This document shows positions 1 to 37,431 of a DNA stretch of 37,431 bases, piece after piece. The notes beneath the pieces were generated by a model that was not told the DNA's origin, searched no databases, and saw nothing but the letters and a program-made list of their open reading frames with translations. The stretch comes from Oscillospiraceae bacterium. GTDB taxonomy: Bacteria; Bacillota; Clostridia; Oscillospirales; Oscillospiraceae. Both the position numbers and the translations under genes were made by a program. The stretch is taken from contig CACYLY010000026.1 of assembly GCA_902775355.1 (NCBI GenBank), forward strand, positions 1 to 37,431. Direction: 5' to 3'. Position 1 is the first letter of the stretch; each line of letters begins with the position of its first letter.

Positions 1-368
1 ACGTTGAAGACCTTGCCCTTGTAGGAGTAGATGGTGCACTCCATGTTCTCCTTGACGAACTTGAAGTTGTCGCCCAGGACGCTGCCGTCCACCGGCTCCT
101 GCTCATAGGTCTCGGGGTTCATGAAGTAGTAGAGATTGTCGTCCGCGTAGAGATACTCCATGGTCTGGCGATCCACGGTGGCGTTCTCAAACTTGGCGGT
201 GGGGTTGAAGGAAGTTTCGGTGACGGCGCCGGTGATGACGTTCTTCATCTTGGTGCGCACGAAGGCCGCGCCCTTGCCGGGCTTGACGTGCTGGAACTCG
301 ACGACCTGCATCACGTTGCCGTCCATCTCAAAGGTCACGCCGTTTCTGAATTCACCTGCAGTAATCAT
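1..368 (-). CDS. efp: Elongation factor P (C-terminus cut by window edge)
   Basis: EF-P binds ribosomes stalled at polyproline stretches and promotes peptide bond formation. The 122 visible residues cover the N-terminal KOW-like domain and part of the next OB domain. They start MITAGEFRNG, and the tip loop PGKGAAF carries Lys32, the position that is modified in many bacteria. The family is about 185 residues, so roughly a third is off the left edge. The start at 368 is preceded by GGGAGG at a good distance, and a sigma-A-like promoter lies about 55 bases upstream. No modification enzyme is seen in the window. Confidence 0.96.
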   Translation of the reverse strand, partial: MITAGEFRNGVTFEMDGNVMQVVEFQHVKPGKGAAFVRTKMKNVITGAVTETSFNPTAKFENATVDRQTMEYLYADDNLYYFMNPETYEQEPVDGSVLGDNFKFVKENMECTIYSYKGKVFN

Positions 369-422
369 ATATGGGTCCTCCCGTAATTAGTTTCTGTCTG
401 CGTACACAGTATTAGCTGTATT

Positions 423-451
423 ATTTTACAGTATCTCATGCGGTTTTGCAA
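423..451 (-). promoter_or_regulatory. Sigma-A-type promoter for efp
   Basis: Read on the minus strand, TTGCAA (451-446) and TAAAAT (428-423) are separated by exactly 17 bases. The -10 box ends about 55 bases before the efp start, so efp is probably transcribed from here. Confidence 0.7.
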
Positions 452-537
452 GCATTTTCTTTGCGGCAGGCGGAATACGCCTCTCCGCGTGTCGCGGCTT
501 CGCGCGGCGAAGGCGCTCGCCCGTTGGAACGGCTGTA

Positions 538-1083
538 TCATGTTTTTCGGTCAAGTCTCCACAGGAAGAGCATCGGGACCGTCAGAAGCAGCGCAAAGGC
601 AAGCAAGACGATCCTGAGCATAGTCACATTTTTCCTGTATGCATCGGACGATATGCTCTGATTCCCGTAGGAAAGCGAAATCGCATGGCCTCGTCCCATG
701 GAGAGCGGCCAGTCTCGATAGTCCTTTTCCGATGTTACCTCAATCGTGATCGGGACTTGATCCGCTTCACATGCCTGCAAGGCAGAAACCAGAGGGTCCA
801 TGTCTTCCCACCTGATAACATCGTTAAGCGTGAAATAATATGCGGAATCGTCCAGCCGGAAGGAAAGAAAGCCCCTGCGAGCATTCAGAACAGAGCCTTC
901 TTCAACGGATATATTGCTTATAAATCCCGATATGGCTGTTATTCTGTCCGGGAAAAACCAGGGAAGCCTGAACACAGCCAGATAGACGATCAGCAGGAGC
1001 ATCAGAGAATACAGGATCGTTGTACTGCTCAGTTTCCTGCGCGTTTTTCTTTTCTGTCGTAGCCTCTTCTTTTCCGTTCCCAT
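538..1083 (-). CDS. Unknown membrane protein with two transmembrane segments
   Basis: A 181-residue protein not recognised as a family member. It has a very basic N-terminus (about residues 3-17), a membrane segment at about 21-43, a predicted outer domain of about 110 residues, and a second membrane segment at about 155-175 followed by a short basic tail. Both ends should therefore be cytoplasmic. An upstream in-frame ATG at 1191 would add 36 residues, but that extension has no ribosome site. The ATG at 1083 has a GGGG-type site about 8 bases upstream. Its composition is more AT-rich than the flanking genes, which may point to transfer. It is separated from the gene upstream by a REP cluster. 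No function is proposed. Confidence 0.6.
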   Translation of the reverse strand: MGTEKKRLRQKRKTRRKLSSTTILYSLMLLLIVYLAVFRLPWFFPDRITAISGFISNISVEEGSVLNARRGFLSFRLDDSAYYFTLNDVIRWEDMDPLVSALQACEADQVPITIEVTSEKDYRDWPLSMGRGHAISLSYGNQSISSDAYRKNVTMLRIVLLAFALLLTVPMLFLWRLDRKT

Positions 1084-1220
1084 CACATCTGTCCCCTTCG
1101 TCCGGATTCTCTGCGCACCCCGAGGGTTGGGCGGAGAGACGGCTTTCCCGTTCCTGTCTGCATAACGTCCGGAGGGCTGAAAAGGTTTCATCCCATTTCA
1201 AAATATTACCGGGAATCCGC

Positions 1221-1349
1221 GGGCGGCAGATTGCCGCCCCTGCGGCGGGGACGGAGCTTTCCGCGAGCCCGCGGGCGATTCGTGAATCGCCCCTACGGTG
1301 GGACGGAGGTTTCGCGCATGTCCGCGGGAGGGGCAAGCCCCTCCCCTAC
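1221..1349 (-). repeat. Cluster of three REP-like palindromes
   Basis: Three palindromes lie in the same orientation. Read on the minus strand, each is a tetranucleotide followed by a hairpin. 1326-1349: GTAG, then 9-bp arms GGGAGGGGC/GCCCCTCCC. 1273-1296: GTAG, then GGGCGATTC/GAATCGCCC. 1221-1243: GCAG, then GGGCGGCA/TGCCGCCC. They fill most of the 304 bases between the peptidase stop and the next gene; nothing else is seen there except the heptamer at 1373-1390. Confidence 0.8.
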
Positions 1350-1372
1350 GGCGCGCCTCGTTCTTTCGTCTC

Positions 1373-1390
1373 CTAAAACCTAAAACCTCA
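1373..1390 (-). repeat. GGTTTTA heptamer pair at the peptidase stop codon
   Basis: On the minus strand the stop codon TGA of the M24 peptidase is followed directly by GGTTTTAGGTTTTAG. The 18-base string including the stop codon is identical to that at 10895-10912 after the yigZ stop codon. Confidence 0.75.
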
Positions 1391-2467
1391 GTTGTTCAGC
1401 ACGAGCAGCTCCATCTTGGGGGCCTTGGTGATGACCTCGGCGCCGTCCTTGCGCAGGATCATCACGTCCTCGATGCGCACGCCGAACTTGCCGGGGATGT
1501 AGATGCCGGGCTCGGCGGAGCATAGGTCGTTCTCGACCATGAGCGCCTCGCCTCTCGGGCCGGCCATGGGCGGCTCGTGGATGTCCAGACCCAGGCTGTG
1601 GCCGAAGCCGTGGCCGAAGTAGGGCCCGTAGCCCGCCTTCTCGATCACGTCCCGGGCGGCCTGGTCGATGAGCTTGCCGGGGATGCCGGAGCGGGCGGCG
1701 GCAATACCGGCCAGCTGGGCCTCCAGCACGATGCCATAGATCTTGCGCATCTCCTCGGTGGCGTGACCCACGGCCACGGTGCGGGTCATATCGGAGCAAT
1801 AGCCGTTTTTCAGGCTGCCGAAGTCCATGGTGACGAAATCGCCCTCCCGGATGACCTCGTCCCCGGGCACGCCGTGGGGCATGGAGGTCTTGGCGCCGGT
1901 GACCACGATGGGGTCGAAGGAATTGCCCTCGCTGCCGTTGCGCAGCATGTGGTAGACCAGCTCCGCCATGACCTGCTTCTCGGTCATGCCGGGCTTGATG
2001 ATGTGCAGCACCTCCTCCAGGGCCTTCTCGCTGATGCGCTGGGCCTGGATCATGCTCTCGATCTCCTCCTGGTTCTTGCTGGCGCGCAGCTCCATCATCA
2101 GGTTCCCGGCAGGCAGCAGCGGCCGCTCCGCGGTCTTCTCCAGCGAAGCCCAGCGGGCGTGGCTGAGCTTTTCGTCCTCGGCGGCCAGCTTCTGCGCGCC
2201 GGCTTCGCTGAGGGCGGCACGGATCAGATCGGTCATGCTGTGCTGCCGGTCGAACATCTGCACGCTGCAGCAGCCGCCGGCGATGTTCTCCGCCGCCTCG
2301 ATGTAGCGGGAGTCGGTGAGCAGCCAGGCTTTCTCCCGGGCCACCACCACGATGCCGTCTGTAAAGGCAAAGCCGGTGGCGTAGCGCTGGTTCTTCTCGT
2401 CGGTGATGAGAATGGCGTCCAGGTCCCGCCGGACAAGAGCTTCCTGGATTCGGGCGATGTTGTTCAT
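1388..2467 (-). CDS. pepP: M24 family Xaa-Pro aminopeptidase/dipeptidase
   Basis: A cytoplasmic metallopeptidase of the pita-bread (M24) fold that removes residues next to proline. It is 359 residues, the usual size of short Firmicute members. The N-terminal half is the creatinase-like domain. The C-terminal half carries the dinuclear metal ligands: two Asp in the stretch DFGSLKNGYCSDMTRT, the His of GHGFGHSLGLDIHEPP, and two Glu in AEPGIYIP and RIED. The start at 2467 has a near-perfect AGAGGAGG site; a longer in-frame extension to 2563 lies inside the kinase gene and is rejected. Its ATG overlaps the kinase stop by 4 bases (ATGA), so the two are probably translationally coupled. Whether it is PepP- or PepQ-like cannot be settled here. 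Confidence 0.93.
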   Translation of the reverse strand: MNNIARIQEALVRRDLDAILITDEKNQRYATGFAFTDGIVVVAREKAWLLTDSRYIEAAENIAGGCCSVQMFDRQHSMTDLIRAALSEAGAQKLAAEDEKLSHARWASLEKTAERPLLPAGNLMMELRASKNQEEIESMIQAQRISEKALEEVLHIIKPGMTEKQVMAELVYHMLRNGSEGNSFDPIVVTGAKTSMPHGVPGDEVIREGDFVTMDFGSLKNGYCSDMTRTVAVGHATEEMRKIYGIVLEAQLAGIAAARSGIPGKLIDQAARDVIEKAGYGPYFGHGFGHSLGLDIHEPPMAGPRGEALMVENDLCSAEPGIYIPGKFGVRIEDVMILRKDGAEVITKAPKMELLVLNN

Positions 2468-3858
2468 GTTTCCTCCTCTAAAGTTGGCCGCGGGAAGGTC
2501 ACGGTGAAGACCGATCCCTGCGGCGTATTTTGACCGACCGCGATGCTGCCCCCGTGGGCGCACACCGCGTCGTGTACAATACTGAGTCCCAGGCCGCTGC
2601 CCCCGGCCTCCCGGGAGCGGGCCTTGTCCACCCGATAGAAGCGGCTGAAGATGTTCTCCCGATCCGCCTCAGGGATGCCGATGCCCGTGTCGGACACCGT
2701 CAGGGTCACCTGCCTGTCGTCCCCGTCCAGGGCGATGCGCACGCTGCCGCCGGGCACATTGTATTTGACGGCGTTTTCCACCAGGTTGAAGACGATGTGG
2801 AACAGATCGTCCTCCGTGGCCAGGACCACGCAGCCCTCCTTGAGCTCGGTCTCCAGCGTCACCTGTTTCTCCCGAGCCAGGGGGCGCAGGGGCGTCAGGG
2901 TCCCCTCCACCACCTGCTTCAGGTCCACCCGCTCCGTGGGGCCCAGGCTCCCGTCGTCCAGCCGGGACAGGGTCAGCAGCTTGTCGGTGGTGCGCTGCAG
3001 GCGCTTGGCCTCGTTGCCGATGTCGGTGACGAATTCCCGCATGGTGGCCGCGTCCACATTCTCGTTCTCCACGATGCTGTCCGCCAGCAGGCGGATGGAG
3101 GCCAGGGGGGTCTTCAGCTCGTGGGACGCGTCGGACACGAAGCGGCGGCGCTGCTCCTCGGTGGTCTGCAGCCGCTCGGTGAGCTGGTTGAACTCCTCCC
3201 CCAGCTCAGTGATCTCGTCCTGCCCCCGGTTCACATGGCGATAGCTGTAATCCCCCTCGGCCACCACGCGCATGGAGCGCACCAGCGCCCGGATCCGCTG
3301 CAGCAGCAGGAAGGCGAAGAGCAGGGCCAGCAGCAGGGCCAGGATCCCGATGGCCAGCGAGGCCATGCGGATGCGATTTTGAAAGCTCAGGATGATCTCT
3401 CCCCGCTCCTCATCGTGCTCAGTGAGGTACAGCGCGCCGTTCAGCTCTCCCTGGGTGCTCAGGGGAATGGCGATGCTGCTGACAAAAGCCCCGTTGGAGA
3501 AGGCGGAGCGGAACACGGTCTTTCCCGTGAGGCAGGTCTCCAGATCCTCCTGAGCCTTGCTCTCCTCCGCGCCGGCGGCGGAGTCGTAGAGCCGCTCCCC
3601 GGCCCGGTCGGTCACCAGCACCCGGGAGTAGCCCCCCAGGTCCAGATAGCGCAGGGCCTCGGCGATGCTGTCCCCATCCAGGGGCTCCAGGCCCGAGAGG
3701 GAGGAGGCCAGGGTGGAGGCCGAGGCGGTCATGGAGCTGCGCTTCTCCTCAAAAATGGCGTCCCGGGAGGAGATCAGGGGGTAGGTGTTCAGCAGCAGCA
3801 GCAGAACCAGCAGCAGCGCCGTGATGAAGGCGATAAATTGAAACCGGATACTGTGCAT
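2464..3858 (-). CDS. Sensor histidine kinase, two-component system
   Basis: A membrane sensor kinase of 464 residues. In order it has a first membrane segment (about 6-26), an extracytoplasmic sensor region of about 135 residues, a second membrane segment (about 166-187), a HAMP linker, a HisKA helix with the phospho-acceptor in SHELKTPLASIR (His246), and a HATPase domain with the N box (NLVENAVKYN), DTGIGIP and GGSGLGLS. The ATG at 3858 has GGAG 9 bases upstream; a TTG two codons earlier is less likely. The cognate regulator lies 201 bases upstream, separated by an inverted heptamer array rather than the usual short gap. The ligand is unknown. The divergent D,D-carboxypeptidase genes suggest a cell-wall role, which is only an inference. 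Confidence 0.93.
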   Translation of the reverse strand: MHSIRFQFIAFITALLLVLLLLLNTYPLISSRDAIFEEKRSSMTASASTLASSLSGLEPLDGDSIAEALRYLDLGGYSRVLVTDRAGERLYDSAAGAEESKAQEDLETCLTGKTVFRSAFSNGAFVSSIAIPLSTQGELNGALYLTEHDEERGEIILSFQNRIRMASLAIGILALLLALLFAFLLLQRIRALVRSMRVVAEGDYSYRHVNRGQDEITELGEEFNQLTERLQTTEEQRRRFVSDASHELKTPLASIRLLADSIVENENVDAATMREFVTDIGNEAKRLQRTTDKLLTLSRLDDGSLGPTERVDLKQVVEGTLTPLRPLAREKQVTLETELKEGCVVLATEDDLFHIVFNLVENAVKYNVPGGSVRIALDGDDRQVTLTVSDTGIGIPEADRENIFSRFYRVDKARSREAGGSGLGLSIVHDAVCAHGGSIAVGQNTPQGSVFTVTFPRPTLEEET

Positions 3859-3880
3859 AGGCAAAAACTCCGTTTTTGAA

Positions 3881-4062
3881 ATGAACAGTGAACGGTGAAC
3901 GGTGAACAGTTATGAGATCACACCTGCGGCGCAAGGGATCACAAGGCTTACTGCTTCGCGGCACATCGCAAGTCTTCACATTTTGCCATGATTTGCTCTC
4001 TGTCTATCGTTTTCTCTTCTCTGTTTACCGTTTTCTCTTCTCTGTTCACTGTTCACTGTTCA
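3881..4062. repeat. Inverted heptamer arrays between regulator and kinase
   Basis: The left end has four TGAACAG/TGAACGG heptamers in a row (3881-3908). The right end has three copies of the complement CTGTTCA (4042-4062). Between them are about 130 bases without a gene, including a 20-base direct repeat beginning CGTTTTCTCTTCTCTGTT near 4010-4045. The last heptamer at 4056-4062 supplies the TGA stop codon of the response regulator. Each array read inwards contains TGA in every unit. Confidence 0.8.
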
Positions 4063-4749
4063 TTTTTCACTGAAGTAGTATCCCACGCCCCATTTGGTGG
4101 CGATGTACTCGGGATGGGCGGGGTCCAGCTCCAGCTTCTCCCGAAGCCGGCGGATGTGCACGTCCACGGTGCGGGTGTCCCCCTGGTACTCGTAGCCCCA
4201 GACCAGGTCCAGCAGGGCCTCCCGGCTGTAGACCCGGCCGGGGTTCTTCATGAGAAACAGCACCAGGTCGAACTCCTTCAGGGTCAGCTCCACGGGCACC
4301 CCGTCCTTCCAGGCGGTGCGCCGCTCCTCGTCCACGGCGATGTGGCCCCGCTGCAGGGTCCTGGACGCGCTCTGCCCCGGCAGGGAGGAAATGCCCGCCC
4401 GGCGCAGCAGGGCCCGGACCCGGGCCTTCAGCACCATGATGTCGAAGGGCTTGGTCACATAGTCGTCCGCCCCGGACTCGAAGCCCATGAGCATGTCCGC
4501 CTTCTCGCTGCGGGCGGTGAGCATGATGATGGGCACGGTGGAAAACTGCCGGATCTCCTGGCAGGCCTCCAGCCCGTCCTTCAGGGGCATCATCAGATCC
4601 AGGATGATCAGATCGTAATTCCCCGTCCGGGCCATGGAGACGGCCATCTCCCCGTCATAGCCCACGTCCACGGTGTAGCCCTCGTTTTCCAGATTGAATT
4701 TGATGCCCTTGACCAGGAGCTTTTCGTCGTCAACTACCAGAATTTTCAT
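4060..4749 (-). CDS. OmpR/PhoB-type response regulator
   Basis: A 229-residue DNA-binding response regulator. The receiver domain has the acidic pair Asp7/Asp8, the phospho-acceptor Asp51 (in LIILDLMMP), Thr78 and Lys100 (YVTKPFD). The C-terminal winged helix runs from about 130 to the end, with the typical ELTLKEFDLVLFLMKNPGRVYSREALLD and RTVDVHIRRLREKLE segments. It is the first gene of the operon with the kinase and peptidase. The region before its start is shared with the divergent carboxypeptidase promoter, so it could act there; no operator was recognised. Its stop codon lies inside a heptamer repeat, so its last codons border an insertion. Confidence 0.95.
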   Translation of the reverse strand: MKILVVDDEKLLVKGIKFNLENEGYTVDVGYDGEMAVSMARTGNYDLIILDLMMPLKDGLEACQEIRQFSTVPIIMLTARSEKADMLMGFESGADDYVTKPFDIMVLKARVRALLRRAGISSLPGQSASRTLQRGHIAVDEERRTAWKDGVPVELTLKEFDLVLFLMKNPGRVYSREALLDLVWGYEYQGDTRTVDVHIRRLREKLELDPAHPEYIATKWGVGYYFSEK

Positions 4750-4773
4750 AATACGCTGCCCTCAATATTTAAG

Positions 4774-4802
4774 TTGCAATTCCTCGGTTCAATCCGTATA
4801 AT
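4774..4802 (+). promoter_or_regulatory. Sigma-A-type promoter for the first carboxypeptidase
   Basis: TTGCAA (4774-4779) and TATAAT (4797-4802) are 17 bases apart. The start codon follows 49 bases after the -10 box. It lies between the divergent response regulator and carboxypeptidase genes. Confidence 0.8.
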
Positions 4803-4851
4803 ACTACTGTTGGATTATCATATCACATTCCGTGGAAAACGGGAGAATAAA

Positions 4852-6072
4852 ATGAAAATTTTTAAAATTTTTCCCGCTTTTCTCGCGCTGCTTCTGCTTT
4901 TTTCCCTGGCCGCCCCCGCCGCTCTGGCCCAGGAGGCGCCCCGGCTCACCGCCCAGGCGGTGCTCCTGGCGGATCTGGACAGCGGCGTGATCCTCTATGA
5001 GTTCAACGGCGACGTCCAGCGCTCCCCCGCCAGCCTCACCAAGATCATGACCATCCTGCTGACCCTGGAGGCTGTGGAGCGGGGCGAGGTGAGTCTGGAC
5101 GATCCGGTCACCGCCGGAGCCGACTGCCGCAGCGGCATGCGGGACGACAGCAGCAGCGTGGGCATCGTCCCCGGGGAGACCATGAGTCTGCGGGATCTGG
5201 TCTACTGCGCGGCGGTGGCCTCCGGCAACGACGCCTGCAACGTCATCGCCGTCCACGTGGCGGGCAGCATCCCCGCCTTTGTGGAGCGGATGAACGCCCG
5301 GGCGGCGGAGCTGGGCTGCGGGCAGACCCGCTTCGTGGACCCCCACGGCCTCAGCTACGACGATCTGACTTCCGCCCGGGACCTGTACCGGATCTGTCTG
5401 GAGGCCCTGAAGCACCCGGCCTTTTTAGAGATCTGCGACAGCAGCAGCTACATCGTGCCCGCCACCGACAAGCGGGATTCCCGGCAGCTGAAGAGCTCCA
5501 ACGCCCTCATCTCCGGCGAGGGGATCTACGGCGCCGGCTACCTCTATGAGGGGGCCCACGGCATCAAGACCGGCTACACCCGGGCCGCGGGCTACTGTCT
5601 CATTTCCACCGCCCAGCGGGGCGGCATGCGGCTGCTGGCCATCGTGCTGGGCTGCGACGGGCCCTACCTGTCCAACACCGAGACCCGCTACAGCTTTGTG
5701 GACACGGCCAGGCTCTATGACTGGGCCTTTGCCAGCTTTTCTCCCCGCTGCGTCCTGCCGGAGGGCCGGGTGCTGGAGATGGCGCCGGTGCTCCTGGCCG
5801 GCGAGGAGGCCCGGGTGGGGCTCATCCCCCGGCAGGGGCTGACGCTTCCCCTGCCCGCAGAGGCGGACGACAGCCGATTGGAGCTGCGTGTTTCTCTGCG
5901 GAGCCCGGTGCTCTGCGCCCCGCTGGAGGCGGGGGAGACGCTGGGCGAGGTCCGCGTTTATCTGGACGGGCGGGAGCTGACCCGGGCGGAGCTGACCGCC
6001 GCTGCGGGCGTGCCCTCCGTCTGCGCTGTTATTCTTCGCTATTTCATACTATTCTCCAATAGAACCGCTTGA
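4852..6072 (+). CDS. D-alanyl-D-alanine carboxypeptidase (DacF-like), C-terminus altered
   Basis: A penicillin-binding carboxypeptidase (peptidase S11) that trims the terminal D-Ala of peptidoglycan stem peptides outside the membrane. The signal peptide is residues 1-26, ending ALA. Active-site motifs are SLTK (Ser61, Lys64), SGN (124-126) and KTG (239-241). The start at 4852 is preceded by GGGAG; the open frame runs upstream to 3988 only because there is no stop, and that part is antisense to the regulator. At 406 residues it lacks the membrane anchor and basic tail of its neighbour at 6227. Similarity to the neighbour stops near residue 388, and the last residues and stop codon lie in a MITE-like palindrome. 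It may be released rather than anchored; that is inference. Confidence 0.93.
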   Translation: MKIFKIFPAFLALLLLFSLAAPAALAQEAPRLTAQAVLLADLDSGVILYEFNGDVQRSPASLTKIMTILLTLEAVERGEVSLDDPVTAGADCRSGMRDDSSSVGIVPGETMSLRDLVYCAAVASGNDACNVIAVHVAGSIPAFVERMNARAAELGCGQTRFVDPHGLSYDDLTSARDLYRICLEALKHPAFLEICDSSSYIVPATDKRDSRQLKSSNALISGEGIYGAGYLYEGAHGIKTGYTRAAGYCLISTAQRGGMRLLAIVLGCDGPYLSNTETRYSFVDTARLYDWAFASFSPRCVLPEGRVLEMAPVLLAGEEARVGLIPRQGLTLPLPAEADDSRLELRVSLRSPVLCAPLEAGETLGEVRVYLDGRELTRAELTAAAGVPSVCAVILRYFILFSNRTA

Positions 6073-6204
6073 AATCTTCCGGCCAGATTTGTGTCATGCT
6101 TCGTTGCAGAGCTTGAAAATACGGAAGTATTCCCTGCGCTCTGCGCCTTGCCTGCCGCAAATCTTGCTCGAAATCTTTCTAAGCCGTCTTATTGGATAAT
6201 AGCA
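6046..6204. repeat. MITE-like imperfect palindrome ending the first carboxypeptidase gene
   Basis: The left arm from about 6046 (ATACTATTCTCCAATAG, then CGCTTGAAA and CAGATTTG) matches the reverse complement of the right arm ending about 6204 (CAAATC, TCTAAGCCG, TTATTGGATAATAG). The arms are about 45 bases each and imperfect. The centre has no gene. The stop codon of the upstream carboxypeptidase (6070-6072) falls inside the left arm. The outer limits are uncertain by about 25 bases. Confidence 0.7.
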
Positions 6205-6226
6205 TCACTGGATTTGGGAGTTCGAC

Positions 6227-7729
6227 ATGAAAAAGAAAAGACTGTTATCCTTTTTCCTTCTGCTGTGCCTGACGGCGGCCCTCTTCGTTCCCCTGGCCCT
6301 GGCCGAAGCCCCGGAGGAGGGGCAGGAGCCGGAGCCCCTTGAGGAGGTCCAGCCCTCCGCCACCCCCGCCCCGCCGGATCAGAAGCTGGAGGGGCCGACG
6401 CTCAGCGCCCAGGCGGTGTATCTGGTGGATCTGGACAGCGGCTATCCCCTGTACTCTCTGGACAGCGGCTATCCCCGCTCTCCGGCCAGTCTCACCAAGG
6501 TGATGACCGTCCTCCTGGCGCTGGAGGCGGTGGACCGGGGCGAGGCCAGTCTGGACGACGTGGTCACCGCCGGGCTGGACTGTCAGAACGGCATGAGCGA
6601 CGACAGCAGCAGCGTGTACATCGTGGCCGGGGAGCAGATGACCCTGCGGGACCTGCTCTACTGCGCGGCGGTGTCCTCCGGCAACGACGCCTGCAATGTC
6701 ATCGCCTCCTATCTGGGCAACGGCATCCCCAATTTTGTGGAGCGCATGAACGCCCGGGCGGCGGAGCTGGGCTGCCGTTCCACCCGCTTTGTGGACCCCA
6801 ACGGCCTCAGCAACGACAATCTGACCTGCGCCTACGACCTGTACCTGATCACCCGGGCCGCCATGGGCTACCCGGATTTCATGGAGATCTGCGACACCAC
6901 GGCCTATACCGTGGCGGCCACCAATCTCAACCCCGCCCGGGAGCTGAAAAACTCCAACGCCCTCATTTCCGCCGAGGGCATCTACGGCCCCGGCTATCTC
7001 TATGAGGGCGCCCACGGCATCAAGACCGGCTACACCCGGGCCGCGGGCTACTGCCTCATCTCCACCGCCGAGCGCAACGGCATGCGGCTGCTGGCCATCG
7101 TCATGGGCTGCGACGGCCCCTACCTGTCCGACACCACCGAGCGCAAGAACTTCTCGGACACGGCCCTGCTCTACGACTGGGCCTTCGCCAACTTCACCCC
7201 CCGCACCATCCTCTCCGAGGACACGGTGCTGGACTATGTGGACGTGAGCCTGGCCGAGGGCGACGCCCGGGTGGGCCTCAAGCCCCAGCGCAGCGTCAGC
7301 TTCCCCCTGCCCAACAACGTGGAGCCGGGGAAGGAGGACGTGCGCATCACCCTCTACGATCAGGAGCTCTCCGCCCCCATCGAGGCGGGCACCGTGCTGG
7401 GCGAGGCCCACGTGTTCTACGACGGGCGGGAATTCGCCTCCGTGCGGGTGGTGGCCTCCGGCAGCGTGGACCTGAACCGCTGGGAGTACTTCAAGCAGCG
7501 GATCCGGGCCTTCCTGTCCCAGACCGAGGTGCTGATCGTCATCGGCGCCGTCGTGCTGCTGCTGGCGGCTTACCTGGCCCTGGTGATCCGCTACCGCAGC
7601 CTGCGCCGCAAGCACCTGAAGCAGCGGAAGCTGGCCGAGCAGCGGCGCAGGGAGCTGGCCCGGCAGCGGGAGGCCGAGGCCGCCCGGGCCGAGCAGAACG
7701 GCACCCCCTTTGAACAAGACCTATTCTGA
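6227..7729 (+). CDS. D-alanyl-D-alanine carboxypeptidase (DacF-like), membrane anchored
   Basis: A second S11 carboxypeptidase, 500 residues, closely similar to the gene just upstream and probably a tandem duplicate. It has a signal peptide (1-26), a Pro/Glu-rich linker (about 27-57), SLTK with Ser88 and Lys91, SGN (151-153) and KTG (266-268). A C-terminal beta-rich domain follows, then a membrane segment (LIVIGAVVLLLAAYLALVI, about 435-455) and a highly charged Arg/Glu cytoplasmic tail of about 45 residues. S11 enzymes usually end in an amphipathic helix, so a full membrane span plus tail is notable. The ATG at 6227 has GGGAG 8 bases upstream. The stop is 13 bases before hflX. Confidence 0.95.
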   Translation: MKKKRLLSFFLLLCLTAALFVPLALAEAPEEGQEPEPLEEVQPSATPAPPDQKLEGPTLSAQAVYLVDLDSGYPLYSLDSGYPRSPASLTKVMTVLLALEAVDRGEASLDDVVTAGLDCQNGMSDDSSSVYIVAGEQMTLRDLLYCAAVSSGNDACNVIASYLGNGIPNFVERMNARAAELGCRSTRFVDPNGLSNDNLTCAYDLYLITRAAMGYPDFMEICDTTAYTVAATNLNPARELKNSNALISAEGIYGPGYLYEGAHGIKTGYTRAAGYCLISTAERNGMRLLAIVMGCDGPYLSDTTERKNFSDTALLYDWAFANFTPRTILSEDTVLDYVDVSLAEGDARVGLKPQRSVSFPLPNNVEPGKEDVRITLYDQELSAPIEAGTVLGEAHVFYDGREFASVRVVASGSVDLNRWEYFKQRIRAFLSQTEVLIVIGAVVLLLAAYLALVIRYRSLRRKHLKQRKLAEQRRRELARQREAEAARAEQNGTPFEQDLF

Positions 7730-7742
7730 TAAAGGACGGCAG

Positions 7743-9038
7743 ATGGAAGAACAGATCAGAAAGAAAGAACGGGCCGTGCTGGCAGGCCTGGCCGCCGCCA
7801 GCATGGACGAGCATGAACGCTCCACGGACGTGAGCATGGAGGAGCTGGCCGCCCTGGTGGAGACCGCCGGCGGCGAGGCCGTGGCCATGCTGATCCAGAG
7901 CCGGCCCACGCCGGAGCCCCGCAGCTTCATCGGAGACGGCAAGGTGCAGGAGATGAAGGCCCTCATCGAGGCCAACGACTGCGACCTGGCCGTGTTCGAC
8001 AACGAGCTCTCCCCTTCCCAGATGCGGGTCCTCTCCGAAGATCTGGGGGTGAAGGTGCTGGACCGCTCGGGCCTGATCCTGGACATTTTTGCCCAGCGGG
8101 CCCAGACAAAGGAGGGTCAGCTCCAGGTGGAGCTGGCCCAGTACAAGTATCTGCTCCCCCGGCTCACCGGCATGTGGAGCCACCTGGTGCGGCAGACCGC
8201 CTCCGGCGGCTCCAGCCCCATCGGCACCCGCGGCCCCGGCGAGACCCAGCTGGAGACGGACCGCCGCCACATCCGGCGGAAGATCCAGAAGCTGGAGGAG
8301 GAGCTGGCCGCGGTGCGGAAGGTCCGCTCCACCCAGCGCCGCCGGCGGGAGAAGAACGCCATGCCCGTGGTGGCCCTGGTGGGCTACACCAACGCGGGCA
8401 AGTCCACGCTTTTAAACTGCCTCACCGGCTCGGATATCCCAGCCAACGACCGGCTTTTCGACACGCTGGACACCACCACCCGCCGCCTGCGCGTCGACGA
8501 GAGCACCGAGGTGCTGCTGTCCGACACGGTGGGCTTCATCCGCAAGCTCCCCACCCATCTGGTGGAGGCCTTCAAGGCCACGCTGGAGGAGCTGAGCTAC
8601 GCCGACGTGCTGCTGCACGTTATCGACATCTCCAACCCCGAGTGGCAGGAGCAGGCCCGGGTGGTGGAGGAGCTGATCCGCCAGCTGGGGGCCGAGAGCA
8701 CCCCCTGCCTGCGGGTTTTCAACAAGTGCGACCGCTATATCGGCATCCTGCCCCACGGGGAGGACGTGATCTGCATCTCCGCCAAGAGCGGCGAGGGGGC
8801 GGCGGATCTGGTGAAAAAGCTCTCGGAAATGCTGGACCGGGGCAAGCGCCAGGTGAGCCTGCTGCTGCCTTACAGCGCCGCCGGACTGCTGGACAGTCTG
8901 AACCGGGAGGCCAAGGTGCTGCGCACGGACTACACCGAGGCCGGCATCGAGGTGGAGGCCGTGGTCCAGCCCGAGCTCTACGGCCGGGTGAAGCGGTATA
9001 TCCCCGGCTTCGCGGAGACGAAGGAAGACTGGGAGTAA
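7743..9038 (+). CDS. hflX: GTPase HflX
   Basis: A ribosome-associated GTPase that splits stalled or hibernating 70S ribosomes, 431 residues. The N-terminal HflX domain includes RSGLILDIFAQRAQTKEGQLQVELAQ and the diagnostic GPGETQLETDRR (164-175). The G domain has G1 GYTNAGKST (214-222), the DTVGF G3 motif and the NKCD G4 motif. An in-frame TTG at 7710 overlaps the preceding gene, but the ATG at 7743 has AAAGGA 6 bases upstream and is preferred. It sits 13 bases after the carboxypeptidase and is probably co-transcribed. Confidence 0.97.
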   Translation: MEEQIRKKERAVLAGLAAASMDEHERSTDVSMEELAALVETAGGEAVAMLIQSRPTPEPRSFIGDGKVQEMKALIEANDCDLAVFDNELSPSQMRVLSEDLGVKVLDRSGLILDIFAQRAQTKEGQLQVELAQYKYLLPRLTGMWSHLVRQTASGGSSPIGTRGPGETQLETDRRHIRRKIQKLEEELAAVRKVRSTQRRRREKNAMPVVALVGYTNAGKSTLLNCLTGSDIPANDRLFDTLDTTTRRLRVDESTEVLLSDTVGFIRKLPTHLVEAFKATLEELSYADVLLHVIDISNPEWQEQARVVEELIRQLGAESTPCLRVFNKCDRYIGILPHGEDVICISAKSGEGAADLVKKLSEMLDRGKRQVSLLLPYSAAGLLDSLNREAKVLRTDYTEAGIEVEAVVQPELYGRVKRYIPGFAETKEDWE

Positions 9039-9046
9039 AGGCTGCT

Positions 9047-9211
9047 GGCTTCCCCGCGCACGGGGAAGCTGTCAGCGAAGCTGACTGATGAGGTCCCCGA
9101 GCGCAGCGAGGATTCATCCTTGTCTCTGTGCCGCGCAGGCTTTGAAGACCTCATCCGTCATTTGCCTTCCGTGAGACGGCGAATGACACCTTCCCCTTGC
9201 GAGGGGAAGGC
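9047..9211. repeat. MITE-like repeat with TTCCCC/GGGGAA hairpin ends (copy 1)
   Basis: The element opens with a hairpin GGCTTCCCC...GGGGAAGC and closes with CACCTTCCCC...GGGGAAGGC. Inside, CTGATGAGG and CCTCATCCGTCA form an inner inverted pair. The copy at 19858-20030 has the same order of parts with different stem sequences. No gene is seen in 9039-9287, which holds this repeat and one REP. Confidence 0.7.
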
Positions 9212-9221
9212 AAGACGCGCC

Positions 9222-9245
9222 GTAGGGGCGATTCACGAATCGCCC
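9222..9245 (+). repeat. REP-like palindrome
   Basis: GTAG followed by 9-bp arms GGGCGATTC/GAATCGCCC with a 2-base loop. The same stem occurs inverted at 1273-1296. Confidence 0.8.
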
Positions 9246-9287
9246 GCAGTTTTCAGATTATTTCGTATTAGGACGAGGAATTTCGCT

Positions 9288-9815
9288 ATGACGACGCCCA
9301 TTATCGAGACCCAGCGGTTGGTGCTGCGGCCCTGGCGGGAGGAAGACGCCCCCGGGCTGTACCGCTGCGCCTCGGACCCCCAGGTGGGGCCGGCGGCGGG
9401 CTGGGCCGTTCACACCAGCGTGGAGGACAGCCTGCAGGTGCTGCGCAGCATCCTCATGAAGCCGGACACCTGGGCCCTCACCCTGAAGGGCAGCGACGAG
9501 CCCATCGGCAGCGCGGGGGTCTTCCCCACCGACTGGCCCGACGGGAAGGGGCAGCCGGAGATCGGCTACTGGGTGGCCCGGCCCTTCTGGGGACGGGGCA
9601 TCGCGCCGGAGGCGGTGCGGGCCCTGATCGCCCTGTGCTTTGACCGGGGCGATCAGGAGGTCTTCTGCGCCCACGCGGATTTCAACCTCAAGTCCCGCCG
9701 GGTCATCGAAAAGTGCGGCTTCCGCTATCTGGGGGACGCGCCCTGGACAAGCAGTCTGGGCGACATCCGCAACTGCCGCTATTATTCCATCCGCCGGGAG
9801 GACTGGCAGCCATGA
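9288..9815 (+). CDS. GNAT N-acetyltransferase, RimJ/RimL type
   Basis: A 175-residue acetyl-CoA-dependent acetyltransferase. The N-terminus IETQRLVLRPWREEDAPGLYR is typical of RimJ/RimL-like enzymes. The acetyl-CoA site is PFWGRGIAPEAVRALIALCF, and the C-terminal part NLKSRRVIEKCGFRYLG completes the fold. The substrate is unknown. The ATG at 9288 has GAGGAA upstream; the frame is open back to 9120 but that part is repeat sequence. The stop overlaps the next gene by 4 bases (ATGA). Confidence 0.92.
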   Translation: MTTPIIETQRLVLRPWREEDAPGLYRCASDPQVGPAAGWAVHTSVEDSLQVLRSILMKPDTWALTLKGSDEPIGSAGVFPTDWPDGKGQPEIGYWVARPFWGRGIAPEAVRALIALCFDRGDQEVFCAHADFNLKSRRVIEKCGFRYLGDAPWTSSLGDIRNCRYYSIRREDWQP

Positions 9816-10270
9816 GCGGCTTTGTTTTCAGCGAACGCTTTGATTCCCTCCCCGGCGAGAGCGGGATGCACCTGGAGATCTGCGAAAAGCACCCCGGCGA
9901 CGGGGCGCTGCTTCCCTTTTACTATTACGACATCTTCGTGGACCGGCAGGCGGCGGGAAAGATCAGCATCCGCATCGGCGACAATTTCCACTCCTACTAC
10001 AACGGCCACGTGGGCTACGAGATCGACGAGCCCTTCCGCGGCCGCCGCCTGTCCCTGGCCGCGCTGCGCCTGGTACTGCCGGTGGCGCGCTGGCACGGGA
10101 TGCGGCGCATCTATATCACCTGCGCCGCCTCCAACGAGGCCTCCCGCCGGATCATCGAGGCCGCCGGGGGCAGGCTTCTGGAGATCTGCCCTGTGCCGCG
10201 GACGTATTTCGCCTGGTATGAGGGCATCGAAGACCACAGGATATATCTGCTGGATCTGGAGAAGGACTGA
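9812..10270 (+). CDS. GNAT-like acetyltransferase
   Basis: A 152-residue protein with a GNAT-like core: GHVGYEIDEPFRGRRLSLAALRLV resembles the acetyl-CoA binding loop (R-G-R-x-L in place of the usual Q-x-x-G-x-G/A), and SNEASRRIIEAAGGRLL matches the last helix and strand. The substrate is unknown. The start codon overlaps the stop of the preceding acetyltransferase by 4 bases, indicating coupling, and yigZ follows 3 bases after the stop. GGGAGGA lies about 10 bases before the ATG. Confidence 0.85.
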   Translation: MSGFVFSERFDSLPGESGMHLEICEKHPGDGALLPFYYYDIFVDRQAAGKISIRIGDNFHSYYNGHVGYEIDEPFRGRRLSLAALRLVLPVARWHGMRRIYITCAASNEASRRIIEAAGGRLLEICPVPRTYFAWYEGIEDHRIYLLDLEKD

Positions 10271-10273
10271 ACC

Positions 10274-10897
10274 ATGACAGAATACAAGATCCCCACCGGC
10301 GCCGGGGAGAGCGAGTATGTGGAAAAACGCAGCCGCTTTCTGGGCCACATCCGCCCCGTGGAGACGGAGGACGAGGCCCGGGCCTTCGTGGCCGAGATGA
10401 AAAAGAAATACTACGACGCCCGGCACAACTGCTGGTGCTACCTGCTGAAGGACGGGCCGGAGCGCTACTCCGACGACGGGGAGCCCCAGGGCACCGCCGG
10501 CATCCCCATGCTGGAGGTCTTTCGGCGGGAGGGCGTGACTAACCTGGTCTGCGTGGTGACCCGCTACTTCGGCGGGGTGCTGCTGGGCACCGGCGGCCTC
10601 TTCCGGGCCTACACCAAGAGCGCCAGGGACGCCCTGGAGGCCGCGGGCCGCTCGGCGGTGCGCCGCTGGATCTGCATGGAGCTGCCCTGCTCCTACGCCG
10701 CCCTGGAGCGCTGCAAGCAGGAGATCGCCGCCTTTGACGGGGCGGTGGAGGATCTGGACTACGGCGCAGGCGTCACCATCCGCGCCCTGCTGCCGGAGGA
10801 AAAGAGCGAGACCTTCCGGGAGCGGATCTTCGACGTCAGCGGCGGGACCATCCGGGCCCGCGTCACCGGCGAGAGCCACCGGGCCGTGCCGCTGTGA
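10274..10897 (+). CDS. yigZ: YigZ/IMPACT family protein
   Basis: A 207-residue member of the UPF0029/IMPACT family. The N-terminal domain carries EKRSRFLGHI, HNCWCYLL, ERYSDDGEPQGTAGIPML and VTRYFGGVLLGTGGL, all hallmarks of the family. A C-terminal DUF1949-like domain (about 135-205) follows. The precise role is unknown; eukaryotic IMPACT acts in translational control. The gene is the last of a run that begins with the carboxypeptidases. The stop codon is followed by a heptamer pair and an intrinsic terminator. Confidence 0.94.
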   Translation: MTEYKIPTGAGESEYVEKRSRFLGHIRPVETEDEARAFVAEMKKKYYDARHNCWCYLLKDGPERYSDDGEPQGTAGIPMLEVFRREGVTNLVCVVTRYFGGVLLGTGGLFRAYTKSARDALEAAGRSAVRRWICMELPCSYAALERCKQEIAAFDGAVEDLDYGAGVTIRALLPEEKSETFRERIFDVSGGTIRARVTGESHRAVPL

Positions 10898-10912
10898 GGT
10901 TTTAGGTTTTAG
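10895..10912 (+). repeat. GGTTTTA heptamer pair at the yigZ stop codon
   Basis: The stop TGA is followed by GGTTTTAGGTTTTAG, 18 bases identical to the complement of 1373-1390 at another gene's stop codon. Confidence 0.75.
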
Positions 10913-10926
10913 AATACTAGAATATG

Positions 10927-10957
10927 GGAGCCGCCGGCGTGGCCGGCGGCTTCCTTT
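10927..10957 (+). terminator. Intrinsic terminator after yigZ
   Basis: 10-bp stem AGCCGCCGGC/GCCGGCGGCT with a GTG loop, followed by TCCTTTTGC. The next 130 bases up to dgt are A-rich with no gene. Confidence 0.8.
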
Positions 10958-11084
10958 TGCTCGTTTCGGTCTTGGGCGGCGGGGGCAAAGATCCTCGAAA
11001 AAAAATATGGGAAATAAAAAAGGGAAATAAAAAAACGCGTCGTATAGGATAAGTAGACGAATCTTTGAACGGGAGGCGGAGCCT

Positions 11085-12089
11085 ATGAGCATCCCGCGCA
11101 TCGAACGCGAACAGTTGGAGCATGTATTGATCGGGCCCTACGGCGTGCTCTCCGAGAACAGCCGGGGCCGCCTGCAGCCGGAGCCGGAGTGCGACATCCG
11201 TCCCTGCTTCCAGCGGGACATTGACCGGATCACCCACTCCAAGGCCTTTCGCCGCCTGAAGCACAAGACCCAGGTTTTCCTCCAGCCGGAGGGGGATCAC
11301 TACCGCACCCGCCTGACCCACACCCTGGAGGTCACCCGCCTGGCCCGCACCGTAGCCCGGGCCCTTCGCTTCAACGAGGATCTGGCCGAGGCCATCGCCC
11401 TGGGCCACGACCTGGGCCACACCCCCTTCGGCCACGCCGGGGAGCGGGCCCTGAACAAGATCTACGAGGGCGGCTTCAAGCACTATGAGCAGAGCCTGCG
11501 GGTGGTGGACCTGCTGGAGCGGGACGGGCAAGGCCTGAACCTGTGCTATGAGACCCGCATGGGCATCCTGAACCACACCCACGGCGCGCCGGACGACACC
11601 CGGGAGGCCACCACGGTCCGTCTCTGCGACCGGATCGCCTACATCAACCACGACCTGGACGACTCCATCCGCGCCGGCATCCTCACCGCCGAGGACGTGC
11701 CCCAAAGGATCCGGGAGGCCTGCGGGGAGAGGAACAGCGAGCGCATCAACGCCTTTCTGACGGATCTGATCCAAAACAGCGGCGAGGGCGAGCTGAAAAT
11801 GTCCCCCGCCATGCAGGAGACTTTCCAGTTCTTCCACAGCTTCATGTACTCCGACATCTACACCAATCCCGTTGCCAAGAGCGAGGAGAGCAAGGTGGAG
11901 GGCATCCTCGGCCGCCTCTTCGACTACTATACCGCCCGCCCCGAGGCCCTGCCCGAGGACTTCCAGCCCATCGTGGAGCGGGAAGGTCGGGGCCGCGCCG
12001 CCTGTGACTACATCTCCGGCATGACCGACGGCTATGCCATGGAGAAATACGGCGAGCTGTTCATCCCCTTTGCGTGGTCGGTGAAATAA
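11085..12089 (+). CDS. dgt: dGTP triphosphohydrolase-like HD protein
   Basis: A 334-residue HD-domain phosphohydrolase of the Dgt family, which hydrolyses dNTPs to nucleosides and triphosphate. The family opening is visible (FQRDIDRITHSKAFRRLKHK and RTRLTHTLEV), with the metal ligands His in RLTHT and the His-Asp pair of GHDLGHTPFGHAGE; a further Asp lies in RIAYINHDLDDS. The start at 11085 has GGGAGG upstream. In many Clostridia dgt lies directly before dnaG and rpoD. Here the order is kept but a four-helix-bundle gene between heptamer arrays is inserted. Confidence 0.93.
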   Translation: MSIPRIEREQLEHVLIGPYGVLSENSRGRLQPEPECDIRPCFQRDIDRITHSKAFRRLKHKTQVFLQPEGDHYRTRLTHTLEVTRLARTVARALRFNEDLAEAIALGHDLGHTPFGHAGERALNKIYEGGFKHYEQSLRVVDLLERDGQGLNLCYETRMGILNHTHGAPDDTREATTVRLCDRIAYINHDLDDSIRAGILTAEDVPQRIREACGERNSERINAFLTDLIQNSGEGELKMSPAMQETFQFFHSFMYSDIYTNPVAKSEESKVEGILGRLFDYYTARPEALPEDFQPIVEREGRGRAACDYISGMTDGYAMEKYGELFIPFAWSVK

Positions 12090-12103
12090 AACTCTGTGTA
12101 TAG

Positions 12104-12131
12104 TTCGTAGTGTTTAGTTCGTAGTTCGTAG
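12104..12131. repeat. Left heptamer array of the four-helix-bundle element
   Basis: Four contiguous 7-base units: TTCGTAG, TGTTTAG, TTCGTAG, TTCGTAG. They are the complement of the units in the array at 12516-12574, so the two arrays form an inverted pair around the gene at 12156. The array begins 14 bases after the dgt stop codon. Confidence 0.85.
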
Positions 12132-12155
12132 TAGATCGCTGACCGGAGGATCGTT

Positions 12156-12512
12156 ATGGCGTTTTGCAGTTACCGGGAATTGATTGTCTGGCAAAAAGCG
12201 ATGGATCTTGTCGATGAAGTCTATCTCCTTGTGAAAGAACTTCCCAAAGAAGAACAGTTTGCTTTATCAAATCAGTTGCGCAGGGCCGTTGTTTCCATTC
12301 CCTCAAATATTGCCGAAGGGCAAGGACGAAACACAAGAAAAGACTTTATACAGTTTCTTTCCATTGCACGCGGGTCTGTATTTGAAGTAGAAACGCAACT
12401 TCTGATATGTGTTCGTCAGAATTATATTTCAGAGGCACAGGCACACAAGAGTCTTCATCTTTGTGCAGAAGTTGGACGGATTCTGACAAAAATGACGGCA
12501 AATCCGAAATAG
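12156..12512 (+). CDS. Four-helix bundle protein (23S rRNA IVS / bAvd-like)
   Basis: A 118-residue member of the four-helix bundle family known from ORFs in 23S rRNA intervening sequences and related to the accessory protein of diversity-generating retroelements. Family marks are YRELIVWQKAMDLVDEVY, LSNQLRRAVVSIPSNIAEGQGR and FLSIARGSVFEVETQL. Its molecular role is not firmly known. It has a GGAGG ribosome site. It is clearly more AT-rich than dgt and dnaG, and lies between inverted arrays of a 7-base repeat inside the dgt-dnaG-rpoD group, so it looks inserted. No reverse transcriptase or rRNA gene is nearby. Confidence 0.93.
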   Translation: MAFCSYRELIVWQKAMDLVDEVYLLVKELPKEEQFALSNQLRRAVVSIPSNIAEGQGRNTRKDFIQFLSIARGSVFEVETQLLICVRQNYISEAQAHKSLHLCAEVGRILTKMTANPK

Positions 12513-12515
12513 AAT

Positions 12516-12574
12516 CTACGAACTACGATCTACGAACTTCGAACTACGATCTACGAACTACGAACTACGAACTA
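12516..12574. repeat. Right heptamer array of the four-helix-bundle element
   Basis: Eight units of CTACGAA with variants CTACGAT and CTTCGAA, plus a final CTA, in exact 7-base register over 59 bases. It starts 4 bases after the stop of the four-helix-bundle gene and ends just before the dnaG ribosome site. Confidence 0.9.
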
Positions 12575-12596
12575 GAATCACCGGAGGTGATTCCCT

Positions 12597-14349
12597 ATGC
12601 CCTTTCCTGAAAAGTTCATAGACGAGCTGGTGGAGCGCAACGACATCGTGGACGTGGTTTCCGGCTATGTGCGGCTCTCCAAGCGCAGCGGGGCCAATCA
12701 GTTCGGGCTCTGCCCCTTCCACAGCGAGAAGACCCCCTCCTTCGCCGTGAATCCGGAAAAGCAGATCTACCACTGCTTCGGCTGCGGCAAGGGCGGCAGC
12801 GTCATCAACTTCATCATGGAGATCGAGAACCTGGGCTATCGGGACGCGGTGGCCTTTCTGGCCCGCCGGGCGGGGATGACCATGCCCCAGGAGCAGGACG
12901 ATGCCGAGAGCCGCAAGCGCGCCCGGATGCTGGCTCTGAACAAGGACGCCGCCCGGTTCTTCTACGAGCAACTGTCCAGCCCCGGAGGGAAGCGGGCCGC
13001 GGAATACATGGCCCGGCGCCGCATCTCCCCCGCCACCGCCAAAAACTTCGGCCTGGGCTTCGCGCCGGACACTTGGGACAGTCTGGAGAAGGCCATGCGC
13101 CTTAAGGGCTACTCCGACTTTGAGCTGGCGGACGCGGGCCTGGTGCGCCGGGGCAAGAGCGGCGGCTTTTACGACACCTTCCGGGACCGGCTCATGTTCC
13201 CGGTGATCGACGTGCGGGGCAACGTCATCGGCTTCTCCGGCCGCATCCTGGGGGACGGGGAGCCCAAGTACATGAACAGCCCCGAGACCCTGGTTTTCAA
13301 CAAGAGCCGCAACCTTTTCGCCCTGAATCTGGCGAAAAAATCCAAAAGCGGATATATCATCCTCTCCGAGGGCAATATAGACGTGGTATCCCTCCATCAG
13401 GCTGGTTTCGACTCGGCGGTGGCCTCCCTGGGCACCTCGCTGACGCCGGAGCAGGCCCGGCTCCTCTCCCGCTACACCAGCCAGGTCATCATCGCCTACG
13501 ACAACGACGGGGCGGGGATGAAGGCCTCCCAGCGGGCCATCACGATCCTGGAAAAGCTGGACGTGAAGGTCAAGGTCCTGCAGCTCAGCGGCGCCAAGGA
13601 CCCGGACGAGTTCATCAAGGCCAAGGGGCCCGAGGCCTTCCGCAAGCTGCTGGAGGGCTCGGAGGCCCAGGTGGACTACCGGCTTCGGGGCGTGACGGAG
13701 AAATACGACCTGAGCCAGGACGAGCAGAAGGTGGAATTCCTCAAGGAGGCCTCGGACCTGGTGGCCCGGCTCCCCGGCCCGGTGGAGCGGCAGGTCTACG
13801 CCATGCGGGTGGCAAATCTCGCCGGCGTGCCCAACGACGTGGTCAGCGCCGAGGTGGAGCGCCGCCGCAAGCGCCTGGTGACCAAGGCCGCCCGGGAGGA
13901 GGAGCGGCAGCAGGAGCGGCCCGAGCGGCAGGCCCAGCCCAGCGAAAAGGAGCTGCGCTACGAGGACCCGGTGTCCGCCCGGGCGGAGGAGGGTCTGATC
14001 CGGCTGCTCAGCCTGGACCCGGCCCTGGGCGCCCGGGAGAAGCTGCCGGAGGCCGAGGCCTTCTCCTCCCCGGCCCTGGGCCATATCTACAGCGTGCTGC
14101 TGGAGCGGATCCGGCAGCACGAGAGCGTGAGCAGCGCCAACCTGGGCGAGGCGCTGACCGGGCCGGAGATGAGCCTGCTGGTGCGCATCCAGCAGGCCCC
14201 GGTGAATCTGCAGCAGGGCGAAAAAGCCCTGGAGGACTACATAAAGTGCATCCAAGAGCACCGAGAACAGCGCGAACAGAAAAACAAACCCACAGATCTG
14301 CGGGCCCTTGCCCGGCAGCAAAGAGAAAAAGGAAAGAGGTATGAGGGAA

Positions 14350-14357
<8 letters not shown>
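12597..14357 (+). CDS. dnaG: DNA primase
   Basis: Synthesises RNA primers for replication; 586 residues, normal for the family. The CHC2 zinc-binding domain has Cys39, His42, Cys60 and Cys63 (CPFH...CFGC). The catalytic core and TOPRIM domain follow, with Glu258 in the stretch [10 protein letters not shown] (EGYMD is more usual) and Asp302/Asp304 in AYDNDGAG. The last 140 residues form the helicase-binding domain. The start at 12597 has GGAGGTGA 6 bases upstream. The stop overlaps the rpoD start by 8 bases. The usual upstream promoter region is now occupied by a heptamer array. Confidence 0.97.
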
Positions 14358-15615
<1,258 letters not shown>

Positions 15616-15629
15616 GAAGGCCGCGTCCT

Positions 15630-15730
15630 TAACCCAAAGTTTGTCATCCCGGGTCTTCTCCCGCTTGTCATCCTGCGCGCCTCTCCCACTTGTCATCCTG
15701 AGCGAGCGAAGCGAGTCGAAGGATCTTCCC
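15630..15730 (+). repeat. TTGTCATCC repeats after rpoD
   Basis: Three starts of TTGTCATCC occur at about 15641, 15666 and 15692. The third reads on as TTGTCATCCTGAGCGAGCG and ends with GTCGAAGGATCTTCCCGC. This form resembles a dispersed repeat common in many bacterial phyla (from memory, not searched). Confidence 0.55.
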
Positions 15731-15767
15731 GCGCTTCGCCGCCCGCAAGGGGAAGCCCGCCTTTTGT

Positions 15768-15799
15768 CGCAAAACCGCCGCAGCAGCGGCGGTTTTGCG
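15768..15799 (+). terminator. Hairpin terminator after rpoD
   Basis: A perfect 13-bp stem, CGCAAAACCGCCG with CGGCGGTTTTGCG, and a 6-base loop. A-rich on the left and T-rich on the right arm, so it could work in both directions. A second, weaker inverted repeat (TTGAGAAC...GGTTCTCAA, about 15827-15862) follows. Confidence 0.65.
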
Positions 15800-15936
15800 C
15801 GTTTCGGGACGCTTTGCGGTCTTCTATTGAGAACTTGGATGCTATTCATGCCAGGTTCTCAACGGCGCACCGGCATTTCCACCGCCCCTTCCGCGCGTTT
15901 TCAAGGCAAAGGCCCGGGTAGGGCGGAGGGGAACGC

Positions 15937-15962
15937 GTAGGGCGGGGCGCCCTCGCCCCGCC
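15937..15962 (+). repeat. REP-like palindrome
   Basis: GTAG followed by 9-bp arms GGCGGGGCG/CGCCCCGCC with a CCCT loop. A degenerate GTAG-headed copy seems to follow near 15993. No gene is seen in 15616-16557. Confidence 0.75.
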
Positions 15963-16034
15963 GCAGAAGGCGCACGCGGCAGGTACAACCGCGTAGGACG
16001 CGATGCCTTCCTCGCGCCGCAGAACGGAGACGAC

Positions 16035-16353
16035 GGAGCGATCAAGGGATCGCTCCCTACGCGGCAGACGGAGACGCGCCCGTAGGGAGGCATCCCCTGA
16101 TGCCTCCGCGGATTATGCGGTCACATTACGACGGAGCGACGAGGGCGTCGCTCCCTACGCGCAAGGCGGAGACGCGCCCGTAGGGAGGCATCCCCTGACG
16201 CCTCCGCGGATTATGCGGTCACATTACGACGGAGCGATCAAGGGATCGCTCCCTACGCGCAAGACGGAGACGCGCCCGTAGGGAGGCATCCCCTGATGCC
16301 TCCGCGGATTATGCGGTCTCATTACGACGGAGCGACGAGGGATCGCTCCCTAC
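16035..16353. repeat. BIME-like array of paired inverted REPs, 98-bp period
   Basis: Minus-oriented REPs (GGAGCGATC stem, ending CTAC) begin at 16035, 16133, 16231 and 16329. Plus-oriented REPs (GTAG, then GGAGGCATC/GATGCCTCC) begin at 16082, 16180 and 16278. All intervals are exactly 98 bases. Linker sequence (GCGGATTATGCGGTCACATT) is also conserved. Stem changes in one unit are matched on both sides: GGAGCGACG pairs with CGTCGCTCC at 16133-16158. Confidence 0.9.
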
Positions 16354-16406
16354 GCGCAAGACGGAGACGCGCAGGACGCTGCGCTCGCGAGCTCCCGCCG
16401 CTGCAG

Positions 16407-16445
16407 ACAGCACTGCCGATCCAGACGACAGTGCTGTTTTCTTTC
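16407..16445 (+). terminator. Terminator-like hairpin before the zinc-ribbon genes
   Basis: An 8-bp stem ACAGCACT/AGTGCTGT (16407-16414, 16430-16437) followed by TTTCTTTCC. It would stop read-through from rpoD and the repeat array before the next promoter. Confidence 0.6.
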
Positions 16446-16474
16446 CCCGCGCCCCGCCGGGAGTGAACTTTCTC

Positions 16475-16503
16475 TTTATCTGGAGACGGAACTGTGCTAT
16501 ACT
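16475..16503 (+). promoter_or_regulatory. Possible extended -10 promoter
   Basis: TGCTATACT (16495-16503) is an extended -10 box with only a weak -35 (TTTATC, 16475-16480) at 17 bases. It lies about 54 bases before the first zinc-ribbon gene. A second TATAAT at 16509 has no -35 partner. Confidence 0.5.
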
Positions 16504-16557
16504 ATTTTTATAATGGTGAAATATCCTGACTTTCCGGGATGAAAGGAAGTGTTCTCC

Positions 16558-17778
16558 ATGGCAAGCTACGGCACCTGCCCCTACTGTGGGGCCCTGGTCC
16601 GCTCGGACCAGCAGAAATGCCCCGGTTGCGGCGCCCCCAACGACAAGTACGTGGCCGAGCGCGTATCCCCGGACCTGATGCCCGGGACCATCCAGGAGCT
16701 GAAGGATTACTGCAGCGCCCACAAGGTCCCCCTGCGCCAGCTGCGCTTTTTCATCGGGGAGGATTACCGGGAGCCCCGGGCCTTCGGCGTCTATCGGGAC
16801 AAGGAAAACTATGTGGTCTACCGAAACAAGGCCGACGGCAGCCGTTCCCTCGGCTATCAGGGGCCGGATGAGGCGCACGCCGTCTCCATGATCTTCCGGA
16901 AGCTCCAGGAAGCCGGGAGCAGCCAGGGGCTGATCTCCCCCGAGACCGGGGACTGGTCGGCGCCGGTCCCGGCGGGGCCGCCCAAGACCATTGAGGAGCT
17001 GCAGGCCTTCTGCCGCGCCCAGCACATGCCCCTGCGGAAAATGCGCTTCTTCATCGGCGAGGATACCCGGGAGGCCATGGCCTTCGGCATCTATCGGGAC
17101 GGGGACGAGGTCGTGGTCTACAAGAACAAGGCCAACGGCGAACGGGCCGTCCGCTACCGGGGCAGATTCGAGGAGCGGGGCGTCAAGGAGCTGTACGACA
17201 AGCTGCTGGAGGAGTGCCATAAGCGGGGCATCTATCCCGAGGGCAAGCCCGTGACCCACGCCGGCAGCCGCAGCCGCAGCAGCAGCGGCACCCGCAGCGG
17301 CGGCTCTTCTACCCCTGCGAAGCGGACGCGGAGCGGCTGCCTCTTCTTTGCGCTGGAGCACCCCTTCCGCCTTTTTCTGATCCTCATCCTTCTGGGGGTG
17401 ATCGTCACCGCCTGCTCGGGCAGCATCGGCCACAGCAAAGACGGCTATTATCAGATCCCCGGAGACGATCTGGTCTATTACCACTACGGCGACGACTGGT
17501 ATTACACCCTCAACGAGAACGACGCGGGCTACTGGTACGAGGCCGACTCCTTCCCCGAAGAGGACTTTGAGACCTACAGTCTGGGGGACGACTGGGACAT
17601 GAGCTGGGGCGTCAGCGATTTCCAGGAGTCCAGCACCTGGGACGATCTGCACAGCAGCTCTTATGACTCCTCTTCCGACTCGGACTATGACTCCTGGGAC
17701 AGCGGCGACACCGATTGGGGCGGCTCCGACTACGATTCCTGGGACAGCGGCGACACCGACTGGGACAGCGACTGGTGA
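16558..17778 (+). CDS. Zinc-ribbon membrane protein with duplicated domain and Asp/Trp-rich tail
   Basis: A 406-residue protein of no family I can name. It has an N-terminal zinc ribbon (Cys7, Cys10, Cys21, Cys24), then two copies of a roughly 75-residue domain (about 43-117 and 143-217). The domain runs from (T)I-EL-(D/A)(Y/F)C through PLR-(L/M)RFFIGED and AFG-YRD to V-YKNKA-G. A Ser/Arg-rich linker, one membrane segment (about 262-288) and an outer tail rich in Asp, Trp, Tyr and Ser follow, the tail ending DTDWDSDW with an internal repeat YDSWDSGDTDW. The ATG at 16558 is preferred to a GTG at 16549 by distance from AAGGA. Its paralog follows 39 bases later, so the pair probably forms one unit. 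The tail seems exported while the zinc ribbon stays inside. Confidence 0.85.
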   Translation: MASYGTCPYCGALVRSDQQKCPGCGAPNDKYVAERVSPDLMPGTIQELKDYCSAHKVPLRQLRFFIGEDYREPRAFGVYRDKENYVVYRNKADGSRSLGYQGPDEAHAVSMIFRKLQEAGSSQGLISPETGDWSAPVPAGPPKTIEELQAFCRAQHMPLRKMRFFIGEDTREAMAFGIYRDGDEVVVYKNKANGERAVRYRGRFEERGVKELYDKLLEECHKRGIYPEGKPVTHAGSRSRSSSGTRSGGSSTPAKRTRSGCLFFALEHPFRLFLILILLGVIVTACSGSIGHSKDGYYQIPGDDLVYYHYGDDWYYTLNENDAGYWYEADSFPEEDFETYSLGDDWDMSWGVSDFQESSTWDDLHSSSYDSSSDSDYDSWDSGDTDWGGSDYDSWDSGDTDWDSDW

Positions 17779-17817
17779 TCCCCCCGGGACAGAACAAAAG
17801 AAAAGGACAGGTTTGAT

Positions 17818-18516
17818 ATGGCTTCCACAAGCAAATGCCCCTACTGCGGCAGCACCGTCCGCTCGGACGAACGCAGCTGCCCCAACTGCGGCGCGGAAAA
17901 CAGCCGGTTCGTGGTGGACGAGCCCGGCACCGTCTTCCGGCCCAAAACCATCGGAGAACTGCAGGAATACTGCGCCGAGCGGGGCATGCCCCTGCTGCGC
18001 ATGCGCTTTTTCATCGGCGAGGATTATCCGGAGCCCAAGGCCTTCGGTATCTATCAGGACGGGGCGGATTTCATCGTCTACAAGAACAAGGCCGACGGCA
18101 GCCGGGCGGTTCGCTACCGGGGCCCTGATCAGGCTTACGCCGTGGGCGAGCTGTACGACAAGCTTCTGGAGGAGTGCCACAATCGGGGCATCTACCCCGA
18201 CGGGCACCGGCCTGTCAGGCGCACGTCCTACACGCCGCCGTCCCGCAGCGCCGGCTCCTACCCCACAGGCGGAGCAAGCGAATACCGAGGGCGGCAAAAG
18301 TCCTCCTCCGGAAACGGAAACTGGCTGAAGATCCTTTTGTTCATTCTGGCCTTTCTCGTCGTCTCCGGCCTGTTTCGCAGCTGTACCGGCGGCCGCTCCA
18401 CCATCCGTTTCTCCAGCGGCGACACCTCCGGCTACTACTCCGACAGCTCCTGGGACGATGACGACGACTGGGACGACTGGGACGACGACGATACCGACTG
18501 GGATTCCGACTGGTAA
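17818..18516 (+). CDS. Zinc-ribbon membrane protein, shorter paralog
   Basis: A 232-residue paralog of the upstream gene. The zinc ribbon is in the same place (Cys7, Cys10, Cys21, Cys24), with one copy of the 75-residue domain (about 43-117, with MRFFIGEDYPEPKAFGIYQDG and VYKNKADGSRAVRYRGPDQAYAV), a low-complexity linker, a membrane segment (about 169-188) and an acidic Asp/Trp tail. The last eight residues, DTDWDSDW, are the same as in the paralog. This domain is closer to the second than the first copy in the neighbour (both continue ELYDKLLEECH-RGIYP), so the pair probably arose by duplication with loss or gain of one domain. Function unknown. A PatB-like gene follows 26 bases later. Confidence 0.85.
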   Translation: MASTSKCPYCGSTVRSDERSCPNCGAENSRFVVDEPGTVFRPKTIGELQEYCAERGMPLLRMRFFIGEDYPEPKAFGIYQDGADFIVYKNKADGSRAVRYRGPDQAYAVGELYDKLLEECHNRGIYPDGHRPVRRTSYTPPSRSAGSYPTGGASEYRGRQKSSSGNGNWLKILLFILAFLVVSGLFRSCTGGRSTIRFSSGDTSGYYSDSSWDDDDDWDDWDDDDTDWDSDW

Positions 18517-18542
18517 AAAACATAAGGAACGAGGCTGAGACG

Positions 18543-19736
18543 ATGACTTACGACTTCACCACGATCCTGGACCGGCAGGGTCACGATATTATTGCCGCCG
18601 ACATCATCCCCCTGAAGGACGGGAAGGTGGACGAGGGCTTCTCCTCCATCCCCATGTGGGTGGCGGACATGAGCTTTCCCACCGCCCCCTGCATTCTGGA
18701 GGCCCTGGCCCAGCGCCAGCAGTTTCCCAACTTCGGCTATTTCCGGGAGCCGGAGCGCTATTACCGGGCCATCATCGACTGGCACCGGCAGCGCAAGGGC
18801 GTCACGGACCTGGAGCAGGAGCACATCGGCTATGAAAACGGCGTCCTGGGCGGAGTCAGCAGCGCCATCCGCATGCTCAGCGCCCCGGGGGACAAGATCC
18901 TGCTCCACGCCCCGGTCTACGTGGGCTTCACCCACGTGCTGAACAGCCTGGGGCGCACGGCGGTCCACACGGATCTGGTCCGGGACGAGGCCGGGATCTG
19001 GCGCATGGATTACGCGGACATGGACCGGAAGCTCAAGGAAAACAAGATCCATCTGGCCATCTTCTGCTCCCCCCACAACCCCACGGGCCGGGTCTGGGAG
19101 CGCCGGGAGATCGAGAAGGCCATGGAGATCTACGCCGCCAACAACTGCATCGTGATCTCCGACGAGATCTGGTCGGACATCATCATGCCGGGCTATCGGC
19201 ACATCCCCACCCAGAGCGTGTCCGAGGACGCGAAAAAGCGGACCATCGCCTTCTACGCCCCCAGCAAAACCTTCTCCCTGGCGGGGCTCATCGGCTCCTA
19301 CCACGTGGTTTACGATCCCCTGCTCCGGGACCGGCTGCGGAAGGAGAGCGAGCTGACCCACTACAACAACCAGAACGTGCTTTCCATGGAGGCCCTGATC
19401 GGGGCCTACACCGGGGGCGGGCCCTGGGTGGACCAGATGTGCGCCGTCGTCGACAAGAACCTCCGCTATGCCTGCGATTTCATCGCCGCGCACTTCCCCG
19501 GGGTGTCTGTCATGCGTCCCCAGGGGACCTATATGCTGTTTCTGGACTGCGGGGACTGGTGCCGGGAGCACGGCGTGTCCATTCAGGCGCTGCTGGAGCG
19601 GGGCATCCGGGCCGGCGTCATCTGGCAGAACGGGGAGAGCTTTTTCTGGCCGGACTCCATCCGCCTGAACCTGGCCCTGCCCTTCTCCCTGCTGCAGGAG
19701 GCCATGGAGCGGCTGCGGAAATATGCTTTTATCTGA
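18543..19736 (+). CDS. PatB/MalY-type PLP-dependent aminotransferase/C-S lyase
   Basis: A cytoplasmic fold-type I PLP enzyme, 397 residues, of the MalY/PatB group, which cleaves cystathionine or cysteine-S-conjugates. The N-terminus has IPMWVADMSFPTAP, typical of the group. The PLP site has the NPTGR segment (Asn179), Asp207 in SDEIWSD and the Schiff-base Lys242 in APSKTFSLAGL. It is probably co-transcribed with the two zinc-ribbon genes, with no evident functional link. A strong terminator follows. The exact substrate cannot be told. Confidence 0.93.
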   Translation: MTYDFTTILDRQGHDIIAADIIPLKDGKVDEGFSSIPMWVADMSFPTAPCILEALAQRQQFPNFGYFREPERYYRAIIDWHRQRKGVTDLEQEHIGYENGVLGGVSSAIRMLSAPGDKILLHAPVYVGFTHVLNSLGRTAVHTDLVRDEAGIWRMDYADMDRKLKENKIHLAIFCSPHNPTGRVWERREIEKAMEIYAANNCIVISDEIWSDIIMPGYRHIPTQSVSEDAKKRTIAFYAPSKTFSLAGLIGSYHVVYDPLLRDRLRKESELTHYNNQNVLSMEALIGAYTGGGPWVDQMCAVVDKNLRYACDFIAAHFPGVSVMRPQGTYMLFLDCGDWCREHGVSIQALLERGIRAGVIWQNGESFFWPDSIRLNLALPFSLLQEAMERLRKYAFI

Positions 19737-19747
19737 TCATGCAGAGA

Positions 19748-19796
19748 CACCGAAGGGCGGGAGTTTTCTCCCGCCCTTCGGTGTTTTATCGTTTTT
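19748..19796 (+). terminator. Strong intrinsic terminator after the PatB-like gene
   Basis: A perfect 16-bp stem CACCGAAGGGCGGGAG/CTCCCGCCCTTCGGTG with a TTTT loop, followed by TTTTATCGTTTTT. Confidence 0.95.
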
Positions 19797-19857
19797 ATTC
19801 TGGATCATCGCGGAACGTGAAGGAGCTAAAGCAAAGGAAAGAGCCCGGCCGCTCTAA

Positions 19858-20030
19858 GCCTTCCCCTGGAGGGGAAGGTGTCGCGGCGCGTCCCCCGCAA
19901 GCGCCGTGACGGATGAGGTGGGAACCTTGCCTGTAATATGTGGCCGGACGGATATGTCGGCGCAGACACCTCATCCGTCTTGCCCCTCGCGTGAGATCGG
20001 GGCAAGCCACCTTCCCCTCAAGGGGAAGGC
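19858..20030. repeat. MITE-like repeat with TTCCCC/GGGGAA hairpin ends (copy 2)
   Basis: It opens with the hairpin GCCTTCCCC...GGGGAAGGTG and closes with CACCTTCCCC...GGGGAAGGC, so the ends are inverted copies. Inside, GACGGATGAGGTG and CACCTCATCCGTC form a 13-base inverted pair. It has the same layout as 9047-9211. No gene is seen in 19737-20074. Confidence 0.75.
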
Positions 20031-20074
20031 AAAAAGCTCCCGCGCTTTATCGCCATAAAGTTCCGTGAAATCCT

Positions 20075-20776
20075 TTATTTTGCGATCTCGATCTCCGCGT
20101 CCTGGGTGTAGAACATGTCCATGTATTCCTCCAGGGTGATGCCCAGGCCGGTGATCTGCTCGGCGGCAGTCAGGCCCACATAGCGGTAATGGCCGCTGTC
20201 GGCGCTGCGGCCGGTGATAGACTCGCTGCCCTCGGGATAGCGGAGGATGAAGCCGTAGCGCCAGGCGTTCTCCCGCATCCAGGCCTGGGCGGCGGCGCCC
20301 TGCACGTCCACGGCCAGGCCCAGCTCATGCTCGCTGGTGCCGGGGACGCCTACTCGCTGCTCCGCCACGGCATAGGCCCGGTCGGCGTCGTAGCCGGCCA
20401 GCATCTGCCGGTTCTGCTCGTCCGAGAACACCTTCAGCTGCTCGTCCTGGGTCCGGTATCCCGCCGTCAAGGTGATGGGGGTGCCGGAGGCCCGGCAGTC
20501 CGCCAGGAGCTTCTCCAGATCCCCGGCGCAGCTTTTATCCACCTGGATGCCCTCCACGGTTTTCAGCCGGGGCCGAAAGCCGCTCTTGTCGACGCCGTTC
20601 CACGGGTTCACCAGCACGATCACCCGGGTGTCTCCCCGCTGGGCGATCCAGTGATAGACCCGGATCCCCGTCAGGATCAGCACCAGCAGGGCCAGGACCG
20701 CGATGACGATCTTCACCGTGGGCCGCAGCGCTCTTTTCTGCTGCAGGTGCTTTCCCGTCTTTGATTTTTCAGGCAT
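20075..20776 (-). CDS. VanY-like D,D-carboxypeptidase (M15B)
   Basis: A membrane-anchored zinc carboxypeptidase that removes the terminal D-Ala (or a related residue) from peptidoglycan stem peptides, 233 residues. It has a short basic cytoplasmic end, an N-terminal membrane anchor (about 22-40) and an M15B domain. The zinc ligands are His150 and Asp157 in TSEHELGLAVD and His196 in SGHYRYVG. The start at 20776 has AGAGG upstream; an ATG 12 codons earlier is less well placed. This is the third D,D-carboxypeptidase in the window, of a different fold from the S11 pair. No vanH, vanA or vanX is seen, so it is taken as a wall-maturation enzyme, not a resistance gene. Confidence 0.92.
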   Translation of the reverse strand: MPEKSKTGKHLQQKRALRPTVKIVIAVLALLVLILTGIRVYHWIAQRGDTRVIVLVNPWNGVDKSGFRPRLKTVEGIQVDKSCAGDLEKLLADCRASGTPITLTAGYRTQDEQLKVFSDEQNRQMLAGYDADRAYAVAEQRVGVPGTSEHELGLAVDVQGAAAQAWMRENAWRYGFILRYPEGSESITGRSADSGHYRYVGLTAAEQITGLGITLEEYMDMFYTQDAEIEIAK

Positions 20777-20971
20777 TCTCTCGCCTCTTTTCCAATCCTC
20801 TTCGATGCGCACACGAAAATGGTCATCGCATTACGGCTCGGCGGAACGATTTCCATCGTTTCGCCATCGGGTTGTCATTGTACCACAAGTTGCCGGCAAA
20901 AAACAGTCGCACCGGCGCGATTTCAGAATTATTAAGATTTCTCCGGTTCTCCGGACTTTTCCGCCGGAGGG

Positions 20972-21013
20972 CGCAAAAAGATCCGCCTCATAGTTGAGAC
21001 GGATCTTTTTGCG
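20972..21013 (-). terminator. Terminator-like hairpin after mntP
   Basis: A perfect 14-bp stem CGCAAAAAGATCCG/CGGATCTTTTTGCG around a 14-base loop, 17 bases past the mntP stop. Symmetric A/T tracts suggest it can act on either strand. Confidence 0.75.
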
Positions 21014-21029
21014 TTTTGTTCCGCGGGGT

Positions 21030-21593
21030 TCAGAAGTTGATGATCCCCAGGTGCTCCAGCAGGATCTTCAGGCCGATCAGGATCAGGATGACGCCGCCGA
21101 CCCGCTCCGCCCGGGACTTCCACCGGGCGCCGAAGACATGGCCGATGTAGATGCCCAGGATGGACAGCAGGAAGGTGGTGAGGCCGATGGTCCCCGCCGC
21201 CGGCAGGATCTTCACCGACAAAAAGGCGAAGGTGATGCCCACGGCCAGGGCGTCGATGCTGGTGGCCACGGCCAGCAGCAGCATGGTCTTGACGCCGAAG
21301 TCGTCGTTCAGTTCCTCCTCCCTGGAGAAGGACTCCCGGATCATGTTGCCGCCGATCAGGGCCAGCAGCACAAAGGCGACCCAGTGATCATAGCGGGTGA
21401 TCAGGGTTTCGAAGCGGTAGCCCAGCAGCCAGCCCAGCACGGGCATCAGCGCCTGGAAGCCGCCGAAATACAGGCCCACCAGCAGCGCGTGCCGGGGCTT
21501 CAGCTTCTGCACGCTCAGGCCCTTGCACACGGACACCGCGAAGGCGTCCATGCTCAGGCCCACGGCGATGAGCAGCAATTCCGAGAAACTCAT
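21030..21593 (-). CDS. mntP: Manganese efflux pump MntP
   Basis: A 187-residue, six-span membrane protein that exports Mn(II). Family marks are the two repeated halves with acidic residues in membrane helices: [15 protein letters not shown] near the N-terminus and [18 protein letters not shown] in the second half. The start at 21593 has GAGGAG upstream. It follows the plsY-like gene by 76 bases. That gap is too short and lacks the features of a yybP-ykoY manganese riboswitch, so control by that route is not supported here. Confidence 0.95.
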
Positions 21594-21669
21594 GCTTCTC
21601 TCTCCTCAAGTGTTTTCTCTTGTCCGGCGGGACCGAAAACGCCGTCCCCGCCCGCCCGAAGGCCCGGCA

Positions 21670-22317
21670 TCAGAAATCTTCGTCGAACTTGTAGCTGATG
21701 TCCTGCACCCGGCTCAGCTTTTCCTCTTCGCCGCGGAACACCCGGCGCAGGCCGGGGATGTGGTGCAGCAGCACCAGCAGGCAGATCAGCGCCGTCAGGA
21801 TCAGGACCAGGCGGCTCTCCACCACCATTACGGCCACCGCGGCCATGGCCAGGGCGCCCAGCACGGCGCCGACGGTGAGGCTCTTGAAGATCCAGATGCC
21901 GATGATGATGCCCAGGGCCGCCAGAACACCCACGGAGGGCTCCAGCAGCAGTCCCGTGAGGATCAGGGCAAAGCAGCCGTGACCTCCCCGGTAGCGGTTG
22001 AACACGGGCCAGAGCCGACCCATCATCAGGCAGAAGCCTGCGAAGGCCACGCCCAGGTCGGAGCGGCCCCGGATGGCGATCAGCAGCGCGCCGACGCCCA
22101 GGGGCAGCAGGTCCTTCAGGATCTCCACCAGCGCCAGCTTCACAAAGCCCAGGGGGCCGAAGAGGCGGCGGAAGTTGGACAGCCACACGTTCCCCCGGCC
22201 CAGCTTGGTCAGATCCCTGTGAAACACATAGCGGGAAGCCACCCGGCGGGTGCTGACGCTGCCGAAGAAATAGGCCAGGGCGGCAGTCAGCAGAAGCAGT
22301 ATCCAGTTGAGGATCAT
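21670..22317 (-). CDS. PlsY-like glycerol-3-phosphate acyltransferase, divergent
   Basis: A 215-residue multi-span membrane protein of the PlsY family, which acylates glycerol 3-phosphate from acyl phosphate. The N-terminal span with FFGSVSTRR and the loop LGRGNVWLSNFRRLFGPLGF match the first motifs only loosely (canonical: GSGNIGATNxxR). WPVFNRYRGGHGCFA replaces the usual FPxFxxFKGGKGVAT, so the motif Lys is His. It has a charged C-terminal tail of about 30 residues. The start overlaps the der stop by 4 bases (ATGA), the usual der-plsY order in Firmicutes. It may be a paralog with altered activity; no other plsY is in the window. Confidence 0.8.
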   Translation of the reverse strand: MILNWILLLLTAALAYFFGSVSTRRVASRYVFHRDLTKLGRGNVWLSNFRRLFGPLGFVKLALVEILKDLLPLGVGALLIAIRGRSDLGVAFAGFCLMMGRLWPVFNRYRGGHGCFALILTGLLLEPSVGVLAALGIIIGIWIFKSLTVGAVLGALAMAAVAVMVVESRLVLILTALICLLVLLHHIPGLRRVFRGEEEKLSRVQDISYKFDEDF

Positions 22318-23639
22318 TCCTTGTCTCCCTTCTGGCGGATCACGATACGCACGGGCGTACCCTCCAGGCCGAACACGGAGCGGATCTGGTTTTCCAGATA
22401 GCGCTGATATGAGAAGTGGAACAGCTCCCGGCTGTTGCAGAAGATGACGAAGTTGGGGGGCTTGATCCCCGTCTGGGTCATGTAGTAGATCTTCAGGCGC
22501 TTGCCCTTGTCCGTGGGGGGCTGGACCCGCGCCTGGGCGTCGGCCAGGACATTATTCAGCATGCCGGTGGTGATGCGCATGTTGCTCTGGTCGTTGACGT
22601 AGTTGATGAGCTCGAAAATGCGGTTGGTGCGCTGGCCGGTGAGGGCAGAGATGAAGAGCACCGGGGCGTAGCTCATGAAGCTCAGGTCCCGCAGGATGTC
22701 CTTGCGCATCTTCTCCATGGTGCCGGTCTCTTTTTCCACCAGGTCCCACTTGTTCACCACGATGATGCTGGCCTTGCCGGCCTCGTGGGCCAGGCCCGCG
22801 ATCTTGGTGTCCTGATCGGTGACGCCGTCCCGGGCGTCGATCATGATGAGGCACACGTCCGCCCGCTCGATGGCCAGCTGGGCCCGCATGACGGAGAACT
22901 TTTCCACCCGCTCGTCCACCTTGGACTTGCGGCGGATGCCGGCGGTGTCGATGAACATGTAGCGCCCCAGCTCGTTTTCGTAGACGGTGTCCACCGCGTC
23001 CCGGGTGGTGCCGGCCTCGTCGCTGACGATGACCCGCTTCTCCCCCAGAATGTGGTTCACCAGGGAGCTCTTACCCACGTTGGGCTTGCCGATGATGGCG
23101 ACCTTGATGAGGTCCTCTTCCTCCTCTTCCTCCTCGGCGGGGGGGAAGTACTTCAGGCACTCGTCCAGCAGATCGCCGGTGCCGTGGCCGTGGACAGCGG
23201 AGGTGGGGATGGGATCTCCCAGGCCCAGGGAATAGAACTCGTAGACGCCCAGGTCCGTGTCGCCGGTGGAGTCGGCCTTGTTCACGGCCAGCACCACGGG
23301 CTTGCGGGAGCGCAGGAGCATGTTGGCCACCTCCTGGTCCGCGGCGGTGACGCCGGTGCGCAGGTCGGTGACAAAGATGATGACGGTGGCGGCGTCGATG
23401 GCGATCTGGGCCTGCTCCCGCATGAACAGCAGGATCTCGCTGTCGGTGCTGGGCTCGATGCCGCCGGTGTCTACCATATCGAATTTCCGCCCGCACCACT
23501 CGCACTCGGCGTAGAGCCGGTCCCGGGTGACGCCGGGGGTGTCCTCCACAATGGAGAGGCGCTGCCCCACCAGGCGGTTGAAGAGCATGGATTTGCCCAC
23601 GTTGGGTCTCCCCACGATGGCAACCAAAGGTCTGGACAT
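22314..23639 (-). CDS. der: Ribosome biogenesis GTPase Der (EngA)
   Basis: An essential double GTPase needed for 50S subunit assembly, 441 residues. The first G domain has GRPNVGKS, DTPGVTRD and NKAD; the second has GKPNVGKS, DEAGTTRD, DTAGIRRK and NKWDL. A C-terminal KH-like domain ends the protein. The start at 23639 has GGAAGGTGA upstream; the in-frame extension to 23717 is repeat sequence. It is followed by plsY with a 4-base overlap. Confidence 0.97.
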   Translation of the reverse strand: MSRPLVAIVGRPNVGKSMLFNRLVGQRLSIVEDTPGVTRDRLYAECEWCGRKFDMVDTGGIEPSTDSEILLFMREQAQIAIDAATVIIFVTDLRTGVTAADQEVANMLLRSRKPVVLAVNKADSTGDTDLGVYEFYSLGLGDPIPTSAVHGHGTGDLLDECLKYFPPAEEEEEEEDLIKVAIIGKPNVGKSSLVNHILGEKRVIVSDEAGTTRDAVDTVYENELGRYMFIDTAGIRRKSKVDERVEKFSVMRAQLAIERADVCLIMIDARDGVTDQDTKIAGLAHEAGKASIIVVNKWDLVEKETGTMEKMRKDILRDLSFMSYAPVLFISALTGQRTNRIFELINYVNDQSNMRITTGMLNNVLADAQARVQPPTDKGKRLKIYYMTQTGIKPPNFVIFCNSRELFHFSYQRYLENQIRSVFGLEGTPVRIVIRQKGDKE

Positions 23640-23656
23640 ATAATCACCTTCCTTAT

Positions 23657-23692
23657 AGCTTCCCCCTTTGGGGGAAGTGGCGCGAAGCGCCG
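23657..23692. repeat. Double hairpin in the der leader
   Basis: CTTCCCCC/GGGGGAAG followed by a second hairpin GGCGC/GCGCC. It lies 18 bases before the der start and resembles the ends of the MITE-like repeats at 9047 and 19858. It may be a solo end of that family. Confidence 0.55.
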
Positions 23693-23713
23693 ATAGGGGT
23701 CGTTCGTTTGCGT

Positions 23714-24196
23714 TCACTCCCGTTCGTCCGTCACGAAGTGGCGGACACCGGAACAGGGCTTGTCCAGCTCCGTCCGGAAAAAGGTGGGATAAAGGGTCGT
23801 ATCCCCGTGGGGATCGATCCAGGTCAGATGCTCGTCGGAGCCCTCCTCCACGCTGACATCGCAGCGGGGAGCAAAGTCCTCCGGCGTTTTCACGTAGTAG
23901 TAGAAGCCGATCTCGTAAATCAGCTTGTCCTTCATTTTGCCCAGGTCGCCCCGGAAGAAATCCTCATGGATGAAGCCCAGACGATCGATCTCCAGATCAT
24001 AGCCGGTCTCCTCCCGCAGCTCCCGGCGCAGGGCTTCCTCGGCGCTCTCGCCGAACTGGATCCGGCCGCCCACGCTGTAGCAGTAGCGCAGCTCGTCGTT
24101 GGCCACCATGAGGAGCTTGCCGTCCTTCTGGATGATGGCGCCCACGCGGACGTTCACATAGCCCCCGTCCAGGGGGAAACAGATGTCCTGTGTCAT
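23714..24196 (-). CDS. Nudix hydrolase
   Basis: A 160-residue Nudix-fold pyrophosphohydrolase. The Nudix box is complete: GRIQFGESAEEALRRELREE, then TGYDLE, fitting G-x5-E-x7-REU-x-EE-x-GU. The substrate (nucleotide or other diphosphate) cannot be told. The start at 24196 has GAGG 8 bases upstream and lies 10 bases after the stop of the radical-SAM gene, so the two are co-transcribed. Confidence 0.93.
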   Translation of the reverse strand: MTQDICFPLDGGYVNVRVGAIIQKDGKLLMVANDELRYCYSVGGRIQFGESAEEALRRELREETGYDLEIDRLGFIHEDFFRGDLGKMKDKLIYEIGFYYYVKTPEDFAPRCDVSVEEGSDEHLTWIDPHGDTTLYPTFFRTELDKPCSGVRHFVTDERE

Positions 24197-24206
24197 TGCA
24201 GCCGCC

Positions 24207-25574
24207 TCAATTCTGGTTATACCGATAGTACTCCGTCTCCTCCCGGGCGGGCCGGGGGATATGCACCTCCGGCAGCGCGTCCCCGGAGATGGCGTCCCAG
24301 AGGGCAAAGCCGTCTGACTCGGTGGGATAGATGGGCAGGCCCAGCGCCGCCGCGGCCTCCTCCAGCTTCACGTCGTCCAGGAAATCCAGCTCCTCCCGGC
24401 GCAGCATGTTCTGGGAGATGAAGAGCCGCTTGCCCAGATCTTTGCCCTTCAGCTGGCGGATCAGATCCCCGCCGGTGACCAGCCCGGCCACGGTGATGCT
24501 GTGGCCGAAGAAGTCGTTCTCGATGGCGTAGACCCGGCCGTCCAGCTCCGGCCAGCGCTGTTTGGCCTCCGCCAGCAGGCCCTCGAAGAAGGGCGCCGCG
24601 GCGGTGCCGGTGGCAATGGAGAAGGGCACGGCGTCCGGCGCGTCGGAGAGCCGCAGGGCGGAGCGGAACTCCGTCTCCAGCAGGCGGAGCATGCCCACGC
24701 CGTTTTCCAGCTGGGTGTGCTCCTCATAAAACTCATCCGGCGGCAGCTCCCGCCCGGCCTCCAGGTACAGCTCGTCCCCGCACCAGAAGATCCGGGTGCC
24801 GTATTTTTCCACGCAGCGATCCCCGAAGGCGGTAACCTGGTCGATGGTCTCGGCGGCGTGCTCCGGCGTGAAGGGCGTAAGCTCGGCCAGGCCTTCCCGG
24901 TACTTCGTGAGCCCCACCGGGACGATGGACACGCTGTGCACCGCCGGGTACAAGGCCGCCAGGTCCTCCATGCTCTGCTGCAGGGCCGCCCCGTCGTTCC
25001 AGCCGGGGCAGCAGACGATCTGGCAGTTCATGACGATGCCGGCCTCCGCGAAGCGGCGCATCACCTCGATGCTCTCCCCCGCCCGGGGGTTGCGCAGCAT
25101 CCGGCAGCGGAGCGCCGGGTCCGTGGTGTGCACCGAAATGTTCACCGGGCTCACGTGCAGGTCGATGATCCGCTGGATCTCCCGCCTGGAGAGATTGGTG
25201 AGGGTGATGTAGTTGCCCAGCAGGAAGCTGAGCCGGGCGTCGTCGTCCTTGAAATACATGGTCTTCCGCATGCCCGGGGGCAGCTGGTCGATGAAGCAGA
25301 AGACGCAGGCGTTGGCGCAGGAGCGGGGCCGGTCCATGAGATAGCTCTCGAAATCCAGGCCCAGATCGCCGCCCTCCCGCTTGTGGACGGGGATGTGGTA
25401 TTCCGTCCCGTCCGGCCGGCGCAGCAGCACGTCCAGCCGGGTGTCGTAGGCGTAGAACTTATAGTCCAGCACGTCCAGCACCCGCTTGCCGTTGATGGAT
25501 ATCAGATTGTCTCCGACCTGCACGTGGTGCCGCAGGGGGCTCGTGGGGTCGATGGCTTTGATGATATGATCCAT
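24207..25574 (-). CDS. DUF512 radical-SAM protein with PDZ-like N-terminus
   Basis: A 455-residue iron-sulfur protein of unknown function. The N-terminal 60 residues are PDZ-like (VQVGDNLISINGKRV). A radical-SAM cluster motif follows, Cys86-x3-Cys90-x2-Cys93 (CANACVFCFIDQLP). The C-terminal DUF512 domain includes FWCGDELYLEAGRELP, LENGVGMLRLLETEF and IATGTAAAPF. This architecture commonly lies near der in Clostridia. The start at 25574 has GGAG; that ribosome site directly follows a CTAC on the coding strand that may be the end of a degenerate REP. Confidence 0.93.
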   Translation of the reverse strand: MDHIIKAIDPTSPLRHHVQVGDNLISINGKRVLDVLDYKFYAYDTRLDVLLRRPDGTEYHIPVHKREGGDLGLDFESYLMDRPRSCANACVFCFIDQLPPGMRKTMYFKDDDARLSFLLGNYITLTNLSRREIQRIIDLHVSPVNISVHTTDPALRCRMLRNPRAGESIEVMRRFAEAGIVMNCQIVCCPGWNDGAALQQSMEDLAALYPAVHSVSIVPVGLTKYREGLAELTPFTPEHAAETIDQVTAFGDRCVEKYGTRIFWCGDELYLEAGRELPPDEFYEEHTQLENGVGMLRLLETEFRSALRLSDAPDAVPFSIATGTAAAPFFEGLLAEAKQRWPELDGRVYAIENDFFGHSITVAGLVTGGDLIRQLKGKDLGKRLFISQNMLRREELDFLDDVKLEEAAAALGLPIYPTESDGFALWDAISGDALPEVHIPRPAREETEYYRYNQN

Positions 25575-25614
25575 AAGACGCTCCGTAGGGGCAACCCAAC
25601 ATTATTTTTCCATC

Positions 25615-25645
25615 GTTTTTGCCGTAGCTTTGCCACGGCAAAAAC
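25615..25645 (-). terminator. Hairpin upstream of the DUF512 gene
   Basis: An 11-bp stem GTTTTTGCCGT/ACGGCAAAAAC with a 9-base loop, probably a bidirectional terminator. The stretch 25575-25802 holds no gene. Confidence 0.6.
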
Positions 25646-25727
25646 ACCCTGAGGCGAGCTTCGCGAGCCCTCGCGCCGACCAAACGAGGCGTCCCCCGCA
25701 AGCCGAGTGCGATAAGCGCGAGTTTTC

Positions 25728-25752
25728 CGATTGCAAACGCAGTTTGCAATCG
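25728..25752. repeat. Perfect short inverted repeat
   Basis: CGATTGCAAAC and GTTTGCAATCG, 11-bp arms with a GCA loop, between rpmF and the DUF512 gene. It could be an operator or part of a repeat; nothing decides. Confidence 0.6.
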
Positions 25753-25766
25753 CCAGGGATAGCAAA

Positions 25767-25794
25767 AGGAGGAAAGGACCGACCCTCTCCTCCT
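25767..25794 (-). terminator. Terminator after yceD-rpmF
   Basis: On the minus strand AGGAGGA pairs with TCCTCCT and is followed by TTTTGC, starting 9 bases past the rpmF stop. Confidence 0.6.
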
Positions 25795-25802
25795 AGAGCT
25801 TT

Positions 25803-25939
25803 TTACTTCTCCTCTTCAACGTTCAAGACCACGCGGCCCTTGTACTGTCCGCAGTGGCGGCAAGCATGATGGGGCAAGCAGAACTCGCCGCAGTTGGGGC
25901 ACTTGACGGTCTGGAGACTTTTCCTTTCGGGACTGCCAT
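25803..25939 (-). pseudogene. rpmF: Ribosomal protein L32, internal deletion and frameshift
   Basis: It has a proper AGGAGG site and starts MAVPKGKVS, the L32 N-terminus. In another frame the end reads VKCPNCGEF...[22 protein letters not shown] with the four zinc cysteines. The basic middle (normally like KARRDKRR...WKLxAP) is missing, and the remaining length, 137 bases, is not a multiple of three; about 180 would be expected. As written it would give a 38-residue nonsense-tailed peptide. L32 is part of the 50S subunit. Either another copy exists, or this is real loss, or an assembly error. Confidence 0.85.
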
Positions 25940-25988
25940 GTTGACACCTCCTGATCGTAAGCTGTTCTGAGCAGCTCAATAATGATGA

Positions 25989-26480
25989 TTATTTATCCAA
26001 AAGCTGCTCAAGCACAGCAAATCTTGGATCCGTTTGTTTCCTGCATCTGCAGGGGCCCAGGTTCAGGTTCTTGCCGCAGCTGGGGCAGAGACCTTTGCAG
26101 TCCTCCCGGCAGAGGAACTTGGTCTCCATATCCAGAATGAAGCAGGTGGAGAGGACCTCGTCCAGGTCCAGGTCGTTCCCGTCCAGGACGAAAAGCTCGG
26201 GATGCTCCTCGCTCTCCTCTTCCACGATCACGCAGTCCAACTGCGTCTCCTTCACGCTGTCAAAGGGCTCGCCGCAGCGGTCACAGACACAGGTCATCTC
26301 CGCCGTCAGCGTTCCCTCCAGATGCAGCACGCCGGCCTCGTTGTACACGCGGCCCTCTGCGTGGGGCTTGCCATGATAGCACAGAACGGCGGGAAAGTCC
26401 AGACCTTCCGTTTCCAGCTCCGCCTCAAAGGGGACCGAGCCGCCGGGAACCTCTATAATTTCGCGCAAATCCAGCTTCAT
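25989..26480 (-). CDS. yceD: YceD/DUF177 family protein
   Basis: A 163-residue protein of the DUF177 family, usually encoded just before rpmF as here, and linked to 23S rRNA/ribosome assembly. It has an N-terminal beta-rich part, CVCDRCGEPFD in the centre, an acidic stretch, and a C-terminal zinc-like cluster CREDCKGLCPSCGKNLN. The start at 26480 has GAGGT upstream. It is driven by the perfect-consensus promoter at 26510-26538. Confidence 0.94.
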   Translation of the reverse strand: MKLDLREIIEVPGGSVPFEAELETEGLDFPAVLCYHGKPHAEGRVYNEAGVLHLEGTLTAEMTCVCDRCGEPFDSVKETQLDCVIVEEESEEHPELFVLDGNDLDLDEVLSTCFILDMETKFLCREDCKGLCPSCGKNLNLGPCRCRKQTDPRFAVLEQLLDK

Positions 26481-26509
26481 ACAGCATACCTCGCTACAGT
26501 CGCCTAAGT

Positions 26510-26538
26510 ATTATAGTTGAAGCGATTCTACTTGTCAA
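26510..26538 (-). promoter_or_regulatory. Perfect consensus sigma-A promoter for yceD-rpmF
   Basis: On the minus strand TTGACA (26538-26533), 17 bases, TATAAT (26515-26510). Both hexamers match consensus. Its -35 box overlaps the -35 box of the opposite promoter by 5 bases. Confidence 0.93.
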
Positions 26539-26560
26539 GGCTTATTTTATGTTGTATACT
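26532..26560 (+). promoter_or_regulatory. Sigma-A promoter for the pseudouridine synthase
   Basis: TTGTCA (26532-26537), 17 bases, TATACT (26555-26560). The -35 box shares five base pairs with the yceD promoter on the other strand. Confidence 0.88.
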
Positions 26561-26592
26561 ACAAAAAAATGGGAGTTCCGAGGTTCATTTTT

Positions 26593-27561
26593 ATGAAAGA
26601 ATTGCGGGTAAACGCCAACGACGCCGGCCAGCGGCTGGACCGCTTCGTGGGAAAAGCGGTGCCCCTGCTGCCGGAGAGCCTGCTGCAGAAGTACATCCGT
26701 CTCAAGCGCATCAAGGTGAACGGCAAGGGCGCCAAGCGGGATACCCGCCTGGAGCTGGGGGACCTGCTGCAGCTCTATATCAACGACGAGTTTTTTGAAA
26801 AGCCCCGGGAGGAGAATTCGTACCTCAAGGTGGGCACGCCCCGGCTCAGCATCGTCTACGAGGACGAGAACATCCTCCTGGCGGACAAGAAGCCCGGCGT
26901 CCTCTGCCACAGCGCCGGGGTCTGGGACTACAACACCCTCATCGCCCACATCCAGGCCTACCTGGCCCAAAAGGGCGAGTGGCGGCCGAAGGAGGAAAAC
27001 GCCTTCGCCCCCGCCCTCTGCAACCGGATCGACCGCAACACCGGCGGCATCGTCATCGCCGCCAAGAACGCCGAGGCCCTGCGGATCCTCAACGACAAGA
27101 TCCGGGACCGGGAGATCGAAAAGTATTATCTCTGCGCCGTCCAGGGCCGCCCCAAGCCCCCGGAGGGGCGGCTGGAGAACTACCTTTTCAAAGACGCCCA
27201 GAAAAATCAGGTCTTCGTGAAGGCCAGGCCCGAGCCCGGGACCCGCAGCGCCGTGACGGAATACAGGGTCCTGCGCAGCAAGGGGGCCCTGAGCCTGGTG
27301 GAATGCCGGCTCCTCACCGGGCGCACCCACCAGATCCGGGTGCAGATGGCCCACGCGGGCTGGCCCCTGCTGGGGGACGGCAAGTACGGCCGGGAGCGCT
27401 TCAACAAGAACTTCGACGAGAAGGGCCAGGCCCTGTATTCCTACAAGCTGCGCTTCGAGTTTCCCACCGACGCGGGGATCCTGAACTACCTGCGCGGCCG
27501 GGAGTTCACCGTGGACAAGGTGGACTTCGTGGAGAAATACTTCGGAGGGGCGGAAACATGA
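26593..27561 (+). CDS. RluA-family pseudouridine synthase
   Basis: A 322-residue RNA pseudouridine synthase. An S4 RNA-binding domain occupies about 1-65 (AGQRLDRFVGKAVP, LLQKYIRLKRIKVNG). The catalytic domain has Asp147 in NRIDRNTGGIV, the YLCAVQG strand and LLTGRTHQIRVQMAHAGWPLLGDGKYG. It resembles RluC/RluD; the RNA target is not determinable. The ATG at 26569 is only 8 bases past the -10 box, so the ATG at 26593 with GAGG upstream is chosen. The stop overlaps the next gene (ATGA). Confidence 0.93.
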   Translation: MKELRVNANDAGQRLDRFVGKAVPLLPESLLQKYIRLKRIKVNGKGAKRDTRLELGDLLQLYINDEFFEKPREENSYLKVGTPRLSIVYEDENILLADKKPGVLCHSAGVWDYNTLIAHIQAYLAQKGEWRPKEENAFAPALCNRIDRNTGGIVIAAKNAEALRILNDKIRDREIEKYYLCAVQGRPKPPEGRLENYLFKDAQKNQVFVKARPEPGTRSAVTEYRVLRSKGALSLVECRLLTGRTHQIRVQMAHAGWPLLGDGKYGRERFNKNFDEKGQALYSYKLRFEFPTDAGILNYLRGREFTVDKVDFVEKYFGGAET

Positions 27562-27995
27562 GGATCATCCCCTATGAAGAGCAATACCGGGACGATATGA
27601 TCTTCATGGTGCTCTCCGCCAAGGACGCCCTGGGCCGGATCCCGCGTCTGAACGAGGACCTGCTGGACGTGAAGAAGCATTATTTGCAGGCCGGAACCGG
27701 GTTCTGGCTGGCGCTGGATGAGGACGGCCGGGTCGTGGGCTGCGTGGGCTATTCTCTCGAAGCGGAGCCCGGCGTCGCCCGGCTGCATCGGCTCTACGTC
27801 AAGCCCGCGCTGAAACGGCGGGGCGTCGGCTCGGCCCTGCTGGAGACGGCGGAGGCGGCCATGAAGGCCCGAGGCATCCGGGAGGCCCGGGTGCATCTGG
27901 GCGAGCCGCGGGAGCAATGGTTCGAGTCCTATGCGTTTTACCCCAAACACGGCTATCGGGAATTTGCCCCGCGCTGGATGCGGAAAGAATTGTAG
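27558..27995 (+). CDS. GNAT N-acetyltransferase
   Basis: A 145-residue acetyltransferase with a clear acetyl-CoA loop (RLYVKPALKRRGVGSALLETAEAAMKARG) and a C-terminal FYPKHGYREF. The substrate is unknown. The start overlaps the pseudouridine synthase stop by 4 bases, with GGAGGGG upstream. Its TAG stop is formed by the GTAG head of a REP palindrome beginning at 27992, so the original C-terminus may have been replaced. Confidence 0.92.
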   Translation: MRIIPYEEQYRDDMIFMVLSAKDALGRIPRLNEDLLDVKKHYLQAGTGFWLALDEDGRVVGCVGYSLEAEPGVARLHRLYVKPALKRRGVGSALLETAEAAMKARGIREARVHLGEPREQWFESYAFYPKHGYREFAPRWMRKEL

Positions 27996-28054
27996 CGCCG
28001 AGCATCGCTCGGCGAAACCCCCGCGCTCCCCGTAGCGCCGAGCATCGCTCGGCG
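27992..28054 (+). repeat. Two REP palindromes upstream of the first RAYT
   Basis: 27992-28014 and 28032-28054: GTAG, then arms CGCCGAGC/GCTCGGCG with an ATC loop. Both are in plus orientation, heading towards the transposase gene. Confidence 0.92.
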
Positions 28055-28085
28055 AACCATTTCAAACCGACACCGGGAGGCTGTC

Positions 28086-28568
28086 ATGAACCGATCAAAC
28101 CGCATCGGGAAACACCTGAGACTCGCAAATTACGATTACAGTCAAGCAGGTGCTTACTTTGTAACCTTTTGCGTGAAAGACCGCCTTCCCCTCCTCTCGC
28201 AGGTTTGCCCCAGCGACAATGCTATTGACCCTCCCGTAGTTCGACTGTCATCGTTTGGCTCTCTTACCGAAGAGGCTATTCTGCAGATTCCCGAGCGATA
28301 CAGCGGCACACAGGTAGATGCTTATGTGATCATGCCAAACCATGTGCATCTTCTTGTTTGCCTTCCGTCAGAGAGCGGGCCAAAGCTTGGCAGGATCATC
28401 CAGCATTTGAAGGGATTCGTTACGAAGCAATGCGGGCAAGCCATCTGGCAGGACAAATACTACGATCACGCGGTACGGAACGAAGCGGACTATCGGACCA
28501 AATATCAATACATTCTTGACAATCCCGCAAAATGGGCAGAAGATGAGTATTATTCTTCGCTGAAATAA
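28086..28568 (+). CDS. REP-associated tyrosine transposase (RAYT), copy 1
   Basis: A 160-residue Y1/HUH-type single-strand DNA transposase of the IS200-like REP-associated group. It has ANYDYSQAGAYFVTFCV near the N-terminus, the HUH motif in MPNHVHLL (His86, His88), a helix region GRIIQHLKGFVTKQ, and KYQYILDNPAKWAEDEYY with the likely catalytic Tyr (140 or 142). It has a GGGAGG ribosome site. REPs flank it in inverted orientation with GTAG on the outer sides. It is less GC-rich than its neighbours, consistent with transfer. In known cases RAYTs cut and move REPs at the GTAG; activity here is inferred. Confidence 0.92.
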   Translation: MNRSNRIGKHLRLANYDYSQAGAYFVTFCVKDRLPLLSQVCPSDNAIDPPVVRLSSFGSLTEEAILQIPERYSGTQVDAYVIMPNHVHLLVCLPSESGPKLGRIIQHLKGFVTKQCGQAIWQDKYYDHAVRNEADYRTKYQYILDNPAKWAEDEYYSSLK

Positions 28569-28573
28569 TTTTT

Positions 28574-28692
28574 CGCCGAGCAATGCTCGGCGCTACGGGT
28601 TCGCTGACCTGTGATACACGTCGCCGAGCGATGCTCGGCGCTACGGGTACGCTGGCCTGTGATACACGTCGCCGAGCGATGCTCGGCGCTAC
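28574..28692 (-). repeat. Three REPs in a 48-bp tandem array downstream of the first RAYT
   Basis: 28574-28596, 28622-28644 and 28670-28692, each with arms CGCCGAGC/GCTCGGCG and ending CTAC (minus orientation). The starts are exactly 48 bases apart, with conserved linker sequence (GCTG-CCTGTGATACACGT). Orientation is opposite to the two REPs upstream. Confidence 0.93.
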
Positions 28693-28725
28693 GGAAGGCC
28701 GGGGCGAAATAGAAAGGAGCACCTT

Positions 28726-29238
28726 ATGCTGTTGAATGAATTTGAGACCCGGGACCTGGAGGAGCGGGTCCGGACCGAGCTGCGCTTCCGGCCGGACAGC
28801 CGGGAGCGGGAGCACTCCCTGCTGTGGTGGAAGCGGCCCTTCCGGCTGCCGAAGCCCTGGGCGGTCTACGCCCTGGACACGGTGAATCAGGAGCAGATCG
28901 AGCGGACCAAGGAGGCCGTCAAGGGCGGCCTGCTGGCGGTCACCCGGCCCGGGGAAAAGCTCTATGCCCTGGACTGGAATCACTGCGCCTTTCTCTTTGA
29001 CCCCCGGAAGGACGAGGAACAGCGATCCGAAGAGCAGATCGACCAGAACGGCGAAAAATGGATCGCCGCCTTCCCCTTCTATTTTCCCGACGGGGACTAC
29101 TATTTCTTCCTGGACGAGGACTTCCGCTTCGGCTATCTGGGCCACCCCTGGCGAAAGGAGATCTGGGTCTTCGGCGCGGAGCTGCTGCCGGAGATCGAGA
29201 AGATCGCCCCAAGCCTCGGCTGGCAGAAGCTGCGGTAA
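28726..29238 (+). CDS. DUF2716-like hypothetical protein
   Basis: A 170-residue soluble protein without signal or membrane segments. The segments LYALDWNHCAFLFDP, FPDGDYYFFLDEDFRFGYLGHPWRKEIWVFG and an N-terminal FRPDSRE recall the DUF2716 family; this is from memory and moderate in certainty. Function unknown. AAGGAG lies before the ATG. It sits between the two RAYT/REP units, 34 bases after a REP, and has the GC content of the core genome, so it is more likely a resident gene than cargo. Confidence 0.8.
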   Translation: MLLNEFETRDLEERVRTELRFRPDSREREHSLLWWKRPFRLPKPWAVYALDTVNQEQIERTKEAVKGGLLAVTRPGEKLYALDWNHCAFLFDPRKDEEQRSEEQIDQNGEKWIAAFPFYFPDGDYYFFLDEDFRFGYLGHPWRKEIWVFGAELLPEIEKIAPSLGWQKLR

Positions 29239-29293
29239 ACGCGGGGAATGGGCTGATCGGCTTGCTGTCGATCCGAATGCGGACGGGTAATGC

Positions 29294-29341
29294 GTGGGCC
29301 CCTACGGCCCTGTGCGGCGCCGCTGCCCCGCAGGGGCCCAC
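29294..29341. repeat. Compound palindrome before the second RAYT
   Basis: Arms GTGGGCCCCT (29294-29303) and AGGGGCCCAC (29332-29341). CTAC overlaps the left arm and GCAG the right, as in two facing REP-like units. It fills much of the 149 bases between genes. Confidence 0.6.
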
Positions 29342-29387
29342 CCATCGGTCGTGCGCGGCACCCGATGCAGAACAGGAGTATTTGGCT

Positions 29388-29870
29388 ATGCGTTTCTCCC
29401 CTTTTCCAACGAGAAAACCACATCGACTGGATGACTATGATTATAGCACGCCTGGTGCTTATTTTGTCACGATTTGTACGAAAGAGCGTCGGCCTGTTCT
29501 CTCGCACATCGCCGTAGGGACGACCATTGGTCGTCCGCCGGAAGTTCAGCTCTCCCCGCTGGGTCATGTCGTGGAAGACGCTATTCTTCAGATCCCTGTG
29601 AGATATGAAGGAACCGTGCTCGATCAATATGTTGTTATGCCCAACCATGTGCACCTTCTGCTGCAAATTACCTCTCCCGGCGGGCCGAAGCTGGGTCAAA
29701 TTATCCAGCAGCTGAAGGGGCATGTCACAAAGCAATGGGGCAAACCGGTTTGGCAAGAAAAATTTTACGATCACGTAATCCGTGACGAGAGTGACTTCCT
29801 CATCAAATATCAGTATATTTCCAACAACCCAGCAAAATGGGCCGAGGACGAATACTTTTCGGAATCTTAG
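29388..29870 (+). CDS. REP-associated tyrosine transposase (RAYT), copy 2
   Basis: A second 160-residue RAYT, homologous over its length to the copy at 28086 but well diverged. It has YDYSTPGAYFVTICTKERRPVLS, the HUH motif MPNHVHLLL (His87, His89), GQIIQQLKGHVTKQW and KYQYISNNPAKWAEDEYF with Tyr141/143. AGGAG lies 9 bases before the ATG. Codons 43-50 (VGTTIGRP) are formed by a complete GTAG-headed palindrome. A REP with another stem follows the stop codon in minus orientation. The upstream open frame to 29058 is not used. Confidence 0.92.
   Translation: MRFSPFPTRKPHRLDDYDYSTPGAYFVTICTKERRPVLSHIAVGTTIGRPPEVQLSPLGHVVEDAILQIPVRYEGTVLDQYVVMPNHVHLLLQITSPGGPKLGQIIQQLKGHVTKQWGKPVWQEKFYDHVIRDESDFLIKYQYISNNPAKWAEDEYFSES
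29514..29536 (+). repeat. REP palindrome inside the second RAYT gene
   Basis: GTAG, then 9-bp arms GGACGACCA/TGGTCGTCC with a 1-base loop, total 23 bases as for the REPs around it. It is read through in frame. Confidence 0.85.
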
Positions 29871-29886
29871 CCTTCTGCGAGGAAGC

Positions 29887-29909
29887 GGACGGGCAATGCC
29901 CGTCCCTAC
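29887..29909 (-). repeat. REP palindrome after the second RAYT
   Basis: Arms GGACGGGCA/TGCCCGTCC with a 1-base loop and CTAC at the end (minus orientation), 16 bases past the transposase stop. Confidence 0.88.
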
Positions 29910-29939
29910 GGCTACACTTTATATCAGGAGGAACCCTCT

Positions 29940-31541
29940 ATGTTAACCGTCAACGACCTTTCCATGCAGTTCGGACCCTCCGTGCTGTTTTCCAAGGTGG
30001 ACCTGCAGTTCACCGCCGGCAACTGCTACGGCATCATCGGCGCCAACGGCGCGGGCAAATCCACCTTTATCAAGATCCTCTCCGGGGAGCTGGAGCCCAC
30101 CTCCGGCGCCGTGGTGCTGGAGCCCAAGCGCCGCATGTCGGTGCTCAAGCAGAACCAGAGCCTCTATGACGACTGCCGGGTGCTGGACACTGTCATCATG
30201 GGCCACCAGCGGCTTTTCGACTGCGGCCGGGAGAAGGACGCCATCTATGAGAAGGAGGACTTTAGCGACGAGGACGGCCTGCGTGCCGCGGAGCTGGAGG
30301 AGGAATTCTCCGAGCTGGGCGGCTACGAGGCCGAGAGCGACGCGGGCCGGATCCTCCAGGGCCTGGGCGTCCCGGTGGAGCTCCACGAGAGCCTGATGCG
30401 GGACATCGACCCCCGCCTGAAGGTGAAGGTGCTGCTGGCCCAGGCCCTCTTCGGCAAGCCGGACGTGCTGCTGCTGGACGAGCCCACCAACAACCTGGAC
30501 CTGGCCAGCGTGGTCTGGCTGGAGGACTTCCTCATGGATTACGCCGGCACGGTGCTGGTGGTGAGCCATGACCGCTACTTCCTCAACAACGTCTGCACCC
30601 ACATCGTGGACATCGACTACGGCAAAATCAAGATGTACGTGGGCAACTACGACTTCTGGTACGAGTCCAGCCAGCTGATCCAGAAGCTGATCCGGGACCA
30701 GAACAAGAAGGCCGAGCAGAAGATCCAGGAGCTGCAGACCTTCATCGCCCGCTTCTCCGCCAACAAGTCCAAGTCCCGGCAGGCCACCAGCCGCCGGAAG
30801 CTGCTGGACAAGATCACCGTGGAGGAGCTGCCCGCCTCCGGGCGGCGCTACCCCTGGGTGGGCTTCAAGGCCGAGCGGGAGCCCGGCAAGGACCGGCTCT
30901 TCGTCACGGACGTCTCCAAGACCGTGGACGGGGTGAAGCTGCTCAACAAGGTCAGCTTCATCGTGGGCAGGGACGACAAGATCTCCGTGGTGGGCAAAAA
31001 CGAGCTGGCTGTCACCATGCTCTACAAGATCCTCATGGGCGAGGAGGAGCCGGACGAGGGCACGGTGAAGTGGGGCGCCTCCATCCAGCCCAGCTACTTC
31101 CCCAAGGACCACAACAGCTTTTTCGACGGCTTCGACGCGGATCTCATCGAGTGGATGCGCCAGTTCTCCGCCGACAAGCGAGAGAGCTACCTGCGCACCT
31201 TCCTGGGCCGGATGCTCTTCAGCGGCGACGACGTGTACAAGCCCGCCAAGGTCCTCTCCGGCGGGGAAAAGGTCCGCTGCATGCTGTCCCGGATGATGCT
31301 CTCCGGCGCCAACTTCCTGGTGCTGGACCAGCCCACCAACCACCTGGACCTGGAATCCATCGCCGCGCTCAATAACGGCCTGGAGGCTTTCAAGTACAAC
31401 GTGATCTTCTCCTGCCACGACCACCAGCTGACCCAGACCGTGGCCAACCGCATCATCGAGATCACCGAGGACGGCATCATCGACCGCCGCTGCAGCTACG
31501 ACGAGTACATGCACATCAGCGACCTGGAGCAGGCGCGGTAA
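29940..31541 (+). CDS. ABC-F family ATPase (YbiT-like)
   Basis: A 533-residue soluble protein with two nucleotide-binding domains and no membrane part; ABC-F proteins act on the ribosome. Domain 1 has Walker A GANGAGKST (34-42) and Walker B LLLDEPTNNLDL, but the LSGGQ-type signature is replaced by DIDPRLKVK, as in YbiT-type proteins. The linker contains ELQTFIARFSANKSKSRQATSRRK, a YbiT hallmark. Domain 2 has a degenerate Walker A (VVGKNELAVTM) without the usual GKS/T, yet keeps LSGGEKVR and LVLDQPTNHLDLES. AGGAGG precedes the ATG. Antibiotic resistance is not implied by this subgroup. Confidence 0.93.
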   Translation: MLTVNDLSMQFGPSVLFSKVDLQFTAGNCYGIIGANGAGKSTFIKILSGELEPTSGAVVLEPKRRMSVLKQNQSLYDDCRVLDTVIMGHQRLFDCGREKDAIYEKEDFSDEDGLRAAELEEEFSELGGYEAESDAGRILQGLGVPVELHESLMRDIDPRLKVKVLLAQALFGKPDVLLLDEPTNNLDLASVVWLEDFLMDYAGTVLVVSHDRYFLNNVCTHIVDIDYGKIKMYVGNYDFWYESSQLIQKLIRDQNKKAEQKIQELQTFIARFSANKSKSRQATSRRKLLDKITVEELPASGRRYPWVGFKAEREPGKDRLFVTDVSKTVDGVKLLNKVSFIVGRDDKISVVGKNELAVTMLYKILMGEEEPDEGTVKWGASIQPSYFPKDHNSFFDGFDADLIEWMRQFSADKRESYLRTFLGRMLFSGDDVYKPAKVLSGGEKVRCMLSRMMLSGANFLVLDQPTNHLDLESIAALNNGLEAFKYNVIFSCHDHQLTQTVANRIIEITEDGIIDRRCSYDEYMHISDLEQAR

Positions 31542-31555
31542 GAAAGGAGTATGCC

Positions 31556-32056
31556 ATGAATGGGAAAGAACGGCGTGCCGCCATCCAAGCGAGAGCGGAG
31601 GAAGGCTTTCTTCAGGATCCCTCTCTTCGAAACGGGAAAAAATGGACGGAGCTGCTGGTTCTGTTATGGGTTATGAGCCGCCTGTTTTTCTTCGTTATGG
31701 ATCTGATTTGCGTCCACATCGGCTTCATAGACTTCAATCCGGTAAATATCTGGGCGTTTCTTCTCTCCCTGTTTCTTGCCCTGCTTCTATACAAAGGAGC
31801 GGGAATGCTTGCTGTATTTCCACTGCTTGGCGGGATCCTGATGGCGTCGACCGTGTTCCGGGAGAGGATGCTTTCTCTTCTCTCTTTGGATCTGGACGGG
31901 GTGCTGCGCCTGCATATCCTCTCGTATATCATCGCTACCGCCGTGCAGATCCTTACCATGTCGCTGCTCCTGCTCCTCCCCGCCTGCAAGTCCTATTCGG
32001 AGCTGCTCAAAAGGGTCGTACAGGAGGTGAACGGCTCCCAGGAGCATCGGCTGTAA
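31556..32056 (+). CDS. Unknown four-span membrane protein
   Basis: A 166-residue protein with a basic N-terminus (about 1-30) and four hydrophobic segments at about 31-54, 62-80, 82-100 and 122-145. No family was recognised. AAGGAG lies 7 bases before the ATG, 14 bases after the ABC-F stop, so it is probably co-transcribed. It is less GC-rich than its neighbours. Confidence 0.75.
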   Translation: MNGKERRAAIQARAEEGFLQDPSLRNGKKWTELLVLLWVMSRLFFFVMDLICVHIGFIDFNPVNIWAFLLSLFLALLLYKGAGMLAVFPLLGGILMASTVFRERMLSLLSLDLDGVLRLHILSYIIATAVQILTMSLLLLLPACKSYSELLKRVVQEVNGSQEHRL

Positions 32057-32080
32057 TCTTCAAGATTTTGAAGATTTTCC

Positions 32081-32109
32081 TTGCCTCTCGCCCTTCTCTG
32101 CGCTATAAT
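32081..32109 (+). promoter_or_regulatory. Sigma-A-type promoter for the GtrA-like gene
   Basis: TTGCCT (32081-32086), 17 bases, TATAAT (32104-32109), 24 bases before the start codon. Confidence 0.75.
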
Positions 32110-32133
32110 TATCCCCGTCAGGAGGGAACGCCC

Positions 32134-32628
32134 ATGGAAAACAACAAGAAAAAAGAGGCCCTGCGGGCCCTGAAATTCACCCTCTTCTCCATCAGCGCCG
32201 GGCTCATCGAGGTCCTGTCCTTCACGGTCCTCAACCTGTTCATCCACTGGCCGGAGGACGCCTTTCCCCTGATGAACCGGCTGCTGACGCACATCGGCGT
32301 CACCGATCTGAAGGACTACGGACCGAATTATTTCATCGCCCTGGCGCTGAGCGTGGTGTGGAACTTCACCTTCAACCGGAAGTTCACCTTTAAGAGCGCG
32401 GCCAACGTCCCCATCGCCATGCTGAAGGTGCTGCTCTTCTATGTGGTGTTCACGCCGCTTTCGATCTGGTGGGGCGTGGTGCTGACCAACCGCTGGGGCT
32501 GGAACGAATACCTGGTGCTGGGCCTGACCATGGTGGTCAACTTCGTCACGGAGTTCCTGTATCAGCGCTTTTTCGTCTTCGGCAAGAGCATCGACACCGC
32601 GGAAAAGCGGGAAAAAGGCGAAACCTGA
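32134..32628 (+). CDS. GtrA-like membrane protein
   Basis: A 164-residue, four-span protein of the GtrA family, whose members are thought to help flip or handle lipid-linked sugars. The family core is visible: FTLFSISAGLIEVLSF, the second span with ALSVVWNFTFNRKFTFKS, and the last VNFVTEFLYQRFFVFGKS. AGGAGG lies upstream. No glycosyltransferase is adjacent, so the pathway is unknown. A terminator follows. Confidence 0.85.
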   Translation: MENNKKKEALRALKFTLFSISAGLIEVLSFTVLNLFIHWPEDAFPLMNRLLTHIGVTDLKDYGPNYFIALALSVVWNFTFNRKFTFKSAANVPIAMLKVLLFYVVFTPLSIWWGVVLTNRWGWNEYLVLGLTMVVNFVTEFLYQRFFVFGKSIDTAEKREKGET

Positions 32629-32702
32629 ACCGGGGCGGGAGAAAAAGGTCGTGTGCACACACGATCTCGCGATGACACGAAACAAGCTTTGTCGACAGCC
32701 TG

Positions 32703-32733
32703 AAACGGACGCCCTCGCGGCGTCCGTTTTGCT
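32703..32733 (+). terminator. Terminator after the GtrA-like gene
   Basis: An 11-bp stem AAACGGACGCC/GGCGTCCGTTT with a 5-base loop, then TGCTTT. The tail runs directly into the -35 box of the tldD promoter. Confidence 0.8.
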
Positions 32734-32761
32734 TTACATCGGGAGCGGAGCTTGGTATAAT
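32733..32761 (+). promoter_or_regulatory. Sigma-A promoter for tldD-tldE
   Basis: TTTACA (32733-32738), 17 bases, TATAAT (32756-32761), with TG one base before the -10 (extended -10). Confidence 0.85.
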
Positions 32762-32798
32762 GGACCCATCCGAATATCATAAGGAGGAAACTGCGCCT

Positions 32799-34232
32799 AT
32801 GAAAGCACCCTTTTCCGCTTACCTGAGCGGAATCAAGCCCGGTCTGCAGCAGCTGATCCGGCTCCTGCGGCCCGACTACGACTATGTCAGCGTCCTGGCC
32901 ACGGACTCCAAGGGACTGACGGTCCGCATCTCCCGGCACGCCCGCTCCGTGGGCAGCGAGACCATGACCACCGAGCGCGGCGTGGTCGTGCGCGTCTACC
33001 GGGACGGGCAGTACAGCGAGTACGCCCTGAGCTGCTTCGACCCGGCCCGGCCCGAGGCCGCCGCCGCGGAGATCCGCCAGGCCCTGGACGCCCAGCTGGC
33101 GCTCCTGGCCAAAACCGGGGTCAAGCCCTATCCCACCCCCCTGCTGCCGGACGAGCCCGTCACCCTCTTCGTGGAGAAGGAGACGGAGCTGCTGCCCGAG
33201 GAGACCGACGCCAAGCCCCTGGTGGACAAGCTCTCCGCCCTCATCGACAAGATGGGCGAGCAGTCCGAGGAGCTCATCGAGTGCATGGCCTCCGCCCAGT
33301 CCACCCACGTCTGCAAGCTCTTCCTCACCGAGAACCGGGACATGAGCCAGAGCTATGTCTACAGCGAGGGCAGCGCCGCCGCCGTGGCCATGCGGGAGGG
33401 CCGCAACCAGATCGGCTATCAGAGCGTGTCCGGCCTCTGCGGGCCGGAGCTCTTCGACCAGCTCCCCGCCGCCGGGGACAAGGCCGTGAAGACCGCCCTG
33501 GAGCTGCTGGACGCCGGCCGCATCGAGCCGGGCGAGTATGAGATTATCGCCAGCCCCGAGGTCACCGGCCTCATCGCCCACGAGGCCTTCGGCCACGGCG
33601 TGGAGATGGACATGTTCGTGAAGAACCGGGCCCTGGGCAAGGAATACATCGGCAAGCGGGTGGGCAGCAACCGGGTGACCATGCACGAGGGTGCCCTCTG
33701 CGCCGAGAACGTGACCAGCTACGCCTTTGACGACGAGGGCACCCTGGCCGGAGACGTCACCGAGATCGAAAACGGCATCCTGAAGACCGGCATCTGCGAC
33801 GCCCTCAGCGCCCTGCGCCTGGGGATCCAGCCCACGGGCAACGGCAAGCGGCAGAACTTCGCCCACAAGGTCTACACCCGCATGACCAACACCGTCTTCG
33901 ACTCCGGCACGGACAGCCTGGAGGACATGATCGCCTCCATCGAGGACGGCTACCTGCTGGAGGGCATGGAGAGCGGCATGGAGGACCCCAAGCACTGGGG
34001 CATCCAGTGCATCATCAAGATGGGCCGGGAGATCAAGCACGGCAAGCTCACCGGAAAGATCGTGGCCCCCATCATCATGACCGGCTATGTGCCCGACCTG
34101 CTGGGGAACATCTCCATGCTCTCCCCCCACCGGGAGATCTTCGGCGCCGGCGGCTGCGGCAAGGGCTATAAGGAGTGGGTCAAGGTCTCCGACGGCGGCC
34201 CCTATCTGAAAACGAAAGCGAGGCTGGGATAA
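32799..34232 (+). CDS. tldD: TldD metallopeptidase subunit
   Basis: The catalytic subunit of the TldD/TldE zinc protease, which unfolds and degrades peptides (for example modified peptides and leader peptides), 477 residues. The zinc motif is HEAFGH (His261, Glu262, His266), and the C-terminal GGCGKGYKEWVKVSDGGPYLKTKARLG closes the family fold. The ATG at 32799 follows AGGAGG; an ATG at 32760 overlaps the -10 box and is rejected. The stop overlaps the tldE ATG by one base (TAATG). Clients are not evident; no peptide-biosynthesis genes are nearby. Confidence 0.96.
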   Translation: MKAPFSAYLSGIKPGLQQLIRLLRPDYDYVSVLATDSKGLTVRISRHARSVGSETMTTERGVVVRVYRDGQYSEYALSCFDPARPEAAAAEIRQALDAQLALLAKTGVKPYPTPLLPDEPVTLFVEKETELLPEETDAKPLVDKLSALIDKMGEQSEELIECMASAQSTHVCKLFLTENRDMSQSYVYSEGSAAAVAMREGRNQIGYQSVSGLCGPELFDQLPAAGDKAVKTALELLDAGRIEPGEYEIIASPEVTGLIAHEAFGHGVEMDMFVKNRALGKEYIGKRVGSNRVTMHEGALCAENVTSYAFDDEGTLAGDVTEIENGILKTGICDALSALRLGIQPTGNGKRQNFAHKVYTRMTNTVFDSGTDSLEDMIASIEDGYLLEGMESGMEDPKHWGIQCIIKMGREIKHGKLTGKIVAPIIMTGYVPDLLGNISMLSPHREIFGAGGCGKGYKEWVKVSDGGPYLKTKARLG

Positions 34233-35512
34233 TGCTGGATAAAATCGTTGCACTGTTGAAGGAGTCCGGGGTCCACGCCTGGGAGCTCAGCGCCGTCAAG
34301 GAGCGGGGCTGGGAGTTCTATTTCATCCGCCACGAGCTGGATCAGCACCGGGCCAAGGACCTGGAGTACATCCAGATCCGGGTCTACCAGCTCATCGAGG
34401 ATGGCAAGTTCATGGGCAGCGCCTCCGCGGATCTGTCTCCCACCGCCACCGAGGCGGAGGCGAAGAAGCTGATCCAGGACCTGGCCTATCGGGCCACCCT
34501 GGTGAAAAACAAGCCCTACACTCTGAATCCGCCCCGGCCCGGCCAGCCCATGGAGGCGCCGGTGGACGTGGCCGCCATCGCGGAGGACTTCATCCGGACC
34601 ATGGACGCCCTGCCCGAGACGGACACGGAGGACGTGAACAGCTATGAGATCTTTGTCAGCGACAAGGTCCGCCGCTTCCTGAACTCCGAAGGCGTGGATG
34701 TGACCGAGCGCTACCCCGACAGCATGATCGAGGTGGTGGTGAACGCCCGGAAGGACGGCCACGAGATCGAGCTGTACCGCAATTTCACCAGCGGCAGCTG
34801 TGACAGTGAGGCCCTGAAGCGGGACCTGAGCAAGGCCATGGCCTACGGGCGGGACCGGCTGCGCACGCGCCCCACGCCCAACCTGGAGAAGGCGGACGTG
34901 CTCTTCTCCGGCAGCGACGCCTGCAGCATTTACGAGTATTTCGTCGATCGCTGCGACCCGGCCATGATCTTCCGCCGCATGAGCGACTGGACTGTCGGCA
35001 AGCCCGTGGCCGAGGAGCTGCTGGGGGACAAGGTCAATGTCTTCGCCCGGCGGGAGCTGCCCAATTCCTCCCGGAACCAGGGCTTCGACAGCGAAGGCGC
35101 CCCCATCCGGGACTGCTGCATCATTCAGGACGGCGTAGTCAGGGAGATCCTGGGCCGCCGCATGTTCTCCTGCTACATGGGTCTGGAAAACAGCTTTCAC
35201 CCCGAGAACATCGAGGTCACCGGCGGCACCGCCAGCGAGGAAGAGCTGCGGAATGGCCCCTATCTGGAGGCGGTGGAGTTCTCCGACTTCCAGGTGGACG
35301 AGATGACCGGGGACATCTTCGGCGAGATCCGCCTGGGCTACTGGCACGACGGCGAGACCGTCACCCCCGTGTCCGGCGGCTCCGTGTCCGGCTCCATGTT
35401 CGACTTCGTGAAGGACATGCGCATGAGCCGGGAGCAGGCCCAGTACGATACCATGCGCATCCCCGCCCTGACCCTGCTGAAAAACGTCACCGTCACCGGC
35501 GCGGAAGGCTGA
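34232..35512 (+). CDS. tldE: TldE/PmbA metallopeptidase subunit
   Basis: The partner of TldD in the heterodimeric protease, 426 residues, lacking the HExxxH zinc motif as expected. Recognisable parts are DVLFSGSDACSIYEYFVDRCDP, LGDKVNVFARRELPNSSRNQGFDSEGAPIRDCCIIQDG and a C-terminal VSGSMFDFVKDMRMSREQAQYDTMRIPALTLLKNVTVTG. It starts at 34232 one base into the tldD stop and depends on it for translation. A bidirectional terminator follows. Confidence 0.94.
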   Translation: MLDKIVALLKESGVHAWELSAVKERGWEFYFIRHELDQHRAKDLEYIQIRVYQLIEDGKFMGSASADLSPTATEAEAKKLIQDLAYRATLVKNKPYTLNPPRPGQPMEAPVDVAAIAEDFIRTMDALPETDTEDVNSYEIFVSDKVRRFLNSEGVDVTERYPDSMIEVVVNARKDGHEIELYRNFTSGSCDSEALKRDLSKAMAYGRDRLRTRPTPNLEKADVLFSGSDACSIYEYFVDRCDPAMIFRRMSDWTVGKPVAEELLGDKVNVFARRELPNSSRNQGFDSEGAPIRDCCIIQDGVVREILGRRMFSCYMGLENSFHPENIEVTGGTASEEELRNGPYLEAVEFSDFQVDEMTGDIFGEIRLGYWHDGETVTPVSGGSVSGSMFDFVKDMRMSREQAQYDTMRIPALTLLKNVTVTGAEG

Positions 35513-35543
35513 GGCCCCGACCGGATCTAAGAAAGAAAACAAA

Positions 35544-35580
35544 ATCGCCCCTGCTTTTCCCATGGAGAAGCAGGGGCGAT
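35544..35580 (-). terminator. Terminator between tldE and ppdK (convergent)
   Basis: A 13-bp stem ATCGCCCCTGCTT/AAGCAGGGGCGAT. On the minus strand it is followed by TTTTGTTTTC, so it best fits the dikinase transcript, but its place after tldE suggests it serves both. Confidence 0.75.
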
Positions 35581-35646
35581 CCCATGTGCAGAAGTCTCCA
35601 CGCCTTGTCATGTCTTCCCGGAACGCAGCGGTGTCGACGGTGCCTC

Positions 35647-35809
35647 GTAGCGCCGAGCATCGCTCGGCGTTTTCTATCATGAAGCAACGTGCCCGCAGCG
35701 CCGAGCATCGCTGGGCGACCCTGCGCGGATTTCGCCGAGCAATGCTCGGCGCTACGGGAAGCGGTTTCCGCGGGCGTGTATTCGGCGGGCGACCGAAGGT
35801 CGCCCCTAC
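35647..35809. repeat. Cluster of four REP palindromes
   Basis: 35647-35669 (plus; GTAG, CGCCGAGC/GCTCGGCG), 35695-35717 (plus; GCAG head, one stem mismatch), 35733-35755 (minus; same stem) and 35787-35809 (minus; GGGCGACC/GGTCGCCC). Each is 23 bases. They lie between the convergent tldE and ppdK; no gene is seen in 35581-36060. Confidence 0.88.
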
Positions 35810-35815
35810 GAATAC

Positions 35816-36029
35816 GAGGCGCGTCCCGGGTGGGACGCGCCTCAAGCTGCCGACAAAGTGTCGACAGCTTGAAAACGAAAATGGAAACTTCCGAAAAAGT
35901 TTCCATTTTCGATAGATTGAACGTGAAGAGGGGCATACCCTCCCCTCTTCACAATCTCCCCATGCATATCCAGCCTTGTCGCATGAGTCCGTTTACAGTC
36001 TGAGGCGCGTCCCGGGTGGGACGCGCCTC
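35816..36029. repeat. Hairpin-rich segment between identical 28-base palindromes
   Basis: Two identical 28-base palindromes (12-bp arms GAGGCGCGTCCC/GGGACGCGCCTC) lie at 35816-35843 and 36002-36029. Between them are three more hairpins: CAAGCTG-CGACA/TGTCG-CAGCTTG (about 35843-35871, one mismatch), a perfect 15-bp stem at 35876-35890/35897-35911, and an 11-bp stem GTGAAGAGGGG/CCCCTCTTCAC (35923-35952). There is no open frame of note. Confidence 0.75.
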
Positions 36030-36060
36030 GTTTATTCGTGGGTTTTATTTCGTTCCTGCC

Positions 36061-37431
36061 TTACTTGCGCTCTTCGGTAAAGGTCTTCTTGGCCTCTTCC
36101 CAGCCGGCCAGCAGGGACTTGAAGCCGGCCTGGGCGAAGTCCTTCAGCTCGGCACCGGCGCTCTGGGCGGCGGCGGTGAGCTTATCGGTAGCTTCCTTCA
36201 GCGCGGTGCGGGCGGCCTCGACCTTGGCCTTGACCTCGTCCTCGGCGTTCTTGGTCTCGGCGGCCTTGGCCATGTCCTCCTTGATGGCGGCCTGCGCGGC
36301 AGCCAGGCGGGCGATGGGAACGCGGAAGGGGCTGCAGGACACGTAGTCCAGACCCACCTTGTGGAAGAACTCCACGGAGCTGGGATCGCCGCCGTGCTCG
36401 CCGCAGACGCCCAGGTGCAGGTCGGGACGGGTCTTGCGGCCCAGGGTAGCGGCCATCTTCACCAGCTTGCCGACGCCGATCTGGTCCACGCGGGCGAAGG
36501 GATCGTTCTCGTAGATCTTCCGCTCGTAGTAGGCGCCCAGGAACTTGCCGGCGTCGTCACGGCTGAAGCCGAAGGTCATCTGGGTCAGGTCGTTGGTGCC
36601 GAAGGAGAAGAACTCGGCCTCCGCGGGATCTCGATCATGGTGCCGACGAGGTACTTCATGTCGGAACCGGCCTCCGCCAGGACCGCGTCGGCGGTCTTGA
36701 CGACAACGTCCTTGACGTACTTGAGCTCCTTGACCTCGCCCACCAGCGGGATCATGATCTCGGGGACCATGGTCCACTCGGGATGACGGGCCTGGACAGC
36801 CAGCGCGGCCTTGATGACGGCGCGGGTCTGCATCTCGGCGATCTCGGGGTAGGTGACGGCCAGACGGCAGCCGCGGTGACCCATCATGGGGTTGAACTCA
36901 TGCAGGCCGGCGATGATGTTCTTGATGGCCTCGACGCTCTTGCCCTGATCCTTGGCCAGCTGCTCGATGTCGGCCTCCTCGGTGGGAACGAACTCGTGGA
37001 GAGGCGGGTCGAGGTAGCGGATGGTGACGGGGCAGCCCTCCATGGCCTCGTAGATGCCCTCGAAGTCGGCCTGCTGCATCGGCTCGAGCTTGGCCAGTGC
37101 GGCAACGCGCTCCTCCAGCGTGTCGGAGCAGATCATCTCGCGGAAAGCGGCGATACGGTCGCTGTTGAAGAACATGTGCTCGGTGCGGGTCAGGCCGATG
37201 CCCTGAGCGCCCAGCTCACGGGCCTTGGCGGCGTCCTGCGGGGTGTCGGCATTGGTGCGCACGCCGAGACGGCGGTACTTGTCGGCCCAGCCCATGATGC
37301 GGCCGAACTCGCCGGCGATGGTGGCGTCGACCGTGGGGATGATGCCGTCGTAGATCTTGCCGGTGGAGCCGTCGATGGAGATGTAGTCGCCCTCGTGGAA
37401 GGTCTTGCCCGCCAGCTCGAACTTCTTGTTC
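36061..37431 (-). pseudogene. ppdK: Pyruvate phosphate dikinase, C-terminal part, frameshifted
   Basis: PPDK interconverts pyruvate, ATP and Pi with PEP, AMP and PPi, a central glycolytic step in many Clostridia. The visible part runs from NKKFELAGKTFHEGDYISIDG (window edge) through the PEP-binding barrel: [23 protein letters not shown] and EIMIPLVGE, with the catalytic Cys in [11 protein letters not shown]. At about 36620 the frame changes after GTMIEIP: the residues normally between this and [14 protein letters not shown] are missing (about 30 bases) and the rest is in another frame. After the usual end ([15 protein letters not shown]) there is an extra tail of about 75 residues rich in Ala, Lys and Glu. 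The start is beyond the window. Real decay and assembly error cannot be told apart. Confidence 0.88.

Follow-up and report, generated by a model that had tools for sequence, protein, structure and literature searches.

The window, that is, the whole analyzed stretch of 37,431 nucleotides from an Oscillospiraceae genome, carries a small gene framed by two arrays of tandem heptamers between the genes for Dgt and DnaG (Table 1). The left, AG-type array consists of four in-register units from position 12104, of which three read TTCGTAG exactly and one (TGTTTAG, 12111-12117) is degenerate. The right, CT-type array comprises eight units at 12516-12571, identical to CTACGAA in five cases and altered at a single base in three, followed by a partial unit to 12574. 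A preliminary description of this locus had reported four TTCGTAG and eight CTACGAA copies in strict 7-base register around an AT-richer gene placed within dgt-dnaG-rpoD. The register and the copy numbers were confirmed, with the imperfections just listed; the GC content is 0.42 in the gene against 0.63 in the window; and the placement was borne out by family matches for dgt and dnaG and by the sigma-70 domains of rpoD. The palindrome that marks the outer boundary of the element on the dnaG side is predicted to form a hairpin covering the dnaG Shine-Dalgarno sequence.

Table 1. Positions of the features discussed in the window
Feature	Position	Strand	Basis
Second, gene-less inverted pair: AG-type array at 3882-3907 (AGTGAAC) and CT-type array at about 4034-4072 (GTTCACT)	3882-4072	.	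TRF and period scoring
dgt	11085-12089		family match
Left (AG-type) heptamer array, unit TTCGTAG	12101-12132	+	TRF score 43
Shine-Dalgarno-like GGAGG of the four-helix gene	12145-12149	+	sequence reading
Four-helix-bundle gene, PF05635/TIGR02436, 118 aa	12156-12512	+	profile matches
Right (CT-type) heptamer array, unit CTACGAA, complement of the left unit	12516-12574	+	TRF score 97
Palindrome AATCACC-GGA-GGTGATT directly 3' of the right array, outer element boundary	12576-12592	+	sequence and folding
dnaG	12597-14357		family match
REP-associated tyrosine transposase-like gene (first)	28086-28568		NF047646, E = 1e-20, below curated cut-off
REP-associated tyrosine transposase-like gene (second)	29058-29870		NF047646, E = 7e-19, below curated cut-off; TnpArep structure 4er8, E = 9e-6

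The gene between the arrays matched PF05635 (E = 6e-42) and the TIGR02436 four helix bundle family (E = 2e-39). The preliminary description had assigned it to the IVS/bAvd family; its bAvd score of 38.2 bits (E = 2e-9) lies just under the 40-bit cut-off. The protein also matched the PHROG Avd family (E = 4e-9) and scored 36.3 bits against DivGenRetAVD (cut-off, 80); the Avd proteins of diversity-generating retroelements are thus sequence relatives of the window protein, which nevertheless does not reach the curated cut-offs for Avd. The partner of Avd is a reverse transcriptase, and unlike a diversity-generating retroelement, the window has no reverse transcriptase among the 33 ORFs scanned with Pfam (69 ORFs of at least 150 aa are present in the window, many of them overlapping). 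The closest solved chains are 2gsc (XCC0516, E = 7e-22), which, from the locus name, is presumably the Xanthomonas campestris protein, and 2rld. A PADLOC search found no defense system match for the element.

No transposase family matched within the element, in which the PF05635 gene is the sole gene identified between the arrays, and this sets the element apart from insertion sequences and MITEs. The statement in the preliminary description that no transposase is present is therefore correct for the element itself and incorrect for the window, where two REP-associated tyrosine transposase-like genes lie about 16 kb away. These two genes look like an ordinary RAYT-REP case; the first is flanked by palindromic repeats of the type CGCCGAGC..GCTCGGCG with CCGTAG/CTACGG ends. 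Their presence leaves room for an explanation in which the heptamer arrays are mobilized in trans by a host-encoded REP-associated tyrosine transposase, with the four-helix gene as mere cargo. The palindromes around the first gene differ from the heptamer arrays, and we regard such an origin as highly improbable.

Arrays were scored at periods 5 to 10 with a main threshold of 13, which is stricter than TRF. At this threshold, the window contains three period-7 arrays, namely, the right array of the four-helix gene and both halves of the gene-less pair, and the left array of the gene, with a score of 11, is weak. Other tandem repeats in the window are a 98-bp unit in 3.5 copies (16030-16372) and a 48-bp unit in 2.5 copies (28573-28694).

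A search of 99 related genomes identified 108 PF05635 hits in 49 genomes, and 90 of these loci were examined, the 18 left out being mostly the weakest. A period-7 array scoring at least 13 was found within 150 bp on the left of 29 and on the right of 20 of the 90 loci, compared with 0 of 80 and 0 of 86 for segments 700-850 bp away. With a looser score of 9 over the same distance, at least one period-7 array was detected at 45 of the 90 loci, with arrays on both sides at 27, against 0 of 76 control segments; the other 45 loci had no array. At 26 of the 27 two-sided loci, the right unit departs from the complement of the left unit by no more than one base; at the remaining one the difference is larger. 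We extended the analysis to the best 80 of 527 relatives from a scan of genome contigs, which left 76 loci after removal of 4 shared with the first set; several of these are close kin of one another, so the 76 are not all independent. At least one array was present at 66 of the 76 loci and both arrays at 46, complementary within one base in 40 cases, whereas the controls yielded 3 of 65 with at least one array and 0 of 65 with both; among all 80 loci, duplicates included, 6 of the 49 with two arrays differ between sides by more than one base. Because the ordinary control segments are mostly coding, an additional control used non-coding stretches at a distance of over 300 bp from the gene, sought at 159 loci, and 3 of 35 such segments contained an array. 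Other periods (4-6, 8-13, and 15; the multiple 14 excepted) were represented by 0-1 loci per side in both sets.

The wider set is composed mostly of Clostridia, Selenomonadales, and Bacteroidota, and arrays were also present at one locus each from Chloroflexi, Thermoguttaceae, Kiritimatiellae, Omnitrophus, and a betaproteobacterium; a Treponema locus and a Syntrophobacterales locus are among those lacking arrays. From 31 plasmid records with a match, a sample of 13 was read, every one of them cyanobacterial, with period-7 arrays on both sides in 10, on one side in 2, and on neither in 1; at one of the ten (L346), the arrays are in direct orientation as judged by eye. Among 24 loci from viral contigs, some of them duplicates, 11 have both arrays, 8 have one, and 5 have none. 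The bracketing layout is real and general beyond the window gene, and the inverted heptamer arrays that the preliminary description proposed to look for around this gene family are strongly enriched there.

Two further observations concern the family. On three cyanobacterial plasmids (L335, L346, and L339), the four-helix gene is embedded amid CRISPR-associated genes, in the order cas6-gene-cas4 twice and cas10-gene-cmr3 once. At loci L114, L110, and L122, four-helix proteins from the genus of the window (genomes G025 and G049) share 91-93% identity with that of G074, which belongs to a different family; this may point to horizontal transfer or to contamination.

The arrays obey a common grammar. 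Left and right units agree in sequence far more closely than shuffled partners, with a mean rotation distance of 0.37 against 2.82 for the 27 two-sided loci of the relatives (lowest of 2,000 shuffles, 2.0) and of 0.78 against 2.87 for the 49 of the 80 wider-set loci, duplicates included (lowest of 2,000, 2.43). Read on the strand of the right array, 143 of 160 unit consensus sequences contain CT (49% expected from composition) and 99 contain ACT (19% expected). At gene loci, AG-type units stand on the left and CT-type units on the right, with three exceptions in orientation (L094, L221, and L346). The same polarity was found away from the genes: among adjacent arrays of opposite type no more than 400 bp apart (78 loci from the home genome, G000, and from G006 and G036), the order AG to CT occurred 12 times and CT to AG never, and 8 more neighbors were of like type. 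Counts of ACT in four copies across 22 genomes (19 above the control and 3 below) were set aside, the control being contaminated by TCA-containing arrays.

The arrays are also predicted to pair. The left-right RNA duplex of the window arrays has a predicted energy of -40.6 kcal/mol, and across the 27 loci the predicted pairing averages -35.7 kcal/mol with the locus' own partner compared with -11.6 kcal/mol with foreign ones, the own partner beating the median foreign partner in all 27. The predicted RNA fold of the complete window element (-154.3 kcal/mol, z = -4.3) pairs 28 of 32 left-array bases with the right array. A separate proposal, that single arrays carry terminator hairpins on their inner side, was rejected: the 70-bp folding energy inside versus outside was lower in 47 of 94 arrays (p = 0.33). 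The palindrome on the dnaG side occurs in genome G044 in a compensated version (AACACC..GGTGTT), and the hairpin over the dnaG Shine-Dalgarno sequence may therefore be kept by selection.

The dgt-dnaG junction exists in different states within the genus. Among 58 genomes with a dnaG match, 30 loci were read and categorized by eye. Eight carry the four-helix gene upstream of dnaG (G000, G006, G043, G036, G049, G044, G017, and G019), with differing heptamers, and G032 is, by its coordinates, a ninth gene-bearing locus. Three have a gene-less inverted pair (G021, G030, and G059), one has a CT-type array alone (G026), and 18 have no visible array; in ten of the latter, dnaG starts 9 to 60 bp past the upstream reading frame. 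Short array-less junctions thus exist, but their divergence is too great for a target-site duplication to be defined. The gene is thus not conserved between dgt and dnaG, as anticipated for an insertion into a gene order described as usually continuous in Clostridia.

The gene-less pairs share a core with the hairpin GGTGTCCGCTNCGCGGAC, which occurs 57 times in 15 of the 61 genus genomes. A script applied to 30 such loci found arrays on both sides at 13, on one side at 13, and on neither at 4, and the two arrays are complementary within one base at 10 of the 13 two-sided loci. The hairpin is also located between the gene and the right array in two full elements among 90 gene loci, exactly in L061 and loosely in L050, so the miniatures look as if they had arisen by deletion from full elements of this type; the hairpin is absent from the element of the window itself.

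In the home genome (2.86 Mb in 92 contigs; completeness, 87.5%), the window gene is the only PF05635 match, and there are 94 occurrences of CTACGAACTACGAA with at most one mismatch, compared with none for the reversed control. Grouped by eye, the 94 occurrences form about 37 sites, the window's own included. The sites inspected are intergenic, and many immediately follow a stop codon or adjoin a terminator, as assessed by eye with no control. Exact CTACGAA in three copies is found in 2 of the 61 genus genomes, the home genome (28 matches) and G006 (31), both of which have a CTACGAA-flanked four-helix gene. To define the subfamily of the window gene, we used a score above 125 bits, which selects 10 of the 61 genomes. 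The relaxed pattern CTANNNA in three copies occurs 29 to 84 times in 9 of these 10 (just 5 in G044), whereas the other 51 genomes comprise G046 with 72 matches, G055 with 18, G026 with 10, six with 1 to 6, and 42 with none; the reversed controls gave 0 to 2. At least 29 occurrences are accordingly present in 9 of the 10 subfamily genomes versus 1 of the 51 others. Two of the CTANNNA-rich genomes, G046 (75% complete) and G026, have no PF05635 hit, and G055 has a different type of the gene.

A second unit gave a comparable picture: ACTCCAM in three copies was counted 33 times in G037, 34 in G060, and 9 in G059, the three genomes with ACTCCAN-flanked genes, and elsewhere 13 times in G057, once each in three genomes, and in none of the other 54. 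The third unit, ATTCCGA, failed to track its gene type. Its carriers G023, G030, and G004 have 3 (in the element itself only), 1, and 0 matches to three copies, and matches beyond the carriers were found in G006 (21), G049 (9), G000 (5), G019 (4), and G036 (4); the exact pattern is strict enough that the arrays of G004 itself do not meet it. In two of three tests in trans, then, a species-specific unit is common to the gene flanks and the dispersed sites. With the gene loci excluded, the majority unit among the sites listed is CGA at 22 of 31 in G006 (other units at 9) and NGC at 24 of 28 in G036 (other units at 4), and no listed site in either genome has, by majority, the unit type of the other; these majorities match the arrays of the respective genes, CTACGAA in G006 and CTACGCA and CTAAGCA in G036. 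Protein distance and unit distance are correlated (Mantel rho = 0.44, n = 41, 0 of 2,000 permutations), which may be mere co-inheritance given that gene and arrays are physically linked.

Comparison of closely related genomes showed that arrays change length by whole units. Eleven of 39 loci of the home genome match loci of G006, some on one side only. Six array loci were aligned between the two genomes: one shows a 21-bp difference in array length; another, where the left flank is unaligned, shows a 14-bp difference; two have point changes only; and two are without a clear outcome. At the window element, 84 bp separate the stop codon of the gene from dnaG in the home genome, compared with 63 bp in G006, once more a difference of 21 bp. 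Such whole-heptamer differences between sister genomes are what one would expect if the arrays simply grew by replication slippage and spread by recombination, with recombination between arrays also carrying the gene, as a passenger, from one to another, and the arrays of G046 and G026, where no gene was detected, and the failed ATTCCGA test speak for the same explanation. Slippage alone, however, predicts neither a period of 7 nor complementary matching, and the enrichment is limited to period 7, the polarity is one-sided, and the bracketing is specific to the PF05635 family (166 loci versus controls). This passive origin of the layout therefore appears distinctly unlikely.

The four-helix protein itself is under purifying selection, with dN/dS values of 0.16 (G000-G006) and 0.09 (G032-G017); for three further pairs, dS was saturated. 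The protein has diverged more than its neighbors: among G000, G043, and G036, identities are 0.68-0.72 for the four-helix protein, 0.89-0.91 for Dgt, and 0.89-0.93 for DnaG. As a check on simple vertical inheritance of the gene at dgt-dnaG, identity of the four-helix protein was compared with that of DnaG (rho = 0.29, 303 of 5,000 permutations as high) and with that of Dgt (rho = 0.50, 254 of 5,000); the values would suit either fast evolution or repeated replacement. When whole-element copies with unrelated flanks were sought, the best pairs either shared sequence past the arrays or stopped short of them; these pairs lack array-bounded ends and thus do not cleanly prove that an element moved recently. 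Beside one array pair lies a dispersed intergenic repeat, about 155 bp long (L348:15985-16153), with some thirty matches in G006. It was considered as an array-bracketed unit and rejected, the eight copies seen being situated between terminator-like hairpin arms, with an array near one of them (L360).

A selected, rapidly diverging protein encoded next to intergenic arrays that often adjoin stop codons or terminators (the by-eye assessment given above), and next to a hairpin over the dnaG ribosome site, would also suit a regulator, in which a nucleic-acid-binding four-helix protein recognizes the arrays as sites on its own mRNA and on many transcripts, the two co-evolving and the arrays dispersing by slippage. 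Against scattered regulatory sites, complementary pairs bracket the genes and the gene-less pairs possess the inner terminal hairpin of full elements, as expected of an element, and the dgt-dnaG junction is full, miniature, or array-less depending on the species. We consider a regulatory role of this kind unlikely, if less so than passive growth. The enrichment of arrays around the family and the patchy presence of the gene at dgt-dnaG make a mobile or repeat-spreading unit, as the preliminary description suggested, well supported. Its further suggestion, of a directing role for the four-helix protein or the arrays in integration or in the growth of arrays, did not gain the same standing: the association in trans is a correlation, one of the three trans tests failed, and no catalytic part was identified.

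The element resembles several known systems in part. The intervening sequence (IVS) in the 23S rRNA of Coxiella burnetii has an S23p gene in the loop of a stem of 28-bp terminal inverted repeats, carries, on the 5' side of the gene, two to three tandem heptamers whose number varies among strains, and has been termed selfish, in a report that also mentions the S23p of X. campestris (PMC4990558). The window element shares with this arrangement a protein of the PF05635/S23p type and terminal inverted repeats with the gene in the loop, the stem being predicted in the window. By name and fold, we take the S23p or IVP protein of the IVS to be PF05635. Both ends of the window element, in contrast, are heptamer arrays, its heptamer is dispersed through the genome, and miniatures exist. 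Membership in the 23S IVS family was rejected for lack of rRNA: the element is positioned between dgt and dnaG, no Rfam match was found in the window, and no rRNA is present at the 80 wider-set loci.

REPIN-RAYT systems consist of one gene and a repeat dispersed as hairpin-forming inverted doublets and as singlets (PMC3116915). The present system is similar in that the gene is bracketed by a genome-dispersed repeat (the ATTCCGA unit excepted) and the heptamer arrays occur as hairpin-capable inverted doublets and as singlets; it differs in having a 118-aa PF05635 four-helix protein rather than a tyrosine transposase and a tandem heptamer array rather than a single palindrome. Dispersed intergenic heptamer arrays have been described in Xanthomonas (GGGAATC) and Nostoc (GGGGAYT), and two convergent arrays lie near each other in 70 and 75 cases in Xanthomonas, with few paired repeats in Nostoc (PMC4692102); as to a cognate gene, the terms "XCC0516" and "four helix" have no occurrence in the main text of that article. 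TAACTGA repeats of Beggiatoaceae and Microcystis are abundant intergenic tandem heptamers with possible translational roles, in 169 direct-repeat sets and one indirect set (PMC4679880), and "four helix," "S23," "IVS," and "intervening" are not among the terms of the main text of this report. All three heptamers fit AYT+NNNN on one strand (PMC4692102, PMC4679880). The PF05635 genes on the cyanobacterial plasmids carry heptamers other than these three.

The reading that we favor, with modest confidence, is that the locus is an IVS-like hairpin element outside rRNA, with a REPIN-RAYT-like organization in which an Avd-like four-helix protein takes the place of the transposase and acts as the trans-acting partner of the arrays. 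In such an element, positions 12101-12574 would form one compact unit made of the AG-type array, the gene with its own ribosome site, and the complementary CT-type array, the arrays being the element ends. As RNA or as extruded single-stranded DNA, the arrays could anneal to each other, forming a long stem whose loop contains the gene. The four-helix protein, which is related to Avd, would be the trans-acting partner of the element and most likely binds the heptamer stem; from the combination of REPIN-RAYT-like behavior in the genome with an Avd-like protein, we infer that it recognizes such stems and hands them to a host enzyme. It would thereby help host enzymes to copy or extend heptamers, both where its gene lies and at many positions between other genes; the copying and the enzyme responsible for it are conjectural. 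The outcome would be gene-less miniature pairs and single arrays, with one unit kept dominant within a genome and changing between species.

A broader generalization is more doubtful, although we would not call it far-fetched. PF05635 proteins may be dedicated partners of a phylum-spanning class of transposase-less elements with inverted heptamer-array ends, often of the form AYT+NNNN, that are the source of the cyanobacterial, Xanthomonas, and Beggiatoaceae heptamers; the proteins would rewrite the arrays in concert, giving each species its own heptamer, and the 23S rRNA IVS would be a special case that landed in rRNA. A prediction from this scenario is that the PF05635 genes of Xanthomonas, Nostoc, and Beggiatoa lie between the known heptamer units of these bacteria.

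PF05635 is a widespread family named after its location in 23S rRNA, for which we know of no established function. Among the literature matches listed, preprints being outside the scope, the Coxiella IVS paper (PMC4990558) alone joins a PF05635-type family with heptamer arrays. For conserved short satellites, "a possible transposition mechanism" has been suggested (PMC6749651). If the four-helix protein drives heptamer copying, DNA would here be spread by elements that encode no known recombinase, and these elements would be a candidate for the setting in which the Avd proteins of retroelements evolved. Bacterial heptamer repeats, long described with no mechanism, gain a testable gene, and the PF05635 protein gains a testable substrate.
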